DNA of 64,000 nt. Source: Plantactinospora sp. BC1. Its GTDB lineage: Bacteria; Actinomycetota; Actinomycetes; Mycobacteriales; Micromonosporaceae. The notes beneath the pieces are model-generated. The model did not search any database. It was not told where the DNA came from and saw nothing but the letters and a program-made list of their open reading frames with translations. Shown here one piece after another: positions 1 to 64,000 of the stretch. The stretch lies in NCBI RefSeq assembly GCF_003030345.1, contig NZ_CP028158.1, forward strand, positions 2,666,001 through 2,730,000, written 5' to 3'. Numbering within the stretch: the first letter of the stretch is position 1; each line of letters starts with the position of its first letter. Made by a program: the position numbers and the translations under genes.

Positions 1-2078
1 TGGTCGACCGCAACAACCTCGGCAAGCAGACCCTCCGGGAGTACGCGGCCTACCAGACGCCGGGGGACGGGCGGAAGTTCACCGAGCTGTACAACGTCGA
101 CCGGCTCTCCGGGGCCGGAATGCTCGGCTCGTCCAAGGTCGTCATCTCCACCATCCAGCGCCTCTACGGGGCGCTGTGCGGGCGCGAACTGCCCGACGTC
201 GACCTGGACGACCAGGCGTACGACGACTACGACCTGGACGAGCCGGCCGAGGTGGGCTACAACCCGGAGATCCCGCCAGAGACGTTCGACCTGATCGTGG
301 TGGACGAGTGCCATCGCTCGATCTACGGCAAGTGGCGCGCGGTGCTCGAATACTTCGACGCGTTCATGGTCGGGCTGACCGCGACCCCGGTGAAGCAGAC
401 GCTGGGCTTCTTCCAGCAGAACCTTGTCTCGGAATACACCTACGAGCAGGCGGTCGCGGACGGCGTCAACGTCAACTTCGACGTGTACCGGATCAAGACC
501 CACATCACCGAGGCCGGTGAGCGGATCGACGCCGGCACGGTGGTGCCGCTGCGGGACCGGCGGACCCGGGCCGAGCGCTACCAGGAACTGGAGGACGATT
601 TCGCGTACGAGGGCGGCCAGGTCGGGCGGTCCGTCATCTCCCGGGGACAGCTCCGGTTGGTGTTGGAAACCTTCCGGGATCGGCTGTTCACCGAGATCTT
701 CCCAGGGCGGTCGAAGGTGCCGAAGACGCTGATCTTCGCGCGGGACGACAACCATGCCGAGGAGATCGTCAAGATGGTGCGGGAGGTCTTCGCCAAGGGC
801 AACGAATTCGCGCAGAAGATCACGTACGCCTCCCGGCGGGAGGGGAACAACCCGGACGACCTGATCCAGGCGTTCCGAAACAGCCCTGAGCTGCGGATCG
901 CGGTCACCGTCGACATGATCGCCACCGGTACGGACGTACGGCCGCTGGAGTGCGTCTTCTTCCTCCGCCCGGTGCGCAGCGCCACGTACTTCGAGCAGAT
1001 GAAGGGGCGGGGCGCCCGGACGATCGACCCGGCCGAGTTCCAGGCGGTCACCGAGGACGCCGAGGTGAAAGATCGGTTCGTCATCGTCGACGCGGTCGGA
1101 GTGACGGATGCCGAGTTGGACGAGGCCGTACCGCTGGAGCGCCACTCGGAGCGGCAGGTGTCGCTGAGCCAACTGCTCGGCAAGGCCGGACGGCTCAGTG
1201 CCACTCCGGACGAGGTGGCTACGCTCGCGTCCCGGCTGTCGCGGCTCAACCAGCAGCTCAGCGAGGACGAGAAGCGCGAGCTGGACGAGTTGGCGGGCCA
1301 GCCGATGACCGAGATCGTGCGCGGCCTGGTCGACGCGGTGGCGCCGGAGCAGTTGAACGCCGCCCGTCAGGCCGGCCCGGAGGCGGTACGCGGGCTGATG
1401 GCGACCGCGTTGCGGCCTCTCGCCGCCAAGCCGGAGCTGCGGGAGCGGATCATGGAGATCCGGCGGGCACACGACATCGTCATCGACGAGGGCAACGTCG
1501 ACACCCTGTTGGAGGCCCGTGGCGTACCGCTGGAGGAGCGGGCACAGGTCACCGTGCGGAGCTGGCACGACTACCTGGAGCACCACAAGGACGAGATCAC
1601 CGCGTTGCAGCTCTTCTACGAGGGGAAGGGACGGGTCGGCTTCGACCAGCTCAAGGAGTTGGCGGCCCGGATCGCCCGACCCCCGCAGGCGTGGACCCCG
1701 GACAAGCTCTGGCAGGCGTACGTGCTGTTGGGGCGTACGGCGGCGGAGCCCGGCAACCGGAGCATCACCGACCTGATCTCGCTTGTCAGGTATGAATTGG
1801 GGATTGATCGGGAGTTGAAGCCGTACCGGTCGCTGGTCGAGGAGCGCTTCCGAGGGTGGCTGCACCAGCAGCAACAGGGTGGGGCTACGTTCACAGCCGA
1901 CCAGGTGTGGTGGCTGGAGAGGATCAAGGACGTGATAGCGGTCAGCGTGGAACTCACCCCCGAGGACCTGGACGGCGCTCCGTTCACCGAGCGCGGCGGC
2001 GTCGACGGGTACGTGAACGCCTTCGGTACCCGAGCCGCCCCTCTGATCACCGAACTCAACCAGGAGCTGTCGGCGTGA
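1..2078 (+). CDS. hsdR: Type I restriction enzyme R subunit, 5'-truncated
   Basis: The ATP-dependent translocase/endonuclease subunit of a type I restriction system. The frame is open from base 3 with family-like sequence (VDRNNLGKQTL) before the first ATG at 120, so the true start lies left of the window and the N-terminal nuclease domain is missing. Visible helicase motifs are a DECH box (VVDECHRSIYG), GLTATP, and the motif VI region QMKGRGART, followed by a long helical C-terminal region typical of the EcoEI-type R subunit. About 690 residues are present. The stop overlaps the hsdS GTG start by four bases. Order is R-S-M on one strand. The type I family call is firm; the subtype is not determined. 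Confidence 0.93.
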   Translation, partial: VDRNNLGKQTLREYAAYQTPGDGRKFTELYNVDRLSGAGMLGSSKVVISTIQRLYGALCGRELPDVDLDDQAYDDYDLDEPAEVGYNPEIPPETFDLIVVDECHRSIYGKWRAVLEYFDAFMVGLTATPVKQTLGFFQQNLVSEYTYEQAVADGVNVNFDVYRIKTHITEAGERIDAGTVVPLRDRRTRAERYQELEDDFAYEGGQVGRSVISRGQLRLVLETFRDRLFTEIFPGRSKVPKTLIFARDDNHAEEIVKMVREVFAKGNEFAQKITYASRREGNNPDDLIQAFRNSPELRIAVTVDMIATGTDVRPLECVFFLRPVRSATYFEQMKGRGARTIDPAEFQAVTEDAEVKDRFVIVDAVGVTDAELDEAVPLERHSERQVSLSQLLGKAGRLSATPDEVATLASRLSRLNQQLSEDEKRELDELAGQPMTEIVRGLVDAVAPEQLNAARQAGPEAVRGLMATALRPLAAKPELRERIMEIRRAHDIVIDEGNVDTLLEARGVPLEERAQVTVRSWHDYLEHHKDEITALQLFYEGKGRVGFDQLKELAARIARPPQAWTPDKLWQAYVLLGRTAAEPGNRSITDLISLVRYELGIDRELKPYRSLVEERFRGWLHQQQQGGATFTADQVWWLERIKDVIAVSVELTPEDLDGAPFTERGGVDGYVNAFGTRAAPLITELNQELSA

Positions 2079-3574
2079 GCGCTCCGTTCGAAATCCCTTC
2101 GACCTGGCTATGGTCGACTCTCGGCGAGATTGCCGACGTCGTGGGGGGTGTCACCAAGGACAGTAAGCGGCAGTCCGATCCAAGCTTCGTTGAAGTTCCC
2201 TATCTGCGGGTAGCCAACGTTCAGCGAGGTTATCTGGACCTCACGAATGTGGCCACGATTCGGGTGCCTGAGGAGAAGGCTCGCAGTCTTCAGCTGTTGC
2301 AAGGCGACGTTCTCCTCAACGAAGGTGGCGATCGTGACAAATTGGGACGTGGCTGGATCTGGGACGGTCAGCTTCCTGTCTGTATCCATCAGAATCATGT
2401 ATTCCGGGCTCGCGTTCGGGGTGGCGTCCTCCATCCAAAGCTCCTGGCTTGGCATGCGAATGAATTTGGTCAACGCTGGTTCCAGCGAAATGGTCTTCAG
2501 AGCGTCAACCTGGCCTCAATCAGTCTCTCCAAGATCAAAGAGTTCCCGGTGCCGCTGCCTCCGCTTGCCGAGCAGCGTCGCATTGTGGCCATTCTCGAAG
2601 ATTATCTATCGGTTTTTGATTCGGGGGTTGCGCAGCTATCTGCGCTTACCGTCCGCATCAACCGATTTCGTGATCAAGTTATGCTCGCTGCGAGTACCGG
2701 TCAGCTCGGCCTGCGCTCCGATCGCGTGACGGCCTGCCGTCCCGCCCCAGCCGGCGTTGATGATGGCGAGCTGCCGCCGATTCCCAAAGCATGGAAATGG
2801 CTGCGCCTGCGGGAGATCGCTGACGTTGTGGGTGGAGTCACGAAGGACAGCAAGCGGCAATCCGATCCGAGCTTCGTCGAGGTTCCGTACCTCCGGGTTG
2901 CGAACGTGCAACGGGCCCACCTGGATCTTACCGACGTAGCGCATCTCCGGGTGGCGCCACAAAAGGCTGAGCAATTGCGGCTTCAGCCTGGGGACGTGCT
3001 TCTCAATGAGGGCGGCGATCGGGACAAGCTTGGCCGAGGCTGGATTTGGGAGGATCAGGTGCCCGGCTGCATCCATCAGAACCATGTATTCCGCGCCCGG
3101 ATCTACGAGAGGGTCCTTCATCCCAAGTTGCTAGCGTGGCATGCAAACGGGTTCGGGCGACGATGGTTCGAGGTTAACGGCCTCCAGAGTGTCAATCTCG
3201 CCTCGATTAGCTTGCGTAAGATGAAAGAATTCCCCGTCCCCGTCCCGCCGTTGGCCGAGCAGCCGCACCTGGTCCAATTGGCCGAGCGGTACCTGTCATT
3301 GTTGGACGGGATGGAGAAGGCTATTGGATCTGCGCGTCGTAAAGCTGACGGGCTGAAGGCATCTCTCCTGGCAACTGCGTTCGCCGGTCGGCTCGTACCG
3401 CAGGATCCGAACGACGAGCCCGCGTCGGAGTTGTTAGCGCGGATCAGGGCTGAGCGGGCGGCCGTACCGCCTAAGCAGCGGGCGGCGCGCGGACGCCGTA
3501 CCCAGAAAGATAAGCCGGCGCCGCCGACCAGGGTGATCGGCCGCGACTACCAGCAGGGAGAGCTGCCGCTGTGA
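2075..3574 (+). CDS. hsdS: Type I restriction specificity subunit with duplicated TRD
   Basis: The DNA-recognition subunit that directs both methylation and cleavage. The GTG at 2075 overlaps the hsdR stop and gives 499 aa, the usual HsdS size. Two target recognition domains, at about residues 16-167 and 260-411, are roughly four-fifths identical by eye, each ending in a PPLAEQ conserved-region motif followed by a helical spacer. Normal HsdS proteins have two different TRDs that read a bipartite asymmetric site; two matching TRDs in the pseudo-symmetric HsdS fold predict an inverted-repeat target. Base composition is clearly lower in GC than hsdR and hsdM, especially around 2580-2700, which suggests this gene was swapped in separately. 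The stop overlaps the hsdM GTG. Confidence 0.92.
   Translation: MSAPFEIPSTWLWSTLGEIADVVGGVTKDSKRQSDPSFVEVPYLRVANVQRGYLDLTNVATIRVPEEKARSLQLLQGDVLLNEGGDRDKLGRGWIWDGQLPVCIHQNHVFRARVRGGVLHPKLLAWHANEFGQRWFQRNGLQSVNLASISLSKIKEFPVPLPPLAEQRRIVAILEDYLSVFDSGVAQLSALTVRINRFRDQVMLAASTGQLGLRSDRVTACRPAPAGVDDGELPPIPKAWKWLRLREIADVVGGVTKDSKRQSDPSFVEVPYLRVANVQRAHLDLTDVAHLRVAPQKAEQLRLQPGDVLLNEGGDRDKLGRGWIWEDQVPGCIHQNHVFRARIYERVLHPKLLAWHANGFGRRWFEVNGLQSVNLASISLRKMKEFPVPVPPLAEQPHLVQLAERYLSLLDGMEKAIGSARRKADGLKASLLATAFAGRLVPQDPNDEPASELLARIRAERAAVPPKQRAARGRRTQKDKPAPPTRVIGRDYQQGELPL
2120..3262 (+). repeat. In-gene direct repeat of the HsdS target recognition domain
   Basis: Segments 2120-2575 and 2807-3262 are both exactly 456 nt and encode matching TRDs. 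A 33-residue block starting IADVVGGVTKD is identical in both at the protein level. The DNA copies differ at many synonymous third positions. Few amino-acid changes against many silent ones indicates an old duplication kept alike by selection on the protein, not a recent copy or recent gene conversion. Confidence 0.85.
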
Positions 3575-5106
3575 GCAACGTTGATTCGCGCCGGCTGGTG
3601 CAGAAGCTCTGGAATTACTGCGACGTGCTGCGCGACGATGGCGTGTCAACAATCGACTACGTCGAGCAGTTGACCTTCCTGCTGTTCCTGAAGATGGCCG
3701 ACGAGCGGGCCAACCGGTCGATCAAGCGGGAGCAGATCGTCCCCGACGAGCTGAGCTGGCAGACGCTGCTGGACGCCGACGGCGACGACCTGGAGGTGCA
3801 GTACCGGAAGATCCTGACCGGGCTGGCGCACGAGCCCGGCACCCTCGGCACCATCTTCCGGAAGGCGCAGAACAAGATCCAGGATCCGGCGAAGCTGAAG
3901 CGGCTGATCGTTGACCTGATCGACAAGGAGAAGTGGTCGCAGGCGGGTGTCGACGTCAAGGGTGACGCCTACGAGGAGTTGCTCGCCAAGGGCGCCGAGG
4001 ACACCAAGTCCGGCGCCGGGCAATACTTCACGCCGCGCGCCCTGACCGCCGCGATGGTCGACTGCATGTTGCCGACCCCGGATGACACGATCACCGACCC
4101 GGCCTGCGGCACCGGCGGCTTCCTGCTCGCCGCGTACGAGCACATCATGCGCCACCACGGCGCCGCGCTGATGCCCGACCAGCGGCGCCGGCTTGCCAAC
4201 GGCGCGATCAGCGGCACCGAGCTGGTTGACGGCACCGCCCGGCTGGCGGCGATGAACATGCTGCTGCACGGCATCGGCACCCCCAACGGACCGTCGCTGA
4301 TCGAGGTGCGGGACGCGCTCGGCAAGAAGCCGGATCGGCGGGCCAGCCTGGTGCTCGCCAACCCGCCGTTCGGGCGCAGCTCCTCGATCCGGATGGTCGG
4401 CGAGGACGGCCGGGCGACCCGCGAGGAGCGGGAGATCGAACGCGACGACTTCTGGGCCACCACCGCCAACAAGCAGCTCAACTTCGTCCAGCACATCGCC
4501 TCGCTGCTGGAGATCGACGGCCGGGCCGCCGTCGTGCTGCCGGACAACGTCCTCTTCGAGGGCGGCGCGGGCGAGGTGATCCGACGCCGGCTGCTCAAGC
4601 AGTACGACCTGCACACCCTGCTCCGGCTTCCCACCGGCATCTTCTATGCCGGCGGGGTCAAGGCCAACGTGCTCTTCTTCGAGCGCAAGCGCGCCCGCGA
4701 AGAGCCGTGGACCACCAAGCTCTGGGTCTACGACTTCCGCACCAACCAGCACTTCACGCTCAAGCAGAACCCGCTGCGTCGTGACCATCTCCAGGACTTC
4801 GTCGACTGCTACCTGCCCGGCAAGGACCGTGCCGAGCGGGTCGAGACCGAACGGTTCCGGCCCTTCGGATACGACGAACTGATTGCCCGCGACAAGGTCA
4901 ACCTCGACATCACCTGGCTCAAGGACGCCTCGCTGGAGGACGCCGACGCGTTGCTGCCACCGGAGGTGATCGCCCAGGAGATCGTGGAGGATCTGGAGGC
5001 AGCCCTACGCGAGTTCACCGCCATCGCTGAGGCGCTGTCGTCGCGTACGACGACGACCACCGACGGGCCGACGGAGGGCGAGCCGGTGCGGCCGGGAACA
5101 ACGTGA
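3571..5106 (+). CDS. hsdM: Type I restriction-modification methyltransferase subunit
   Basis: The N6-adenine methyltransferase subunit of the type I complex (511 aa). The GTG at 3571 overlaps the hsdS stop. The N-terminal helical HsdM_N domain is followed by the catalytic domain: GQYFTPRALTAAM, SAM-binding motif I (DPACGTGGFLL) near residue 180 and the catalytic motif IV NPPFG near residue 265. GC content and codon use match hsdR rather than hsdS. With HsdR and HsdS it completes an apparently intact system. Confidence 0.95.
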   Translation: MSNVDSRRLVQKLWNYCDVLRDDGVSTIDYVEQLTFLLFLKMADERANRSIKREQIVPDELSWQTLLDADGDDLEVQYRKILTGLAHEPGTLGTIFRKAQNKIQDPAKLKRLIVDLIDKEKWSQAGVDVKGDAYEELLAKGAEDTKSGAGQYFTPRALTAAMVDCMLPTPDDTITDPACGTGGFLLAAYEHIMRHHGAALMPDQRRRLANGAISGTELVDGTARLAAMNMLLHGIGTPNGPSLIEVRDALGKKPDRRASLVLANPPFGRSSSIRMVGEDGRATREEREIERDDFWATTANKQLNFVQHIASLLEIDGRAAVVLPDNVLFEGGAGEVIRRRLLKQYDLHTLLRLPTGIFYAGGVKANVLFFERKRAREEPWTTKLWVYDFRTNQHFTLKQNPLRRDHLQDFVDCYLPGKDRAERVETERFRPFGYDELIARDKVNLDITWLKDASLEDADALLPPEVIAQEIVEDLEAALREFTAIAEALSSRTTTTTDGPTEGEPVRPGTT

Positions 5107-5138
5107 CAGACATCGCGATCGGGTGGCCGCTACCCGCC

Positions 5139-5570
5139 CTACCGGCTTCGACCTTGGTTCGCGTTCCTGACTCCGGAGAGGACTGCCACAAGGGTCCAGT
5201 CCAAGTTGTCTGCCCGACCCGGGTCGGAGACGTCGACTGGAAAGTCCGGGCTGGCGGCGTTGACCTTTCCGGGGCCCTCCTCGGCTTCGATGATTATCCA
5301 CCGCCCGTCCTGGAGTCGGAAGGTGTACTGGCCGAATTCCGTCGCGTCGACCTCGTCGAGAAGCCCGAATTCGGGGTGTTCGATCAGCTCCACGGTCGCG
5401 GAGCGATAGTCCCAGTTGGTACCCAGGTCGTTGGCGAAGACCAGGTCGTAACCGGGCAGGACAGAGCCGTGGTAGAAGGCGAAGCGATCCTGCCGGCCGA
5501 CCTTCAACGACTGGTCGAGGTTGTACCAAGCCGGCTCCCACAGCGCGAGGAAGGTCACTTCGGTACTCAC
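5139..5570 (-). CDS. Hypothetical protein, 143 aa
   Basis: I do not recognise this family. The start is GTG at 5570, preceded by TACAGT (5582-5577, minus strand) six bases upstream, the leaderless pattern seen across this window. The protein is acidic and rich in aromatic residues (WEPAWYNLDQ, FRLQDGRWIIIEAEE), with no signal peptide or membrane segment, and looks like a small soluble mixed alpha/beta protein. It lies convergent to hsdM with only a 32-bp gap. An ORF on the other strand (5103-5624) is judged a shadow. Confidence 0.6.
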   Translation of the reverse strand: MSTEVTFLALWEPAWYNLDQSLKVGRQDRFAFYHGSVLPGYDLVFANDLGTNWDYRSATVELIEHPEFGLLDEVDATEFGQYTFRLQDGRWIIIEAEEGPGKVNAASPDFPVDVSDPGRADNLDWTLVAVLSGVRNANQGRSR

Positions 5571-5656
5571 GCCAGGACTGTAGAACGGACGAGTTCAGCC
5601 GCCAACGCGAAATCCAAGGCGTAGCGGCCGTCGGGCTTAACCGGCGGCAGGGCGGC

Positions 5657-6043
5657 TCAACCCGCCGCGACGACCTCGATTTCGACCAGCCACTCGCTGA
5701 CCAGCGTCTCGGCGACGATCGCGGTGGTCGGTACGACCCGGCCGCCGAGCGCCGCGACTCGCGCCGCCGCGTTGGCTTCCGAATACGAGGCGTCGCGCAG
5801 GTAGCTGGTGAGCCGGACGATGTTGTCGACCGTCATGTCGGCCGAGGAGAGGATGGCGCGGATGTTCGACCAGATCAGGTCGAGTTGCTCGGCGAGGTCG
5901 GCGCCCGGTCTGCCGTTGGCGTCCAAACCCATGGTGCCGGCCACGAACAGCAGCCGCTCGGCGCCCCGCACCTCCATGGCGTGCACATAATCCTCGGTGG
6001 CCGGGTAGACCCCGTCGATCGGACTGTGTGGAACCAACTGCAT
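5657..6043 (-). CDS. RidA family protein (YjgF/YER057c/UK114)
   Basis: A 128-aa RidA-superfamily protein. Members with the key arginine hydrolyse reactive enamine/imine intermediates from PLP enzymes; others have different roles. Family features are FVAGTMGLDANGRPG, the conserved N-x-R region (SNIRAIL) and DNIVRLTSYL. The C-terminal EIEVVAAG matches the final strand. The start ATG at 6043 follows TAGGGT (6055-6050) by six bases, so the transcript is probably leaderless. Exact substrate cannot be assigned; the archetypal RidA arginine near the C-terminus is not evident, so it may belong to another Rid subfamily. Confidence 0.88.
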   Translation of the reverse strand: MQLVPHSPIDGVYPATEDYVHAMEVRGAERLLFVAGTMGLDANGRPGADLAEQLDLIWSNIRAILSSADMTVDNIVRLTSYLRDASYSEANAAARVAALGGRVVPTTAIVAETLVSEWLVEIEVVAAG

Positions 6044-6111
6044 TTGATCACCCTAGCGGAGGAGCCGGTGACCTGACGCTGCACGCAAGCCCTGACCGCA
6101 GTGGCAGCTTC

Positions 6112-6798
6112 CTACTTGTCGTGCTGGCGGCGGACCATTTCGTTGATCCAGATGGGCGCGTACGGGGACGTGCAGCCCGGGGGAGTCGGATAGTCCTTCA
6201 GCACCTCCAGGCGCTCGCCGATGGCGAGGGCGCGGGCGCGGTGCTCGGGGTGCTCGATGCCGATCTGGGCGAGGCAGTGGTTCATCGCCCACTGGAGGCG
6301 ATCCGGGGCGTCCTTCATCTCCGCCTCGATGATGTCGAGCAGTCCCGCGAGATCGAGGCCCTCGGGCTTCTTGACGACGCGTTCGCTGGTCAGCGCCCAG
6401 CCGGCGCTCGCGACCACCGGATCAGGATCGGCGAACCACGCCAGGCGCAGCTCCTCGGAGTGCGGGCTCTTCTTCACCACGTAGTTAACCAGCCAGTCGT
6501 GCACCTTGGGGGTACGCGCCTCGCGCAACATGGTGTCCAACTCGTCCCGCTCGAACGCCTTCGGGCGGCAGATCAGCAGCGCCAGCAGCCGCGCCGCGGT
6601 GTCACCGGTTTGCCAGAGCTGGCGCGCGAGGTCCTGCTGCGTCTTCAGCCGCTTCGCGACCGCGCGCAGCTTGCCGAGGTTCACACCGTGATCGTCACCG
6701 TGTTTCTCGTTCACCTCGCGCATCTTCGGGTCCTCGAGCGCGGCCAGTTCGGCCATCACCTCGGCGACCGTCGTCCCGGTCAGTGTCGTCCCGGCCAC
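6112..6798 (-). CDS. DNA alkylation repair (AlkD-like HEAT-repeat) protein
   Basis: A 228-aa all-helical protein of the DNA alkylation repair family (HEAT-like repeats). Family members excise N3/N7-alkylpurines without flipping the base. Visible features are GVNLGKLRAVAKRL near residue 38, ARLLALLICRP, the helix pair VHDWLVNYVVKKS and a C-terminal MNHCLAQIGIEHP helix. The GTG start at 6798 has an upstream AGGGGG ribosome binding site. Family assignment rests on overall pattern; biochemical activity is inferred. Confidence 0.8.
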   Translation of the reverse strand: MAGTTLTGTTVAEVMAELAALEDPKMREVNEKHGDDHGVNLGKLRAVAKRLKTQQDLARQLWQTGDTAARLLALLICRPKAFERDELDTMLREARTPKVHDWLVNYVVKKSPHSEELRLAWFADPDPVVASAGWALTSERVVKKPEGLDLAGLLDIIEAEMKDAPDRLQWAMNHCLAQIGIEHPEHRARALAIGERLEVLKDYPTPPGCTSPYAPIWINEMVRRQHDK

Positions 6799-6901
6799 CT
6801 CGGCCCCCCTCTCCCTCGCCTGCGAGATGCAGCGTACGTCGGATTGCCCCTGACCGGGGTGAGTCGGCGTGGGCCGGCGGCGGCCTCGGTGGGCGCCCGC
6901 A

Positions 6902-6931
6902 GGGCGCGGGCGGTTCGCACCGCCCGCGCCC
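6902..6931 (-). terminator. Strong hairpin terminator after the 6956-7729 gene
   Basis: A perfect 12-bp stem (GGGCGCGGGCGG at 6902-6913 against 6920-6931) with a 6-nt TTCGCA loop lies 25 bp downstream of the minus-strand stop. There is no U-run, as is common for GC-rich actinobacterial terminators. Confidence 0.65.
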
Positions 6932-6955
6932 CGGACACCGACCGCACCGGAACGG

Positions 6956-7729
6956 CTACGGCAACTGCCGCAGTGACTCGATCGCCACCGCGCGGCTGGT
7001 GTTGGCGTACGACGCGGCTTCGACGGCCGCCGGGTCGATCGGGCCCAACTGCCACTCGCCGAGCCAGTACTGCTCCAACTGGGTCGCGGTGTGGTTGCCG
7101 TAGACGGTGCAGGTGTAGGAGCGGATCAGCGGGACGGCGTTCGGCTCCGGATTCGAGTACTGGCAGCTCGGCGCGAGCTTGTCCACGACCTTCTGCAACG
7201 CGGCCCGGTACTGGGTACGCAGGTTCGTCGTGCCGAAGCCGGCTCGGGCCCGGGCCACCATCGCGATCGGGAAGAGCGTGACGACCGCGTACCCGACGTC
7301 GTCGATCGCCTTCTTGCCGGAGACCGCGTCGAGATAGCTGCTGGCCCGTACCGCGTCGTGGGTGACCTCCTGGGCCCAGTCCTCCAGCGTCTCGTCGGCG
7401 AAGTTGTTGATGTCCTCGAACTCGATGACGGCGGCGGTGGCGTCGTCGCGGATGTCGGCCACGGCGATGGCGTCGAGGTGGGCGATCACCGCCGACTCGG
7501 CCTGGTTGAGCGCGTTGATGACGTCCTGGGTCATCGCGGCCAGCTCCGCCGGTGACACGTTGCCGTCGCCGGCCCGGCCGAGCAGGTTGAGGGCGAGGTC
7601 GAGCATGTCGAGCAGTGAGGTGTTGGTGGTGTCGTCGGGATCGGCGTGTGCCGGCTGGGTGGTCCCGGGCAGCATGACGGCGAGCGCGAGGGCTGTCGCG
7701 GCGAACCCGCGCAGCAGTCTGGCTTTCAT
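6956..7729 (-). CDS. Secreted hypothetical protein, paralog of 7957-8772
   Basis: A 257-aa exported protein of unknown function. A Sec signal peptide spans about residues 1-29 (MKARLLRG, hydrophobic core, AHA-D cleavage site). The mature part is mostly helical and ends with a cysteine-containing segment (CQYSN, YTCTVYG) that could form a disulfide. The block AVIAHLDAIAVADIRDDA aligns with TIIAHLDGLATAEARACA in the divergent neighbour, and overall order and length match, so the two are paralogs. The ATG follows a GAGAGGAG ribosome binding site. The shared promoter contains phased repeats (7774-7862). Confidence 0.75.
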   Translation of the reverse strand: MKARLLRGFAATALALAVMLPGTTQPAHADPDDTTNTSLLDMLDLALNLLGRAGDGNVSPAELAAMTQDVINALNQAESAVIAHLDAIAVADIRDDATAAVIEFEDINNFADETLEDWAQEVTHDAVRASSYLDAVSGKKAIDDVGYAVVTLFPIAMVARARAGFGTTNLRTQYRAALQKVVDKLAPSCQYSNPEPNAVPLIRSYTCTVYGNHTATQLEQYWLGEWQLGPIDPAAVEAASYANTSRAVAIESLRQLP

Positions 7730-7758
7730 GGGTTGTCTCCTCTCACCCTGGTGCCGGC

Positions 7759-7877
7759 AGACTCTCCGATCCGACTGGACCCGTACTGGAGATTCACTGG
7801 ATCGCCGACCGGAAGGGGACGGGATGCTGCCCGGTCCAGTCCGAGTCCAGTCCGCGTCCAGCGGCCGTCACTAGCGT
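7759..7877. promoter_or_regulatory. Divergent promoter with two inverted triplets of 11-bp-phased repeats
   Basis: ACTGGA occurs at 7774, 7785 and 7796, exactly 11 bp apart. The inverse TCCAGT occurs at 7835 and 7846, with TCCAGC at 7857, again exactly 11 bp apart. About 8-9 bases beyond the right array lies TAGCGT (7872-7877), a good -10 for the plus-strand gene. Beyond the left array on the minus strand lies GAGTCT (7764-7759), a weak -10 for the minus gene. Heptamers with 11-bp period just upstream of a -10 are the known layout for SARP/OmpR-class winged-helix activators. The regulator itself is unknown. Confidence 0.7.
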
Positions 7878-7956
7878 GCCCGTGACGCCGTCGCGGCGTC
7901 GATCAGGCGACACGAGGCGAGACGGGATGGGGCGAGACGGAATGAGACCAGGCGGG

Positions 7957-8772
7957 ATGAAGCGGAGACTGCTGAGGATGACCACCGCGGCGGTGGTGGC
8001 GACCGCCGTTGCGGTGCCGGGCGCGGCACGGCCGGCGCAGGCGACGGACCCGGCCACGATCGTCGCGGTGGCCCAGTTCGCGCTACAGGCGTACAGCTAT
8101 TTCAACAGTTCGGAAGATGGCGGGATGACGATCGAGGAGGCGACCAGCCGGATCATCGTCGAGATCGGCAACACCCGGAACACCATCATCGCCCACCTGG
8201 ACGGCCTCGCCACCGCCGAGGCGCGGGCCTGTGCCGAGCACCACCTGCTGGAGTTCGCCGACATCGAGGAGTTCTCGCTCAGCCTCAAGCAGCGCTGGGC
8301 ACAGGACGTCACCTCCTGCGTCACGCTGATCAACAGCCTCTGGGGTTCGGTCGCCACCCTCACCGCCAAGAACCAGCTCGGCATCGCGCTCGGCACCGTC
8401 GGCCCGATCGCGCTGGTGGCCCGGGCCCAGGCCCGGTTCAGCACCACCGAACTGAAGAACCTGCTGATCGGCGCCTTCGAGCGGGTACAGCAGCGGTTCA
8501 CCCCGTACTGCCAGGCGACGCCGAACGTGTCGGAGGAGTACTGGCAGATGAATCCGAACCCGTCCTGGGTCGACGCCTGGTATTCCTGCAAGCCCGCGCC
8601 CGAGCCGCCGCACTGGTCGGAGACGGTCGGCAGCTACACCGTCTACGACGTGGGGCTCTGGAGTTGGGGCACCCCGGTGGACTATCCCAACTGGCAGGCC
8701 GTCATCGACGGGTCGAAGCGGCTGTCGGCGGCCTCGGTGGCCGATGCGGCGCTGAGTCAGCTCCGCGCCTAG
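7957..8772 (+). CDS. Secreted hypothetical protein, paralog of 6956-7729
   Basis: A 271-aa exported protein of unknown function with a Sec signal peptide (MKRRLLRMTTAAVV...ARPAQA). I chose ATG 7957 because MKRRLLR aligns with MKARLLR of the divergent paralog. ATG 7927 has a better-spaced GAGG site and is an alternative, while GTG 7876 falls within the predicted -10 and is unlikely. The mature protein is helical with cysteines in both the middle (RACAEHH, TSCVTLI) and the C-terminal part (PYCQATP, YSCKPAP), more than in its paralog. The C-terminal region is rich in tryptophan and tyrosine. Likely co-regulated with the paralog through the repeats at 7774-7862. Confidence 0.74.
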   Translation: MKRRLLRMTTAAVVATAVAVPGAARPAQATDPATIVAVAQFALQAYSYFNSSEDGGMTIEEATSRIIVEIGNTRNTIIAHLDGLATAEARACAEHHLLEFADIEEFSLSLKQRWAQDVTSCVTLINSLWGSVATLTAKNQLGIALGTVGPIALVARAQARFSTTELKNLLIGAFERVQQRFTPYCQATPNVSEEYWQMNPNPSWVDAWYSCKPAPEPPHWSETVGSYTVYDVGLWSWGTPVDYPNWQAVIDGSKRLSAASVADAALSQLRA

Positions 8773-8882
8773 CCGGGCGGCGGTGACCGCGACGGGCGCG
8801 GGAAGCTCAGTGCATCGATCCAGGTAGATCCGCAAGCCCACTTTCCGGTTCGGCCCTGCGACAATGGCCGTGCGCCGCCGTG

Positions 8883-8905
8883 CCGGCGCCCGGCCCGGGC
8901 GCCGG
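8883..8905. terminator. GC-rich hairpin between 8772 and 8932
   Basis: CCGGCGCCCGG (8883-8893) and its exact complement (8895-8905) form an 11-bp stem around a single base. It sits 110 bp after the secreted-protein stop and 27 bp before the next start, so it could be a terminator or a leader structure. A possible -10 (GACAAT) lies near 8858. Confidence 0.4.
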
Positions 8906-8931
8906 CCGTGCTCCACTCAGGAGGGACGCGG

Positions 8932-9402
8932 ATGGCCGGGAGAAGTTGGCGACTGAGCCTGACCTTCAGTCCCGTCGCGGTACTGCCGACGGCCGCACTC
9001 GCGCTGCTGACCCCGCTGATGGACGGATTCGACTTCGACGGCGGGTTCTGGAGCTGGGCGGTGCCGCTGGTCGCGGTCTACGTCGTCAACGCCGGACTGG
9101 ACTGGCTGGGCACCGGCACCGGCTACTCCGGCTGGCTCTCGGGGCGGACCGGTGGCTGGGTCAAGCTGCGCTGGCTGTTGACGGGGGTACTGGTCAACGT
9201 GCTGCTGCTCGCCGTGCTTCCCCGGTTGCAGGGCCTCTTCGGGCTGGACACCTCGACCGGCGGGCCGGGGACGGTGCTGCCGGCCGGAGTGATCCTCGGC
9301 CTCTGCTTCTTCGTCGGCTCCCGGTTCGAGGACGTGTCGCTCTTCTTCGAGAAGGGCGGTTCCGACGACCCGCCGGAGGAGGGCGTACGAACCGAGGACT
9401 GA
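8932..9402 (+). CDS. Small integral membrane protein, unknown function
   Basis: A 156-aa protein with about four hydrophobic segments (near residues 12-30, 40-56, 78-98 and 115-133) and a charged cytoplasmic tail (FEKGGSDDPPEEG). ATG 8932 follows AGGAGGG at good spacing; an in-frame GTG at 8908 is less likely. No catalytic motif is seen. Its neighbours give no functional clue. Confidence 0.68.
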   Translation: MAGRSWRLSLTFSPVAVLPTAALALLTPLMDGFDFDGGFWSWAVPLVAVYVVNAGLDWLGTGTGYSGWLSGRTGGWVKLRWLLTGVLVNVLLLAVLPRLQGLFGLDTSTGGPGTVLPAGVILGLCFFVGSRFEDVSLFFEKGGSDDPPEEGVRTED

Positions 9403-9420
9403 CTGTGAGCAGGGGGGTCG

Positions 9421-9888
9421 TCAGAGGCCGAGGTCGCTCAGCCCCGGGTGGTCGTCGGGGCGACGCCCGAGCGGCCAGTGGTACTTCCGCTCCGACTCGG
9501 CGATCGGCAGGTCGTTGATGCTGGCCAGCCGGACCCGCATCAGCCCGTTCTCGTCGAACTCCCAGTTCTCGTTCCCGTACGACCGGAACCAGTTCCCGGA
9601 GTCGTCGTGGAACTCGTACGCGAACCGTACGGCGATCCGGTTCCCCTCGGTGGCCCAGAGCTCCTTGATCAGGCGGTACTCCAGCTCCCTGGCCCACTTG
9701 CGCCGGAGGAACGCGACGATCTCGTCCCGCCCGTTGATGAACTCGGCCCGGTTGCGCCACCGGGAATCCGGGGTGTACGCCTGCGCCACCTTCTCCGGAT
9801 CCCGGCCGTTCCAGGCATCCTCGGCCATCCGCACCTTCTGCGCGGCGGTCTCACGGGTGAACGGGGGTACCGGGGGACGGGTCGCCAT
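9421..9888 (-). CDS. NTF2-like fold protein, DUF1348 family
   Basis: A 155-aa soluble protein of the DUF1348 branch of the SnoaL/NTF2-like fold. Characteristic stretches are [49 protein letters not shown] and [12 protein letters not shown]. Members are small cone-shaped alpha+beta barrels with diverse or unknown activities; no substrate can be assigned. ATG 9888 is preceded by TAGGAT (9900-9895) six bases upstream, giving a leaderless start. Confidence 0.85.
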
Positions 9889-9927
9889 TCCTGCATCCTA
9901 GGGAGCAGCGCCGGTCACTGTCGCTCT

Positions 9928-10698
9928 TCAGCCGGGAGTCAGGCACCAGTAGCCGTACGGGTTGCGGTAGAGGTCGTCCGGGTCGTAGCGGGCACAGTCG
10001 CGGCGGCCGAGCATCCAGTGCGGTGCGTCGGCGGCGAGCGCGAACGTCTCACCGTCGCGGATCCGTCGGCCCGCCGGCTCGGTCAGCAGGTAGCGGGCCA
10101 GGGCGTCGAGCAGGCGTACCTGCTCGTCGACCTCGGCCGGCCCGGTCGGCTGCCCGGCGCGCAGTTCGACGTCCGGGGCGCCGAGCAGGTGCATGCCGCA
10201 GCTGTAGACCGCCACGCCGTCGGTGATCGGCCGCTTCACCCAGGCCCGGTGCAGCACCACCGCCAGGGTCGCCTCGTCGGTCGCGGCGGCGGCCCGGTCG
10301 GCGAGGTCGAGCCAGCGGTCGCGGCCGTGTGCCAGGCCGCTGCTCTCGTTGCGTACCGCGGTGGCGCCGGCCCGGAGCAGCGCGGCGGTCAACGCCAGCA
10401 TCCGCCGGGACACCTCGATCGCGGTCTGCCGGGTCACGGGCGGCGAGAGCAGGTACGCCACCGTGTCGTGCTCCTTGACCGCCCGCCGGTCCGCCTCGGT
10501 GAAACTGCGGCCGGTCAGCGAGGAGCGGAACGAGGCGGCCATCCTCGGGTCGGGCTCCGGACGGGAGTACTCGGAGTCGAGGCCGCACTCCGGGCCACCG
10601 ATCTCGGCCGCGAGTCGGGCCACCACGTCGAGGTCCAGCCCCGCGCCGAGCACACAGAGGACGTGCTGCGGCGGTACCGATCCGGCCTCGTCGATCAC
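9928..10698 (-). CDS. Hypothetical protein, DUF4261-like
   Basis: A protein of about 256 aa that I cannot assign firmly. It begins VIDEAGSVPPQHVLCVLG and has a central part with SRRMLALTAALLRAGATAVRNESSG, then RAWVKRPITDGVAVYSCGMHLLG; that layout resembles DUF4261-type proteins. The frame is open to 10848, but an upstream start would run through the hairpin at 10796-10833. GTG 10698 has TAACCT (10711-10706) seven bases upstream and TTGACA further back, so I take it as the start. No signal peptide is seen. Confidence 0.65.
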   Translation of the reverse strand: MIDEAGSVPPQHVLCVLGAGLDLDVVARLAAEIGGPECGLDSEYSRPEPDPRMAASFRSSLTGRSFTEADRRAVKEHDTVAYLLSPPVTRQTAIEVSRRMLALTAALLRAGATAVRNESSGLAHGRDRWLDLADRAAAATDEATLAVVLHRAWVKRPITDGVAVYSCGMHLLGAPDVELRAGQPTGPAEVDEQVRLLDALARYLLTEPAGRRIRDGETFALAADAPHWMLGRRDCARYDPDDLYRNPYGYWCLTPG

Positions 10699-10705
10699 GC
10701 CCGGC

Positions 10706-10736
10706 AGGTTACCAACGGGTACGGCCGCACTGTCAA
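10706..10736 (-). promoter_or_regulatory. Sigma-70-type promoter of the 9928-10698 gene
   Basis: On the minus strand, a perfect -35 TTGACA (10736-10731) is separated by 19 bp from -10 TAACCT (10711-10706). Transcription would begin at or next to the GTG at 10698. The spacer is longer than optimal. Confidence 0.5.
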
Positions 10737-10795
10737 CGCTTTCGGCACATCGGATCACCCGCACCCGGTACCGGCCGGGCGCCCGACGGCAGGGG

Positions 10796-10833
10796 CGGTG
10801 CCCACCGTCCCCGTACGGGAACGGTGGGCACCG
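10796..10833 (-). terminator. Long hairpin terminator of the S8 protease gene
   Basis: A 13-bp perfect outer stem (CGGTGCCCACCGT, 10796-10808, with 10821-10833) encloses a self-complementary CCCGTACGGG core, giving almost 38 nt of continuous pairing. It lies about 50 bp past the protease stop and upstream of the next gene's promoter. Confidence 0.75.
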
Positions 10834-10879
10834 CCGCTCGACAGTCACCGCCGGATCGGCACCCCGGCCGAGCCGCCGG

Positions 10880-13800
10880 TCAGATCCCGCCCAGCCGGGC
10901 CGGGCACGGGTTCACCGGCTCCAGGGTGAAATCGAGGGTGGTGACCAGGCTGGGCTGGATCTGCTGCCGCTTCACCTGCGGCACCCAGCCGTCCTTGGCG
11001 GCGATGACGTCGTACCGGCCCTTCGCCAGCCACCAGGAGTAGCCGCCCTGGCTGCTCGCCGGCAGGGTGTAGCCGGTGGCCGGATCGCCGACCAGGTTGG
11101 CCCGGACCGTCGCCGCCAACGGCACCTCGACGCCGCCACAGGTCCGGCCGATCACCGTGCCCTGGAGCTTGCCCCAACTGCCGGGCGGGGAGACGTTCAT
11201 CTCCACCCCGACCACCGGTACCGGATAGGGGCTGTCGGTCACCAGGCCGAGTTCGGCGGTGTAGGTGCCGGGCTGGGCGACCCCGGCCGCCGCGGTGGCG
11301 GTCAGGCTGACCGTGATGGTCCGGGACGCACCGGCGGCCAGGGTGAAGCTGGCCGGCGTACTGCTCAGCCAGGACGCCCCGCCGTCCTCCAGACACGCCT
11401 CCAGCCCGCCGAGCCGCTCGCTCTCGGCCGACCCGACGAACGAACTCGGCGAACCACCGACCTTGTACGCCCCGCAGACACCGGCGCCCCGATAGCGGGC
11501 GAACTGCGCGTTCGGCAGGTTCACCCAGGCACCGGCCACCGGGTCGTACCCGATCGTCCGGTTGGTCAACGTGGTCGAGGCCGCGGTGGCGCCCCCGGCC
11601 AGCACCAGCATGCCGCCGGCCGCCGCGTACTGCGAGCCCCAGAGGTCGAGCGGCATGTCGGGCAGCGGGGACCAGGCGTTCGTCGCCGGGTCGTAGACGT
11701 AGCCGTTCTTGAACTCGGCCGCGCCGACGCCACCGGCGCAGTAGACCCGACCGCCGATGCCGCCGCAGGACATCCAGGAGGAGCCCTGCGGATAGTCGGC
11801 CGCGGTGTCGAACCTGCCGGTCAGCGGGTCGAAGACCGTCACGTCCGCGGTGTCGACCGAGCACTCGTTGTCGCCGCAGCCGCCGATGACGTAGAGCTTG
11901 CCGCCGCTGGTCGCGAACGCGGCCGCCGCCCGGGGCGCCGGGTTGGTGACCCCGGGCAGGGTGCTCCAGGTCCCGGTGGCCGGGTTGAACATGTCGACCG
12001 TCTCCACCGGGGCGTCACCGTCGCCCCAGCCGCCGATCGCGTAGATCCGGCCGTTCAGGGCGGCGACCGCCGGCTTCGACCGCGCGGTCGGCAGGTCCGG
12101 CAGCGCCGTCCAGACGTTGGTCGCCGGGTCGTAGACCCAGCTCTTGCGCTCGTTGCCGGTGTCGGCGCCGCCACCGATCGAGTAGACCTTGCCGTCAAGG
12201 GTCACCGCCGAGTTGTCGTAGACCGCCGCCGGGAGGTTCGCCACCCGGGTCCACGCCTCGTCGACCAGCGGCGCCGCGGCCGCCGTCCCGGTGCCGGGCC
12301 CGTAGGCGGTTCCGGTGCGACTCTGGCTCAGCCCCTTCATCCGGTACTCCACCAGCTCGGCGCCCTTCGCCGAGAGCTGGCTGAACCGGGCCGCCCGTTC
12401 CAGCGCCTGCACGGTGGCCGGCGCGTTGCCGGTGTTGGTGACCGTCAGGGTGACGTTCCGGGTGCTGCCGTACGGCTGGTGCAGCTCCAGGGCCTTCGGG
12501 GTGACCGTCAGCCGGGCCGCCTTGAGCGCGAAGTCGGCCCGCCGGGTGGCGTCCGGCGTCACCGTCACCTGCTTGGTGAGTCCCCGGTACGGCGACAGGC
12601 TGGCGGTGAACGGCTGCGTCCCGGTCAGGCTGGAGTAGAGCCAGTAGAAGCCGTCCGGGATGTTCGGGTCGTCCGGTGTCGCCGCCGACACGCCCCGGTC
12701 GGCCGGCTGGTTGCCGCTGACCACCGTGACACCGTTGACCGGGTCGCCGGTGTTGGCGTCGGTGGTGAAGCCGGCGACCAGGCCGCCCGGCTTCGGGGTG
12801 CAGGTCCGGTTGACCAGCGCGACGTTGTCGACCTGCCACCACCAGGCGAAGGTGCCGTTGAAGCGGAACCGCACCTGGGCGTTCGCCGCACCGGCCGCCC
12901 GGTCCAGCGGTACCTCCTCGACCCGTGGGCCGCGCCGGCTGACCGTCTGGTGCCAGACGTTGGTCCAGGTCGTACCGCCGTCGGTGGAGACGTCGACGTC
13001 GGCGGTGTCGCTGACCCCGACCGCCCGCCAGTCGCTGTTGAACCGCAGCAGCGGCGCGGCCGTCGCCGAGAGGTCCAGCGGCGGCGTGACCAGGTCGGTG
13101 TCCTGGGTGTTGCCGCTGCCCAGCGCGTCACTGTCGACGATCGCGAAGTTGCCGGTGCCGCCGGTCAGGTTGGTCCGGCCGGCCGGGTCGTCGAAGCTCC
13201 AGCCGCCGGAGTCCGTGCGGTTCACCACCGACCAGCCGGCCGGCGTCGAGGTGCCGTCGAAGCTCTCCGTCAGCAGCGGGTCGCTGAACCCGGCCGTGTA
13301 ACCGGCGGCGGTGCAGGCCGGCAGTACGGTGGCGGCGATGTTGACGGTCTTCGAGCCGGTACCGACCGCCACCTCGGTGCTGACCGGCCGGTAGCCGGGG
13401 TAGACGACCGTGGTGTCGAGCCGGTAGCTGGCGCTGCCGGGGACGGTGAAGGAGTAGGCGCCGGTCACCGGGTTGGTGAAGACCGGGCCGCCGGGCCGGC
13501 CGGAGACCTCGATCTTCGCGTACAGCGGCCAGCCGTGCCCGGAGCCGTCGGTGACCTTGCCGGCGACGGTGACCATCCGGGCCGTGGCGAGGGCGAAGTT
13601 CTGGGTGAGCACCTGGCCCGGGGCCAGCGTCACGGTGGCGGTGCCGGGGTTGAAGCCGTACCCGGAGGCGGTCAGTTCGTGGGTGCCGACCGGCAGCACC
13701 AGGGAGTACCGGCCGTCCGCGTCGGTGACGGTGTTGAACGCGCCGCTGCGTACCTCGGCACCGGCGACCGGCTCCCCGGTGCTGGCGTTGCTGACGGTGC

Positions 13801-15277
13801 CGGTGACCCGGCCCGTGTCGCCGCGCGGTGCCGCCTGGACCGCCTGGTACGCGTTCAGCCGGCCCTCGCCGAAGGTGTTGTTGTCGTCGACGGTGCCGCC
13901 GCAGCCCAGCGCGTCGACGTCGGTGGCGGTGTCGTCGAGCAGCCGCTCGGTGGCCGGGATGTTGCCCCGCAGCCCGGGTGCCGCCGACCAGACCAGCGCG
14001 ACGGTGGCGGAGACGTGCGGTGCCGCCATCGAGGTGCCGCTGCCCACCCCGTAGCCACCGCTGGAGAGGCTGGACCGGATGTTGCTGCCCGGCGCGGCGA
14101 TGTTCGGCTTGACCGAGCCGTCGATGCTGGACGTTCCCCGGCCGGAGAAGCTGGAGATGGTGTTGTTGCCGTCGTAGGACCCGGTCGCGTAGGTCAGCGG
14201 GTAGTCGCCGGGGTTCTCGGTGGTGTTGCAGCCCGGTCCGTCGTTGCCGGCGGAGAAGCTGGGGAAGATGCCGGCGGCCCGCCAGGAGACCACGACCTGC
14301 TTGTACCACTCGTCGCCGCGACCGCCGCCCCAGGAGTTGTTGACGATGTCCGGGCGCAGGTCCGGCCGGGGGTTCTGCCCCTTCAGGTCGGTCGGGGCGA
14401 GCACCCACTGGCCGGCGGCGAGCAGCGAGGCGTCGGAGCAGTTGTTGGTCTCGCAGCCCTTGGCGGCGATCCACCGGGCGCCGGGTGCCACGCCGATCTG
14501 GTTGCCGGCACCGTCGTCGCCGACCATGGTGCCCATGGTGTGCGTGCCGTGGCCGTTGTTGTCGCACGGCGCCGGGTTGGCGCAGACCTCGGCGGGGTCG
14601 AACCAGTTGTAGTCGTGGTCGAAACCGCTGCCGGTGTTGCCCCGGTAGGAGTTGAGCAGCGCCGGGTGGTCGAAGAGCACGCCGCTGTCGATGTTGGCGA
14701 CGACCACGTCCTCGCCCCGGGTGTCGAACTCGGACCAGACCCGGGGCGCCTCGATGTTGGCGACGTTCCACTCGACCGCGTCGGTACCGGCGTCGGTGGT
14801 GGCCCGGAACGGCTCAGGTTTGATCAGTTCGTAGGTACGACTCGGTTCGATGCTCTGCACGTCGTCCCGGGCCGCGATCGCGTCGAGCAGGGCCCGGTCG
14901 CCCTGCACCCGCAGCATGTTCGCGATCCAGTACGACCGATACGTCGTGCCTCGTTTGTCCAGTTCGGCGCGGAGGTCGCGCTGGCTGCGCTCGGCGGTGG
15001 CGGTGAGGGTCCGGTAGACGGCGCCGGCCCGGTCGTCGGCGTCGGCCAGCTTCGCCGCTCCGCTCAGCTCGGCGCGTTCCCGCAGGTAGACGTTGAACGT
15101 GGTGCTGCCCTCGGCGGCGAGTTCGGCGAGTAGTTCCCGGCTCACCTCCGCCTCGGGACCGGCCGCCGTGGCGAGCGCGGGCTGTGCGGTGACGCCGAGC
15201 AGCACGACGGTCGCGCCGACCAACAAACGCCAGCGTCTTGGCCGGTCAGCCCGGCTCCGTCCGGATCGGTGCGGCAT
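10880..15277 (-). CDS. Secreted subtilisin-like (S8) protease with kelch-type repeats
   Basis: A 1465-aa secreted serine protease. ATG 15277 follows GGGGGAGGAACC; the signal peptide covers about residues 1-38. A propeptide-like region (about 50-155) precedes the S8 domain with all three catalytic residues visible: Asp197 in ANIDSGV, His243 in NGHGTHTMG and Ser416 in SGTSMAAPHV. Downstream are carboxypeptidase-regulatory-like beta domains (GTVSNASTGEPVAGAEVRSG), a jelly-roll-like segment with TDADVDVSTDGG-type sequence, then five or six kelch-type repeats (IGGGADTGN, IGGWGDGD, VIGGCGDNEC) of a beta-propeller and a final beta domain. The domain set suggests extracellular polymer or surface binding with proteolysis. 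Its 5' leader contains two hairpins. Confidence 0.92.
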   Translation of the reverse strand: MPHRSGRSRADRPRRWRLLVGATVVLLGVTAQPALATAAGPEAEVSRELLAELAAEGSTTFNVYLRERAELSGAAKLADADDRAGAVYRTLTATAERSQRDLRAELDKRGTTYRSYWIANMLRVQGDRALLDAIAARDDVQSIEPSRTYELIKPEPFRATTDAGTDAVEWNVANIEAPRVWSEFDTRGEDVVVANIDSGVLFDHPALLNSYRGNTGSGFDHDYNWFDPAEVCANPAPCDNNGHGTHTMGTMVGDDGAGNQIGVAPGARWIAAKGCETNNCSDASLLAAGQWVLAPTDLKGQNPRPDLRPDIVNNSWGGGRGDEWYKQVVVSWRAAGIFPSFSAGNDGPGCNTTENPGDYPLTYATGSYDGNNTISSFSGRGTSSIDGSVKPNIAAPGSNIRSSLSSGGYGVGSGTSMAAPHVSATVALVWSAAPGLRGNIPATERLLDDTATDVDALGCGGTVDDNNTFGEGRLNAYQAVQAAPRGDTGRVTGTVSNASTGEPVAGAEVRSGAFNTVTDADGRYSLVLPVGTHELTASGYGFNPGTATVTLAPGQVLTQNFALATARMVTVAGKVTDGSGHGWPLYAKIEVSGRPGGPVFTNPVTGAYSFTVPGSASYRLDTTVVYPGYRPVSTEVAVGTGSKTVNIAATVLPACTAAGYTAGFSDPLLTESFDGTSTPAGWSVVNRTDSGGWSFDDPAGRTNLTGGTGNFAIVDSDALGSGNTQDTDLVTPPLDLSATAAPLLRFNSDWRAVGVSDTADVDVSTDGGTTWTNVWHQTVSRRGPRVEEVPLDRAAGAANAQVRFRFNGTFAWWWQVDNVALVNRTCTPKPGGLVAGFTTDANTGDPVNGVTVVSGNQPADRGVSAATPDDPNIPDGFYWLYSSLTGTQPFTASLSPYRGLTKQVTVTPDATRRADFALKAARLTVTPKALELHQPYGSTRNVTLTVTNTGNAPATVQALERAARFSQLSAKGAELVEYRMKGLSQSRTGTAYGPGTGTAAAAPLVDEAWTRVANLPAAVYDNSAVTLDGKVYSIGGGADTGNERKSWVYDPATNVWTALPDLPTARSKPAVAALNGRIYAIGGWGDGDAPVETVDMFNPATGTWSTLPGVTNPAPRAAAAFATSGGKLYVIGGCGDNECSVDTADVTVFDPLTGRFDTAADYPQGSSWMSCGGIGGRVYCAGGVGAAEFKNGYVYDPATNAWSPLPDMPLDLWGSQYAAAGGMLVLAGGATAASTTLTNRTIGYDPVAGAWVNLPNAQFARYRGAGVCGAYKVGGSPSSFVGSAESERLGGLEACLEDGGASWLSSTPASFTLAAGASRTITVSLTATAAAGVAQPGTYTAELGLVTDSPYPVPVVGVEMNVSPPGSWGKLQGTVIGRTCGGVEVPLAATVRANLVGDPATGYTLPASSQGGYSWWLAKGRYDVIAAKDGWVPQVKRQQIQPSLVTTLDFTLEPVNPCPARLGGI

Positions 15278-15588
15278 GGTTCCTCCCCCACTCTTCGGCC
15301 TCCCGAGTGGTCTCGGGAGCCACTTCCCAGCCCCGGGTGTCCGGGCTGCCGGCACGCGTACTCCGACGTTTGCTTACGGACTGCGCCCCCCACATTGGCT
15401 TGGAGTAATGCTCTTGCTCGCCAGGGGTGGTGATCAATGCTCGATGTCGGCCAGTATCTAGGCAGTAACTGGGCGTATCTCGGTCAGGAGTGAGCCTAAT
15501 GCCTTACATCGGTTAGCGTCGCTGTTGACGCGCCCGGTCAAACCCGTTTGGCTAGGGCCCGCAGCCGACGGGGGAGGAGTGGAGCGAG
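15278..15588. other. Divergent intergenic region, 311 bp
   Basis: This gap lies between the protease (minus) and the winged-helix gene (plus). Near the protease start are two hairpins in its leader: CTCCCGAG/CTCGGGAG (15300-15319) and an AGCCC/GGGCT stem near 15327-15345. The middle (15400-15520) is AT-richer and presumably holds both promoters. GTATCT occurs twice around 15451-15480. TTGACG at 15525-15530 is a possible -35 for the plus-strand gene, with no convincing -10. Confidence 0.4.
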
Positions 15589-16062
15589 GTGGCAAACGGA
15601 GAGGTCCCGCTCGTCGTGTGCGTGTCCACGGACGTCGCCGTGCGGGAGCGGGTGGTCCGACGGCTCGACGACTTCGGCACCGTCGTGATCTGCTCGGACC
15701 TGTCCGAGTTGCGGGCAATGCTGTTTCCGATGGTCGGCAACGCGACGGATTCCGGACCGGGCCCGGTGAACCTCGGCGACCTCTCCGTCGACCCGGGCGG
15801 GCACCTGGTCACCTGGCGCGGCGAGCCACTGGCACTGACCCGGCTGGAACGTGAACTGCTGGCCCGGCTGGCCAGCGCACCCCTCGGGGTGTGGACGTAC
15901 GAGCGGCTCTTCGGGTCGGTCTGGGGCGGCGCCTACCTCGGCGACACCGCCATCCTGCACTCGGCGGTGAAACGACTGCGCCGCAAGCTGCGCGCCGTCG
16001 AGGGCGGTCCGCAGGTGCAGACCGTACGCGGCGTCGGCTACCGGCTGGCTCCCGGACACTGA
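15589..16062 (+). CDS. OmpR/PhoB-type winged-helix protein with degenerate receiver-like N-terminus
   Basis: A 157-aa DNA-binding protein. Residues about 60-155 form an OmpR-type winged helix: LTRLERELLARLAS, TYERLFGSVWGG, HSAVKRLRRKLR and VQTVRGVGYRLAP match the alpha-loop, recognition helix and wing. The first 55 residues resemble a shortened receiver fold (VVCVSTDVAVRERVVRRLDD) but lack the phospho-acceptor Asp and conserved Lys, and no kinase is adjacent. GTG 15589 follows GGGGAGGAG. It may be an atypical orphan regulator. Whether it controls the phased repeats at 7774-7862 is unknown. Confidence 0.82.
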   Translation: MANGEVPLVVCVSTDVAVRERVVRRLDDFGTVVICSDLSELRAMLFPMVGNATDSGPGPVNLGDLSVDPGGHLVTWRGEPLALTRLERELLARLASAPLGVWTYERLFGSVWGGAYLGDTAILHSAVKRLRRKLRAVEGGPQVQTVRGVGYRLAPGH

Positions 16063-16114
16063 CCCGCCCCGCGTTGTCGGCTCGGTGCCGACGTCCCGGC
16101 GGCGTCGTGCCACC

Positions 16115-16990
16115 ATGGCGGGCGTGAGCCTCGACGCCCCGGCACCGGCCTGGCCCGGTCAGCCGGACCCTCCCGCCCCGCCCCGGCAGCGGCGCTGGCT
16201 GCTCGTCGGCCTGGTGGGCTGGGCGGTGCTGCTGCTGGTGCTCACCGTCGTCTCGGTCTACCGCGACGAGCCGACCGTGCCGGAGCAGCGCAGCATCGAG
16301 CAGGCCGAACCCGTGCTGGACCGGGCCCTCGGTGAACTCGTCGCGGCGGCCGGCCCGGACGTCGCCGTCGAGATCGCCGCCGGGCGGGCACCCGAGGACT
16401 GCGAACTGACCGTCGTCCGGGACGGCGCGTCGCTGGACGCGACGGTCGTGGTGCACGCGCCGGACGCGGACGTACCCGCGCTGCTGGACCGGATCGCGGA
16501 CCGGTTGCCGGCGGCGTACCGGGCCGGGGTCCGGCACAGTGCCGACGGGAGCCGGCACACCCTACGCGCCGACGCGGGCGAGTTCGTGGCCGTAGAGGGC
16601 GGTCAGGCCGGCCCCGGACTGGTCGAGTTGACCGCCCGGACCGGCTGCCGACCGATTTCGGGCGACCCGGACGACCGGACCGTCCCGCCGCTGCCGCCGG
16701 CCGACCCGGACCCGCACCGGCTGCTCGGCGCGCTCGGCGCGACCGACCCGACCCCGGTCGAGTTGGCCGCCGCGCGCTGCCCCGGCCAGGGCACCACCTG
16801 GACCACACACGCCGCCGGCCGGGGAACCCCGCCCGGTCCGCCGAGCGCCGTGCTGTCCCGGCCGGCCGGCGCCGTCGTGGTCGCCGACACCACCGAGCTG
16901 TACGCCTACCGCAGCGGCCCGGTCAGCGTGGTGGTGGAGAGCGGCGAGGGCCGGATCCGGATCGCCGTCAGCCACGGCTGCGCCGGCTGA
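16115..16990 (+). CDS. Membrane-anchored hypothetical protein
   Basis: A 291-aa protein with a short proline-rich cytoplasmic N-terminus, one transmembrane helix (about residues 28-48, LLVGLVGWAVLLLVLTVV) and a large external domain. That domain has several cysteines (EDCELTV, TGCRPIS, AARCPGQ, HGCAG) that could pair. ATG 16115 and GTG 16121 are both possible starts. I do not recognise the family. It follows the winged-helix gene by 52 bp on the same strand and may be co-transcribed. Confidence 0.65.
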   Translation: MAGVSLDAPAPAWPGQPDPPAPPRQRRWLLVGLVGWAVLLLVLTVVSVYRDEPTVPEQRSIEQAEPVLDRALGELVAAAGPDVAVEIAAGRAPEDCELTVVRDGASLDATVVVHAPDADVPALLDRIADRLPAAYRAGVRHSADGSRHTLRADAGEFVAVEGGQAGPGLVELTARTGCRPISGDPDDRTVPPLPPADPDPHRLLGALGATDPTPVELAAARCPGQGTTWTTHAAGRGTPPGPPSAVLSRPAGAVVVADTTELYAYRSGPVSVVVESGEGRIRIAVSHGCAG

Positions 16991-17036
16991 CCGGTGCGGC
17001 GGCAGCGCGACCAGTAGACCGGCGCCTGGGCGCCGT

Positions 17037-17498
17037 CTAGTGGCTCGTCTTTGAAGGTTGGTCCGGTAACCCTCTGGTCTGGGCATCTCTTGGTGAGTTG
17101 TCTTCCGGCCCTTGCGATCGTCTCGGTGATCCGCCGTCCGGACAGCCGGCAGTCACAGGAGCGGCCGGCGGGGGAGCGGGGGTGGTCGGCGCGGAGACTG
17201 TCGAGCTGGGTGCACAGGCGGGGCGCGGAGGCCGGGGTTGCCGACGGCGTGCTGCGGTTCGCCGTCGACCGGCCGGGGAGGCCGGGGTTCGGGCAGGGCG
17301 GGGTTCGGGCAGGGCGGGGTTCGGGCAGGCCGGGGTTCGGGCAGGCCGGGAGGGTGGGCGCACAAGCGGGGCAGCTCGACAGTCTCCCCGGCGAGTATCC
17401 CACCCCGCTCCCACCCGACGTCAGGAGATCGCCGGCTTGGAGATGCCTGGAAGCACCGGGTTACCCGATCAACCCTCAAAGACAAGGAACTGGACTAG
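17037..17498. mobile_element. MITE-like non-autonomous element with terminal inverted repeats
   Basis: Both ends carry CTAG followed by matching inverted sequence: 17047-17072 pairs with 17458-17483 over 26 bp with three mismatches (GTCTTTGA..GGTTG..TC..GGTAACCC). The 462-bp interior has no credible gene and contains four tandem 16-bp units. This is the architecture of a small transposon derivative mobilised in trans. No transposase is present in the window, so mobility is inference. Confidence 0.6.
17284..17347. repeat. Four tandem 16-bp repeats
   Basis: The unit GGGGTTCGGGCAGGGC occurs four times back to back (17284, 17300, 17316, 17332); the last two units end in GGCC instead of GGGC. It sits inside the MITE-like element. 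Confidence 0.85.
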
Positions 17499-17857
17499 TA
17501 GACCAGCGCCTGGGCGCCGTCGGCCATCGCCTCCTCGACGAAGACCGCCGCCCCGGCGATGCGTACCCCGGGCAGCAGGTCGGACTCGCCGATCTCCCGG
17601 CGGGCGGCGCACTGGGTGCAGACCGTGACCCGGCCACTGCTCAGGATCACGTGCAGCAGCTCGGCCAGCGGTGCCGAGTGCGGCAACTCGAACTCCTCGG
17701 CCCGGCCGGGCAGCGCGAACCAGCTCGACTCGCCGGTCAGCCAGAGCGACACGTCGACCCCGGAGGCGACCGCCGTGGCGGCCACGGTGAACGCCTGCGC
17801 GCAGCGCTCCGGCGAATCCGAACCGGCGGTGACCTTGACGACCAGGGTACGAGCCAT
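17495..17857 (-). CDS. DsrE family protein
   Basis: A 120-aa DsrE/F-like protein (MARTLVVKVTAGSDSPERCAQAFTVA). The fold is found in sulfur-relay subunits, but many actinobacterial members have no known role. A C-x2-C pair (VTCTQCAARRE region) is visible near residue 80. ATG 17857 is preceded by TATGCT (17869-17864) six bases upstream. Its stop codon lies in the CTAG that ends the mobile element, so the insertion fixed the gene's 3' boundary. Confidence 0.82.
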   Translation of the reverse strand: MARTLVVKVTAGSDSPERCAQAFTVAATAVASGVDVSLWLTGESSWFALPGRAEEFELPHSAPLAELLHVILSSGRVTVCTQCAARREIGESDLLPGVRIAGAAVFVEEAMADGAQALVY

Positions 17858-17863
17858 GCCGCC

Positions 17864-17873
17864 AGCATAGGAT
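17864..17873. promoter_or_regulatory. Overlapping divergent -10 elements
   Basis: TATGCT on the minus strand (17869-17864, for DsrE) and TAGGAT on the plus strand (17868-17873, for the 34-aa ORF) share two base pairs. The two start codons are only 25 bp apart. RNA polymerase could probably occupy only one promoter at a time. Confidence 0.55.
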
Positions 17874-17882
17874 CTACCCGTC

Positions 17883-17987
17883 ATGGTTACCGAGATTGGG
17901 TTCGTCAGCCTGCTGGTCGCGGGCTTCGGCGCGCTCGCCGGTTACCTGGTGTACCTGGCAGTGAGAATTTCGAGAGGACGTTGGTGA
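17883..17987 (+). CDS. 34-aa single-span membrane peptide coupled to nitrobindin gene
   Basis: This short ORF begins MVTEIGFVSLLV and ends RISRGRW. It has one hydrophobic helix (about residues 6-26) and a positively charged tail, the profile of a small inner-membrane protein. ATG 17883 lies nine bases after TAGGAT. Its TGA overlaps the GTG of the nitrobindin gene (GTGA), which indicates translational coupling. Function unknown. Confidence 0.7.
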   Translation: MVTEIGFVSLLVAGFGALAGYLVYLAVRISRGRW

Positions 17988-18601
17988 GTGCGAGGAGTGA
18001 GCCGGGTTTGAGCGACAACCCCATTGAGCCGCCGCCGTGGCTGAACGCGCCGCCGGTCGACCCGTACCCGTACGAGGAGACGTACGACCTGCGCAAGGGG
18101 CCGGACCTGCACCCGGCGCTGCTCGGCCTGCTGCCGTACGTCGGGCTCTGGCGCGGACGGGGCCGGGGCGGATTCCCGAGCATCGAGGACTTCGACTACG
18201 CCCAGGAGATCCGGATCACCCATGACGGGCGGCCGTTCCTCTACTACGAGTCGCGGGCCTGGATCCTGGACGAGCAGAGCCGGCCGGTCCGGCCCGCCGG
18301 TCGCGAGGTGGGCTGGTGGCGGGCCGTACTCGACGCCGACGGCCGGGGCACCGACGAGCTGGAGGTCCTGCTCACCACCCCGACCGGGATCATGGAGCTG
18401 CACCTCGGCAAGGTCACCGGCACCCGGGTGGAGATCGCCACCGACGCGGTGGTGCGGAGCGCGACCGCCAAGGAGGTCACCGCCGGGCACCGGCTCTTCG
18501 GCATCGTCGAGGGGGCGCTGCTCTACGCCCAGGAGATGGCCGCGGTCGGGCATCCGCTCTCCCCGCACCTCTCCGCCCGGCTGGTCCGGGTCGGCGGCTG
18601 A
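17984..18601 (+). CDS. Nitrobindin-like heme-binding beta-barrel protein
   Basis: A 205-aa protein of the nitrobindin / THAP4-like FABP-fold family, whose studied members bind ferric heme and handle nitric oxide or peroxynitrite. Diagnostic features are the GLWRGRGRGGFP (GxWxGxG) signature near residue 52, DFDYAQEIRITHDG, LYYESRAWILDE, WWRAV and a C-terminal HPLSPHLSARL that should supply the proximal heme histidine region. GTG 17984 overlaps the small ORF stop and follows AGAGGA. A TTG at 18008 would be a shorter start. Confidence 0.88.
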   Translation: MSARSEPGLSDNPIEPPPWLNAPPVDPYPYEETYDLRKGPDLHPALLGLLPYVGLWRGRGRGGFPSIEDFDYAQEIRITHDGRPFLYYESRAWILDEQSRPVRPAGREVGWWRAVLDADGRGTDELEVLLTTPTGIMELHLGKVTGTRVEIATDAVVRSATAKEVTAGHRLFGIVEGALLYAQEMAAVGHPLSPHLSARLVRVGG

Positions 18602-18611
18602 TAGCAACCGC

Positions 18612-19472
18612 TCAGCGCGGCGGGACGGGGTAGCCGAGCAGGTCGGCGAGTACGGCGGTGTGCGGCGAGGCGGCCAGCGGCACCCCGTCGAGTTCGCGGA
18701 CCTCGGCGAGGCCGCGTACCGACGAGGTGAACCAGACCCCGTCGGCCGCCCGCAGCCCGGCGGGGGTGACCAGCCGGTGGGCCACCGGCCAGCCCAGCTC
18801 GGCGGCGTGCCGGAGCAGCCGGTCGGCGGTCACCCCGGGCAGGATCCCGGTCTGCTCCGCCGGCACGGTGCGCAGTTCCCCGCCGGTCAGCCAGACCAGG
18901 TTGGCGGTCGGCCCCTCCAGGGCGCACCCGTCGGTCGAGGTCCAGAGCACGTCGTCCACGCCGTTGCCGGCGGCCCAGCGCCGGGCGGCCTCGCTCAGCC
19001 CGTACGACGTGGTTTTGAGCCCGCCGAGCAGCCACGGCCGGTCGTTGCGGGCGTCGGCGGCGATCCCGAGCGGCAGGGTCGCGACCCGGATGCCGTCCCG
19101 CCGGGCCCGCCGGGCGGCGGCCGGCACCCGGGAGAGGGTGGCGTAGACGGTCGGTTCGGTGCCGCCCTCCGGTCCCCGGGTGCAGACCAGCCGCAGCGCC
19201 CCCTCGGTGTCGACCGGCCAGCCGGCGCAGGCGGTGTCGAGCAGGCCGCGCAGTTCGTCGGGGTGCGGCAGTGGCAGCTCCAGTGCCGCCGCCGAGCGGG
19301 TCAGCCGGGCCAGGTGCTCCCGGACCAGCCAGGGGCGGCCGGCCCGGACGTGCATCGTCTCGAAGAGCCCGTCACCCCGGAGTACGCCCCGGTCGTCGGC
19401 CCGGACCACCGGCTCGCCGGCCGGCACCACCCCCCGGCCCAGTACGGCGACGACCGGCTGCTCGCTCGACAT
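18612..19472 (-). CDS. pabC: Class IV PLP aminotransferase / aminodeoxychorismate lyase
   Basis: A 286-aa fold-type IV PLP enzyme. PabC converts 4-amino-4-deoxychorismate to p-aminobenzoate for folate synthesis; branched-chain or D-amino acid aminotransferase activity is the alternative. Seen motifs are RGVLRGDGLFETMHV, the PLP lysine in GGLKTTSYG near residue 150, DGCALEGPTANL and TGILPGVTADRLL. The neighbour YgfZ is folate-dependent, which fits PabC. ATG 19472 follows TACCCT (19485-19480) by seven bases. Confidence 0.85.
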   Translation of the reverse strand: MSSEQPVVAVLGRGVVPAGEPVVRADDRGVLRGDGLFETMHVRAGRPWLVREHLARLTRSAAALELPLPHPDELRGLLDTACAGWPVDTEGALRLVCTRGPEGGTEPTVYATLSRVPAAARRARRDGIRVATLPLGIAADARNDRPWLLGGLKTTSYGLSEAARRWAAGNGVDDVLWTSTDGCALEGPTANLVWLTGGELRTVPAEQTGILPGVTADRLLRHAAELGWPVAHRLVTPAGLRAADGVWFTSSVRGLAEVRELDGVPLAASPHTAVLADLLGYPVPPR

Positions 19473-19530
19473 CCCGCCGAGGGTAGCCGCCGAGGAGCCG
19501 GCCCTCGCCGAGGCGCACTATGCTTTGTCG

Positions 19531-19962
19531 GTGTCGGAATCGTCACTTGCGGAGATGCTGCGTTCCCGCGGACTGCGGTTGACGGCGCAGCGGCAGCTGG
19601 TCCTCGAAGCCGTGCTGGAGCTCGGGCACGCCACGCCCGAGCAGGTGCACTCGGCGGTCCGCGAGGTCGCGGCCGGAGTGAACATCACCACGATCTACCG
19701 GACCCTGGAACTACTCGAACGCCTCGGGCTTGTTACCCATACGCACCTGTCCCACGGGTCGCCGACGTACCACGCCGCGGGTGAGGACACCCACGTGCAC
19801 CTGGTCTGCCGGGTCTGCGGGGCGGTGGACGAGGTCGATCCGGAGATCTTCGGCCCGCTCTGCGAGAAGCTGGCGGCCGAGCGGGGCTTCCAGGTCGACA
19901 TCGGGCACGTGGCGCTCTTCGGCGTCTGCGGGCGGAGCGACTGCGAGGAGCGGCGAGAATGA
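19531..19962 (+). CDS. Fur family metal-dependent repressor
   Basis: A 143-aa Fur-family regulator. The winged helix covers about residues 8-80 (RLTAQRQLVLEAV, TTIYRTLELLERLGLV). The metal/dimer region has HVHLVCRVCG and a second C-x4-C pair (FGVCGRSDCEE), four cysteines for structural zinc. I cannot say whether it is Fur, Zur or PerR. GTG 19531 lies six bases after TATGCT (19519-19524), a leaderless start. It overlaps ygfZ by ATGA. Confidence 0.93.
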   Translation: MSESSLAEMLRSRGLRLTAQRQLVLEAVLELGHATPEQVHSAVREVAAGVNITTIYRTLELLERLGLVTHTHLSHGSPTYHAAGEDTHVHLVCRVCGAVDEVDPEIFGPLCEKLAAERGFQVDIGHVALFGVCGRSDCEERRE

Positions 19963-21071
19963 TCGACATCGCGGGTGCGGTGGCCGTCGAGGCGATCGAC
20001 GAGCAGAGCCGGGACCAGCCGGAGCCGGAACACGCCGCGGCCGGGGTACGCCCGGTGGCCGCGCACTACGGCGACCCGATCCGCGAGCAGCGGCTGCTCG
20101 CCACCGACGTCGGCCTGGTCGACCGGTCGCACCGGGGGGTGATCGCCGTCCCCGGGGCCGAGCGGGCGAGCTGGCTGCACACCCTGACCAGCCAGCATCT
20201 CGGCTCGATCGCCGCCGGCCAGGGCACCGAGCTGCTGGTCCTCTCCCCGCACGGGCATGTCGAGCAGCACGCCATGGTCGCCGAGGACGGCGAGACCACC
20301 TGGCTGGACACCGAGCCCGGCGACACCGGCGGCCTGCTGAGCTATCTGGAGAAGATGCGTTTCTTCACCCCGGTCGACCCCCGGGACGTCACCGCCGACT
20401 GGGCGCTGCTCTCCCTGGTCGGTCCGCGCGCCACCGAGGCGGTCGCCGCGCTCGGCGTCACCGGGCTGGTCGAACCGGACCTGCTCGGGGTGCCGGGTCC
20501 GAAGTTCGCCGCCGGCTCCGTGCCGCCCCGGCCGACCGTCGTGTACGACGTACGCGCGCTGCCCGGCGGCGGCTGGGCGCGTCGGGTCCGGCTCGGTGTC
20601 GACCTGCTGGTGCCCCGGCCGAGCCTGCCGGAGGTGGTCGGCACGCTGACCGCCGCCGGCACACCGGTCGCCGGACTGTGGGCGTACGAGGCGGTGCGGG
20701 TGGCGCAGCGGCTGCCCCGGGTCGGCTTCGAGACCGACCACCGGACCATTCCGGCCGAGGTGGGGTTGGTGGCTCCGGCCGTACACCTCGACAAGGGCTG
20801 TTACCGGGGGCAGGAGACGGTGGCCCGGGTGCACAACCTCGGCCGCCCGCCGCGCCGGCTGGCGCTGCTGCACCTCGACGGGGTGACCACCGACCAGCTT
20901 CCGGCGGCGGGTGCCCCGGTGACCGTCGACGGGCGTACGGTCGGCTTCGTCGGTACGGCGGTCCGGCACTTCGAGCTGGGCCCGGTCGCGCTCGCCGTGC
21001 TGAAGCGGTCGGTACCGGACGACGCGGCGCTGCTGGTCGAGGGGCAGGCCGCGGCGATCGACCCGGAGTGA
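19959..21071 (+). CDS. ygfZ: YgfZ/GcvT folate-binding Fe-S cluster protein
   Basis: A 370-aa YgfZ protein that uses tetrahydrofolate to support assembly or repair of iron-sulfur enzymes. The signature KGCYRGQE (near residue 287) is present, as are GLVDRSHRGVIAVPG and WLHTLTSQ. ATG 19959 overlaps the Fur stop, so the two are co-translated; the pairing with a Fur regulator fits iron-linked control. Confidence 0.93.
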   Translation: MIDIAGAVAVEAIDEQSRDQPEPEHAAAGVRPVAAHYGDPIREQRLLATDVGLVDRSHRGVIAVPGAERASWLHTLTSQHLGSIAAGQGTELLVLSPHGHVEQHAMVAEDGETTWLDTEPGDTGGLLSYLEKMRFFTPVDPRDVTADWALLSLVGPRATEAVAALGVTGLVEPDLLGVPGPKFAAGSVPPRPTVVYDVRALPGGGWARRVRLGVDLLVPRPSLPEVVGTLTAAGTPVAGLWAYEAVRVAQRLPRVGFETDHRTIPAEVGLVAPAVHLDKGCYRGQETVARVHNLGRPPRRLALLHLDGVTTDQLPAAGAPVTVDGRTVGFVGTAVRHFELGPVALAVLKRSVPDDAALLVEGQAAAIDPE

Positions 21072-21100
21072 CCGGGCGCCGCCTCGGCTAGGATCCCGGC

Positions 21101-21937
21101 ATGACGGGCACCTTGATCACGGTCGCGCCGACCGGGGCGGAGTCGGCGAAGGCGGAGGTTCCGGCGCTGCCGGTCACCCTCGACGAGCTGGTGGTCACCG
21201 CCAAGGAGTGCGAGGCGCTCGGCGCGGCGGTGATCCACGTGCACATCCGGGACGACGAGGCCCGGCCCACCCTCGACCCGGGTCGGCTGCGGGAGACCGT
21301 CGCCGCGCTGCGCGAGAGTACCGAGCTGATCGTGCAGCTCTCCACCGGTGGCGCGGTCACCGATCCGGAGGCGGACCGGCTGGCCGTGCTCGACGCCGAT
21401 CCGGAGATGGCCTCCTGCACCATGGGTACGGTCAACTTCGGCGACGACGTCTTCCTCAACCGTTGGGCGTTCATCGTCGACCTGCACACCCGGATGCAGG
21501 ACCGGGGCGTCGTGCCGGAGTACGAGATCTTCGACCTCGGCCACCTGGCCGCGCTGCGCCGGCTGCTCGACCGGTACGGCCTGCCGGCCGGCGGGCACGT
21601 GCACGTCGACTTCGTGATGGGGGTGCCGGGCGGCATGCCGGGCAGCACCGAGGCGCTGGTCGCCTGTGCCCAGGCGCTGCGGGACCTGCCGGCGGGGACG
21701 ACGTTCTCGGCGACCGGCATCGGCCGGAGCACCATCCCGGTGATGCTCGCCTCGGTCTCGGCCGGCGGGCACCTGCGGGTCGGCATGGAGGACACCATCA
21801 GCTACGCCAAGGGGCGTCCGGTGGAGTCGAACATGCAACTGGTGGCCCGGGCGGTCGGGCTGGCGCAGCTCGCCCAGCGTCCGCCGCTGACCCCGGCGCA
21901 GGCGCGGGAGCTGTTGGGACTCGCGGCACAGCGCTGA
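21101..21937 (+). CDS. BKACE family 3-keto-5-aminohexanoate cleavage-type enzyme
   Basis: A 278-aa BKACE (formerly DUF849) enzyme. Family members use a divalent metal to condense beta-keto acids with acetyl-CoA. The metal-binding H-x-H is in IHVHIRDDE near residue 47; other family features are LIVQLSTGGAV, GTVNFGDDVFLN, PEYEIFDLGHL and a glycine-rich GVPGGMPGS. The specific substrate is undetermined. ATG 21101 follows TAGGAT (21089-21094) by six bases. Confidence 0.9.
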   Translation: MTGTLITVAPTGAESAKAEVPALPVTLDELVVTAKECEALGAAVIHVHIRDDEARPTLDPGRLRETVAALRESTELIVQLSTGGAVTDPEADRLAVLDADPEMASCTMGTVNFGDDVFLNRWAFIVDLHTRMQDRGVVPEYEIFDLGHLAALRRLLDRYGLPAGGHVHVDFVMGVPGGMPGSTEALVACAQALRDLPAGTTFSATGIGRSTIPVMLASVSAGGHLRVGMEDTISYAKGRPVESNMQLVARAVGLAQLAQRPPLTPAQARELLGLAAQR

Positions 21938-21943
21938 GGGGCG

Positions 21944-21965
21944 CCGGGCCGGTACGCCGGCCCGG
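21944..21965. terminator. Hairpin between BKACE and asparaginase genes
   Basis: CCGGGCCGG (21944-21952) pairs perfectly with 21957-21965 around a TACG tetraloop. It is 7 bp after the BKACE stop and just before the next -10 (21970). Confidence 0.6.
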
Positions 21966-21983
21966 TGGGTACCGTCCGCGACC

Positions 21984-22946
21984 ATGGGCGAGATCTACGA
22001 CGGCGGCGTACCGCTGGTGGAGGCGGTCCGGTCGGGCTTCGTGGAGTCCGTGCACCGGGGTTCCGTGGTAGTGCTGGACGCGGCCGGGTCGGTGCGGGCC
22101 GGGGCGGGCGACATCCGGGGGCCGGTCTTTCCGAGGTCGTCGAACAAGCCGCTCCAGGCGATCGGGATGCTCCGGGCCGGGCTGCCGCTGGCCGGTGCCG
22201 ACCTGGCCGTCGCCTGCGCCAGCCACCACGGCGAGGACGTGCACGTCGACCGGGTCGCTGCGCTGCTGCGGCGTACCGGGCTGACCGAGTCGGCGTTGCG
22301 CTGCCCGCCGGACCTGCCGCTGTCGGAGTCGGCCCGGGTCGCCCTGCTGCGGGCCGGCGGTGGGCCGTCCCGGCTCCGGATGAACTGCTCCGGCAAGCAC
22401 GTCGGGATGCTGCTCGCCTGTCAGGCGGCGGGCTGGCCGGTGGCGGAGTACTGGCAGCCCGAGCACCCGCTCCAGCGGGTGATCACGGCCGCGATCGAGG
22501 AGTTCACCGGCGAGCCGGCCGCGGCGGTCGGTGTCGACGGCTGCGGGGCGCCGCTGCTCGCGGTTTCGCTGACCGGGCTCGCCCGGGCGTACCTCCGGCT
22601 GGTCTCGGCGGAGCCGGGCTCGGTGGCCCGGACGGTCGCGGACGCGATGCGGGCGTACCCGGAGATGGTCGCCGGCACCGACGACCAGGCGTACGACACC
22701 CGGTTGATGGCCGCGATCCCCGGGCTGCTCGCCAAGAGCGGCGCGGAGGGGGTGCTCGCGGTGGCGGTGCCCAGGGTCGGCGCGGTGGCGGCGAAGATCG
22801 ACGACGGTGCGTCGCGTGGCCGGATGCCGGTGCTGGTCTCGGCGTTGCGCCGGCTGTCGGTGGAGGCCCCGATCCTCGACGAGCTGGCCGAGTTGCCGCT
22901 GCACGGCGGTGGCGAGGTGGTCGGCGCGGTACGCGCCCGCTGGTGA
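21984..22946 (+). CDS. Asparaginase II family protein
   Basis: A 320-aa protein of the thermolabile L-asparaginase II family (hydrolysis of asparagine to aspartate and ammonia). Family blocks seen are FPRSSNKPLQAIGML, ACASHHGED, MNCSGKHVGMLLAC and GVDGCGAPLLAV. ATG 21984 lies eight bases after TACCGT (21970-21975). It is not a classical type I/II ansB-like enzyme; it lacks that GGTIA signature, as expected for this family. Confidence 0.9.
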   Translation: MGEIYDGGVPLVEAVRSGFVESVHRGSVVVLDAAGSVRAGAGDIRGPVFPRSSNKPLQAIGMLRAGLPLAGADLAVACASHHGEDVHVDRVAALLRRTGLTESALRCPPDLPLSESARVALLRAGGGPSRLRMNCSGKHVGMLLACQAAGWPVAEYWQPEHPLQRVITAAIEEFTGEPAAAVGVDGCGAPLLAVSLTGLARAYLRLVSAEPGSVARTVADAMRAYPEMVAGTDDQAYDTRLMAAIPGLLAKSGAEGVLAVAVPRVGAVAAKIDDGASRGRMPVLVSALRRLSVEAPILDELAELPLHGGGEVVGAVRARW

Positions 22947-23018
22947 CCGGGCCGGCGCGGTGCACGCCCGCTTGTGTAGTGACGTCGACTGAGACGCCGC
23001 TAACTATTGCTAACTTTC

Positions 23019-23060
23019 GCAAGCATTCTGCTTGCAGGAGCAAGCGCGGCTGGCTACCGT
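23019..23060 (+). promoter_or_regulatory. Promoter and probable operator of the XRE-hbhA operon
   Basis: GCAAGC-ATTCT-GCTTGC (23019-23035) is an inverted repeat, with a third GCAAGC at 23040. It overlaps the -35 TTGCAG (23032-23037), which is exactly 17 bp from -10 TACCGT (23055-23060). The predicted transcript starts at ATG 23067. The arrangement suggests autorepression by the XRE protein. Confidence 0.65.
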
Positions 23061-23066
23061 CGAGTC

Positions 23067-23711
23067 ATGGCCAATCCGAAGGACCTTCCGCGGGACATCG
23101 GCGGGTTCATCCGTGACCTGCGCCGCAACGCGAAGATCTCGTTGCGGCAGCTGGCCGAGCAGGCCGGGGTGAGCAACCCCTACCTGAGCCAGATCGAGCG
23201 TGGGCTGCGCAAGCCGAGCGCCGAGGTGCTCCAGCAGCTCGCCAGCGCCCTGCGGGTCTCCACCCCGGCGATGTACCTCCGGGCCGGGCTGCTCGACGAC
23301 CGTGAGGGGCAGGGCGTGCTCGCCGCCATCGCGGCCGATCCGGACCTGACGATGCCGCAGAAGCAGTCGCTGAGCCAGATCTACGAGACGTTCCGCCGGG
23401 AGAACCTCCGGCACGCGGACGTACCGGCCGAGCCCGGCACCACCGCTCCGGCCGCCGAGCCCGGTACCACCGACTCCGCCGACGTGGTGGGCCCGACGTC
23501 CGTCGGCCGGAACCCGGCGGAGGCCGTACTCGAATCGGTGGCGGTGACCGAGGCGGGTGCCGCCGCCGCACCACCGACCGAGGCCCGGCCCGGCGCGCAA
23601 TCCACGCCACCGGCCACACCGACCAGGAGGACCGCCCGGAAGGCGGTCAAGAAGGCCGCGCCGTCGACCCCGACGGTCACCCCGGCCTCTGACGAGGAGG
23701 AACAGTCATGA
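23067..23711 (+). CDS. XRE-family regulator upstream of HbhA-like protein
   Basis: A 214-aa protein. An N-terminal helix-turn-helix (about residues 12-70: LRRNAKISLRQLAEQAG, NPYLSQIERGLRKPS) is followed by a helical segment and a long low-complexity Ala/Pro/Thr tail with Lys/Arg-rich stretches (RRTARKAVKKAAP). Mycobacteria have an XRE gene immediately upstream of hbhA (Rv0474-Rv0475), so order supports orthology, though the tail is longer here. The ATG has a leaderless -10 six bases upstream. Overlaps the next gene by ATGA. Confidence 0.88.
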   Translation: MANPKDLPRDIGGFIRDLRRNAKISLRQLAEQAGVSNPYLSQIERGLRKPSAEVLQQLASALRVSTPAMYLRAGLLDDREGQGVLAAIAADPDLTMPQKQSLSQIYETFRRENLRHADVPAEPGTTAPAAEPGTTDSADVVGPTSVGRNPAEAVLESVAVTEAGAAAAPPTEARPGAQSTPPATPTRRTARKAVKKAAPSTPTVTPASDEEEQS

Positions 23712-24340
23712 CCCAGCCCCGAACCGCCCGGATCCCCGCCCCGCTCTACGCGGTGGCCGGTGCCGGCGAGCTCGCATACCAGCAGTTGCGCCGGCTGCCC
23801 GCCGTGGTCAGCGGTCTCGGTGACGAGGCCACCCGCTCCGAGCTGCGGGAGAAGGCCGTGACCACCACCGCCGAGCTGCGCGAGAAGGCCGTACTGACGC
23901 TGCGCAACGCCAACTCCGGCGCGGCGAACCTGCGGCACCGCGCCACCAACCGCGAGCTGGACCTCGACGGGCTGCGGGAGGCGACCATCCGCAACGCGGC
24001 GGTGGTGGTGGCCGGCGCCCAGGCCGCGCAGGAGCGGGCCATCGCCGTCTACGGCGACCTCGTCGCCCGGGGCGAGCGGGTGGTCGGTTCCGGCGTGGTG
24101 CAGGCCGCCGACACCGTCAACGCCGACATGGTCGCCACCGAGACCCCGGCGGTGACCGCTGCCGGGCAGCCGGCGCTGAGCACCACCCCGCCCGAGGTCG
24201 TCGAGCAGGTCAAGGAGGTCGCCGCGGCGACCGAGGCGGCCGAGGCGACCCCGGCGAAGACCCCCGCGGTGAAGCGTCGCCCGGCGGCGAAGTCGACCCG
24301 TCCGGCGGCCAAGCGCACCCGGCCGGCGGCCGACAAGTAG
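23708..24340 (+). CDS. Heparin-binding hemagglutinin-like (HbhA-like) protein
   Basis: A 210-aa helical protein. The N-terminal portion (APLYAVAGAGELAYQQLRRLP) and coiled-coil middle (SELREKAVTTTAELREKAV) match HbhA-like proteins. The C-terminus is a Lys/Ala/Pro tail (AAKSTRPAAKRTRPAADK) like the segment that binds sulfated polysaccharides in mycobacterial HbhA. In a soil actinomycete, adhesion or a cell-envelope or chromosome-associated role is equally plausible. No signal peptide is present, as in HbhA. Confidence 0.8.
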   Translation: MTQPRTARIPAPLYAVAGAGELAYQQLRRLPAVVSGLGDEATRSELREKAVTTTAELREKAVLTLRNANSGAANLRHRATNRELDLDGLREATIRNAAVVVAGAQAAQERAIAVYGDLVARGERVVGSGVVQAADTVNADMVATETPAVTAAGQPALSTTPPEVVEQVKEVAAATEAAEATPAKTPAVKRRPAAKSTRPAAKRTRPAADK

Positions 24341-24375
24341 TCGCCCGCGACCGACGACCGGTCGCCGAGCCAAGG

Positions 24376-24425
24376 CCGGTGACCTCGGGTGGGTGCGCCA
24401 AGTGGCACGTACCCGGGGTCACCGG
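24376..24425. terminator. Extended compound hairpin after hbhA-like gene
   Basis: CCGGTGACC (24376-24384) pairs with GGTCACCGG (24417-24425). Inside it, CGGGT pairs with ACCCG and GTGC with GCAC, giving nested stems around a GCCAAGTG loop. It ends three bases before the TAAGCT -10 of the next gene, so termination and control of that promoter are both possible. Confidence 0.6.
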
Positions 24426-24440
24426 CATAAGCTTTCCGCC

Positions 24441-24755
24441 ATGGGCACAGCCGCGCCGCTCTTCTTCGACGACGTCGTCTTCATCATCAACCTGGTGCTG
24501 ATCGTCTTCGCCCTCGTGATCCAGGGCGTCGCGCTCGTGCACTGCATCACCCAACGCTCCGACGCCTTCCCGGCGATCGGCACCCTCCCCAAGGGAGCCT
24601 GGGTCGCCATCCTGGCCGTCTGCCTGGTGCTCACCCTGCTGCTCTACCGGCCGCTCAGCCTCTTCGCGCTGATCGGCATCGCGGCAGCGTTGATCTATCT
24701 GCTCGACGTCCGGGTCGGGCTGCGCGACCTGACCGACGGCAAAGGCTTCTGGTGA
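24441..24755 (+). CDS. DUF2516 family membrane protein
   Basis: A 104-aa protein with about three membrane helices (FIINLVLIVFALVIQGVALV, AWVAILAVCLVLTLLLY, LFALIGIAAALIYLLDV) and the conserved LRDLTDGKGFW-like C-terminus. DUF2516 proteins lie downstream of hbhA in mycobacteria (Rv0476), matching this layout. ATG 24441 follows TAAGCT (24428-24433) by seven bases. Function unknown. Confidence 0.85.
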   Translation: MGTAAPLFFDDVVFIINLVLIVFALVIQGVALVHCITQRSDAFPAIGTLPKGAWVAILAVCLVLTLLLYRPLSLFALIGIAAALIYLLDVRVGLRDLTDGKGFW

Positions 24756-25636
24756 GAGATTTCCGCTGGCCACCGCCGCCCGACGGCGGGCCACGGACGT
24801 ACGGCCCGGGGCCGACCGCGCCGCGCAGCGGTCGGCCGGCGCTGCCCGATCCGGAGACCGAGCTCGTCGCCACCCCGCACGGCGTACGGCTGGAGCGGCT
24901 GGTGACCGGCGACGGTGACCCGGTCACGGTCTTCGCACACGGGCTCGGCACCGGCATCTCCACCACCCGGCCGCTGGGCAGCGCGGTCAACGGACGCAAG
25001 ATCTTCTTCCAGTTCCGTGGTCACGGCCGCTCCGAGGCCCCGGAGGGCGACTGGAGCTACGCCGACCTCGCCCGTGACCTGCGGGCGATCGCCGATCTGG
25101 GTGGCGCCAGCCGGGCACTCGGGATCAGCCTCGGCGCGGGCGCGCTCTGCCGGCTCCTCTGGGAGAGTCCGGCCCGCTTCGAGCGGGCGGTCTTCGTGCT
25201 GCCGGCCGTACTCGACGAACCCCGGCCGGAGGTGGCCCGGCGGCGGCTCACCGAGCTGCTCGGCGCGGTACGCAGCGGCGACGCCGCCGAGGTGGCCGAG
25301 GCGGTCGCCTTCGAGGTGCCACCGGCGATCCGCAACACCCCGGCCGGCTGGGCCTATCTGCGGCAGCGGGTGGACCAGTTGACCCGGGACGGTCTCGCCA
25401 CCGGGCTGGCCGACCTGGCCGGTCAGGTCGCCGTACGGCAGCGTTCGGCGCTGGCGGCGGTCACCGCCCGTACCCTGGTGATCGGCTGTGCCGGCGACGA
25501 CCTGCACCCGGTCGCGGTCGCCGAGCAGCTCGCCGAGGCGTTGCCGGCGGCGACGCTGCACGTCTACGACAAGCCCGGCCTGCTCTGGACGCACCGCGCC
25601 GACCTGCGCGAACGGATCTCCGGCTTCCTCAATTGA
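24752..25636 (+). CDS. Alpha/beta hydrolase
   Basis: A 294-aa alpha/beta-hydrolase fold protein. The nucleophile elbow is GISLGAG (Ser near residue 127), the oxyanion region is FAHGLGTG, and RGHGRSEAPEG is the typical loop after strand 4. The acid and His are less clear; the expected catalytic His near the C-terminus may be in WTHRADL. GTG 24752 overlaps the DUF2516 stop, so it is co-translated. Substrate unknown. Confidence 0.82.
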   Translation: MRDFRWPPPPDGGPRTYGPGPTAPRSGRPALPDPETELVATPHGVRLERLVTGDGDPVTVFAHGLGTGISTTRPLGSAVNGRKIFFQFRGHGRSEAPEGDWSYADLARDLRAIADLGGASRALGISLGAGALCRLLWESPARFERAVFVLPAVLDEPRPEVARRRLTELLGAVRSGDAAEVAEAVAFEVPPAIRNTPAGWAYLRQRVDQLTRDGLATGLADLAGQVAVRQRSALAAVTARTLVIGCAGDDLHPVAVAEQLAEALPAATLHVYDKPGLLWTHRADLRERISGFLN

Positions 25637-25649
25637 GCATGCCGTCGAG

Positions 25650-25688
25650 CCCCGGCGGCCGGTAGCACCGCGATCGTGCCGGCCGGGG
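25650..25688. terminator. Possible terminator before alaX
   Basis: CCCCGGCGGCCGG (25650-25662) pairs imperfectly with CCGGCCGGGG (25679-25688), with a three-base bulge and a 16-nt loop. It lies after the hydrolase stop and abuts the TAACGT -10 (25689). Confidence 0.35.
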
Positions 25689-25702
25689 TAACGTGGCGAG
25701 CC

Positions 25703-26440
25703 ATGGGCGTTTCGCAGCACGGCCGGACGCACCGGCTCGACCTCGCCGACCCGACCCTGCGGGAGTGGGAGTGCACGGTGCTCTCCGCCGACGCGGAGCA
25801 GGGGATCGTGCTCGACCGGTCGGCCTTCTATCCGGGTGGCGGCGGCCAGCCGCCGGACCACGGGGTGCTGCTCTGGCAGGGGGTGCAGACCCGGATCGTC
25901 GGCACCCGCAAGGGCGACGACCTCTATCTGATCCCGGCCGAGGGTGACCCGCTACCGCCGCCCGGCACGGCGGTGACCGGCGCGGTGGAGGACCAGCGGC
26001 GCAGCCTGCTGATGCGTACCCACTCCGGGCTGCACGTGCTCTGCGGCGTGGTGTTCCGGGACTTCGGCGCGCTCGTCACCGGCGGCAACATGGAACCGGG
26101 CGAGGCGCGGATGGACTTCAACCTGCCCGAGGTGCCGACCGACTTCAAGGCCCGGCTGGAGGAGTTGGTCAACACCGAGGTCGCCGCCGACCGGGCGGTC
26201 GCGGTGAAGGTGCTGCCCCGGGACGAGGCGCTGGCCCTGCCGGACATCATCCGGACCCAGTCCAACCTGATTCCCGCGGACGAGCAGGAGATCCGGATCG
26301 TCGACATCGTCGGGCTGGACGTGCAGGCCGACGGCGGTACCCACGTCGGCTCGACCGCCCAGATCGGCAAGGTCCAGGTGGTCAAGGTGGAGAGCAAGGG
26401 GCGGGCGAACCGGCGGGTGCGGGTCCGGCTGGTCAGCTGA
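25703..26440 (+). CDS. Alanyl-tRNA editing protein AlaX-like
   Basis: A 245-aa free-standing editing domain that hydrolyses mischarged tRNA(Ala). The N-terminal barrel (SAFYPGGGGQPPDHG) and editing site (H-x3-H in RTHSGLHVL near residue 110; DGGTHVGST near residue 215) fit AlaX of the medium type. The first metal-ligand Cys of the common CGGTHV motif is Asp here, a variant I believe also occurs in AlaX proteins. ATG 25703 follows TAACGT by eight bases. Its 3' end overlaps the convergent nitronate monooxygenase gene by 8 bp. Confidence 0.9.
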   Translation: MGVSQHGRTHRLDLADPTLREWECTVLSADAEQGIVLDRSAFYPGGGGQPPDHGVLLWQGVQTRIVGTRKGDDLYLIPAEGDPLPPPGTAVTGAVEDQRRSLLMRTHSGLHVLCGVVFRDFGALVTGGNMEPGEARMDFNLPEVPTDFKARLEELVNTEVAADRAVAVKVLPRDEALALPDIIRTQSNLIPADEQEIRIVDIVGLDVQADGGTHVGSTAQIGKVQVVKVESKGRANRRVRVRLVS

Positions 26441-27431
26441 CGCCGAGCCGGCGCAGCGCCGACGCGGCCTGGTCGACCAGCCCGTCGACGATGTCGGCGG
26501 CCGGGGAGATCTCGCGGATCCCGCCGACGGACTGGCCCGCGTACCGGGCGAGTTCGTCGAGCCGGCCGGTCATTCCGGCCACCGGCACCATGTCGGCGTA
26601 CCGGAGGTGGTGCCGGCCGGCGGCGTCGGTGGCGAGGACGTCGCCCTCGCCTGGCCGGTCCGGGCCGGGCGGCGAGCCGGCCGCCAGCCAGCGGTCCAGG
26701 GTGGCGTTGCGCAGCACCCGGTGCGGCGCGCCCGGCCAGCCGCCGTCGAAGCAGGTGGTGTGTACCGCGTCGGCGGCGTCGGCCGCCACGACCGCACGCC
26801 GGTACTCCTCGTGGCTGCCGGCCTCGGTGGCCGCCACGAACCGGGTGCCGAGCCAGCCGGCCTGGGCGCCGAGGGCGAGCACCGCGGCCAAGCCGCGGCC
26901 GTCCGCGATGCCGCCCGACGCCACCACCGGCAGCGGGAAGACCGCGTCCACCACCGCGGGTACCAGTGCCATCGTGCTGAGCTGACCGCGTACGTGTCCG
27001 CCGGCCTCCCAGCCCTGCGCCACCACCACGTCGACGCCGGCCTCGGCCGCCCGCCGGGCTTCCGGCACCGAGCCGACGGTGTGGAAGTGCAGCGCTCCGG
27101 CGGCCTCGATCGGCCCGCGCACCTCGGCGGGATCGCCCCAGAAGGTGGAGACGATCGGCACGTCCTCGTCGAGGCAGGTCGCGAGGTTCGCCGTGACCGG
27201 GAAGTCCAGCACCAGGTTGACCCCGAACGGCCGGTCGGTCAGCCGCCGGAGCTGCCGGATCCGGTCCCGGGCCCGTTCCGGCTCGACCCAGGTCAGGGCC
27301 AGGGTGCCGAGCCCACCGGCAGTGCAGACCGCCGCCGCCAGTTCCGGGGTGGCGGCCGAGCCGATCGGCGCCTGGACGACCGGGGCGGTGATCCCCAGCC
27401 GTCGGCAGAGTGCGGTGGTCAACCCGTTCAT
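26433..27431 (-). CDS. Nitronate monooxygenase-like FMN protein
   Basis: A 332-aa TIM-barrel FMN enzyme of the nitronate monooxygenase / 2-nitropropane dioxygenase family. Seen are PVVQAPIGSAATPELAAAV at the N-terminus, VAQGWEAGGHVRG near residue 140 (the glycine-rich FMN region and catalytic-His position) and VVASGGIADGRGLAAVLALGA for phosphate binding. ATG 27431 has an upstream GGGAG. Divergent from an HxlR regulator across a 19-bp palindrome, so probably regulated by it. Confidence 0.9.
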   Translation of the reverse strand: MNGLTTALCRRLGITAPVVQAPIGSAATPELAAAVCTAGGLGTLALTWVEPERARDRIRQLRRLTDRPFGVNLVLDFPVTANLATCLDEDVPIVSTFWGDPAEVRGPIEAAGALHFHTVGSVPEARRAAEAGVDVVVAQGWEAGGHVRGQLSTMALVPAVVDAVFPLPVVASGGIADGRGLAAVLALGAQAGWLGTRFVAATEAGSHEEYRRAVVAADAADAVHTTCFDGGWPGAPHRVLRNATLDRWLAAGSPPGPDRPGEGDVLATDAAGRHHLRYADMVPVAGMTGRLDELARYAGQSVGGIREISPAADIVDGLVDQAASALRRLGVS

Positions 27432-27454
27432 GCCGGCTCCCGTCGCTCGGTCGC

Positions 27455-27492
27455 CGATTCGGAATCCGAATCGCTCGGCACCACGATAGTGT
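27455..27492. promoter_or_regulatory. 19-bp palindromic operator in the HxlR/nitronate monooxygenase promoter
   Basis: A perfect palindrome with 9-bp arms around one central base (CGATTCGGA-A-TCCGAATCG, 27455-27473). TAGTGT (27487-27492) is a likely -10 for the plus strand; the palindrome would cover its -35. The HxlR protein encoded next door is the likely ligand. Confidence 0.65.
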
Positions 27493-27579
27493 GTCGGAAA
27501 TCGAAGCGCGAGTGTGATTCGACGTGCCGACAGCGCCCGGGGCGGCCCTGCTCGGCGCCGACGGGAGGGCGGGACGCGG

Positions 27580-27990
27580 ATGGGCGGGACGACCGCAGAC
27601 ACTCCCAGGCCCGGCCGGGCGGTCCGGGGCTCGACCACCGGCCGACCGCTGATGGCCGCGCTCGACCTGTTCGGCCGGCGGTGGAGCCTGCGGATCGTCT
27701 GGGAACTGCACGGCGGGCCGCTCGGCTTCCGGGCACTGCGCCAGCGCTGCGACTCGATGTCCTCCAGCGTGCTCCGCCAGCGTCTCGGCGAACTGGTCGA
27801 CGCCGGACTGGTGCGGCAGGGACCGGACAGCGGGTACGCCCTGACCGAACTGGGACACGGCGCGTACGAGGCGCTGCGCCCGCTCCTGCGCTGGTCAGAG
27901 CGGTGGGCGGCCGAGTTGGCGGAGATCGGGGACGCGAGCGGAAATCCAGACGTAGGCTGTCAGGATTCGCTGTCAGAGTCGGCGTCATGA
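27580..27990 (+). CDS. HxlR family winged-helix regulator
   Basis: A 136-aa HxlR protein. The winged helix occupies about residues 25-110 (ALDLFGRRWSLRIVWEL, GFRALRQRCDSMSSSVLRQRLGELVDAGLV, YALTELG). HxlR proteins often sense electrophiles or aldehydes through cysteine; one Cys is in RQRCDSM, and another is near the C-terminus. ATG 27580 was chosen at the family start. It overlaps the SDR gene by ATGA. Confidence 0.9.
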   Translation: MGGTTADTPRPGRAVRGSTTGRPLMAALDLFGRRWSLRIVWELHGGPLGFRALRQRCDSMSSSVLRQRLGELVDAGLVRQGPDSGYALTELGHGAYEALRPLLRWSERWAAELAEIGDASGNPDVGCQDSLSESAS

Positions 27991-28901
27991 CAGCAGAACT
28001 GACCGGAAAGGTCGCACTCGTCGCCGGAGCCACCCGGGGTGCCGGCCGGCAGATCGCCGTGCAGCTCGGCGCGGCCGGCGCCACCGTCTACGCCACCGGG
28101 CGGAGCACCCGGGAGAAACGCTCCGAGGTGGACCGGCCGGAAACCATCGAGGAGACCGCCGAGCTGGTCACCGCGGCCGGCGGCGTCGGGATCGCGGTGC
28201 AGGTCGACCACCTCGTCCCCGACCAGGTACGCGCGCTGGTCGAGCGGATCGACCGGGAACAGGGCCGACTGGACGTACTCGTCAACGACGTCTGGGGGGC
28301 GGACCGGCTGATCGGCTGGTACAAGCCGATCTGGGAGCAGAACCTCGACGACGGCTTCCGTACGCTCCGGCTCGCCGTCGACACCCACATGATCACGAGT
28401 CACTTCGCGCTGCCGCTGCTGATCCGCAACCCCGGCGGTCTGGTGGTGGAGGTCGGCGACGGCACCAAGGAGTACAACGACCAGAACTACCGGCTCTCGG
28501 CCTTCTTCGACCTGGCGAAGACCTCGGTGAACCGGCTCGCCTACCTCTGGGCGCACGAGCTGCGGGAACACGGCGGCACGGCGGTCGCGCTCACCCCGGG
28601 CTGGCTGCGCTCCGAGTTCATGCTCGACGAGTTCGGCGTCACCGAGGAGAACTGGCGGGACGCCATCGAGAAGCAGCCGCACTTCGTCATCTCGGAGAGC
28701 CCGACGTACGTCGGCCGGGCGGTCGCCGCGCTCGCCGCCGACCCGGACAAGGCCCGCTGGTCGGGGCAGTCGCTCTCCAGCGGACAACTCGCCAAGGTGT
28801 ACGGCTTCACCGACGTCGACGGCAGCCAGCCGGACGCCTGGCGGTACATCGTGGAGGTGGAGGCGGCCGGCAAGCCCGCCGACGCCACCGGCTACCGCTG
28901 A
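27987..28901 (+). CDS. SDR family oxidoreductase with Phe in place of catalytic Tyr
   Basis: A 304-aa short-chain dehydrogenase/reductase resembling the DHRS1-like branch. The cofactor motif is GATRGAGRQIA, with arginine in ATGRSTREK suggesting NADP(H). The active-site region reads SAFFDLAKTSVNRL, so the Y-x3-K signature is F-x3-K. Canonical chemistry needs that Tyr, hence activity may be altered. Translationally coupled to HxlR. Confidence 0.85.
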   Translation: MTAELTGKVALVAGATRGAGRQIAVQLGAAGATVYATGRSTREKRSEVDRPETIEETAELVTAAGGVGIAVQVDHLVPDQVRALVERIDREQGRLDVLVNDVWGADRLIGWYKPIWEQNLDDGFRTLRLAVDTHMITSHFALPLLIRNPGGLVVEVGDGTKEYNDQNYRLSAFFDLAKTSVNRLAYLWAHELREHGGTAVALTPGWLRSEFMLDEFGVTEENWRDAIEKQPHFVISESPTYVGRAVAALAADPDKARWSGQSLSSGQLAKVYGFTDVDGSQPDAWRYIVEVEAAGKPADATGYR

Positions 28902-28909
28902 CCCGTCCA

Positions 28910-28926
28910 CCGGCGGCCTCCGCCGG
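28910..28926. terminator. Small hairpin between convergent genes
   Basis: CCGGCGG (28910-28916) and CCGCCGG (28920-28926) form a 7-bp stem with a CCT loop, between the SDR stop and the convergent WYL regulator stop. Confidence 0.45.
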
Positions 28927-28940
28927 CAGCCCGCCACGGG

Positions 28941-29918
28941 CTACGGCGGGTCATCGGCGTAGAGCCGGGCCAGCCGCCGGGCCGCCGAGGCGAGCCGGGC
29001 CCGCAACGGCGCCGGCTCCAACACCTCGACCTCCGGGCCGAGGCTGAGCAGTTGGCCGTACGCGACGTCGGGGGACTCGACGGGCAGCCGGGTGACCACC
29101 CAGCCCTGCTCGTCGGGCTCCCCGGCGTTCGCCTCGGCCTCCCGTACGGCCGGCGCCTCGGTGACGTACCGCAGGGCGTACCGGCCGGCGGGGCTGAGCC
29201 GGATCGTGATCTCGTCGCGCAGCATCTGCCGGACGAACCGTTCCGCCTGGCCGGCCCAGTAGGCGGCCAGCTCGAACGAGTCGTCCCGGCTGAACGTCTC
29301 CGTGCCGACGGTCACCTCGGTCATCCGGTCCATCCGGTAGGTACGGTGCCCCGTGCCGACCCGGGCCACCAGATACCACGCTCCGCCCTTGCACACCAGC
29401 CCGTACGGCTCGACGCTGCGGGTCACCTCCCGGTCGCCACGGCGGTAGCGGAACTCGACCGTCCGGTCCTGCCACACCGCCTCGGCCAGCTCGCTGAGCC
29501 AGGCCGGCGGTTCCGCCTTCCGGAACCAGCCCGGCACGTCGAGATGAAACCGCCGCTGGACCCGGGTCGACGCGTCCCGCAGCCCGCTCGGCAGCGCGGC
29601 GAGCACCTTCAACTGGGCGGTGGCCACCACGTCGGCGAGCCCCATCTCGCCGACCGGGCCGGGCAGCCCGGAGAGGAAGAGCGCGTCGGCCTCGGTCCGG
29701 CTCAGCCCGGTCAGCCGGGTCCGGTAGCCGCCGAGCAGCCGGTAGCCGCCGGCCCGACCCCGGTCGGCGTAGATCGGGATGCCGGCGGCGCCGAGGGCCA
29801 GTACGTCCCGGTAGATCGTCCGTTCCGAGACCTCCAGCTCCCGGGCGAGTTCGGCGCCGGTCATCGACTCGCGGTTCTGCAGGAGCAGGAGCAGGGAGAT
29901 CAGCCGGGCGGCGCGCAT
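28941..29918 (-). CDS. YafY-type HTH and WYL domain regulator
   Basis: A 325-aa transcription factor. An HTH_11 domain (residues 1-60, AARLISLLLLLQNRESMTGAE, SERTIYRDVLAL) precedes a WYL domain (about 140-225, ITVEFRYRRGD-like, YGLVCKGGAWYLVARV) and a C-terminal WCX-like extension. WYL regulators sense small molecules or nucleic acids. ATG 29918 follows CAGGAT (29931-29926) by seven bases; ATG 29927 is an alternative. Confidence 0.88.
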   Translation of the reverse strand: MRAARLISLLLLLQNRESMTGAELARELEVSERTIYRDVLALGAAGIPIYADRGRAGGYRLLGGYRTRLTGLSRTEADALFLSGLPGPVGEMGLADVVATAQLKVLAALPSGLRDASTRVQRRFHLDVPGWFRKAEPPAWLSELAEAVWQDRTVEFRYRRGDREVTRSVEPYGLVCKGGAWYLVARVGTGHRTYRMDRMTEVTVGTETFSRDDSFELAAYWAGQAERFVRQMLRDEITIRLSPAGRYALRYVTEAPAVREAEANAGEPDEQGWVVTRLPVESPDVAYGQLLSLGPEVEVLEPAPLRARLASAARRLARLYADDPP

Positions 29919-30035
29919 GCGTCCCATCCTGCCCGGCCGCGCCGACGCCGTTCCGCCCGGCGGCGCCGTCGTCTCCGCGTGGGCGGCACCGCGCCGCCGT
30001 GCCGGCGTGCCGAACGGCCGATAGGCTCTCGGGTC

Positions 30036-30878
30036 GTGCAGACCCCCACCCCCACCGAGCCGCGCCCGCGCCGGCTCGGCTCGTTCCTCTCCGCGTTCGG
30101 TGCCGGCGTCGGGCTGCTGTTCCGGGGGCTCGCGGTCTACGGTCGCAGCCCGGGGCTGGTGCTGCTCGGCATCGTGCCCGCGGTCATCTCCGGGGCGCTC
30201 TACCTGGCCGGCCTCGGCACGCTGATCTACTTCTCCGACGAGCTCGCCGCGCTGATCACCCCGTTCGCCGACGACTGGTCGGACGGGCCGCGCCAGATCC
30301 TCCGGGTCGTCGCCGGGCTCGCCCTGCTCGGCCTGGGCGGCCTGCTCGGGGTGCTCACCTTCACCGCGATCACGCTGGTGATCGGCGACCCGTTCTACGA
30401 GAAGATCTCCGAACGGGTGGAGGAGCGCTACGGCGGGGTGCCGGGCGAGGTCGAGCTGCCGTTCTGGCGCTCGCTGCGGCGCAGCATCGCCGACGCGGCA
30501 CGGCTGCTCGGCCGGTCGGTGCTCTTCGGCGTACCGCTCTTCGTCGCCGGGTTCGTGCCGATCGTCGGGCAGTTCGTCGTACCGGTGGTCGCCGCGATGG
30601 TCGGCGGCTGGTTCCTGGCGATGGGCATGGTCGGGGTGCCGTTCCAGCGGCGCGGTCTCCGGCTGCCGGACCGGCAGCGGGCGCTGCGGGCGAACCGCCC
30701 GCTGACCCTGGGCTTCGGGGTGGCGGTCTTCCTCTGCTTCCTGATCCCGCTCGGCGCGGTGCTGCTCACCCCGGCCGCCGTCGCCGGAGCCACCCTGCTG
30801 GCCCGCCGATCGCTCGGCGAGTCGATCGACCACCGCGACCGCGACCGGGCCGCCGTGACCGCCCCCGCAGCGGGCTGA
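30036..30878 (+). CDS. EI24 domain membrane protein (CysZ-like)
   Basis: A 280-aa integral membrane protein of the EI24/CysZ family with about four to six hydrophobic segments (LVLLGIVPAVISGALYLAG, GLALLGLGGLLGVLTFTAI, VLFGVPLFVAGFVPIVGQF, VVAAMVGGWFLAMGMVG, LTLGFGVAVFLCFLIPLGA). The DPFYEKISERVEERYGG loop is typical. CysZ proteins take up sulfate; function here is not shown. GTG 30036 follows TAGGCT (30022-30027) by eight bases. Confidence 0.87.
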   Translation: MQTPTPTEPRPRRLGSFLSAFGAGVGLLFRGLAVYGRSPGLVLLGIVPAVISGALYLAGLGTLIYFSDELAALITPFADDWSDGPRQILRVVAGLALLGLGGLLGVLTFTAITLVIGDPFYEKISERVEERYGGVPGEVELPFWRSLRRSIADAARLLGRSVLFGVPLFVAGFVPIVGQFVVPVVAAMVGGWFLAMGMVGVPFQRRGLRLPDRQRALRANRPLTLGFGVAVFLCFLIPLGAVLLTPAAVAGATLLARRSLGESIDHRDRDRAAVTAPAAG

Positions 30879-30896
30879 CCCGAGCTATCGGACCGG

Positions 30897-31913
30897 TCAG
30901 GCGGAGGCGCGCAGCACGAGTTCGGTGGGGAGCAGGACGGTCGGCTCGATCCGCTCACCGGCGGCGAGCCGGAGCAGTTGCCGGGTCATCGTCCGGCCGA
31001 GATCCTGGATCGGCTGCCGTACGGTGCTCAGCGGCGGGTCGGTGTAGCCGGCCAGTTCGATGTCGTCGAACCCGATCACCGCCACGTCCTCCGGCACCCG
31101 GCGCCCCGCCTCGCGCAGCGTACGGAGTGCGCCGTGCGCCATCAGGTCGGAGGCGACGAAGATCGCGTCGAGGTCGGGGTCCCGGGCCAGGAGCTGCCGC
31201 ATCGCGACCGCCCCGGACTCCCGGGTGAAGTCGCCGAACGCCTCGACCGGCCGGCGTCCGGCGTCCCGGAGTTCGGCGCGGTAGCCGGCGAGCCGGTCGA
31301 TCCCGGCCACCATGTCCTGCGGGCCGGCGATGGTGGCGATCCGTCGCCGGCCGGAGTCGAGCAGGTGCCGGACCGCGCCGCGTACCCCGGCGACGTGGTC
31401 GACGTCGACGTACGGCACCGGGACGGGGGCCTGGCCGAGCGGGCGGCCACTGCACACCACCGGCAGTCCCGCCTGGGCGAGCGCCCCGGGCAGCGGGTCG
31501 GCGCCGTGCAGGGAGGCGAAGAGTACGCCGTCCACGTGCCCGCCCATCGCGTAGCGCTCGACCCGCTCGTGGCTGGCCGCCGACTCGGCCAGGGTCAGCA
31601 CGAGCTGCTTGCCGGCGGCCTCCAGTTCCCGGCTGACCCCGAGGATGATCCCGGGGAAGACCTGGTCGTCGGAGAAGACCCGGGTGGACGCCTCCGGCAG
31701 GATCAGCGCCACCGAGTCGGTCTGCTGGGTCACCAGGCTGCGCGCGGCGAGGTTGGGGACGTAGCCCAGCTCCCGCACCGCCCGCCGGACCGCCTGTTGG
31801 ATCGGCTCGGCGACCGTGGTCGAGCCGTTCACCACCCGGGACACGGTGGCCCGGGACACTCCGGCCCGTTGAGCCACCGCCTCCAGCGTGGGCCGCGCGC
31901 GGGTCACCGCCAT
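30897..31913 (-). CDS. LacI family transcriptional regulator
   Basis: A 338-aa LacI/GalR repressor. The HTH (PTLEAVAQRAGVSRATVSRV) and hinge helix (NLAARSL) are at residues 8-58, followed by a periplasmic-binding-protein-like sensor domain (VDGVLFASLHG, IAGPQDMVAGIDRLAGYRA, IFVASDLMAHGAL, VIGFDDIELAGYTDP). The ATG follows GAGGAG. No sugar-use gene is adjacent, so its target is unknown. GGAA-ATGG-TTCC upstream at about 31939-31950 may be its operator. Confidence 0.93.
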   Translation of the reverse strand: MAVTRARPTLEAVAQRAGVSRATVSRVVNGSTTVAEPIQQAVRRAVRELGYVPNLAARSLVTQQTDSVALILPEASTRVFSDDQVFPGIILGVSRELEAAGKQLVLTLAESAASHERVERYAMGGHVDGVLFASLHGADPLPGALAQAGLPVVCSGRPLGQAPVPVPYVDVDHVAGVRGAVRHLLDSGRRRIATIAGPQDMVAGIDRLAGYRAELRDAGRRPVEAFGDFTRESGAVAMRQLLARDPDLDAIFVASDLMAHGALRTLREAGRRVPEDVAVIGFDDIELAGYTDPPLSTVRQPIQDLGRTMTRQLLRLAAGERIEPTVLLPTELVLRASA

Positions 31914-32003
31914 CTCCGCTCCTCAGCTCAGCCGCCGGGGAAATGGTTCCACGCGCGCCTGAAGGTCAACAACCCCGTCGGCGGGGTGCCGGGCCGGTGC
32001 CGG

Positions 32004-32765
32004 TCAGCCGACGCGCAGCCCCTGGAGCAGTCCCGCGTCGCCGGCCACGTCGAGGGTGTCGAAGCCGAGCCGTCCCCAGAGGGCGAGCAGCAGGTCACTG
32101 GCGGTACCCGAGATCTGCGCCCGGGCGTGGTGGTCGTCGCTGTCCAGGATCGTGTCGGTGTCCAGCAGGGCGACGCCGGCACCGCGCAGCCGCAGGTACC
32201 ACTCCTGCCCGGCATCGGTCGCGATCAGGTGGACCACCCCGTGGAAGGGTTGCTCGGTCGCCCGCCTGGCGGCCGGCAGGTGGGTGTCGAGCACCTCGCC
32301 GACCCCGTCCGCCGCGAGCTTGGCCTCGATCGGCTCCCCGGCGGCGACCGCCATCTGCGCGTCCCAGCGGTGCACCGCGGTCTCCAGCGCCATCCGCCGG
32401 TGCCAGAACCCGGCCCTCTTCGGCTGCGGCGCGTAGTTCCAGGCCGGCGCCTCCGGGTCGACCCGGTCCAGCACAGCCATGAGCTGGTCGAACTCCTGCC
32501 GCCACCACTCCACCGCCGCCGCTCCGGTCGGCAGGCCGTCCGGGACGGTGAGCGGGTCGGCCCGCTCGGTGCTGCCCCGGTTGAGGATACCCCGGGCCCG
32601 GGCGTAGACCGACCCGAGATGGTGCACCAGGTCGGTCATGGTCCACTCGGGACAGGACGGCACCCGGATGTCGAGCGGCGCCTCGGCGACCGTGGCGCCG
32701 AAGGTCGGCCCCTCGGCGCGGAGCGCACCGATCCAGAAGTCCTTGGTGCCGTGCAGTCTGGTCAT
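32004..32765 (-). CDS. Mycothiol-dependent maleylpyruvate isomerase-like (DinB-fold) protein
   Basis: A 253-aa protein with the MDMPI N-terminal helical DinB-like domain (CPEWTMTDLVHHLGSVYARA, FWHRRMALETAVHRWDAQ) and the MDMPI C-terminal domain (SGTASDLLLALWGRLG). The metal ligands expected in this fold, His in HHLG, Glu in ALETAVHR and His in the same helix, are present. Members use mycothiol as thiol cofactor, consistent with mshA in this window; the substrate is unknown. ATG 32765 follows GGGAGGA. Confidence 0.86.
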   Translation of the reverse strand: MTRLHGTKDFWIGALRAEGPTFGATVAEAPLDIRVPSCPEWTMTDLVHHLGSVYARARGILNRGSTERADPLTVPDGLPTGAAAVEWWRQEFDQLMAVLDRVDPEAPAWNYAPQPKRAGFWHRRMALETAVHRWDAQMAVAAGEPIEAKLAADGVGEVLDTHLPAARRATEQPFHGVVHLIATDAGQEWYLRLRGAGVALLDTDTILDSDDHHARAQISGTASDLLLALWGRLGFDTLDVAGDAGLLQGLRVG

Positions 32766-32829
32766 GACGATCCTCCCGTGCCACCGGGCCGCCACCGGCC
32801 GGGCTCTCTCTCAGCCTAGGGTGAATGCT

Positions 32830-33918
32830 GTGCCAGACGTTAACGCCCGCCCGATAACCGCCGCCGACGCCGCCGATCCCGCACGATTGGCCGGTTATAC
32901 GACCCTGCGGCTCGGCGGTGCGCCCCGGCGACTGGTCACCGCGACCCGAACGGATGAAATCCCGGCGAAACTGCGCGAGGCCGAGCTGCGGGACGAGCCG
33001 GTCCTGGTGCTGGCGGGCGGCAGCAACGTGGTGGTCGCGGACGAGGGCTTCCCCGGCACGGTGCTGCTGGTCCGGTCGCGGGGCTTCGAGGTGGTCGCCG
33101 AGGACGAGGCGGCGGTGACCATCCGGGTGGCGGCCGGCGAGCCGTGGGACGACCTGGTGGCGGCGACCGTCGAGGCCGGCTGGTCGGGGGTGGAGTGCCT
33201 CTCCGGCATCCCCGGGTCGGCCGGCGCCACCCCGATACAGAACGTCGGGGCGTACGGGCAGGAGGTGGCGGAGACGGTCACCGGGGTCGAGGCGTACGAC
33301 CGGTTGACCGGCGAGGTGACCCGGATGAGCGCGGCCGAGTGTGCCTTCGGCTACCGGTCCAGCGTCTTCAAGTACAACGACCGGTGGACGGTGCTCACCG
33401 TCGACTTCCGGCTGCTCCGCTCGACGCTCTCCGCCCCGGTGCGCTATGCCGAGCTGGCCCGGGCGCTCGGGGTGCAGGTCGGTGACCGGGTGCCGCTGGC
33501 CGACGCCCGGGCGGCCGTACGCGCGCTGCGCGCCGGCAAGGGCATGGTGCTGGACCCGACCGACCCGGACACCCGCTCGGTCGGGTCGTTCTTCACCAAC
33601 CCGGTGCTGGACGCCGAGGCGTACCAGGCGCTGCGGGAGCGGGCCGCCGGGCTCGGCGAGCCACCCTCCTGGCCCGGTGCGGGCGGCACGGTGAAGGTCA
33701 GCGCCGCCTGGTTGATCGACAAGTCCGGTTATCCGAAGGGTTACCAGGGGCCGGGCGGGGTGGCCATCTCCTCGAAGCACACCCTGGCGCTGACCAACCG
33801 GGACGGCGGCTCGACCGACGCCCTGCTGGCGCTGGCCCGGGAGATCCGCGACGGGGTGCACGACCGGTTCGGTGCCACCCTGCACCCGGAGCCGGTACTG
33901 GTGAACTGCGCCCTCTGA
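32830..33918 (+). CDS. murB: UDP-N-acetylenolpyruvoylglucosamine reductase
   Basis: A 362-aa FAD enzyme that completes UDP-MurNAc synthesis for peptidoglycan. FAD-binding features are NTTLRLGG-like YTTLRLGG, LAGGSNVVVADEGF and GIPGSAGATPIQNVGAYGQE; the catalytic serine is in TRSVGSFFTNP. The long C-terminal part fits type I MurB. GTG 32830 is seven bases after TAGGGT (32817-32822), which favours it over upstream in-frame starts such as GTG 32821. In mycobacteria murB also lies a few genes before mshA. Confidence 0.95.
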   Translation: MPDVNARPITAADAADPARLAGYTTLRLGGAPRRLVTATRTDEIPAKLREAELRDEPVLVLAGGSNVVVADEGFPGTVLLVRSRGFEVVAEDEAAVTIRVAAGEPWDDLVAATVEAGWSGVECLSGIPGSAGATPIQNVGAYGQEVAETVTGVEAYDRLTGEVTRMSAAECAFGYRSSVFKYNDRWTVLTVDFRLLRSTLSAPVRYAELARALGVQVGDRVPLADARAAVRALRAGKGMVLDPTDPDTRSVGSFFTNPVLDAEAYQALRERAAGLGEPPSWPGAGGTVKVSAAWLIDKSGYPKGYQGPGGVAISSKHTLALTNRDGGSTDALLALAREIRDGVHDRFGATLHPEPVLVNCAL

Positions 33919-33970
33919 GACCCGAGCCGGCCCCGTCGTCCCAGGCGCCGGAGACCGGCGCGCCCCGGTC

Positions 33971-33991
33971 CCTTGCGGCGCAAGGTACCAT
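33971..33991 (+). promoter_or_regulatory. PadR-operon operator and -10
   Basis: The 15-bp palindrome CCTTGCG-G-CGCAAGG (33971-33985) directly abuts the -10 TACCAT (33986-33991). This position would block polymerase when bound, consistent with PadR autoregulation. Transcription should start close to ATG 33999. Confidence 0.6.
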
Positions 33992-33998
33992 GCCCCGC

Positions 33999-34028
33999 AT
34001 GGTTACCGTCCACGCCGGTCGTCGCTAG
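33999..34028 (+). CDS. Nine-codon leader ORF before padR-like gene
   Basis: MVTVHAGRR then TAG. The ATG lies seven bases after TACCAT, so it should be the first codon of a leaderless mRNA. The TAG is immediately followed by the PadR ATG (TAGATG), in the same frame, with no ribosome binding site between. The PadR start may depend on termination-reinitiation. It could also be remnant N-terminal sequence cut by a nonsense mutation. Confidence 0.45.
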   Translation: MVTVHAGRR

Positions 34029-34379
34029 ATGGCGGCGGCCAGACCCGAGGCGCTGCCCGGCCAACTCCGCCGCGGCACGTTGGAATACTGCGTGCTCGCG
34101 CTGCTCCGCCCCGGCGAGCGCTACGCCCTCGACCTCGTCCGCGAACTGGGCGCGGTCGACGGCATGGTGACCAGCGAGGGCACCATCTATCCGCTGCTGT
34201 CGCGGCTGCGCCGGGACGGTCTGGTGGAGACCGCCTGGCAGGAGTCGCCCAGCGGGCCGCCCCGCCGCTACTACCGGCTCACCGCCACCGGGCGGGACCG
34301 GCTCGACCAGTTCGTCGGTGAGTGGATCCGGTTCCGCGACGCGGTGGATTCCCTCGTCGTCCCGAAGGAGACCGCATGA
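34029..34379 (+). CDS. PadR family transcriptional regulator
   Basis: A 116-aa PadR protein: winged helix at about residues 14-90 (LRRGTLEYCVLALLRPGERYALDL, GTIYPLLSRLRRDGLV, PRRYYRLTATG) plus a short C-terminal dimerisation helix. It overlaps the next gene by ATGA. PadR/HAAS-membrane-protein pairs are common in actinobacteria and Firmicutes. Confidence 0.93.
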   Translation: MAAARPEALPGQLRRGTLEYCVLALLRPGERYALDLVRELGAVDGMVTSEGTIYPLLSRLRRDGLVETAWQESPSGPPRRYYRLTATGRDRLDQFVGEWIRFRDAVDSLVVPKETA

Positions 34380-34993
34380 GCCCGAGCACCCCCGACGCGC
34401 TCGTCCGAGGCTATCTGCGCCGGTTGCGCGCCGAGTTGGCACCGCTGCCCGCCGACCGCCGGCAGGAGGTGCTCGACCAGATCGCCGAGCACATCGCCGT
34501 ACGCCGGGCGGAGCCGGACGGGCAGAGCCTGGCCGAGGTGCGCGCGATGCTCGACCGGCTCGGCGATCCGGCGACCCTCGGCGCCGACGCCCGGGAGCGG
34601 TTCGGCGTGCCGCCCCGCCGCCGTGGCCCGCTGGAGACGCTGGTGCTGCTCTGCTGCGGGCTCGGCCCGTTCCTGGTGCTGGTCCCCGCCGTCGCCCTGC
34701 CGTTCGGGCCGGTCCGGCCGTGGCACGTCGTCCCGGTCGCGGTCGCGGCGCTGCTCTGGCTCTCCCGGTTCTGGCCGGTCCGGGACAAGCTCGCCGCCAC
34801 CGCGATGCTGCTCGGCTGCGCGGCCGTCTTCGTCCTGCTCGACCTGGTCGGCTTCCGGGACACCGGCCTCGGCTCGCTGGCCCTGCTGCTGGTGGCGCTC
34901 TTCGTGCCCTTCGGCGCCGCCACCTGCTATCTGGCGATCCGGACGTCCCGACTCGGCGGGGCCGCCGCGCCGGCCGGACTCGGCACCCGCTAG
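34376..34993 (+). CDS. HAAS-domain membrane protein, PadR partner
   Basis: A 205-aa protein. The soluble N-terminal HAAS-type domain (VRGYLRRLRAELAPLPADRRQEVLDQIAEHI, LGDPATLGADARERFG) is followed by about four to five transmembrane helices. Such proteins often accompany PadR regulators and may convey envelope signals. Its ATG overlaps the PadR stop. Confidence 0.82.
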   Translation: MSPSTPDALVRGYLRRLRAELAPLPADRRQEVLDQIAEHIAVRRAEPDGQSLAEVRAMLDRLGDPATLGADARERFGVPPRRRGPLETLVLLCCGLGPFLVLVPAVALPFGPVRPWHVVPVAVAALLWLSRFWPVRDKLAATAMLLGCAAVFVLLDLVGFRDTGLGSLALLLVALFVPFGAATCYLAIRTSRLGGAAAPAGLGTR

Positions 34994-35016
34994 CCGGGCG
35001 GGCACCCGGTGCGGGG

Positions 35017-35925
35017 CTACCGCGCCGGCTCCGGCCCCCCGAGGTCGCCGGGGGGTGCCACCGCCGACCAGGCCACGGTCACCTCGCCGAGCCGCCACCG
35101 CGCCGGCCGGTCGAGTACGGGCCAGCCGGCCACGCGGACCGCCTCGACCGTACGCCGCCAGCGCTGCCGGGGCCCGAAGGTGGCGTACGGGGCGGCGTCC
35201 CGCCAACCCTCCTCCAGCGCCCGGATCAGCCCGTGTACGCCGGTACCCGGCACGTTGTGGTGGATCAGCGCCTTGGGCAGCCGCTCGGCCAGCGAGGCCG
35301 GACTGTCCAGTGTGGAGAGCCGGGCGGCCAGGGTCAGCGTACGGGGGCCGGTGGCGTCGACGAGCAGCCAGCCGGCCAGCCGGCCCAGCTCGTCACAGGT
35401 CCCCTCGACCAGCACACCGCCCGGTTGCAGCGCCCCGGTCATCCTCCGCCAGGCCGGTACGACCTCCGGCTCGGCGTACTGCCGCAGCACGTTGAAGGCC
35501 CGGACCAGCACCGGGCGGAGCCCGGCCAGCTCGAACCCGCCCCGGTCGAAGGCGAGTCCCGGCGGGTCGGCGGCGGGCTCGGCGGCGGCGACGCGTACCG
35601 GATCGATCTCCAGCCCGACCACCCGGACGTCCGGCCGGACGGCGGCGGCCAACCGGGCCCGCAGCTCGACCACGGTGACCGGGCTGGCACCGTAGCCGAG
35701 GTCCACCACCAGCGGGTCGGCGGCGTCCCGGAGCAGGTCGGCGCAGGTCGCCGCGATCCAGTTGTCCACCCGGCGCAGCCGGTTGGGGTTGGTGGTCCCC
35801 CGGGTCACCGCACCGACCGGGCGGGCCGGCGGCGCCGCGCCGCGCCGACCGGCCGGTCCCGGCCCGGCGGGTCGACCGGCACCGCCCGGGTCACCGTCGG
35901 CGGCGTCCGACCGGCGCGGCGGCAT
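35017..35925 (-). CDS. Class I SAM-dependent methyltransferase-like protein
   Basis: A 302-aa protein with a disordered Gly/Pro-rich N-terminus, then a Rossmann-like domain: motif I VVDLGYGASPVTV (near residue 75), acidic VVGLEIDPVRV, FDRGGFEL and GGVLVEGTCDEL. Substrate unknown. The ATG lies three bases after the SDR stop (TGAGCGATG), so both are co-transcribed. Confidence 0.82.
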   Translation of the reverse strand: MPPRRSDAADGDPGGAGRPAGPGPAGRRGAAPPARPVGAVTRGTTNPNRLRRVDNWIAATCADLLRDAADPLVVDLGYGASPVTVVELRARLAAAVRPDVRVVGLEIDPVRVAAAEPAADPPGLAFDRGGFELAGLRPVLVRAFNVLRQYAEPEVVPAWRRMTGALQPGGVLVEGTCDELGRLAGWLLVDATGPRTLTLAARLSTLDSPASLAERLPKALIHHNVPGTGVHGLIRALEEGWRDAAPYATFGPRQRWRRTVEAVRVAGWPVLDRPARWRLGEVTVAWSAVAPPGDLGGPEPAR

Positions 35926-35928
35926 CGC

Positions 35929-36708
35929 TCACCCCCCGCTGGCGGTACCGACCCGGTGCACCTTGTGCTGGGCCGCCTGGGCCAGCGGCCGGACCACCAG
36001 CCGGTCCACGTTGACGTGCTGCGGCCGGGTGGCGCACCAGGCGACGCAGTCGGCCACGTCGTCGGCGACCAGCGGCTCGGCGACCCCGGCGTAGACCGCC
36101 GCCGCCCGCTCGGCGTCGCCGTCGAACCGGACCAGCCCGAACTCCTCGGTCCGGACCATGCCCGGGTCGATCTCGACGACCCGGATCGGCCGTCCACAGA
36201 GTTCCAGCCGCAGCGTCTCGGCCAGCGCCGTCTGGGCGTGCTTCGCCGCCGTGTAACCGCCGCCGCCCTCGTAGACGATCAGGCCGGCGGTGGAGCCGAG
36301 CACCACCACGGTCCCGGCGCCCGAGGACTCCAGGGCGGGCAGCAGCGCCTGGGTGACCCGGAGCGTGCCGAGCACGTTGACGTCGTACATCCACTGCCAG
36401 TCGGCGACCGAACCCGACTCGACCGGGTCGAGTCCGCGCGCCCCACCGGCGTTGTTCACCAGCAGGGTGACCGGCCCGCCCAGCCCCGCGGCGGCGGCGG
36501 CCAGCTCCGCGACCGACTCGTCGGAGGTGACGTCGCAGGGTTGTGCGGTCGCCGTACCGCCGGCCCGGCGGATCTCGTCGACCAGGGTCTCCAGCCGGTC
36601 GGCCCGGCGGGCGGCGGCGAGTACGGAGAAACCCTCGGCGGCCAGCCGGCGGGCCGTGGCGGCGCCGATCCCGCTGGACGCTCCGGTGACGATCGCGACA
36701 GGGGTCAT
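35929..36708 (-). CDS. Short-chain dehydrogenase/reductase
   Basis: A 259-aa classical SDR: cofactor motif GASSGIGAATA, NNAGGARG, Ser in LGSTAGL and catalytic YTAAKHA. ATG 36708 (MTPVAIV) follows CAGAAT by six bases; ATG 36726 would put the N-terminus upstream of this. Mycobacteria also have an SDR gene (Rv0484c) close to mshA in the opposite direction, which matches the layout here. Confidence 0.9.
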   Translation of the reverse strand: MTPVAIVTGASSGIGAATARRLAAEGFSVLAAARRADRLETLVDEIRRAGGTATAQPCDVTSDESVAELAAAAAGLGGPVTLLVNNAGGARGLDPVESGSVADWQWMYDVNVLGTLRVTQALLPALESSGAGTVVVLGSTAGLIVYEGGGGYTAAKHAQTALAETLRLELCGRPIRVVEIDPGMVRTEEFGLVRFDGDAERAAAVYAGVAEPLVADDVADCVAWCATRPQHVNVDRLVVRPLAQAAQHKVHRVGTASGG

Positions 36709-36892
36709 CGGGACATTCTGGCCCAAGCCGTCCCGATGCCGTGACCTGGGCCCGAATGAGGTCGGTCACCTCCTCGGGCACCCGGACGATTGGCGGTGGC
36801 CCGATCGGGAAGATGACACCCATCACGGTGGTTGCTCTGTGAGGTGACCCGGTCGTGCGGGACGGCGCAACACGTTGACAGAAGGAGCGGAC

Positions 36893-38266
36893 GTGGCGGA
36901 ACTGCACACCGGCGTAGCCCGGCAACGAGGCATCCAGCCGTGGCCGACGCCACGACGCATCGCGACCCTCTCCGTGCACACCTCACCGCTGCACCAACCC
37001 GGCACCGGCGACGCCGGCGGGATGAACGTCTACATCGTCGAGGTCTCCCGGCGGCTGGCCGAGGCCGGCGTCGAGGTCGAGATCTTCACCCGGGCCACCT
37101 CCAGCGACCTGCCGCCGGTGGTCGAGATGGCCCCGGGCGTGACCGTCCGGCACGTCACCTCCGGGCCGTTCGAGGGGCTGGCCAAGGAGGAACTGCCCGG
37201 CCAGCTCTGCGCCTTCACCGCCGGGGTGCTGCGGGCCGAGGCGGCCCGGCCGCCCGGCTACTACGACCTGATCCACTCGCACTACTGGCTCTCCGGCCAG
37301 GTGGGCTGGCTGGCCAAGGAGCGCTGGGGGGTACCGCTGGTGCACACCGCGCACACCCTGGCCAAGGTGAAGAACGCCCGGCTTGCCGAGGGGGACCGGC
37401 CCGAGCCGAAGGCGCGGGTGATCGGCGAGGAGCAGGTGGTGGCCGAGGCCGACCGGCTGGTCGCGAACACCACGGTCGAGGCCCGGGACCTGATCTCCCG
37501 GTACGACGCCGACCCGGACCGGGTCGAGGTGGTCCGCCCCGGCGTCGACCTGGACCGGTTCACCCCGTCCCCGGCCGGCCGGGAGGAGGCGGCCCGGCTC
37601 GCCGCGCGGCGCCGGCTGGGGCTGCCCGAGCGGGGCACCATCGTCGCCTTCGTCGGCCGGATCCAACCGCTGAAGGCGCCGGACGTGCTGCTGCACGCCC
37701 TCGCCGAGCTGCGCGGCTCGCAACCCGGGACCGCCGGGACGGTCACCGTGGTGATCGCGGGCGGACCGAGCGGCAGCGGCCTGGACCAGCCGACCTCGCT
37801 GATCGAACTCGCCGCCGGGCTCGGCGTCGGCGACGCGGTGCGGTTCCTGCCGCCGCAGACCGGCGACGACCTGCCGGCGCTCTACCGGGCCGCCGACCTG
37901 GTGGCGGTGCCGTCGCACAACGAGTCGTTCGGCCTGGTCGCCCTGGAGGCACAGGCCTGCGGTACCCCGGTGGTCGCCGCCGCGGTGGGTGGCCTGGTCA
38001 CCGCCGTCCGGGACGGCAGCAGCGGGGTACTCGTCGACGGGCACGACCCGCGCGACTGGGCACGGGTGCTCGGCGGGCTGCTGGCCGCGCCACGGCGTCG
38101 GGCCGAGCTGTCCCGGGGCGCGGTCGAGCACGCCCGCGCCTTCTCCTGGGCTCGTACCGCCGGGGGGCTGCTCGGGGTCTACCGTGAGGCGGTGGCGGAG
38201 TACCGTGACCGGCTCGCCTCGGAGCTGGCGGACGGTACCGCGGCGCTCCCGCTGGCGACCTGCTGA
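36893..38266 (+). CDS. mshA: D-inositol-3-phosphate glycosyltransferase
   Basis: A 457-aa GT4-family enzyme that transfers GlcNAc from UDP-GlcNAc to inositol 3-phosphate, the first step of mycothiol synthesis. Features are the N-terminal [21 protein letters not shown] loop region, [31 protein letters not shown] and the nucleotide-binding E-x7-E ([19 protein letters not shown]). GTG 36893 has a well-spaced GGAG; the in-frame TTG at 36875 is rejected. The following ybjN and gpm genes match the conserved actinobacterial order. Confidence 0.96.
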
Positions 38267-38302
38267 ACGCGCGTGCCGCGAGCCGGACGGGAAGGGGCGG
38301 AG

Positions 38303-38827
38303 ATGCAGTCTCGGGCGGAGATCGGTCGGCTGATCGAGGCGGTCTGTGCCGACCGGGAGCTGACCTGCGAGTCGACCGGGGAATACTCCTACGCGGTCAC
38401 CCTGCCGGGCACGCACAAGCTCAAGACGGTCTGCAACCTGATCGTCGGGGAGCACTCGCTGCGGATCGAGGCGTTCGTGATGCGCCAGCCGGACGAGCGG
38501 CGCGAGGAACTCTTCACCTGGCTGTTGCAGCGCAACGCCCGGATGTACGGGGTGGCGTTCTCCGTCGACGCGGTCGGTGACGTCTACCTGACCGGCCGGG
38601 TCGGCCTGGCCGGGGTGACCGAGGAGGAGTTGGACCGGCTCTTCGGCTCCGTGCTGACGTACGCGGACGAGTCGTTCGACACGATGCTGGAGATCGGCTT
38701 CGGTTCGGCGATCCGCCGGGAGTGGGAGTGGCGGGTCAGCCGGGGTGAGTCGTTGGCGAACCTGCGAGCGTTCGCGCACCTCTTCGAGCGTTCGGCGACG
38801 GAAAACTCGGGTTTGGACCGCCCCTGA
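38303..38827 (+). CDS. YbjN domain-containing protein
   Basis: A 174-aa YbjN-family protein; the fold is related to type III secretion chaperones, but the role in actinobacteria is not established. Typical stretches are WLLQRNARMYGVAFSVDAVGDVYLTGRV and LDRLFGSVLTYADESFDTMLEIGF. ATG 38303 follows a purine-rich GGAAGGGGCGGAG site. The same gene follows mshA in mycobacteria (Rv0487). Confidence 0.88.
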   Translation: MQSRAEIGRLIEAVCADRELTCESTGEYSYAVTLPGTHKLKTVCNLIVGEHSLRIEAFVMRQPDERREELFTWLLQRNARMYGVAFSVDAVGDVYLTGRVGLAGVTEEELDRLFGSVLTYADESFDTMLEIGFGSAIRREWEWRVSRGESLANLRAFAHLFERSATENSGLDRP

Positions 38828-38913
38828 CGGGTATGCCCCGGCGGCGGCACCAGGATGTGGCGATGGCCGCGCCGCCTGCCGAGACAGACTGTCAGAGGGA
38901 GCGTGAGGATCTC

Positions 38914-40104
38914 ATGGCTCAGCGGAACAGTTCCGGTCGCGGCGCAACCGCGACCGCGACCAAGCGCCGATCCAGCAGCAGCAGCCGATCCAGCAGTACG
39001 GGCGACATCAACGAGCAGAAGATCAGCTCGATGAAGGCCGACGACATCCGGGGACAGCTCAAAAAACGCGGCATTTCAGGCATATCCGCGCTACGCAAGA
39101 TGGACCTGGTGAAGAGCCTGGTCCGGACGCTGAAAGCCGAGAGCCGGGGCGGGACGACCGGCCGGAAGGCCACGGCGGCGCCGGCCAAGCGGGCGACCGC
39201 GAAGAAGGCGCCGGCCAAGCGGACCGCCGCGAAGAAGGCGCCGTCCCGCACGGTCGCGGCGAAGAAGGCCCCGGCCCGGAAGACCACCACCGCCCGGGCG
39301 ACCGCCAAGAAGGCGCCGGCCCGGAAGACCACGGCGAAGAGGGCGCCGGCCAAGCGGGCGGCCGCGAAGAAGGCGCCGGCCAAGCGGGCCACCGCGAAGA
39401 AGGCACCGGCGAAGCGGGCCACCGCGAAGAAGGCACCGGCCCGCAAGACGGTGGCCGCCGCCCAGAAGGCCCCGGCCCGCAAGGCCGTGACCTCCGCCCG
39501 GACGACGAGCGGCGCCAAGCGGACCGCGGCCGCGCCGGCCGGCAAGGCGACCGGCGCCCGCGCCACCGGCCCGGGCAAGGCGACCGGCCCGGGCAAGGCG
39601 ACGGGTCCGGGCAAGGCGACCGGCGCCCGGAAGGGTACGACCGCCGGGAAGAGCACCACGGCCGCGCGCAAGACGACCGGAGCCCGGAAGTCGACCGCCG
39701 CGCCGGCCAGCAAGGCGGGCGGGGCCCGGAAGGCCAGCTCCAACGGCGGTGGGCAGTCGAAGTCGCTGAAGTACGCCCAGCCGATCTCCTCCCCGCAGGA
39801 CACGCCCGAGCGTCCGGGGCGGAGCCTGGTGACCCGGGACCACGACGTGATCCGGCGCTGGGCGGAGGGCCGAAACGCCCAACCGGCCACGATCGAGGGC
39901 ACCGAACGCGAGGGCCGGCTCGGCGTACTGACGTTTGACTTCCCCGGTTGGCGGGAAGGCGGACGACTGAAGCCGGTTAGTTGGGACGACTGGTTCCACA
40001 CGTTCGACCTACGCCAACTGAATTTCATTTACCAGGAGCAGCTCTCCGACGGGCGGCAGAGCAACTTCTTCCGTACCGAATCGCCGATGCGCGAGGACGG
40101 CTGA
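38914..40104 (+). CDS. SAP/Rho_N-like and histone H1-like repeat protein
   Basis: A 396-aa three-part protein. Residues about 30-75 (KISSMKADDIRGQLKKRGISG, LRKMDLVKSLVRTL) resemble Rho N-terminal/SAP helix-extension-helix DNA-binding modules. Residues about 85-280 are histone H1-like Lys/Ala/Pro repeats (AKKAPAKRAT). The C-terminal 85 residues form a compact domain (HDVIRRWAEGRN, DFPGWREGG, SWDDWFHTFD, NFIYQEQ) that I have seen in other uncharacterised bacterial proteins. It is probably a nucleoid-associated protein. ATG 38914 has an upstream AGGA; a perfect terminator follows. Confidence 0.8.
   Translation: MAQRNSSGRGATATATKRRSSSSSRSSSTGDINEQKISSMKADDIRGQLKKRGISGISALRKMDLVKSLVRTLKAESRGGTTGRKATAAPAKRATAKKAPAKRTAAKKAPSRTVAAKKAPARKTTTARATAKKAPARKTTAKRAPAKRAAAKKAPAKRATAKKAPAKRATAKKAPARKTVAAAQKAPARKAVTSARTTSGAKRTAAAPAGKATGARATGPGKATGPGKATGPGKATGARKGTTAGKSTTAARKTTGARKSTAAPASKAGGARKASSNGGGQSKSLKYAQPISSPQDTPERPGRSLVTRDHDVIRRWAEGRNAQPATIEGTEREGRLGVLTFDFPGWREGGRLKPVSWDDWFHTFDLRQLNFIYQEQLSDGRQSNFFRTESPMREDG
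39182..39624 (+). repeat. Coding repeats for Lys/Ala-rich and GPGKAT units
   Basis: Imperfect 30-bp units encoding AKKAPA(K/R)(R/K)xT recur from about 39182 to 39460. Three 18-bp units encoding PGKATG lie at 39571-39588, 39589-39606 and 39607-39624. They can expand or shrink by slippage, so length is likely variable among strains. Confidence 0.8.
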
Positions 40105-40130
40105 CATTCCCGGCAGGTGGCCGGGAATGT
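40104..40130 (+). terminator. Terminator of the histone-like gene
   Basis: An 11-bp perfect stem ACATTCCCGGC / GCCGGGAATGT with a 5-nt loop begins at the last base of the stop codon. Confidence 0.8.
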
Positions 40131-40460
40131 CTCGGACCGCCTGGAGTGTTGCACCACAAGGCGCCGGAATATCGATCGTCCTTGGATGTGATGGGCGAGA
40201 CAGAGGCACCGGCTTGTGCCGGTCATCCGGCGACAACTAACGTTATTGCACGCGCCACGCTCGGAAGCGTTCGGGGGAACGACAGATCGCGCAGATCTGT
40301 GCACCGGGCACTGGCGCTGGGGGACGGGTGGTAGGTGAAGCCGTTGGGGGACGGCGCACGCCACCTGTAACCGGCGGTGCGTGCGGGCGACGTTTACGGG
40401 GGTGAACGTCGCCCGCCGCCGCCGGTCCATCCCGCCCGGCGCAGGTGGTGGTCGCGGTCG
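40131..40460. other. Convergent intergenic region rich in hairpins
   Basis: No credible gene is seen. Besides the two terminators that bound it, it holds ACCGGC-TTGT-GCCGGT (40208-40223) and ACAGATC-GCGCA-GATCTGT (40282-40300). It is less GC-rich than its surroundings around 40170-40300. A small RNA is possible but unsupported. Confidence 0.4.
40384..40415 (-). terminator. Terminator of the M23 peptidase gene
   Basis: CGGGCGACGTT (40384-40394) pairs perfectly with AACGTCGCCCG (40405-40415), loop of 10 nt, 46 bp past the minus-strand stop. It could work in both directions. Confidence 0.7.
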
Positions 40461-41267
40461 TCAGGTAGTCGCGGCGGTGCCGACCGAGAAGACCTCTCCG
40501 TTGGCCGGAACGCCGATTTCCCGCCACGTGAATGGAATTCCCCGGGCGACGTCCAGATCCGGATTGTCCATCAACTGGAAGTGGACATGCGGTTCGGTCG
40601 AGTTGCCGGAATTCCCGCACTCCGCCACCGGCTGGCCGGTTCGTACCCGGTCGCCCGGGCGGACGAGCAGCGAACCCCGCCGCAGGTGCGCGTACGCGGC
40701 GTACCGGCCGTTGCCGAGGTCCAGGATCAGGTGGTTGCCGAGAATCTGGCCGGGGCCGGCGATCTCCCGGAACAGTCCCTCGAAGACGAGGTAGAGCAGG
40801 GCCGGGTACGAGTTGCGGCTGAGATGGTCCCGGTTGCGGTCGACGGCACGCAGCACGGTGCCGTCGGCGACCGCCAGCAGCGGTGCGCCGAAACCGGGGA
40901 AGTCCCGGTTGCGCCGGACCGGCGGCCACCAGCCGAAGCGCGGACGTGGCCGGTCCGCCGGCTCCGCGACCAGGTCGATCGCGTACGCCTGCCCGTAGGC
41001 GCGCACCCCGTGGCTCGGTACCTTGCTGGCCGGGCTGTTCAGCGCCGTCCAGCGCCCCACCACCGGTGGGTCGACCTCGACCGGCGAGTCGGAGACCCGC
41101 GCCTGCGCCCTGGCGAGCATCCGCCCCATCACCACCCGCAGCGCGATGGCGAGCGCGATCGCCAGCCAGCCCCACAGTGAGGTGAAGTCGAGGAAGAAGC
41201 CGGCGACCAGGATCACCAGGAACGCCAGCCAGCAGCAGCGGTGCAGGATCATCAGTGCCTTGAACAT
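40461..41267 (-). CDS. Membrane-anchored M23 family metallopeptidase
   Basis: A 268-aa protein. Two transmembrane helices (residues about 8-46) precede an extracytoplasmic LytM/M23 domain with zinc ligands in GNHLILDLG (H-x3-D) and the H-x-H of EPHVHFQL. M23 enzymes cut peptidoglycan cross-bridges. The ATG follows GAGAGGAG. It lies 40 bp downstream of an ArsR-type regulator on the same strand, suggesting one transcript under its control. Confidence 0.9.
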   Translation of the reverse strand: MFKALMILHRCCWLAFLVILVAGFFLDFTSLWGWLAIALAIALRVVMGRMLARAQARVSDSPVEVDPPVVGRWTALNSPASKVPSHGVRAYGQAYAIDLVAEPADRPRPRFGWWPPVRRNRDFPGFGAPLLAVADGTVLRAVDRNRDHLSRNSYPALLYLVFEGLFREIAGPGQILGNHLILDLGNGRYAAYAHLRRGSLLVRPGDRVRTGQPVAECGNSGNSTEPHVHFQLMDNPDLDVARGIPFTWREIGVPANGEVFSVGTAATT

Positions 41268-41307
41268 GCGGGTCTCCTCTCAAGCGTCGACGGGTCGCGC
41301 CGGGATG

Positions 41308-41835
41308 TCAGGTGCGGGCGATCGCGATCGCCACGAGCAGCGGCACGACGCGTCCGGGTGGCACCTCGTAACGCCCCCGACCCGGGCTCTGCAACCAACC
41401 CGCCGCGGCCAGTTGCCGCAGGTGGTGGTAGGCCTGTCCGGTGGTGCCGAGGCCGTCGAGCGCGGTGAGTTCGGCGACCGTACGCCGGCCGCCCAGGATC
41501 TCGCGGAGCAGGCGCAGCCGGACCGGGTGGCCGAGCGCGGCGAAGGACTCCGCCAGGTCGGTCCAGTCGCCCGCCTCGCCGTCGAGCAGTGCCTCGGTCG
41601 GCAGGCCGTACTGCCAGTCGTAGCGCTCGTGGCTGGGTAGTCGGACCGAGCCGGTGTAGAGCACCCCGCCCTGCTCGGCGCCGAGCGCGGAGAGTCGCGT
41701 CTTCAGCCCGTCCAGGGCCCAGAAGTCGCCCTCGCCCGAGGGCGGTGGCTCCGGCCGGGGCGCCGGGGCGTCCGGCCGGTCCTCCAGGGCGGCCAGCCGT
41801 CGTTCCAGTTCGGCGACCCGTTCCTCCAGCGTCAT
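41308..41835 (-). CDS. ArsR-type winged-helix regulator with N-terminal coiled coil
   Basis: A 175-aa protein. Residues 1-20 (LEERVAELERRLAALED) form a coiled coil, then a linker and an ArsR-like winged helix (ESFAALGHPVRLRLLREIL, TTGQAYHHLRQLAAAGWLQ). No metal-binding ELCVCD motif is seen, so it is not a typical metal sensor. ATG 41835 follows TAAACT by seven bases within a 16-bp palindrome, implying autoregulation. Probably controls the M23 peptidase. Confidence 0.85.
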   Translation of the reverse strand: MTLEERVAELERRLAALEDRPDAPAPRPEPPPSGEGDFWALDGLKTRLSALGAEQGGVLYTGSVRLPSHERYDWQYGLPTEALLDGEAGDWTDLAESFAALGHPVRLRLLREILGGRRTVAELTALDGLGTTGQAYHHLRQLAAAGWLQSPGRGRYEVPPGRVVPLLVAIAIART

Positions 41836-41842
41836 GACTTCG

Positions 41843-41861
41843 AGTTTACGTAATTACGTAA
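41843..41861 (-). promoter_or_regulatory. Palindromic operator overlapping the ArsR-gene -10
   Basis: TTACGTAATTACGTAA (41846-41861) is a perfect 16-bp palindrome and also two tandem TTACGTAA units. It overlaps the minus-strand -10 TAAACT (41848-41843). Such an AT-rich site is conspicuous in this GC-rich DNA. Confidence 0.7.
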
Positions 41862-41906
41862 CTCTGCGCCAGTCGTCTCCGCCGCTGGGTGTCGTCGAAT
41901 TCCGAC

Positions 41907-43274
41907 TCAGGCCCGGGCGGTGGCCGAGCGCCGGCCCGAGCCCGGCTCGTCGGCCGCCGCGCCGCCCGCCGCCGCGCCGCCCGCCGCCTCCGGGCTCGCC
42001 GCCTCCGGCTGCGGGCCGGTCGCGCCCGCAGCCGGTCCCGTCGTGCCGACCTCGGCCGTACGCAGTGCCGTGACCCGCCGTTCCCGGGCCGGCCCGGAGA
42101 GCAGGTGGGCGACCGCCACCACCCCGCCGAGCACCGCGCAGCCCAGCCAGAGCGCCGAGTTGCCGAACTGCTCCCGTACGAAGCCACCGGCGACCGGGGC
42201 GGCGAACGTCGCCACCGACCAGGAGAGCGAGAAGAGTCCCTGGTAACGACCGCGCAGCGCCGCCGGGGACAACTCGGCGATCAGGGTGGAGTTGGAGGGA
42301 GAGTTGAGCATCTCGCCGAGGGTCCAGATCAGCACGGTCAGCACGTAGAACCAGGCCGCGTCCGCGAACGCGGTCAGTCCGAAGCCGAGCCCGGTGATCA
42401 GGGCGGCCAGGGCGAGTACCCGGGACCGCCCCCGTCCCCGGATCAGTCGCGGTACGAAGAGCTGCCCGGCCACGATCAGCACCCCGTTGACCGCGATCAC
42501 CGACCCGTACGTCGACGGCGACAGCCCGTCCTGGCCCATCGCGATCGGCAGCATCGAGATGTGCTGCATGAAGACCAGTGCCAGCAGGATGTTCAGCCCC
42601 ACGAAACCGACGAAGACGCGGTCGCGCAGCGCACTGCCCAGCCCGCCCCGGTGCGGTGCGACCAGCCCGGCCGCGTCGAGGCGGACCCGTCGGGTCTCGC
42701 GTACCCGCAGGAAGATGATCAGTGCGGTGGTGACCGTGGTGACCGCGTCGACCACGAAGAGCAGCAGGTAGCTCGCCTCGGCGGCCAGCCCGGCCAGGAT
42801 CGCGGCGGAGGCGAAGCCGAGGTTGATCGCCCAGTAGTTCAGGGTGAAGGCGCGCAGCCGGTCCCGTTCCGGTACGACGTCGACCATCATCGCGCCGAAG
42901 GCCGGCCGGGCCGCCTCGGCGAACATCCCGAGCAGCAGCGCGCCGAGCGCGACCAGCCACAGGTCCCGGGCGAAGCCGAGCGCCAGCATCATCGCCGCCG
43001 CGCCCAGGTGCGCGGTGAGCAGCGTCGGCCGCCGGCCCCACCGGTCGGCGAGGATCCCGCCGGTGAGGGTGCCGACCGCGCCGCCGGCACCCCAGAGCCC
43101 GAGCACGATCCCGGCCTGGAACTCGGAGAAGCCCCGCTCGGTGGTGAGGTAGATGGCGAGGAAGACGAGGACGAAGGAGCCGAGCCGGTTGATCAGCGTG
43201 CCGGCCCAGAGGTACCAGAAGGTTCGGGGTAGCCCCCCGGTGGTGTCCTGGAACCACTTCCCGACCGTCCGCAT
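41907..43274 (-). CDS. MFS transporter, DHA1-like
   Basis: A 455-aa 12-helix major facilitator with the motif A loop GGILADRWGRRPTLL between helices 2 and 3 and a repeat-rich cytoplasmic tail (AAGGAAAGGAAAD). Similar proteins are drug or metabolite exporters; the substrate is unknown. The start ATG 43274 follows a GGGGGCGG site. A TetR-like palindrome lies upstream, but no TetR gene is adjacent. Confidence 0.9.
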   Translation of the reverse strand: MRTVGKWFQDTTGGLPRTFWYLWAGTLINRLGSFVLVFLAIYLTTERGFSEFQAGIVLGLWGAGGAVGTLTGGILADRWGRRPTLLTAHLGAAAMMLALGFARDLWLVALGALLLGMFAEAARPAFGAMMVDVVPERDRLRAFTLNYWAINLGFASAAILAGLAAEASYLLLFVVDAVTTVTTALIIFLRVRETRRVRLDAAGLVAPHRGGLGSALRDRVFVGFVGLNILLALVFMQHISMLPIAMGQDGLSPSTYGSVIAVNGVLIVAGQLFVPRLIRGRGRSRVLALAALITGLGFGLTAFADAAWFYVLTVLIWTLGEMLNSPSNSTLIAELSPAALRGRYQGLFSLSWSVATFAAPVAGGFVREQFGNSALWLGCAVLGGVVAVAHLLSGPARERRVTALRTAEVGTTGPAAGATGPQPEAASPEAAGGAAAGGAAADEPGSGRRSATARA

Positions 43275-43293
43275 CCGCCGCCCCCGTGTTTGT

Positions 43294-43313
43294 AATGACC
43301 GCTCATTGTCAAA
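43294..43313 (-). promoter_or_regulatory. MFS promoter with TetR-like palindrome
   Basis: AATGA-CCGC-TCATT (43294-43307) is an inverted repeat immediately downstream of a minus-strand TTGACA (43313-43308), a perfect -35. A -10 is not clear. A repressor bound here would cover the spacer. Confidence 0.5.
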
Positions 43314-43425
43314 CGCCTTACGAAGCTAGTGCGGCGGGTCCGACCTGGTCATCCCGTTTTCCACGTGTCGGTCGTCACCCCGGGTCGCCGCATGCCTGCC
43401 CGACGGGTCCGGCAGGATGAGTTTC

Positions 43426-44229
43426 ATGACTGCGAGCACGAGTGATCGGCCGGAGGGAGCCGCGGTGGCGGGCGAGGGCGCCGCGGTGGGCACGTTGGTG
43501 CTGCTCCGGCACGGCGAAAGCGACTGGAACGCCAAGAACCTCTTCACCGGCTGGGTCGACGTGGACCTCACGGCCAAGGGTGAGAGCGAGGCCCGGCGCG
43601 GCGGCGAGCTGCTGCGCCAGCACAACCTGCTGCCCGACGTACTGCACACCAGCGTGCTCCGGCGGGCGATCCGCACCGCCGAGCTGGCGCTGAACGCCGC
43701 CGACCGGCACTGGATCGCGGTACGCCGCTCGTGGCGGCTCAACGAGCGGCACTACGGCGCCCTCCAGGGCAAGGACAAGAAGCAGACCCTGGCCGAGTAC
43801 GGCGAGGAGCAGTTCATGCTCTGGCGCCGGTCGTACGACACCCCGCCGCCGCCGATCGCCGACGGCGACGAGTGGTCCCAGGTCGGCGACCCGCGCTACG
43901 CCCTGCTGCCGCCGGAGCTGATGCCGAAGACGGAGTGCCTGAAGGACGTCGTCGACCGGATGCTGCCGTACTGGTTCGACTCGATCGTGCCGGACATCCT
44001 GGCCGGCCGTACGGTGCTGGTCGCCGCGCACGGCAACTCGCTGCGGGCGCTGGTCAAGCACCTGGACGGCGTCTCCGACGAGGCGATCGCCAAGCTCAAC
44101 ATCCCGACCGGGATCCCGCTGCGCTACGACCTCGACCGGTCGATGCGCCCGCTGGTGACCGGCGGGGCGTACCTCGACCCCGAGGCCGCCAGGGAGGCCG
44201 CCGCGGCGGTCGCCAACCAGGGTCGCTGA
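43426..44229 (+). CDS. gpmA: 2,3-bisphosphoglycerate-dependent phosphoglycerate mutase
   Basis: A 267-aa glycolytic enzyme interconverting 3- and 2-phosphoglycerate. The phospho-His is in [18 protein letters not shown]; other active-site parts are [24 protein letters not shown] and [17 protein letters not shown] 43426 lies seven bases after CAGGAT; ATG 43417 is inside that -10 and is rejected. Position between ybjN and senX3 is conserved in actinobacteria. Confidence 0.95.
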
Positions 44230-44239
44230 GGTGTCGGGA

Positions 44240-44279
44240 GGGGCCCCTTCTCATCCAAGAAACGATGAGAAGGGGCCCC
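44240..44279. terminator. Bidirectional terminator between gpmA and phoU
   Basis: A perfect 15-bp stem (GGGGCCCCTTCTCAT at 44240-44254 with 44265-44279) and a 10-nt loop lies between the two convergent stop codons (44229 and 44284). Flanking TTC/GAA tracts give partial U-richness either way. Confidence 0.85.
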
Positions 44280-44283
44280 TTCC

Positions 44284-44928
44284 TCACACCTGGGTTTCGC
44301 CGGTGACCAGGTAGACGACCCGGCGGCCGGCGTTCACCGCGTGGTCGGCGTACCGCTCGTAGAAGCGGCCGAGCAGGGTGGCGTCGATCGCGGTCTCCAC
44401 CCCGTACGGCCAGTCGTCGGCGAGCAGCACCGCGAAGAGTTGCCGGTGCAGCTCGTCCATGGCGTCGTCGTCGGAGTCCAGTTCGGCGGCGAGGGTGGCG
44501 TCGGGCTTGGAGAGTACGTTTGCGATCTTGTCGGCGATCCGGTCCGCCACCCCGGCCATCTCGGTGAAGACCGGCCGCAGCTCGGCGGGTACGGCGGGGG
44601 ACGGGTGCCGGCGTACGGCCGTCTTGGCCACGTGGTCGGCGAGGTCGCCCATCCGCTCCAGGTCGGCGGCGACGTGCAGGGCGGTGACCAGGGCCCGCAG
44701 GTCGGAGGCGACCGGCGCCTGCCGGGCCAGCAGGTCGCAGACCCGCTCCTCGACCTGCCGGTAGAGGGCGTCGATCTCCGCGTCCCGCTCGATCACGCCC
44801 TCGGCGGCCGTCCGGTCGGCGGTGAGCAGTGCCCGGGTGGCCTGCCGCATGGCGACCCGGATCGCCTCGGCCATGTCCACCAGCAACTGGCTCACGATGT
44901 TCAGGTCGATCCGGAATTCGTCGCGCAT
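44284..44928 (-). CDS. phoU: Phosphate signalling protein PhoU
   Basis: A 214-aa PhoU protein made of two three-helix bundles, each with the metal-binding signature region (HVAADLERMGDLADHVAKTA and GRFYERYADHAVNAGRR). PhoU restrains Pst transport and histidine-kinase signalling under phosphate sufficiency. ATG 44928 has an upstream AGGA. Divergent to senX3 across a Pho-box-like region. No pst genes are in the window. Confidence 0.95.
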   Translation of the reverse strand: MRDEFRIDLNIVSQLLVDMAEAIRVAMRQATRALLTADRTAAEGVIERDAEIDALYRQVEERVCDLLARQAPVASDLRALVTALHVAADLERMGDLADHVAKTAVRRHPSPAVPAELRPVFTEMAGVADRIADKIANVLSKPDATLAAELDSDDDAMDELHRQLFAVLLADDWPYGVETAIDATLLGRFYERYADHAVNAGRRVVYLVTGETQV

Positions 44929-45033
44929 GATCACGTCCTGCTGGGAGGTGGCGGTTTCGCCGGCCGTGGCGGGTTCGCGCCCGGACGGTGGGGTGTCGGT
45001 CCGGACAACGGTAGGGGGATCCGGCGGCGCCGG

Positions 45034-45072
45034 GGTGAACAACGGTGAACGGCACCGGACCGGCGGGTGAAC
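45034..45072. promoter_or_regulatory. Pho-box-like repeats between phoU and senX3
   Basis: GGTGAAC (GTTCACC on the other strand) occurs at 45034, 45044 and 45066; spacings are 10 and 22 bp. Direct GTTCACC repeats of about 11 bp are the known site type for PhoP/RegX3 in actinobacteria. RegX3 encoded nearby is the probable binder. A senX3 -10 TACGAT lies at 45133-45138. Confidence 0.65.
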
Positions 45073-45144
45073 ATTCTCGGATGCCCGCGTGATTCGCCCG
45101 ATTTTGCCTGGTCGACAGGTTAACGATGACCCTACGATCGCCGC

Positions 45145-46428
45145 GTGGAATGGGGGGTGGTCGCGGGCGTGCTCGTCGGGCTCGGTCTCGGCCTGTCCCT
45201 CGGTCCGCTCCGCCACCGGGTCGCCAGATGGCTCCCGGCCGGGCGCATCGTGACCGGGCGAGCCGGGACACGCAGCAACAGGAGGCCGGCGATAGGCACT
45301 GACGAGCAGGCCGGCGGGCTGTCGGGACTCGGCCGTAAGAGCCTGGACTCGCTCCGGGTCGGGGTGGTCGTCCTCGACGCACACGACGTACCGGTCCTGG
45401 TGAACCCGGCCGCCCGGGCGATGGGACTGCTCCGGGTCGGCAGTACCCCGGGCACCGTCGCCGCGCACCCGATCATCCGTACCCTGGCCGGCCAGGTGCG
45501 GCGCACCGGAGTGCGCCGCGAGGTCGAGCTCGACCTGCCCCGGGGCCGCGAGGGCGGCATGTCCGACCCGCTCGGCGTGCACCTGCGGGCGATGGGGCTC
45601 GGCTCCGGTTACATCGCGGTCGAGGCGGCCGACGTGACCGAGGCGCACCGGGTCGCCCGGGTCCGCCGGGACTTCGTGGCCAACGTCAGCCACGAGCTGA
45701 AGACCCCGATCGGCGCGTTGCAGCTGCTCGCCGAGGCGCTGCTGGACGCCACCGACCAGAGCACCGGAAACGGGACGCTGGACCCGGGCGAGGACATGGC
45801 GGCGGCCCGCCGGTTCGCCGAGCGGATCCAGCACGAGTCCACCCGGCTCGGCAAGCTCGTCAACGAACTGCTCGAACTCACCCGGTTGCAGGGCGCGGAG
45901 CCGCTGCCCGCGCCGGAACCGGTCGCGCTGGACTGGGTCACCGCCGAGGTGGTCGACCGGACCCGGACCGCCGCCACCGCCCGGCAGATCACCGTCGTGG
46001 TCGAGGGCGAACGGGACCTCACCGTCTACGGCAGCGACAGCCAGATCGCCACCGCGGTCAGCAACCTGGTGGAGAACGCGATCGCGTACTCGGCGGAGCG
46101 GACCGAGGTGACGGTGGCGCTGCGGAGTACCGGTGAACACATCGAGATCGCCGTCACCGACCAGGGCATCGGGATCGCCCCGGACGACGTGGGACGGATC
46201 TTCGAGCGGTTCTACCGGGCGGACCAGGCCCGGTCCCGGCAGACCGGCGGCACCGGCCTCGGCCTCGCGATCGTCAAGCACATCGCCACCAACCATGGCG
46301 GCCGGGTCGAGGTGTCCAGCACTCTTGGGGGTGGCTCGACGTTCACCCTCCGGCTTCCCGCGCGTCCGCCGGACGCCTTCCTGCCGCCAGCCCCGTCAGT
46401 TGAGATCGAGACCGGTTCGTTCGGATAG
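45145..46428 (+). CDS. senX3: Sensor histidine kinase SenX3
   Basis: A 427-aa phosphate-responsive kinase: one clear N-terminal membrane segment, a PAS domain (residues about 70-165), HisKA with phospho-His in ANVSHELKTPIGAL, and HATPase_c with N-box VSNLVENAIAYS, DQGIGIAPDD and GGTGLGLAIVKHIA. Mycobacterial SenX3 is usually drawn with two N-terminal spans; only one is obvious here. GTG 45145 follows TACGAT by six bases. Operon with regX3, 34 bp gap. Confidence 0.95.
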   Translation: MEWGVVAGVLVGLGLGLSLGPLRHRVARWLPAGRIVTGRAGTRSNRRPAIGTDEQAGGLSGLGRKSLDSLRVGVVVLDAHDVPVLVNPAARAMGLLRVGSTPGTVAAHPIIRTLAGQVRRTGVRREVELDLPRGREGGMSDPLGVHLRAMGLGSGYIAVEAADVTEAHRVARVRRDFVANVSHELKTPIGALQLLAEALLDATDQSTGNGTLDPGEDMAAARRFAERIQHESTRLGKLVNELLELTRLQGAEPLPAPEPVALDWVTAEVVDRTRTAATARQITVVVEGERDLTVYGSDSQIATAVSNLVENAIAYSAERTEVTVALRSTGEHIEIAVTDQGIGIAPDDVGRIFERFYRADQARSRQTGGTGLGLAIVKHIATNHGGRVEVSSTLGGGSTFTLRLPARPPDAFLPPAPSVEIETGSFG

Positions 46429-46462
46429 TTCCGAGCCGGACCGACACCAGAGAGGAAAGTCC

Positions 46463-47146
46463 GTGGCCCGCGTACTCGTGGTCGAGGATGAGGAGTCGTT
46501 TTCCGACGCCCTCTCCTACCTGCTGCGCAAGGAAGGATTCGAGGTCTCGGCCGCGGCGACCGGCACGGCGGCGCTGACCGAGTTCGACCGTACCGGCGCG
46601 GACATCGTGCTGCTCGACCTGATGCTGCCCGAGATGTCCGGTACCGAGGTGTGTCGGCAGCTCCGCCAGCGCTCCCAGGTGCCGATCATCATGGTCACCG
46701 CCCGGGACAGCGAGATCGACAAGGTCGTCGGGCTGGAGATCGGCGCCGACGACTACGTGACGAAGCCGTACTCGCCGCGCGAACTGGTCGCCCGGGTCCG
46801 GGCCGTACTGCGGCGACGCGGCAACGAAACCGTCGAACCGGGCACCCCGACGCTGGCCGCCGGCCCGGTCCGGATGGACATCGAGCGGCACGTGGTCACC
46901 GTCGACGGTTCCACGGTGCAGCTCCCGCTCAAGGAGTTCGAGCTGCTGGAGCTGCTGCTCCGCAACGCCGGGCGGGTGCTCACCCGGGGGCAGTTGATCG
47001 ACCGGGTCTGGGGCGCGGACTACGTCGGCGACACCAAGACGCTCGACGTACACGTGAAGCGGCTGCGTTCCAAGGTCGAGCCGGAGCCCTCCGCGCCGCG
47101 CTTCATCGTCACCGTGCGGGGCCTCGGCTACAAGTTCGAGCCGTAG
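46463..47146 (+). CDS. regX3: Response regulator RegX3
   Basis: A 227-aa OmpR-family regulator. The receiver has acidic EDEESF, phospho-Asp in VLLDLMLPEM (about residue 52), Thr in MVTARD and Lys in VTKPYSPREL; the winged helix has LPLKEFELLELLL, TRGQLIDRVWG and VRGLGYKFEP. It controls phosphate-starvation genes with SenX3. GTG 46463 follows GAGAGGAAAG. Confidence 0.96.
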   Translation: MARVLVVEDEESFSDALSYLLRKEGFEVSAAATGTAALTEFDRTGADIVLLDLMLPEMSGTEVCRQLRQRSQVPIIMVTARDSEIDKVVGLEIGADDYVTKPYSPRELVARVRAVLRRRGNETVEPGTPTLAAGPVRMDIERHVVTVDGSTVQLPLKEFELLELLLRNAGRVLTRGQLIDRVWGADYVGDTKTLDVHVKRLRSKVEPEPSAPRFIVTVRGLGYKFEP

Positions 47147-47165
47147 GCCGGACCCCTTCACCCCG

Positions 47166-48092
47166 TCAGCGGGAGGTGCCGCGCGGCCGGCGCTGCGCCG
47201 CCGGACGCCGTCCGGCGGCGGCGGCCTTCGGGCTGGCCGGCTCCCGGCCGGGCTCCTCGGCACGGTCGAGCACCGGGTCGGCCCCGGCGGTCGCCGGATG
47301 CGTCGCCACCAGCCCGCGCCGCTCGCGCTCGGCGCAGAGTTCGGCCAGCTTCGCGTACGCCGGCTTGCCGATCAGCGCGGTCAGCTCCGGGGAGTACGAC
47401 AGATACATCGCCTCGGTGCCGACGTGCGCCTCCGGCGACGAGGTGCACCACCAGTCGAGGTCGTGCCCGCCCGCACCCCAGCCCCGCCGGTCGAACTCGC
47501 CCAGCGTGCTGACCAGCACCTTCGTCCCGTCCGGGCGCTTGACCCAGTCCTGGTCCCGGCGTACCGGCAGTTGCCAGCAGACGTCCGGCTTGTATTCCAG
47601 CGGGTGTACGCCGTCGCGCAGCGCCTGGGCGTGCAGCGCGCAGCCGCCCCCGCCGGGAAAGTCGGCGTCGTTGAGGAAGACGCACGGCGCCTCCTCGCCG
47701 CGGGTCGCCGTACGCCGGGCCGGGGTCTCGCCGTCCACCGAGTCCATCTCGGTGTAGTTCTTGAAGCCGCGCCGGTAGTGCTGCCAGGTCTGCGGGGTGA
47801 GCCGCTTGACCGCCGACCGGACCCGCTTCTCGTCGTCGGCGTCGGTGAAGAACGCGCCGTGCGAGCAGCAGCCGTCGGCGGCCCGGCCGGCGATGATGCC
47901 GTGGCAGGTCTGGCCGAAGACGCAGGTCCAGCGGGAGAGCAGCCAGGTCAGGTCGGCCCGGATCAGGTGCTCGGGGTCGGCCGGGTCGGTGAATTCGAGC
48001 CACTCCCGGGGAAAGTCGAGCGGGACCTCCCGGGCGCGCGGGTCGGCGGGGTCGTCCACCAGGATCCGGAGCTGGTCGCGTGCTGCTGCCAC
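47166..48092 (-). CDS. Cysteine-rich conserved protein (Rv0495c-like)
   Basis: A 308-aa conserved actinobacterial protein. Cysteines cluster in [37 protein letters not shown] and PDVCWQLP, suggesting a bound metal or iron-sulfur cluster, as in UPF0153/DUF3109-type proteins; that family call is tentative. A similar gene lies at the same place in mycobacteria, between regX3 and a ppx gene. The C-terminus is a disordered Arg/Pro/Ala tail. GTG 48092 follows TAGGCT (48104-48099) by six bases. Confidence 0.82.
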
Positions 48093-48145
48093 CCGGTCAG
48101 CCTACGCCCGCTCTCCGCCCGCGACCTGCGTCTAGTGTCTTTGCC

Positions 48146-49111
48146 ATGCGACTCGGCGTGCTTGATGTCGGTTCCAACACCGTGCACCTTCTGGTCGTGG
48201 ACGCGCACCACGGGGCCCATCCCTGGCCGGCGCACTCCGAGAAGGCGGTGATCCGGCTCGCCGAGCAGATCGGCCGGGACGGTGCGTTGCCGGTGGCCGG
48301 CGCCGACGCCCTGGTCGCGGCGGTGAACGAGGCGAAGATGGCGGCGGCCCGGCTGACCGCCGACGACCTGCTGGCCTTCGCGACCTCCGCGGTCCGGGAC
48401 GCCACCAACGCGCCGGAGGTGCTGGCCCGGGTCCGGACCGAGACCGGGGTACTCCTCCAGGTGCTATCCGGTGCCGACGAGGCCCGGATGACCTTCCTCG
48501 CCGTACGCCGCTGGTTCGGCTGGTCCGCCGGTCGGCTGCTGGTGCTGGACATCGGCGGCGGTTCGCTGGAGGTGGCGGCCGGGATCGACGAGGAGCCCGA
48601 GTTCGCCCAGTCGCTGCCGCTCGGCGCCGGCCGGCTCACCCGGGAGTGGCTGGAGGTGGGGCCGGAGAGCAACCACACCCCGTCGTCGGCGGCGGTGGCC
48701 AAGCTGGAGGCGTACGTCGAGGAGATGCTCGACGCCGTGGTCGACGACACCGTCGAGGTCGGCTGGGACCGGGTCGCCGCCACCAGCAAGACCTTCCGGA
48801 CCCTGGCCCGGCTGGCCGGGGCGGCACCGTCGTCGGACGGGCTCTGGGCGCCGCGCAGCCTCTCCCAGACCGGGCTGCGGCAGGTGATCGGCTTCATCCG
48901 GCACATCCCGCCGGGCAAGCTCGCCGAACTCGAAGGGGTCAGCGCCCGCCGGGCGCACCAGTTGCTGGCCGGGGCGATCGTGGCCGAGGCGGCGATGCGC
49001 CGGCTCGGGGTGGAGAAGCTGGACATCTGCCCGTGGGCGCTCCGGGAGGGTGTGATCCTGCGCCGACTCGATCTGCTGGAGCCGGCGCAGGGGCCACGAG
49101 AGCTGGTCTGA
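48146..49111 (+). CDS. Ppx/GppA family phosphatase
   Basis: A 321-aa ASKHA-fold enzyme of the exopolyphosphatase/pppGpp phosphohydrolase family. Phosphate loops are [12 protein letters not shown] and [13 protein letters not shown]; the catalytic Glu position lies in [11 protein letters not shown] and downstream. Which of polyphosphate or (p)ppGpp is preferred cannot be told. Neighbouring senX3-regX3 fits phosphate metabolism. ATG 48146 follows TAGTGT (48133-48138) by seven bases. Confidence 0.92.
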
Positions 49112-49192
49112 CCTGGGCTTTCGTCCGCTACTGAGGCTTTGCGCCCGATCCGCGACCGGGTGGGATGTGCCGGATCGGGCTACCCTGAGACC

Positions 49193-49996
49193 GTGACCAC
49201 CCGCGTACTGCTGTCCAGTTCCTCGGTCTTCCCGGAGCCGACCGCGGCCGCCTTCGAGATGGCGGCGGCGCTCGGCTACGACGGGGTCGAGGTGATGGTC
49301 TGGACCGACGCGGTGAGCCAGGACGCCGGGGCGCTACAGGGCCTGGCCCGGCACTACGGCGTACCGGTGCTCTCGGTGCACTCGCCCTGCCTGCTGGTCA
49401 CCCAACGGGTCTGGAGTTCCGACCCGTGGGAGCGGCTGCGCCGCTCGGCGGTGCTGGCCGAGACCCTGGAGGCGCCGACGGTGGTGGTGCACCCGCCGTT
49501 CACCTGGCAGCGGGAGTACGCCCGCTCGTTCGTCGACGGCCTCGGCAAGCTCGGCGCCGAGCACCCGGGGATCCGGTTCGCCGTGGAGAACATGTACCCG
49601 GTCCGGATGGCCGGCCGGGAGTTCGTGCCGTACATGCCGGGGTGGAACCCGACCGACATCGGCTACCCCGCCTACACCCTGGACCTGTCGCACTGTGCCG
49701 CCTCGCACAGCGACGCGCTGGAGATGGCCGACACGATGGGGGCCGGGCTGGCGCACGTACACCTCGGGGACGGCACCGGCGAGGGCCGGGACGAGCACCT
49801 GGTGCCCGGCCGGGGCACCCAGCCCTGCGCGGAACTGCTGACCTCGCTCGCCGGGCGCGGCTTCACCGGCTCGGTCGCGGTGGAGGTCTCCACCCGGCGG
49901 GCCCGCAGCCGCGCCGACCGGGAGAGCGACCTGCGGGCGGCGCTGGAGTTCGCCCGCCAGCACCTGGCCGCGCAGACCCCGGTCGACGCCCGCTGA
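49193..49996 (+). CDS. Xylose isomerase-like TIM-barrel protein (Rv0498-like)
   Basis: A 267-aa sugar phosphate isomerase/epimerase-fold protein. Metal-site residues are suggested by [38 protein letters not shown] and VAVEVSTR. No substrate is known. An equivalent lies after ppx in mycobacteria. GTG 49193 follows TACCCT (49181-49186) by six bases. Confidence 0.88.
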
Positions 49997-50048
49997 GCGG
50001 TTCCGCGAGCGGCCCGGCCCGAACCCGGACCGCGCCGGCCGTCGGCTG

Positions 50049-51245
50049 CTAGTCCCGGCAGTTCCAGTGGACGGGGCGAGCGCCGCCGCTGCCGGCGATC
50101 CGGTCACCGCTGTCGTCCAGCGCACTGGCTCCGTAGCGCCAGCCCTCCTCGCCCGGCAGTTTCCGCTGGGTACCGTCCGGATCGCGGAGCAGGACGATGC
50201 CGTCCCGGTGCAGCAGCAGTTGTCCCCGGGCGTTGCCCGCACCCGGGATGACCATGCCGCCGTCCACGATGGTGGCGGTGCCCTTCTCCAGGTCCCACAA
50301 CACCGGCATCGGTGGCCCGGTGCCGAGGGCGGGTACGCCGTTGCTCTTGGCCGCCGTACCGTGCGCCCAGTTGCCCCGGATGCCGCGCACCGAGCCGCGG
50401 TCCACGCCCGCCGGCAACGGCAGCGCGGCGCCCTGGCCGTCGGCGTCCCACCGGTAGGGCGTGGCGGAACCGGACCGGCCGGCATCGAACAGGCCGCCGA
50501 TCACCACCCCGGAGTCGGAGATGCCGATGGCGTAGGCGCCGGCCTCCGGCGCCGACAGCAGGTCGGCCCGCGGCGAGGTGCTGGTGTCGCGCCAGACGAC
50601 GGCCCGATCCGGCTCGCCGCCCAGCGAGCCGACGACGTCGCCCCGGGCGTTGATCCCGTGCGCCGTGCCGCTGGTGAAGCCGGGCGGGATCGGTAGCCAG
50701 ACCAGCTTGCCGTCCACGTACGCCCACGGGGCGCTCTTCCCGTCCGGGCCGGGACCGTCGCCCACCACCGTGCCGCTGTCGTTGACGTCCCTGGCCATCG
50801 CGTCGGCCTCGACCGGAATCTGCCGGAGGCGCCCGTCCACCCACCAGGCGGGAAGGTTGGCGATCCCGGGTCGCTGGAAGCTGCCGACCAGGTGCCGCCC
50901 GTTCGGGGAACCGGCCAGCACCGCTCCCGAGGTGGCGCCGGACGGCAGCGGCAGCCGTTCGAGGGTGCAGGCGGCGGTCGCCGGGGAGACGCTGGGCGTG
51001 GGGGTCCCGGCCGGACCCGGGAGCGGGGCGGTGTCGTCGTCCCAGGGGAGGAACCCGCCCGCCACCAGCACGAGCGCGGCGGCCGGCAGCAGCGCCCCGA
51101 GGGCGGTCGCCGTGGTACGCCGTCGTCGGCCGGCCCGGCGCCCGGCGGCCAGCAGCCCGTCCGCGCTGAGCCGCCCCGCCGGAGGGGTGACGGTGGCCAG
51201 CCGGGCCCGCAGGTAGCGGGCGTCTTCGTCGTCGAGCTCTGTCAC
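50049..51245 (-). CDS. Membrane-anchored HAF-like beta-propeller protein, sigma factor partner
   Basis: A 398-aa protein with a cytoplasmic N-terminus of about 45 residues, one transmembrane helix (ALLPAAALVLVAGGFL) and an external domain of repeated blades (ARDVNDSGTVVGDG, AHGINARGDVVGSL, AIGISDSGVVIGGL) like HAF repeats. It overlaps the sigma factor stop by GTGA. Topology and coupling suggest a sigma-factor regulator, but no zinc-binding anti-sigma motif is seen in the N-terminus. Confidence 0.8.
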   Translation of the reverse strand: MTELDDEDARYLRARLATVTPPAGRLSADGLLAAGRRAGRRRRTTATALGALLPAAALVLVAGGFLPWDDDTAPLPGPAGTPTPSVSPATAACTLERLPLPSGATSGAVLAGSPNGRHLVGSFQRPGIANLPAWWVDGRLRQIPVEADAMARDVNDSGTVVGDGPGPDGKSAPWAYVDGKLVWLPIPPGFTSGTAHGINARGDVVGSLGGEPDRAVVWRDTSTSPRADLLSAPEAGAYAIGISDSGVVIGGLFDAGRSGSATPYRWDADGQGAALPLPAGVDRGSVRGIRGNWAHGTAAKSNGVPALGTGPPMPVLWDLEKGTATIVDGGMVIPGAGNARGQLLLHRDGIVLLRDPDGTQRKLPGEEGWRYGASALDDSGDRIAGSGGARPVHWNCRD

Positions 51246-51772
51246 TGGTTACCCGCTTCCTGTAACTGACCCGGGATGCTTGTCGGCCACTGGTCGCGCA
51301 GCAGGTCCCGCATCGCGGTGAGGCCCCGGGAGGTCTGGCTCTTGACGGTGCCGGCGGAGCAGTTCAGTACGGCCGCCGTCTCGGCCACCGACATGTCGCA
51401 GAAGAACCGCAGCACCAGTACGCTGCGCTGGCTGCGGCTCAGCGTGCCGAGCGCGGCCCGTACGGCGTCGGCGTCCTCGCTGCTGCCGGCGGGTTCCGCC
51501 GCCAGCTCCGGTACCCGCCAGGCGAGCAGCACCCGGGCCCAGGATCGGCGACTCTCGTCGACGTAGCGGCGTACCAGGATGCGGTGCACGTAGCCGTCGA
51601 GGTTGTCGACGGTGCGGATTCTCGACCAACGTAGATAGACGGAGACCAGCGTCGACTGGACGATGTCGTCGGCCCGGTTGGCGTCCCCGCAGAGCAGGTA
51701 CGCGGTCCGTCGTAATCGGTCGAGTGACGCCGAGACGTACTCGACGTAGTCCTGGTCCTCTTCCGCCGTCAC
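51242..51772 (-). CDS. SigE-family ECF RNA polymerase sigma factor
   Basis: A 176-aa ECF sigma factor of the actinobacterial SigE family (SigE-like 50-type subfamily, TIGR-style). Region 2 is RRTAYLLCGDANRADDIVQSTLVSVYLRW; region 4 is LSRSQRSVLVLRFFCDMSVAETAAVLNCSAGTVKSQTSRGL. GTG 51772 has a strong GGAGAGGAG site. The adjacent membrane protein may control it. Confidence 0.92.
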   Translation of the reverse strand: MTAEEDQDYVEYVSASLDRLRRTAYLLCGDANRADDIVQSTLVSVYLRWSRIRTVDNLDGYVHRILVRRYVDESRRSWARVLLAWRVPELAAEPAGSSEDADAVRAALGTLSRSQRSVLVLRFFCDMSVAETAAVLNCSAGTVKSQTSRGLTAMRDLLRDQWPTSIPGQLQEAGNQ

Positions 51773-51850
51773 CCGGGCTCCTCTCCACTGCGTCTACTCG
51801 TTATCGGAGTGACACGGCGGATCGGTTGCCGGTCGGCGGAAGAATCTTCG

Positions 51851-51891
51851 CCGGGCCGAGCCGAGCCGGGCCGGGCCGGGCCGGGCCGGGC
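51851..51891. repeat. Tandem CGGGC pentamer tract
   Basis: About eight imperfect 5-bp units (CCGAG/CCGGG type) in a row between the sigma factor and MmcQ genes. It is likely to vary in length by slippage. Confidence 0.75.
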
Positions 51892-51932
51892 ACGCGGCGT
51901 CGGTTGTCGGTACCCCTCGTTACGCTCGGCCG

Positions 51933-52274
51933 GTGGTGACCGTAGCCGACGTACGGGCCCTGGCCCGGACGCTGCCGCGCAGCAGCGAGCACCTGGTCCG
52001 CGACCGGGTGAAGTTCCGGGTCGGCGCGATCGTCTACGTCGCCTTCTCCCGGGACGAGACGACGATGGGTTTCGGCTTCCCGAAGGAGGAGCGCGCCGCC
52101 CTGGTCGCCGGCGACCCCGAGCTGTTCTTCCTGCCCGGCGAGTCGGATCTGCGCTTCAACTGGGTGTGCTGCCACCTCGCCCGGCTGGACCACGAGCAGA
52201 TGACGGAGCTGGTCACCGAGGCGTGGCGGATGGTGGTGCCCAAGTTCCTGGCCCGGCAGCGGCTGGGCGGATGA
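51933..52274 (+). CDS. MmcQ/YjbR family protein
   Basis: A 113-aa MmcQ/YjbR-fold protein, a small fold proposed to bind DNA. Typical parts are ALARTLPRSSEHLVRDRVKFRVG, YVAFSRDETTMGFGFPKEER and a C-terminal ELVTEAWRMVVPKFLAR. GTG 51933 lies six bases after TACGCT (51921-51926). Function unclear. Confidence 0.88.
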   Translation: MVTVADVRALARTLPRSSEHLVRDRVKFRVGAIVYVAFSRDETTMGFGFPKEERAALVAGDPELFFLPGESDLRFNWVCCHLARLDHEQMTELVTEAWRMVVPKFLARQRLGG

Positions 52275-52302
52275 CCGGGTGCCGCCGGCCGGCAGGAGCT
52301 TG

Positions 52303-53109
52303 TCAGCCGTCCCGCTTCGGCGGCAGCACCACCCGGGCGACGCCGGGCAGCCGGCAGAGTTCGGTGTCCAGTTCGGAGGCGGCGGCCCGGTTGGCGGCGG
52401 CCTGGTCGGCCAGCTCGACCTGGTACAGATCGTTGCCCCGAGGTGGCAGCGTCGGGGTGGCCGCCTCGGCGCGCTCCGGAGCGGCCGTAGCCGTACCGTC
52501 GGTGTCGTCCCGGGGCTTCAACCGCACCGCGACCACGTCGGGGAGGGCGCGCAGCTTGGCCTCGACCGCCTGCCGCTCGGACTCCGAGATCGTCCTCGAC
52601 AGGTAGACCCAGATCTCGCGCCAGTCGCCCTGCTTCGGCGCGGGCGACAGGCTTCCCCAGGCGCAGTTGGCCACGGCCGGGGCCGACGGCGGCGGCGTGA
52701 GCGCTGACTCGCCCTTGAAATAGACCACGTCGTCGACGCCGGGCAGCGCACGCAGTTCGGCGACGAGCGGACCGGCGACGGCGCGGTCGAAGGCGTCCCG
52801 GTCGCGCAGGGTCAGCTTGAAGGACTCGGGGAGCTTGTCGGCGCGTACCGCGTCGAGCAGTTCCGGGTCCTCCGCCAACCGCTCCTTGATGTCCGCGTAC
52901 GCCTGCTCCCGGCTCTGGAAGGTGACCTCGGCCGCGTCCGGTACGTCGCGCAGTCTCTCCTGCACCGCCTGCTTCTGCTCCGGGGTCACGTCGGCGGTGA
53001 GGAACACCGTGATCGGCGGATTGATCCGTTCGACGGGGTCCGGCCGACAGCCGACCAGGCCACTGGTCAGCAGGATCGTCAGCACCAAGGTCGTCACCGC
53101 TCTGCGCAC
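52303..53109 (-). CDS. Lipoprotein with two FtsX-type extracellular domains
   Basis: A 268-aa lipoprotein: signal sequence and lipobox LVGC (Cys about 21). Two FtsX extracellular-domain-like units follow (ITVFLTADVTPEQKQAVQERL... and IWVYLSRTISESERQAVEAKL...), each ending in a LP-x-V motif. FtsX normally carries this domain between membrane helices and uses it to activate peptidoglycan hydrolases; here it is free of a permease. GTG 53109 lies eight bases after TAGGCT (53123-53118). Divergent from another lipoprotein. Confidence 0.8.
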   Translation of the reverse strand: MRRAVTTLVLTILLTSGLVGCRPDPVERINPPITVFLTADVTPEQKQAVQERLRDVPDAAEVTFQSREQAYADIKERLAEDPELLDAVRADKLPESFKLTLRDRDAFDRAVAGPLVAELRALPGVDDVVYFKGESALTPPPSAPAVANCAWGSLSPAPKQGDWREIWVYLSRTISESERQAVEAKLRALPDVVAVRLKPRDDTDGTATAAPERAEAATPTLPPRGNDLYQVELADQAAANRAAASELDTELCRLPGVARVVLPPKRDG

Positions 53110-53221
53110 GGCCCCGGAGCCTAGCGGAGCGCGGCGACCCGACGCGGCCGGTTTCCGGCGGCGGTCCAACCAGGACCGTCGGGGCCGGCGCTGGTCGGAG
53201 ACGTCCGGTAGGGTGCCCCGG

Positions 53222-54082
53222 GTGCGACGGATGGCGGCGTTGGTGCTGATCGGGATTGTCACGGTGGTGGGCGGCTGCGGGCCGGGTGAGGTGCCCGAGC
53301 CGCAGGTGGAACCCGCACACAAGGTGTCGTACTCGATCAGTGCCTCCGGCACGGCCAACGAGAACCTGAAGATCAGCTACGCCGGTCCGGACGGCGCTGG
53401 CGTCGAGGCCACCTCGCCGGGGACGGTGCCCTTCTGGAGTACCGAGGTCACCACCAAGCCCGGCGTCGCGCTCCTCTTCGTGCAGGGCAACGCGAACAGC
53501 TCCGACCTGTCGTACCAGCTGACCTGCACGATCAAGGTCGACGGCGTCGAGGTGGTCAACGGCAGCGGCCCGTACTCGTGCGCGACCCAGTTCGAGCTGT
53601 CGAGGCTGCCGTCGATGCTGGCGGAGAAGTCACCGTCGGCCGGGTCCGGCCCCACCACCCCGGCGGCGGCCCGGCCGTCGGCTCCGGCCACCCCGTCCGG
53701 CCCGCCCCAGGTGGCGGGGTGCGGATTCGTCGAGGGTGCGGAGGTGAGCCGGATCGTCAGCGAGCTGGCCGGCGTCTCCAAGCCGGTGCAGAAGGTGAGC
53801 GGGAACCGGAACCGCTGCACCTACGTCCTCGACTACGACCTCACCCAGGTGACCATGACCTGGCGGCCCGGCGACAAGGCGGAGCAGGTCTACGGCGCAC
53901 CGAAGGTCTCCGGCCTCGGCGTCACCGCGTACTGGGCTGACCTGGGCAGCTTCGGAATTCTCGAGGCACAACTGCCGAAGGGCGCGTTCAACGTGCAGGT
54001 CGACGTCACGGGGCTCAACATCGACCTGCGGAAGTTCGCCATCGGCGTGTTCAAGGCCGCCAAGCCGCGACTGCCCAAGTGA
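53222..54082 (+). CDS. Lipoprotein with MmpS-like and DUF3558-like domains
   Basis: A 286-aa lipoprotein with lipobox VVGGC (Cys about 19). Residues about 32-135 resemble the MmpS immunoglobulin-like fold (YSISASGTANENLKISYAG, YQLTCTIKVDGVEVV), then a Ser/Thr/Pro/Ala linker and a C-terminal domain (CGFVEGAEVSRIVSEL, RNRCTYVL) with paired cysteines, somewhat like DUF3558. No MmpL transporter is nearby. GTG 53222 follows TAGGGT (53209-53214) by seven bases. Confidence 0.75.
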   Translation: MRRMAALVLIGIVTVVGGCGPGEVPEPQVEPAHKVSYSISASGTANENLKISYAGPDGAGVEATSPGTVPFWSTEVTTKPGVALLFVQGNANSSDLSYQLTCTIKVDGVEVVNGSGPYSCATQFELSRLPSMLAEKSPSAGSGPTTPAAARPSAPATPSGPPQVAGCGFVEGAEVSRIVSELAGVSKPVQKVSGNRNRCTYVLDYDLTQVTMTWRPGDKAEQVYGAPKVSGLGVTAYWADLGSFGILEAQLPKGAFNVQVDVTGLNIDLRKFAIGVFKAAKPRLPK

Positions 54083-54186
54083 CGCCCGCGCCGGCCAGCC
54101 CGGCGGTCCAGCGGCCGTGAGCTGTCGGACGGCGCACGTCACCACCCGCTGACCCGAGCGTGGGCGGCGCGTCGCGACGCTGGTAA

Positions 54187-54215
54187 TTGCTGGAAAAGAG
54201 TGGAACTCGTACTCT
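54187..54215 (+). promoter_or_regulatory. Promoter of the nuclease/helicase operon
   Basis: -35 TTGCTG (54187-54192) and -10 TACTCT (54210-54215) are exactly 17 bp apart. Transcription should begin at about GTG 54222, making the first gene leaderless. No other promoter is seen inside the operon. Confidence 0.65.
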
Positions 54216-54221
54216 GCGAGC

Positions 54222-55067
54222 GTGGCCGAGTCGGTGGACGCGATCGAGCACCGGATCGACGCCCTGCGGGCCGAGATCCGGCGCGCGGTGGCGACCCGGG
54301 ACACCAGCCGGACCCGGGCACTCCGGGCCGAGCTGCGGGCCGCCGAACGCGACTGGGAGCAGGCGGTCGCCGACCTCGCCGATCTGGCCGACCTCAGCGC
54401 CCCCACCGGGGAGGCGCCGGTGGGGGCGGAACCCGGACCGGCCGGGTCACTGCTGCCGGTACGTGAGCAGGTACACCACGCGCTGACCCTGCTCTCCGTA
54501 CCGGCCGCGCCGAGACTGATCGCCGAGGTGCACGCGGCGTTCTTCGGCCCGTCGGCACCGAGCCTGGCCGCGAACCGCCTCACCCACCTGCGACGGGACG
54601 AGAAGCGCTCGTTCGAGACGGCGCCGTACGCCCGGCCGTACCATCTCTGCGCGGCGCTGACCGCCGCCCACCTGGCACCGGCACGCGGCCTGATCGCGGT
54701 CTCCACCTGGCCGCTCGAACGGCGGATCGTCGGCCCGCTCAGCCCCCGGGTCGACTTCCTGACCGCGGCGGTCCGGGTCGCCCGGCGCGCCGGCACCATG
54801 CCGGACGGCAGCGCCCCGGTGAGCAAGCTGCTGTGGCGGTTCGCCACCAACATCCCCGGGGCGACCGGAGCACCGGGAACACTTGATCGCCATGACACAG
54901 TGGATCCGCAGACGGTGATCCGGGCGGCCGAGGCCGAACAGGCGGTGCACGCCGAAACCGACCGGGCACAGCGGAAGGCGGCGGCCGACCGGGCCCGCCG
55001 ACAGCTCGACGACGTGCAACAACTCTTCGGCAGTACGCTGCGGACGCTCCAGAGGAAGACGGCATGA
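54222..55067 (+). CDS. Coiled-coil protein, first gene of nuclease/helicase operon
   Basis: A 281-aa protein I do not recognise. Residues 1-55 form a charged coiled coil (AIEHRIDALRAEIRRAVATRD, ALRAELRAAERDWEQAVADL). The middle (REQVHHALTLLSVPAAPRLIAEV, ANRLTHLRRDEKRSF) reads like a winged helix, and the C-terminus is another coiled coil (AQRKAAADRARRQLDDVQQLF). It may bind DNA and scaffold the complex. GTG 54222 is six bases after TACTCT. ATGA overlap with the nuclease gene. Confidence 0.72.
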   Translation: MAESVDAIEHRIDALRAEIRRAVATRDTSRTRALRAELRAAERDWEQAVADLADLADLSAPTGEAPVGAEPGPAGSLLPVREQVHHALTLLSVPAAPRLIAEVHAAFFGPSAPSLAANRLTHLRRDEKRSFETAPYARPYHLCAALTAAHLAPARGLIAVSTWPLERRIVGPLSPRVDFLTAAVRVARRAGTMPDGSAPVSKLLWRFATNIPGATGAPGTLDRHDTVDPQTVIRAAEAEQAVHAETDRAQRKAAADRARRQLDDVQQLFGSTLRTLQRKTA

Positions 55068-56221
55068 CGAGCATCAGCATGGGCACCGGCAGGAGTACCG
55101 CCGATCGGCTGGCCGCGATCCGGGGCGGGGTGCAGCCGAAGCGGCACAACGCCCGGACCATCGCCGCGCTGACCCGCAACCCCGGCTGCGCCCGCCGGGC
55201 CGTACTCGACACGGCCGGGGTGGACAAGCAGCGGCTGGCGGCGTACATCGACTTTCCGGCCCGGTTCGGGCAGTCCGGCTTCGCCATCGCCCGGGGCAAC
55301 GCGTTCGAGGCGCAGGTGAAGGCGAGCGGCGCCGCCGAGCTGGTGAGACTGCTCCGGGAACGGCTCGGGCTGCCGATCCCCGAGGTGGCGTACGACGACC
55401 TGGAGACGGTGACCGGGCGGGAGAAGGAGAGCCCGGAGGTCCGGTACGCCCGCTCCCGCGCCCTGCTGCTGCGGGCCGCCGCCGGGGAGGAGGACGCCGG
55501 CACGCTCTTCGACCACCCGCTGCTCGCCCTGGAGGTGGCCGGTCAGCGGGTCTATCTCGAACCGGACCTGATCGCCTTCCAGCACGAGGGGCGGTTCCAC
55601 GTCGTCGAGATCAAGTCGTTCGCGGTGGTCGACGGGCAGGCCGACCCGGCCAAGGTGTCGGCGGCGGCGATCCAGGCCGCCGTCTACGTGCTGGCGATGC
55701 GGCAGATGCTGGCCGAGGCCGGGCACGACCCGGAGATCGTGGCGCACGACGTGATACTCGTCTGCCCGCGTGACTTCTCCAACTCCCCGACGGCGGTGCT
55801 GGTCGACGTACGCCGGCAGTTGGCCGTACTGCGACGGCAGCTCGGCCGGATGACGAGGGTCGACACGATGTTGGCCGCCCTGCCGCCGAACCTCAGCTTC
55901 GACCTGGCGCCGGACGCCGACGGGGTGCCGACCCGGGCGCCGGAGGCGCTGGTCGAGGCGTTGCGGACGGTGGAGGCCCGGTACGCCCCGGACTGCCTGT
56001 CGGTCTGCGAGCTGGCCTACTTCTGCCGGGCGGAGGCGCGCGGCTGCACCGCCGCGCTCGGCACCTCGGCCCGGGAGGAGCTGGGCGGGATCGAGCGGGT
56101 CGAGACCGCGCTCGGGCTGGCGAAGGGCGAGCTGAGCCCGGCCGAGGAGCAGGAGGAGGCGGCGGCGCTGCTCCGCAACGCCGCCCGGCTCCGCGCCGAG
56201 GTGCTCGGGACGGCGGGATGA
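55064..56221 (+). CDS. Cas4/RecB-like PD-(D/E)xK nuclease with predicted Fe-S cluster
   Basis: A 385-aa nuclease-like protein. The RecB-type core is seen as GNAFEAQVK (Glu82), EPDLIAF (Asp168), VEIKSF (Glu182, Lys184) and Q-x3-Y (Gln204, Tyr208). One cysteine precedes the core (Cys42, NPGCARRAV) and three or four follow it (Cys311, 315, 321, 328, in CLSVCELAYFC and RGC). A single N-terminal plus C-terminal cysteine group around the nuclease is the Cas4/AddB/Dna2 plan for a 4Fe-4S cluster. Overlaps both neighbours by ATGA. Confidence 0.82.
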   Translation: MTSISMGTGRSTADRLAAIRGGVQPKRHNARTIAALTRNPGCARRAVLDTAGVDKQRLAAYIDFPARFGQSGFAIARGNAFEAQVKASGAAELVRLLRERLGLPIPEVAYDDLETVTGREKESPEVRYARSRALLLRAAAGEEDAGTLFDHPLLALEVAGQRVYLEPDLIAFQHEGRFHVVEIKSFAVVDGQADPAKVSAAAIQAAVYVLAMRQMLAEAGHDPEIVAHDVILVCPRDFSNSPTAVLVDVRRQLAVLRRQLGRMTRVDTMLAALPPNLSFDLAPDADGVPTRAPEALVEALRTVEARYAPDCLSVCELAYFCRAEARGCTAALGTSAREELGGIERVETALGLAKGELSPAEEQEEAAALLRNAARLRAEVLGTAG

Positions 56222-56319
56222 TCCTGCTGTCCGGGCCCGCCTGGCCGGTGACGGCGGCGGTGGCTGCCGGGACGGTGGCGGTAGCCGGGGCGGTGGCGGT
56301 TACCGGGGCGGTGGCGTGA
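56218..56319 (+). CDS. 33-aa hydrophobic ORF chained between nuclease and next gene
   Basis: ATG 56218 overlaps the nuclease stop (ATGA), and its TGA (56317-56319) overlaps the GTG of the next gene (GTGA). The peptide starts MILLSGPAWP and continues as an Ala/Val/Gly/Thr-rich hydrophobic stretch. Three 18-bp units (56269, 56287, 56305) underlie it. It either is a real small membrane peptide or acts as a translated linker that couples the downstream gene, which has no good ribosome binding site. Confidence 0.5.
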   Translation: MILLSGPAWPVTAAVAAGTVAVAGAVAVTGAVA

Positions 56320-57839
56320 GCACGCTGACCGCGCTGGCCCGGGCCGAGGCGGTGGCGGCCGGGCACGCCCAGCGGATCACGACGGTACGCCACCTGCACG
56401 TCGCGGACCGGCCGCTGGTCTTCATCCCGCTGAGCATGGCCGGCGAGGCGAACGCCCCGCTGGCCGCACTGGTCGGCACCGACCCGGCCGAGCCGAGACT
56501 GCTGGTGGTGCCGCAGCCGCGCAACCGGGACCAGCGGTTCGGCTTCGCCGCCGAGCTGGCCGAGGTGCTGCTGCCCTATCTGGACAGCTTCCGGGGCGTC
56601 ACCGAGGCGGTCGCGGCCAACCGGGGCAGGGAGGTCCGCTACCGGTACGTCGACGCGCCGCAGATGCTGGTGCCCAACTCGGCGGGGATCGGCTTCGTCC
56701 GGATGTTCGGGCGGTCGACGCGGTTCCGGCGTACCGACGGGGACTATCCGGTGCACCCGACTGTGCCGCTGCTCGGGCAGTGGCTGACGTTCCTGGCGGA
56801 CCGGGCCGAGCACCCCGGCTCGGGGATGCTGCTGGCGATGACCGAGGCGCTCGGACTGCACTGGGCGACCGGGCAGTCCGCGCTGGAAGACGCCCATCTG
56901 GCGGCGCTGCTCGCCTGGATCGACCCGGCGGATGGGTTGAGCGGGGCGGATGCGGCGGTGATCGCCGAGGACCCGCTGCGCTGGCCGCCGGCCGGGCCGG
57001 CCACCGATCCGACCTTCGACAACGAGGTACTGGCGCCGGCGATGGCCGGATACGAGGAGGCGGTGGCGAGCGGCGACGAGGTGCGGCGGGGGCGCGCTCG
57101 GGGCGTACTCGAAGAAGCCCTGCGATCGCAGCTCACACCGACCTGGGAGCTGATGTGGCGGGGCGTCTCGCTGCTCCGGGAACTGCCGGTCGGGGCGCGG
57201 GTTCCCGGGCGTTGGGCCGAGGACCGGGACGTCTTCAGCACCTTCACCCTCTATGTCGACGGGGGCGGTTATCCGCAGCCGCGCCGGGACGGTGCGGTCA
57301 ACGCGGCGCAACGGCTGCACCGGCTCGAACGGGCGTTGCAGTCGTACGCCGTCCAGCGCGCCTACGACGACCCGCTGGTGATGGCCGACCACCGGCTGAC
57401 CGGGGAGGCGTTCGTGGGTGAGGTGACGTTGGCGGACGCGAACCGGATCGACGACAGCGGGAGGCGGCGGGTGCTGCGGCCCCGGATCCAGGTGACCACG
57501 GGTGACCCGGTGCAGGTGACGGTGGGTGCGGTGCTGCACTCGCCGAGCCGGCCGGGGCAGAAGGCCCGGGTGGTTTTCGTGACGCCGGACCGGTCGACCG
57601 GTCGGACGGACGTGGTGCTGGAGCTGTCGGGTGGGTTGGGGCGGTCGCTGAGCCCGGCGCCGGGGAGCGTGCCCGAGGTGGGGGACCGGCTCTGCTACAC
57701 GACGCTGTCGGACTCGTTCATGCCGCCGGGGGAGTTCCCGAGCCGGGAGGAGACGCCGTGGACGCACGGCGGGCCGCCGAAGGCGTGGGAGGAGCCGGTC
57801 GAGCCGACCGTGGACGATGCTCGGGAGGAGTGGTCGTGA
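56316..57839 (+). CDS. Unrecognised 507-aa protein of the nuclease/helicase operon
   Basis: No family is recognised. It is soluble, with a mixed alpha/beta N-terminal half (PLVFIPLSMAGEANAPLAAL, VVPQPRNRDQRFGFAAEL), a helical middle and a C-terminal beta-rich part (VTTGDPVQVTVGAVLHS, ARVVFVTPDRSTGRTDVVLEL, GDRLCYTTLSD). The last part could be a barrel like the 1B insert of Upf1-type helicases, supplied separately here; this is speculation. GTG 56316 lacks a clear ribosome binding site. It overlaps the helicase gene by GTGA. Confidence 0.75.
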   Translation: MSTLTALARAEAVAAGHAQRITTVRHLHVADRPLVFIPLSMAGEANAPLAALVGTDPAEPRLLVVPQPRNRDQRFGFAAELAEVLLPYLDSFRGVTEAVAANRGREVRYRYVDAPQMLVPNSAGIGFVRMFGRSTRFRRTDGDYPVHPTVPLLGQWLTFLADRAEHPGSGMLLAMTEALGLHWATGQSALEDAHLAALLAWIDPADGLSGADAAVIAEDPLRWPPAGPATDPTFDNEVLAPAMAGYEEAVASGDEVRRGRARGVLEEALRSQLTPTWELMWRGVSLLRELPVGARVPGRWAEDRDVFSTFTLYVDGGGYPQPRRDGAVNAAQRLHRLERALQSYAVQRAYDDPLVMADHRLTGEAFVGEVTLADANRIDDSGRRRVLRPRIQVTTGDPVQVTVGAVLHSPSRPGQKARVVFVTPDRSTGRTDVVLELSGGLGRSLSPAPGSVPEVGDRLCYTTLSDSFMPPGEFPSREETPWTHGGPPKAWEEPVEPTVDDAREEWS

Positions 57840-59203
57840 GTTCTTCCGGGCTGCTGATGCCCCGTGGTGGTGGGTCTGGACGGTTGGTGTTGCCGCCGGC
57901 CGAGGCGGCGCGGCGGGTGGTCGGGGAGGTGCTGACCGACCTGCACAGCGGGGACCACCGTGGGGTGGTGGTCGACTCGCCGCCGGGGGCCGGAAAATCG
58001 ACCCTGGTGGTGCGGGCGGCGGGGGAGCTGGCCGAGGCGGGCGAGCCGCTGATCGTGATCGCTCAGACGAACGAGCAGGTCGACGACCTGATCGACCGGT
58101 TGGCGCAGGCGAAGCCGGAGCTGCCGATCGGGCGGTTGTCGGCGAACGACTACACGGCGACGGACCGGATCAAGAACTATTCGACGGTCCGGGTCGCGGC
58201 GAAGGTCGCGGACCTGGGACCGTCGTCCGTGATCATCGGTACGGCCGCCAAGTGGGCGCTGGTCCCGGAGGGACGCTGGCCGTGGGCGATCGTGGACGAG
58301 GCGTACCAGATGCGCTCCGACGCGCTGCTGCGGGTGGCGGGGCGGTTCGACCGGGCGTTGTTCGTGGGTGACCCGGGACAGTTGGATCCGTTCTCGACGG
58401 TGGAGACGGAACGCTGGACCGGGCTGACCTGGGACCCGATGCAGTCGGCGGTGGCGGCGTTGCTGCGGCACAACCCGGACCTGCCGGTACACCGGTTGCC
58501 GGTGTCGTGGCGACTGCCGGCGTCGGCGGCTCCGGTGGTGGCGGAGGCGTTCTATCCGTTCACGGGGTTCTCGGCGGGGACCACGGCTGCGCAGCGGTCG
58601 CTGTCGTTCGCCGCCGCTGGGTTTGGTGGTGGGGCGGTGGACGAGGCGTTGGAGATGGCGGCGGCTACCGGGTGGGCGTTGTACGAGCTGCCGGCTCGGC
58701 ACACGTTGCGGACGGATGGCGAGGCGGCGGCGGCTTGTGCGCGGTTGGCGTTGCGGGTGTTGGAGCGGGGGGCGGTGGCGGTGTCGGAGCGTTTTCCCGA
58801 GGGCGCTCCGGTGACCGCTGATCGGATCGCGGTGGGGGCGGCGCACCGGGACCAGGTGGCGGCGATCCGGGCGCGGCTCGGGGCGGCCGGGGCCGGCATC
58901 ACGGTGGACACGGCAAATCGCTTGCAGGGACGCGAGTACGACGTGGTGATCGTGCTGCACCCGCTGTCGGGGCGGCGGGACGCGACCGCGTTCCACCTGG
59001 AGGCGGGGCGGTTGTGTGTGCTGGTGTCACGGCACCGGCACGCGTGTGTGGTGGTGGCCCGGGCGGGGATCGGGGAGTTGCTGGACGCCCATCCGTCGAC
59101 CGAGCCGGTGCACCTGAACGTACCGGTCAAGTTCCCGGACGGCTGGGAAGCGAATCAGGCGATTGCCGCGCACCTTGCCAGCAGCAGAAGCGCGGCGTAC
59201 TAA
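57836..59203 (+). CDS. Upf1/Dna2-like SF1 helicase
   Basis: A 455-aa compact SF1B-type helicase. Motifs in order: Walker A PPGAGKST (49-56), motif II DEAYQ (154-158, the DEAxQ form of Upf1/Dna2/SETX), motif III GDPGQL (178-183), motif IV region SWRLPASAAPVV, motif V VDTANRLQGREYDVVIV (about 357-373) and motif VI LVSRHRHACVV. No nuclease is fused, in contrast to Dna2 and its bacterial fused relatives. GTG 57836 has an upstream GGGAGGAG. The 3' end overlaps the convergent GIY-YIG gene by 4 bp. Confidence 0.88.
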   Translation: MSSSGLLMPRGGGSGRLVLPPAEAARRVVGEVLTDLHSGDHRGVVVDSPPGAGKSTLVVRAAGELAEAGEPLIVIAQTNEQVDDLIDRLAQAKPELPIGRLSANDYTATDRIKNYSTVRVAAKVADLGPSSVIIGTAAKWALVPEGRWPWAIVDEAYQMRSDALLRVAGRFDRALFVGDPGQLDPFSTVETERWTGLTWDPMQSAVAALLRHNPDLPVHRLPVSWRLPASAAPVVAEAFYPFTGFSAGTTAAQRSLSFAAAGFGGGAVDEALEMAAATGWALYELPARHTLRTDGEAAAACARLALRVLERGAVAVSERFPEGAPVTADRIAVGAAHRDQVAAIRARLGAAGAGITVDTANRLQGREYDVVIVLHPLSGRRDATAFHLEAGRLCVLVSRHRHACVVVARAGIGELLDAHPSTEPVHLNVPVKFPDGWEANQAIAAHLASSRSAAY

Positions 59204-59976
59204 CCCGAGCCCAGAATGGAGGGCAAGAAGGCTGCCGGTTCCACGCACCGGACGGCCGGATGTCGAATCGCGTCCGCGTCCGCGTCCGCGTCCGCCGAGG
59301 CCGCTGCTTGCCAGATCTCCTGTACCGCCCTGAACAGGTGATCGACCCGGGGAGCAGCCTTGGCGCCCTGCGACTGGCTCGTGTCGAAGGCGACAGGCCG
59401 CCATCCCCCTTGGCGAGTGCGGTGCTCCGAATTCGCAAGCGGGCGGAGCCACTCCTGAAGCCGGTGCTCGAGCGCGAGTCCGGCGACCGTTGGGGAGATG
59501 TCGTCGGGAATGCTGGCAGCCTCAGGAAGTGCCGGCCACATCACCACAAGCACGCGGTGCCAGATCTCTGGTGGGAACGTGTTCGCCAGATGATGGCTTT
59601 CCCCGATGGGCAGGTCGCGCAAGCGGCGTTGGGCATTGGCAGTCTGGCCGACGTACAGCAGACCCGCACGCAACCAGACGCCATAGAGCACAGGACCGTG
59701 GACGGGGCCCTGCCGGTCGGTAGCCCGCACCAGCGCCAACCCGAGTCTCTGCGCAAATTCGGAGCGGGCGCGTCGCCAGGCTCGCGCATCCTCCTCGTCC
59801 GTAATCAACTGCTGTAACGCCTCGTGCCAGTTTCGAACAGCGTCCAGCCGTCGACGATGCGTATCGCTCGGCGGGGTGTTGCCGTCGGCAGCAGGTTCGT
59901 CACCTGCCATGTGACAGGCCACCGTGCGCTGCTGATCGAGCCACCGATAGTCCGCCCGACGCGCCAGCTCCGTCAC
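59200..59976 (-). CDS. GIY-YIG-like nuclease domain protein
   Basis: A 258-aa protein with a helical N-terminal half and a GIY-YIG-like module (YGVWLRAGLLYVGQTANAQRRLRDL, near residue 105-130), followed by EHRLQEWL with a candidate catalytic Glu. The C-terminus has an ADADADADAD run from a (GTCCGC)n hexamer repeat. GTG 59976 lies seven bases after TACGCT (59989-59984), favouring it over the TTG at 60027. Catalytic competence is not certain. Confidence 0.75.
   Translation of the reverse strand: MTELARRADYRWLDQQRTVACHMAGDEPAADGNTPPSDTHRRRLDAVRNWHEALQQLITDEEDARAWRRARSEFAQRLGLALVRATDRQGPVHGPVLYGVWLRAGLLYVGQTANAQRRLRDLPIGESHHLANTFPPEIWHRVLVVMWPALPEAASIPDDISPTVAGLALEHRLQEWLRPLANSEHRTRQGGWRPVAFDTSQSQGAKAAPRVDHLFRAVQEIWQAAASADADADADAIRHPAVRCVEPAAFLPSILGSG
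59268..59300. repeat. Hexamer (CGTCCG)n repeat inside the GIY-YIG gene
   Basis: Four to five CGTCCG units in tandem encode an alternating Ala-Asp stretch on the minus strand. Slippage by whole units would keep the frame. Confidence 0.8.
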
Positions 59977-60042
59977 GTCGGCGAGCGTAGCTTGCTCGGT
60001 CGAGTCCCGAATCAGGGATCGGTCCAAATCTTGAGCCTCCGG

Positions 60043-60582
60043 TCAGAGACGATCCCGATGGCCTCCTATGAGCCGGAGCAGCTCGGCGGCCAACCGGCGC
60101 CACTCGAAGTTGCCGTCCGACGTCGGTGATCGCAGCGCCTCGGACGGCGTGAACATCACGCCGGCACTGCTGAGCAACCGGACATGCCGGTCGTACGCCG
60201 GGTGCGTGGTCAGGGCCGCCTTGGCGTACGGGGAGACGAGGATGGGCAGGCCGAGGCCGAGTACCTCGTTGAGGATGCCCAGGGCGAGTGTGTCGTTGAT
60301 GCCGAGCGCCCACTTGTTGATCGCGTTGAAGGTGGCGGGGGCGACCAGCACGGCGTCTGCCTTCGGCAGTCGGTCGGGCTCGTCGGGCCTGCGGCGTTCG
60401 GAGCGGACGAGGCTACCCGTCTGCTGCGCCAGAGCCTCCCGGTCGATCCAGCTCGCGGCTGTTGGTGTTGCAATCACCCGAACCGCCCAGCCGTCCTCCA
60501 ACAGCAGCTCGATGAGTTCGTCGATCCGGAGGGCTGGTGGAGCGGCGCAGACCACGAGGTACAGGACCGGTCGCCCGCTCAT
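60043..60582 (-). CDS. Flavoprotein of the PPC-decarboxylase-like (HFCD) family
   Basis: A 179-aa homo-oligomeric flavin-containing Cys decarboxylase-like protein. Features are VLYLVVCAAPPALRIDELIELLLEDGW, VIATPTAASWID, the flavin-contact ADAVLVAPATFNAINKWALGI near residue 75 and LPILVSPYAKAALTTHP. Members act in CoA or lantibiotic-type peptide chemistry. ATG 60582 follows CAGGAT by seven bases; longer in-frame starts add only low-complexity sequence. It sits between two nuclease genes, and a link is not evident. Confidence 0.85.
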   Translation of the reverse strand: MSGRPVLYLVVCAAPPALRIDELIELLLEDGWAVRVIATPTAASWIDREALAQQTGSLVRSERRRPDEPDRLPKADAVLVAPATFNAINKWALGINDTLALGILNEVLGLGLPILVSPYAKAALTTHPAYDRHVRLLSSAGVMFTPSEALRSPTSDGNFEWRRLAAELLRLIGGHRDRL

Positions 60583-60772
60583 GTCAGCAATCCTGCTCGC
60601 TCGGCCAGTGGGCGAAGGCTGGGAGTAGCCGACCGACGTGACGCCACTATCCACGAGTCCCGCGCCGGCCCCGGCAGCCGGCGGCGGTGCAACCGTTTCG
60701 TCAACCACCCCGGACCCTGCACCGGTCCACATATCGATGCCTTCCTGAGGAGCCCTCGGATACCGTTCCGGC

Positions 60773-61639
60773 ATGCCGGACCCTTCCCCCGACGAGCTGC
60801 TCGCCGACTTCAGCCCACCCCAGCCCTACACCGTCGACCTCGTCGCCACTGCCCCGACTGTCGGCGGCGTACACGTGGTCGTCGACGACGGCGAGGTCGT
60901 CTATGTCGGCGAGACCGGCCACCTGCGGCGACGCCTTCGGCAGCACCTGCGCGGCAACCGCGAGTCGTCGGTGCTGCACAAGCAGGTCGGCGAGGAGCTG
61001 GACAGGGACAGAACGACGACCGCCGCCACCGCCGACGAGATCGCCGGTTGGCTGGGGGAGCGGACGCTCCGTTGGAGGGTGACCGAGGACCGGCGCGGGC
61101 TCAAGGCGGCGCTCGTGTCGCGGCTGAGCCCTCGCTTCAACCACCAACTCCGGTCCGATCTCTCGCACCAGGCGGGCCAGTCGGGCGGGTCCGCCGCCGC
61201 ACTCGACGTGCCGGAGAGCCCCGACATCGTCGAGCTGGCGGAAGGTCGGCGGCGCAGGCAGGCCGAGGTCACCGTCCGGCAGGGCCAGCCCGACTTCCGC
61301 CGCCGGCTTTTCCAGGCGTACGACGGGCGGTGCGCGATCTCCGGCTGCGACGTCGAGGCCGCACTCCAGGCGGCCCACATCAGCCCGTACGACGGTCCGG
61401 CGACCAACACGGTCAACAACGGGCTGCTGCTCCGGGCCGACCTGCACAACCTCTTCGATCGTGGCCTGCTCTGGATCGACGACGATCTCCGGGTACGCCT
61501 CAGCGGCAGCGCGGTCGACTACTACACGGAATTCGACGGCTGGCGGCTGCGGCTTCCGACGAACTGCCATGACCATCCGGACAGGGCAGCACTGCGACGG
61601 CATCGGGACGAAGCCAAGCGGATGCAGGCGGCTCACTAA
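60773..61639 (+). CDS. GIY-YIG and HNH fusion nuclease
   Basis: A 288-aa protein with two nuclease folds. The N-terminal GIY-YIG module has VHVVVDDGEVVYVGETGHLRRRLRQHL (residues about 33-60). The C-terminal HNH (HNH_2-like) module has FRRRLFQAYDGRCAISGCD, LQAAHISPYDG, NTVNNGLLLRADLHNLFDRGLLWID (about 175-245), with the His-Asn-His series and a C-x4-C zinc-type pair. The HNH half is like those of modification-dependent restriction enzymes. ATG 60773 follows TACCGT (60761-60766) by six bases. It is probably a restriction or defense nuclease. Confidence 0.87.
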   Translation: MPDPSPDELLADFSPPQPYTVDLVATAPTVGGVHVVVDDGEVVYVGETGHLRRRLRQHLRGNRESSVLHKQVGEELDRDRTTTAATADEIAGWLGERTLRWRVTEDRRGLKAALVSRLSPRFNHQLRSDLSHQAGQSGGSAAALDVPESPDIVELAEGRRRRQAEVTVRQGQPDFRRRLFQAYDGRCAISGCDVEAALQAAHISPYDGPATNTVNNGLLLRADLHNLFDRGLLWIDDDLRVRLSGSAVDYYTEFDGWRLRLPTNCHDHPDRAALRRHRDEAKRMQAAH

Positions 61640-61933
61640 CCGAAGCCCAATTTCACCGAACTATCAGCGTGGCCGCTTGGCTGGAGTCGCCCCGGCGAGC
61701 GCCGTCTTCGCCAAGTGCTCAACTATCGAAGCCGCCTTCCTCCTGTCGTCGCCGACGGAAGTCCGTCAATCCGTGTGGACCGTCCCACCTTGCTTGCCCG
61801 GTCGCCGATCGACCGGGCATCGAGGGATGTTACGACATGCTATCGTCCAAGCACGAACAGAGATCGCCGATGCTCCGGGCTCGACTATGGACGAAGTTGA
61901 CAGAGCGGCTGGCGGGGCCACGGGGAGGCCACA
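61640..61933. other. Intergenic region before the type VII locus
   Basis: About 290 bp without a credible gene. GACGGA-AG-TCCGTC (61754-61767) is a minor hairpin, and a stronger one is listed separately. A promoter for the following genes should lie in 61820-61930, but no convincing pair of boxes is seen (TATCGT at 61841 is a weak candidate). Confidence 0.4.
61796..61818 (+). terminator. Hairpin downstream of the GIY-YIG/HNH gene
   Basis: GCCCGGTCG (61796-61804) pairs perfectly with CGACCGGGC (61810-61818), loop CCGAT. It lies 157 bp after the stop, far for a terminator, but it insulates the next locus. Confidence 0.5.
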
Positions 61934-62578
61934 GTGTCGCAGGCGAATCCACCGGCTGTCGGGCGCCAGGCCAAGCAGATGCGGGGCTTTCTGGCTGACG
62001 TCGAGCAACTCGCCCGGTCGTCCCGCAGAGGGCACTGGCCCCGCCTCGGACAGGTCGAAGGCGCTGACGAAAGCGGCCTGGTGTACTTCGCGGTCGACGA
62101 CGAGGGCGTGTTCGTGACGGCGCAAATCGATCAGCGGTGGTGGCAGGAACTCGGGGTCGCCGGGCTACCCGTCGCGCTCCGGGAGGCCCAGCGCAACGCG
62201 TACGCCAAGTTGAGTGTCGCCCGGCTCGTCTTCCGGCGACTGGTCGGGCCGCCACCGTCCGCCTCGGCCGGGTCCTTCGAGTCGAGGCACGGGCTCTCCC
62301 GGACCACAGACGCGTCGGAGCTGCTCAACTCGTGGCGGACCACGACAGCTGAGTCGTATCAGCGCATCTACGAGTACGAGCGCCGGTCGGCTGCACATGC
62401 CAGAGCCGAGCCGACGGTGGTCAGCGGGCCGGACGGGCTCGTCCAACTCACCTTCGAAAAGGGCATGATCGCCGACGTCAAGCTGACCTCGTGGCGTCTC
62501 TCCGAGCACTCGACCGATCAACTCGTCGCCGACATCCGAGCGGCGCTCCGCGAACACGGGGGAATGGCACATGGGTGA
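61934..62578 (+). CDS. YbaB/EbfC-like protein of type VII-associated locus
   Basis: A 214-aa protein. The C-terminal part (VSGPDGLVQLTFEKGMIADVKL, DQLVADIRAALREHGG) resembles the YbaB/EbfC-like fold often encoded beside actinobacterial ESX genes. The N-terminal half (QMRGFLADVEQLARSS, GLVYFAVDDEGVFVTAQID) is of unknown type. GTG 61934 follows GGGGAGG. Overlaps the next gene by 8 bp. Confidence 0.7.
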   Translation: MSQANPPAVGRQAKQMRGFLADVEQLARSSRRGHWPRLGQVEGADESGLVYFAVDDEGVFVTAQIDQRWWQELGVAGLPVALREAQRNAYAKLSVARLVFRRLVGPPPSASAGSFESRHGLSRTTDASELLNSWRTTTAESYQRIYEYERRSAAHARAEPTVVSGPDGLVQLTFEKGMIADVKLTSWRLSEHSTDQLVADIRAALREHGGMAHG

Positions 62579-62930
62579 TTTCGAGTACTACGATTCGAAC
62601 ATTCTCCGGGTTGCGGGCGACGCGATCCGCGAAGAGGCCGCGAAGTGGGACAAGATGTCCGGCGACATGGCGAACGTCGCGGGCGCGACAAAGCAACTGT
62701 GGCTGACTCCGGTTGCCTTCGCTGTCGCCGATCCCTGGGCTGGACCAGCGGTGGCCATCGATGACTTTGCGATCTACAACGACGTCCACAAGCTGCTCTG
62801 CTCGCTGCTCGACGGCGCGGCCACCGAGTTCGGCCAGCTCGGCGACGCGCTGCGCACGATGGCTGGGGAGTACGAGAAGTCGGACGAGCGGAGCTACATC
62901 AACATCAGCAAGATCTACAAGGCTGAGTAG
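62571..62930 (+). CDS. Small helical type VII-associated protein
   Basis: A 119-aa, mostly helical protein without a signal peptide (ILRVAGDAIREEAAKWDKMSGDMANVAG ends helix one; LGDALRTMAGEYEKSDE ends another). Size and heptad-like pattern fit ESX-secreted or WXG100-like partners, although no WXG motif is present; a short central hydrophobic stretch (LTPVAFAVADPWAG) interrupts the helices. Context with a mycosin supports the type VII link. Confidence 0.65.
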   Translation: MGDFEYYDSNILRVAGDAIREEAAKWDKMSGDMANVAGATKQLWLTPVAFAVADPWAGPAVAIDDFAIYNDVHKLLCSLLDGAATEFGQLGDALRTMAGEYEKSDERSYINISKIYKAE

Positions 62931-62958
62931 CACCGGACGAACAGAGAGGAACAGGCCG

Positions 62959-63819
62959 GTGGCCCCATCGACGGTACCGCTGCCCACTCCGGAAGAGGCT
63001 GGCGCGATCCTGGGGACGTTCCGCACCAACAAAGAACTCTTCAGTACCCTGCTCGAACAGGTCGAGCGGGAGTGGGACAACCTCTGCCGAGAAGTCGACG
63101 CAATGCTGCGCAGAGGCGAGCACGCCGTCAACAGCGACAGCGCATGGAGTAGCTTCACAGGCTGGATTGCCGACATCAATCCGTTCCAAGAAGCCCTCGT
63201 GGAAATTTTGGAGGACATCCGAAAAGCGTTCGAGGAGGTACGCAAGGCGGTCGACAAGCTGTTCCCGATGATCCGCCTGGTTGTCGAGCGGTCGGCGCCG
63301 GTGCTCTCGCTCTGCGAGCACAGCCTGAGCTACCTCTCGCAAGTGTTCGGCCCGCTCGGCGACCTCTATACGTCTTCGGGCAGTCTGGTGCCGGATGCTG
63401 TCTATTGGGGCGGGCCGACGAAGGAACACTATGTGCAGTCGGTGGTGGCCGACCAGAAGAACGCACTGGACCGGGTCACCGACCACGTCGAGGGTGTCAG
63501 CACCTGGCTGGCCCAGACGGCGGCGAAGAACACCGATTACATGGTGACGATCGTGCACAATCTCAGTCCAATCCCCAACGCGCTTACCGCAGCCGCCGCG
63601 AACGTGGCGGTGGCGACGGTGGACTTCGTTTCCGCGTTCTGGGCCATCGACAACCTGGCACAGACACTCGGCAACACCGTTCAGGCCGTTCTGGACCAGA
63701 CCGCGGACCTGTTCGGCTTCCTTGTCAACGCCGTGGCCGGAATCCAGGAACTGACCGTGATCAAGACGGATCGGCGTGACCTCGCTGGCGGCAAGTGGCC
63801 GCAGTCGGTCGTGGGCTGA
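62959..63819 (+). CDS. Helical hypothetical protein of type VII-associated locus
   Basis: A 286-aa, almost fully helical protein of unknown family. GTG 62959 follows AGAGAGGAAC. It has a long amphipathic N-terminal half (LLEQVEREWDNLCREVDAML, FEEVRKAVDKLF) and a weakly hydrophobic part near residues 205-225 (ALTAAAANVAVATVDFV). It could be an ESX substrate with an LXG- or EspB-like helical architecture; that is inference from position. Confidence 0.65.
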   Translation: MAPSTVPLPTPEEAGAILGTFRTNKELFSTLLEQVEREWDNLCREVDAMLRRGEHAVNSDSAWSSFTGWIADINPFQEALVEILEDIRKAFEEVRKAVDKLFPMIRLVVERSAPVLSLCEHSLSYLSQVFGPLGDLYTSSGSLVPDAVYWGGPTKEHYVQSVVADQKNALDRVTDHVEGVSTWLAQTAAKNTDYMVTIVHNLSPIPNALTAAAANVAVATVDFVSAFWAIDNLAQTLGNTVQAVLDQTADLFGFLVNAVAGIQELTVIKTDRRDLAGGKWPQSVVG

Positions 63820-63821
63820 CG

Positions 63822-64000
63822 ATGGTGTACGGCTGGAGTACGCGGCTGGCCTCCGCCGCCCTGGCCGGCATGGCCGGCACCGCCCTGAGCCTGTTCGGCG
63901 GTGTCGCCGGCAATGCTCATGTTGGGGGGAAGCCGGGGGATGCCTGGCATGTCGCGGCGTTGAATCTCGCCGCAGCACACCAGCAGTCCCGGGGTGCTGG
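63822..64000 (+). CDS. Mycosin-like S8 protease, 3'-truncated by window end
   Basis: The frame from ATG 63822 is open to the window edge (59 residues). It begins MVYGWSTRLASAALAG with a signal-peptide-like hydrophobic stretch, then reads DAWHVAALNLAAAHQQSRGAG, which matches the start of mature mycosins (W-x-hydrophobic...A...GxGV before VAVIDTG). Mycosins (MycP) are membrane-anchored proteases of type VII secretion systems. The catalytic residues lie beyond the window. Confidence 0.7.
   Translation, partial: MVYGWSTRLASAALAGMAGTALSLFGGVAGNAHVGGKPGDAWHVAALNLAAAHQQSRGA

Follow-up and report, generated by a model that had tools for sequence, protein, structure and literature searches.

A conserved actinobacterial gene cluster predicted to encode a Dna2-type nuclease-helicase as three separate proteins

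Described systems and the layout of the operon

Archaea carry HerA-NurA-Mre11-Rad50 end-resection operons, and the Mokosh system comprises a helicase with a kinase, or with a phospholipase-D nuclease. CoCoNuT systems combine a McrB-type GTPase and a UPF1-like helicase. The nuclease of Dna2 acts on ssDNA ends under regulation by a ssDNA-binding protein. In the eukaryotic Dna2 chain the nuclease comes first, two long helices then form a stalk that carries a barrel, and a helicase of about 450 residues follows; an iron-sulphur cluster staples together the extensions on the N- and C-terminal sides of the nuclease (PMC4716839). In the CoCoNuT proteins CnuH/CnuE, a UPF1-type helicase with a stalk and an OB/barrel is coupled to a separate nuclease (PMC11090510).

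The window (the whole stretch of 64,000 nucleotides from Plantactinospora sp. BC1 that was analyzed) contains an operon of four genes, here termed A (281 aa), B (385 aa), C (507 aa), and D (455 aa), and a tiny ORF:

54190..54215, + strand: operator-like direct repeats CTGGAA (54190-54195) and TGGAA (54201-54205) with a -10-like TACTCT (54210-54215), from comparison of loci
54222..55067, + strand: A, 281 aa, putative regulator that binds DNA, with a coiled coil and a segment ordered like a winged helix (model pLDDT 89)
55064..56221, + strand: B, 385 aa, Cas4/Dna2-type nuclease with four cysteines (residue conservation, profile match to Cas4)
56218..56319, + strand: relay ORF, 33 codons, with a four-base overlap with the B stop and with the C start (arrangement recurs in 30/34 loci)
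56316..57839, + strand: C, 507 aa, an alpha/beta domain at the N terminus, long helices, and at the C terminus stalk-like helices with a barrel (model pLDDT 92, Foldseek)
57836..59203, + strand: D, 455 aa, SF1B helicase core of Dna2/Upf1 type (Pfam AAA_11, AAA_12; DNA2 match)

The coupling of these genes by four-base overlaps, claimed in an earlier note on this DNA, is confirmed from the ORFs and the sequence, with ATGA at 55064 (A/B) and 56218 (B/tiny ORF), and GTGA at 56316 (tiny ORF/C) and 57836 (C/D). The gene order was found again in many genomes, so the arrangement is above chance. No significant match to A, B, or C was obtained in Pfam, NCBIfam, or PADLOC (B has one sub-threshold NCBIfam match, E 0.027), and a PHROGs search with six proteins returned matches for D and the HNH neighbor only. 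No description of the operon was recognized in the open-access PMC literature. We consider it fairly likely that B, C, and D are subunits of a single Dna2-type nuclease-helicase, which would trim DNA ends, with the operon controlled by A.

Among 150 genomes of the family, B is present in 91, C in the identical 91, and D in 90 of those (genome lists for B, C, and D were matched by eye); among 396 genomes of the phylum, B is present in 16, with C adjoining it in 16/16 and D in 15/16. The four genes had been expected to co-occur in fixed order in actinobacteria, and this holds for B, C, and D but not for A, which is present in 39/150 family genomes and missing by profile search from 53/91 C-bearing genomes. 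The position of D also varies: it lies 36 kb from B in genome G003, many genomes place it 8-102 kb away from C, and others have it nearby but inverted, so the set can do without co-transcription. (D was not extracted in 43/143 loci, partly for script reasons, and is nevertheless present in L064 and L071; the 143 loci represent 133 distinct ones, as some genomes were fetched twice.) Unlike Dna2, which is a single polypeptide, the set is encoded by three ORFs, with single-ORF fusions of B-C in 4/130 loci, of A-B in 0/78, and of C-D in 0/90. The shared distribution of B and C, together with their fusion, fits the earlier proposal that C is an obligate subunit.

Nuclease, connector, and motor candidates

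The B protein has D168, an ExK motif, QxxxY, and, in the pattern of Cas4 and Dna2, four cysteines that hardly vary, of which one is N-terminal and three are C-terminal. Across 131 aligned rows, which include repeats from genomes fetched twice, D168 is retained in 128, E182 in 123, K184 in 120, Q204 in 122, C42 in 130, and C311, C315, and C321 in all 131. Conservation of D168, E182, K184, and the cysteines had been set beforehand as the check on which a RecB/Cas4-like nuclease with 4Fe-4S-type cysteines would stand or fall, and that assignment is upheld. The D..ExK..Q motifs and the cysteine pattern, which B shares with Cas4/RecB-type nucleases (PF01930), align with 17 actinobacterial Cas4 proteins, and profile comparison of B against Cas4 gave P 3e-5 and a modest probability of 73%, as against 6% when the narrower alignment A7 was used. 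Unlike Cas4, B is about twice as long and lives with C; a Pfam search of B found no family match, PF01930 included, and a PF01930 search of the window's genome (G000) was likewise without a match. Membership of B in Cas4 was therefore rejected. B is predicted to be a nuclease of the tunnel type, with an iron-sulphur cluster closing the tunnel. The D/E/K site is degraded in 13/131 rows, including all four B-C fusions, so not every B has a cutting function.

The D protein is an SF1B helicase core of the Dna2/Upf1 type, in agreement with the earlier reading; it matches AAA_11/AAA_12 in Pfam, and its best solved match in the PDB is the DNA2 helicase (5eax, E 8.9e-14). In PADLOC, D matches the helicase part of the Mokosh proteins MkoA and MkoC (E about 3e-10), and the likeness ends there: A, B, and C have no such match, and neither a kinase nor a phospholipase-D match was found among A-D. 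The suggested link to Mokosh thus fails, and membership in that system was rejected.

Structure models cover A and C. In the AlphaFold model of C (pLDDT 92), long helices and a barrel lie at the C-terminal end, with residues 327-462 as the candidate stalk and barrel, so that elements like those of the Dna2 stalk/barrel stand in the right place, although the Foldseek match to senataxin combines a probability of 0.97 with an E-value of 0.071, and no match reaches E 0.001 (aligned ranges are not given). The order B-C-D would accordingly repeat the nuclease, stalk/barrel, helicase order of Dna2, and the cysteine arrangement of B, the putative stalk/barrel-like part of C, and the Upf1-type core of D resemble the eukaryotic enzyme. 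In contrast to Dna2, about 225 residues at the N terminus of C make up an additional domain, and the operon has its own putative regulator; the N-terminal OB fold of Dna2 was sought by family searches. Secondary-structure order and Foldseek matches to DUF4297-HerA (probability 0.41-0.92, E 0.06-0.42) prompt the guess that C starts with a dead nuclease domain, and it stays a guess because profile comparison of B and C found no relation. A fold search of C against viral structures gave nothing usable. The set also resembles CoCoNuT CnuH/CnuE in having a UPF1-type helicase, a stalk/barrel-like part, and a separate nuclease; it differs in that no McrB-type match occurs among A-D, the stalk/barrel-like part is in another protein, and the nuclease is Cas4-like.

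The weak Foldseek E-values leave room for C to be an unrelated scaffold that recruits a separate nuclease B and helicase D, and at the sequence level a joined C+D profile aligns with SF1B helicases from D onward only. We regard this as unlikely, given that the helix-barrel order occurs at the right end of C, that D itself has no stalk or barrel, its Walker A motif following about 47 residues after its start, and that B and C can be fused. The same senataxin match, which has the best probability for C, could point to an RNA-directed system in which an Upf1-type motor and a nuclease act on RNA, as Upf1 and senataxin relatives work on RNA; with DNA2 as the best match of D, a Cas4/Dna2-like B, and SbcCD linkage (see below) pointing to DNA, this is very improbable. 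If B, C, and D do form one Dna2-type enzyme, C would supply a stalk and beta barrel joining nuclease and motor, plus its extra N-terminal domain, and D would be the SF1B motor; single-stranded DNA ends or flaps could be threaded through B as D travels along the DNA or clears it, and such threading would lead the complex to trim or degrade DNA ends.

Operator, promoter, and relay ORFs

The single clear promoter described earlier was not found by a sigma-70 consensus scan of 53950-59400, but is supported by comparison of loci, which places TACTCT below the CTGGAA/TGGAA repeats. Because TACTCT ends six bases before the GTG start of A, the transcript is probably leaderless, and TANNNT occurs 6-8 nt upstream of the start in 54/54 operator-bearing loci. 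The CTGGAA repeat is present in 54/64 A-bearing loci, as compared with 1/60 A-lacking loci (upstream of B) and 9/2600 shuffles, and both solitary A genes examined keep it. The operator is missing from 10 A-bearing loci: in seven of these, A shares <45% identity with that of the window, and the others are L156, with the repeat on the opposite strand, L050, and L144. Since the repeats track A, this protein is probably the regulator of the operon and a putative CTGGAA-binding protein; by binding the direct repeats over the leaderless promoter, A could exert control of the operon.

A short, frame-preserving relay ORF spans the B-C gap in 30/34 loci with a gap of 11-300 nt, the tiny ORF of the window (56218-56319) being one of them. 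Against this, the relay frame is also favored in the gaps between A and B (16/26). A conserved peptide was rejected as an explanation, as the tiny ORFs of the window and five close relatives have 18-35 codons of differing sequence. The arrangement suggests that B and C need joint synthesis, and reinitiation at the four-base overlaps or relay ORFs may couple the two. The operator of A with its leaderless promoter, and the relay ORFs bridging non-overlapping B and C, are new here.

Neighborhood and role in the cell

The neighboring GIY-YIG and HNH genes of the window, taken earlier as signs of a defense or repair island, are present in few relatives. The first downstream gene has a PADLOC match in 6/18 A-bearing vs. 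3/19 A-lacking loci, with no clear excess (40 rows were sampled, of which three, L064, L071, and L164, were D itself and were left out; L148 was counted as A-lacking, but its contig starts just before C, leaving the absence of A unsure), and four of these matches, three to mad3 and one to PD-Lambda-2_C, were taken as generic. In a random sample of 133 neighbors, drawn with size limits from the 718 genes around 83 loci and with two D rows left out, the most frequent Pfam families are ordinary ones. The defense-island proposal is thus not supported in the form given, and neighbors as proof of it were rejected. Particular partners do recur: SbcCD genes adjoin the operon in 11/143 loci, some operons running A-B-C-D-SbcD-SbcC, and type IV restriction, RhuM, GmrSD, or PglW genes lie beside or inside some operons. 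Jet genes (Wadjet) are separate neighbors in 2/133 loci, A-D themselves not being JetABCD, and plasmid copies adjoin Wadjet. These genes and Jet/Sbc exemplars have matches in 18/65 A-bearing and 2/68 A-lacking loci, the exemplars having been chosen from A-bearing loci.

Such associations speak for a dedicated defense system, in which the complex degrades phage or plasmid DNA and A holds it off until infection. We consider this possible but doubtful: C is present in 59/61 sampled genomes of g50, a large-genome actinobacterial genus, the C tree largely tracks genera, no relative of C was found among phages and viral contigs, and the unbiased first-neighbor test is without clear excess. The part assigned to A can be questioned as well, since A keeps its operon membership and order even in the very divergent L271 set, and a fold search of A against the PDB gave no usable match; A would then be a structural subunit, and the CTGGAA repeats would be bound by a host regulator. 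The repeats follow A and not B-C-D, in the A-lacking loci and at the solitary genes alike, and we judge this reading improbable. The near-universal presence in g50 suggests genome maintenance. For a Dna2-type enzyme under the control of A, most copies resemble genome-maintenance genes retained by vertical descent, while SbcCD- or Wadjet-linked copies may act against foreign DNA.

The operons that continue into SbcD-SbcC resemble the archaeal HerA-NurA-Mre11-Rad50 operons, with the differences that a Dna2-type pair replaces HerA/NurA and that the SbcCD link occurs in a minority of loci. We tentatively raise the possibility that bacteria have here a module for end resection: three co-translated subunits would form a Dna2-type enzyme, which some operons encode together with SbcCD (homologs of Mre11-Rad50). 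The eukaryotic MRN-Dna2 partnership would then have a bacterial counterpart in a single operon that carries its own switch, and this counterpart would be either the ancestor of the eukaryotic pathway or a product of convergence.

A conserved gene cluster of soil actinobacteria thus appears to encode the nuclease, barrel, and motor pieces of Dna2 as separate proteins, and the set, near-universal in one genus, is without a functional name in two annotated records, where only 'hypothetical protein' and 'AAA family/domain protein' are used. The operator offers a handle on what switches the system on. If this is a split Dna2, the nuclease, connector, and motor could be removed singly in a bacterium, and the division of labor within Dna2 would become directly testable.

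Gene content and co-occurrence of the operon

All five ORFs of the operon, four substantial and one tiny, which an earlier note described as joined by ATGA or GTGA overlaps, are present at the claimed positions, in the 2.67-2.73 Mb region of a single-contig genome of 8.33 Mb. Together with their neighbors, they are:

52303-53358, FtsX extracellular-domain protein, upstream of the operon
54222-55067, A (281 aa), putative regulator
55064-56221, B (385 aa), Cas4/Dna2-type nuclease
56218-56319, tiny ORF of 33 codons between B and C
56316-57839, C (507 aa), candidate stalk/barrel connector
57836-59203, D (455 aa), Dna2/Upf1-type SF1B helicase
59200-60027, weak GIY-YIG protein (Pfam E 0.054)
60043-60774, flavoprotein, downstream of the operon
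60773-61639, GIY-YIG/HNH_2 protein, resembling phosphorothioate-dependent HNH restriction enzymes, below the family cut-off

A few close relatives also have the FtsX-domain and flavoprotein genes near the operon, which may mean that the site is fixed and the DNA in between varies.

In the family survey of 150 genomes, B, C, and D were each found in 91. The genome lists of B and C (compared by eye) are identical, and that of D lacks G025 (80% complete) and adds G094 (87% complete). A occurs in 39 of the 150, including one genome without B, C, and D (G020), and is missing from 53 C-bearing genomes. In the phylum survey (396 genomes), C was found in 15 and B in 16; in G400, for which that survey listed B only, the genes adjoining B match the C and D profiles. 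B, C, and D occur together in all 15 loci from 13 of these phylum genomes, with A also present in three, and in genome G003 B adjoins C, with D ∼36 kb downstream. A scan of named genomes confirmed at least 566 stretches, of which 80 were kept, all from actinomycetes. Given this joint occurrence, B, C, and D are not independently scattered, the distribution that the earlier note had set against its split Dna2-like operon.

In Micromonospora-type genomes, D is often located away from C yet retained, on the same strand and 8-102 kb downstream where one contig carries both (e.g., 8 kb in G036, 36 kb in G143, 65 kb in G068, and 102 kb in G140); in ten Actinoplanes-type loci, D is nearby and inverted. 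D is present in 24 of 30 genomes tested for it, and absent from the six that were picked for lacking C. This retention of D despite insertions argues for a functional tie, one that does not strictly depend on co-transcription. The operon can take up defense genes, as seen in four loci (L037, L040, L096, and L098) with RhuM or GmrSD genes between C and D.

Likeness of B, C, and D to Dna2

A D..ExK..QxxxY core flanked by one N-terminal and three C-terminal cysteines is the pattern of Cas4, AddB, and Dna2. In B, the cysteines C42, C311, C315, and C321 are invariant in an alignment of 40 proteins, and in a set of 131 rows they are kept in 130, 131, 131, and 131, respectively, alongside the catalytic-motif residues D168 (128), E182 (123), K184 (120), Q204 (122), and Y208 (120). 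The conservation of Asp168, Glu182, Lys184, and the cysteines, on which the earlier note had staked its nuclease, extends to 120-131 of the 131 rows. Comparison by hhalign with 17 Cas4 proteins (drawn from 30 loci) superposed D, ExK, and Q (P 3e-5, probability 73%), whereas a narrower B alignment reached a probability of only 6% against the same set. The B sequence profile gave no confident PDD/EXK match among solved structures, the best meaningful lead being a XisH-type protein (E 0.75). The D/E/K residues are partly lost in 13 of the 131 rows, including all four B-C fusions (L077, L084, L085, and L086), with the C-terminal cysteines retained; in this branch, B is probably structural. In Dna2, the iron-sulfur cluster is described as stapling the N- and C-terminal extensions of the nuclease (PMC4716839).

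The SF1 motifs of D are invariant in 38 aligned proteins, and its nearest solved structures are DNA2 (E 8.9e-14), followed by SMUBP-2 and UPF1. A joined C+D profile matched bacterial Upf1-like helicases (P 4e-27), with the alignment limited to D. In this helicase group, a stalk and a barrel come before the motor; D, with ∼47 residues ahead of its Walker A motif, is too short at its N-terminus to contain them.

The predicted structure of C (pLDDT 92, pTM 0.87) has, in order, a helix (3-15), strands (34-64), a helix (71-90), strands (96-111), more helices up to 217, long helices (232-315), helices (327-361), and strands (365-462). Foldseek returned no match to this model below E 0.001. Ranked by probability, the informative matches were senataxin (8ftm_B; probability 0.97, E 0.071, 142 columns) and HerA-DUF4297 entries (probability 0.41-0.92, ∼110 columns); the lowest-E row was a collagenase, at a probability of 0.08. 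As the output carried no aligned ranges, we infer from match lengths that these segments would be residues 327-462 (senataxin) and 1-112 (HerA-DUF4297). In Dna2 (PMC4716839), a barrel carried by a stalk made of two long helices lies between the nuclease and a ∼450-residue helicase. The gene order B-C-D would therefore repeat the Dna2 order of nuclease, stalk/barrel, and helicase, and D (455 aa) matches the helicase part in size. In four loci, B and C form a single ORF (710-756 aa); a search for fusions of A with B (78 loci) or of C with D (90 loci) gave none.

The A gene, a putative operator, and proposed coupling of B to C

The A model (pLDDT 89) consists of a coiled coil and a three-helix/two-strand segment in winged-helix order, with no fold supported by Foldseek. 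Upstream of A is a direct repeat, TGGRR-N5-TGGRR (mostly CTGGAA twice at 10-bp distance), present in 54 of 64 A-bearing loci, vs. 1 of 60 A-lacking loci (5′ of B) and 9 of 2600 shuffles. All 54 operator-bearing loci also have a TANNNT box ending 6-8 nt before the A start codon, compared with 0 of 133 regions 5′ of C and with 5.7% of shuffled sequences. Leaderless starts are not confined to A, given that 27 of the 60 A-lacking loci have a similar box before B. A longer operator pattern has two sites in the whole Plantactinospora sp. BC1 genome (control 0), one 5′ of A and one at G000:C1:5010317-5010338. Two solitary A genes, with none of the other three genes within 12 kb, also have the repeat, as the sole site in each stretch. 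Since the repeat accompanies A, the leading candidate for binding it is A itself. One solitary, operator-bearing A gene (L269:5888-6757) adjoins a 793-aa gene whose start, judged from its first residues only, is caspase-type peptidase-like.

Genome G006 has ordinary copies of B, C, and D and also a highly divergent set of all four genes in unchanged order (L271:5645-10937; profile scores of 73.9, 57.5, and 38.7 bits for A, B, and C, and D ∼30% identical). The operator repeat was not found at this divergent A. With A in the same order in this set, A is not merely a late addition.

The tiny ORF is one of a series of relay ORFs. Among 115 loci with a B-C distance within 300 nt, 70 have an exact four-base overlap, and of the 34 with a gap of 11-300 nt, 30 have an ORF running from the B stop to the C start (7-80 codons, conserved in neither length nor sequence). 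The same test gave 5/26 at A-B and 5/13 at C-D; for frame alone (gap 1 mod 3), the values were 30/34, 16/26, and 7/13 at B-C, A-B, and C-D, respectively, and as many relay-ORF loci are related, these counts are not independent events. Close relatives with different B-C gap lengths retain the frame. In one locus (L036:5268-8336), a 3-kb insert separates B from C, and directly 5′ of C are a second operator, a promoter box, and a 56-codon fragment of A that has a leaderless start and ends in a four-base overlap with the start of C; this insert end looks like a re-created regulated, coupled start. In our reading of the relay ORFs and this arrangement, selection acts to keep the synthesis of B and C coupled.

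Possible roles in genome maintenance and defense

The component parts of the operon belong to known kinds. The open-access literature searched yielded no description of the three-subunit split, of the relay ORFs, or of the putative regulator and operator.

A maintenance role is favored by prevalence, as C occurs in 59 of 61 genomes of genus g50 (Streptomyces, by inference) and 45 of 61 of Micromonospora; by the C tree (built quickly, with long branches and with warnings), which mostly tracks genera (34 label changes, least possible 26, shuffled mean 62); and by the neighbors, as the commonest Pfam families among 133 sampled are ordinary ones. A link to defense is raised by extra operon copies in some genomes, by Streptomyces plasmid copies that adjoin Wadjet (one with SbcCD upstream, one with SbcCD pieces), and by type IV restriction, RhuM, GmrSD, or PglW genes that adjoin or interrupt some operons. 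SbcD/SbcC adjoin 11 of 143 loci, 3′ of D in nine (two of which are the same contig fetched twice). Defense exemplars, themselves chosen from A-bearing loci, matched 18 of 65 A-bearing vs. 2 of 68 A-lacking loci, whereas a less biased sample of first downstream genes showed no clear difference, with PADLOC matches in 6 of 18 A-bearing loci (of which PglW and JetA are clear) and in 3 of 19 A-lacking ones. We commit to DNA-end processing as the function of the operon; for core copies a maintenance role is more likely, and for extra copies recruitment to defense is possible.
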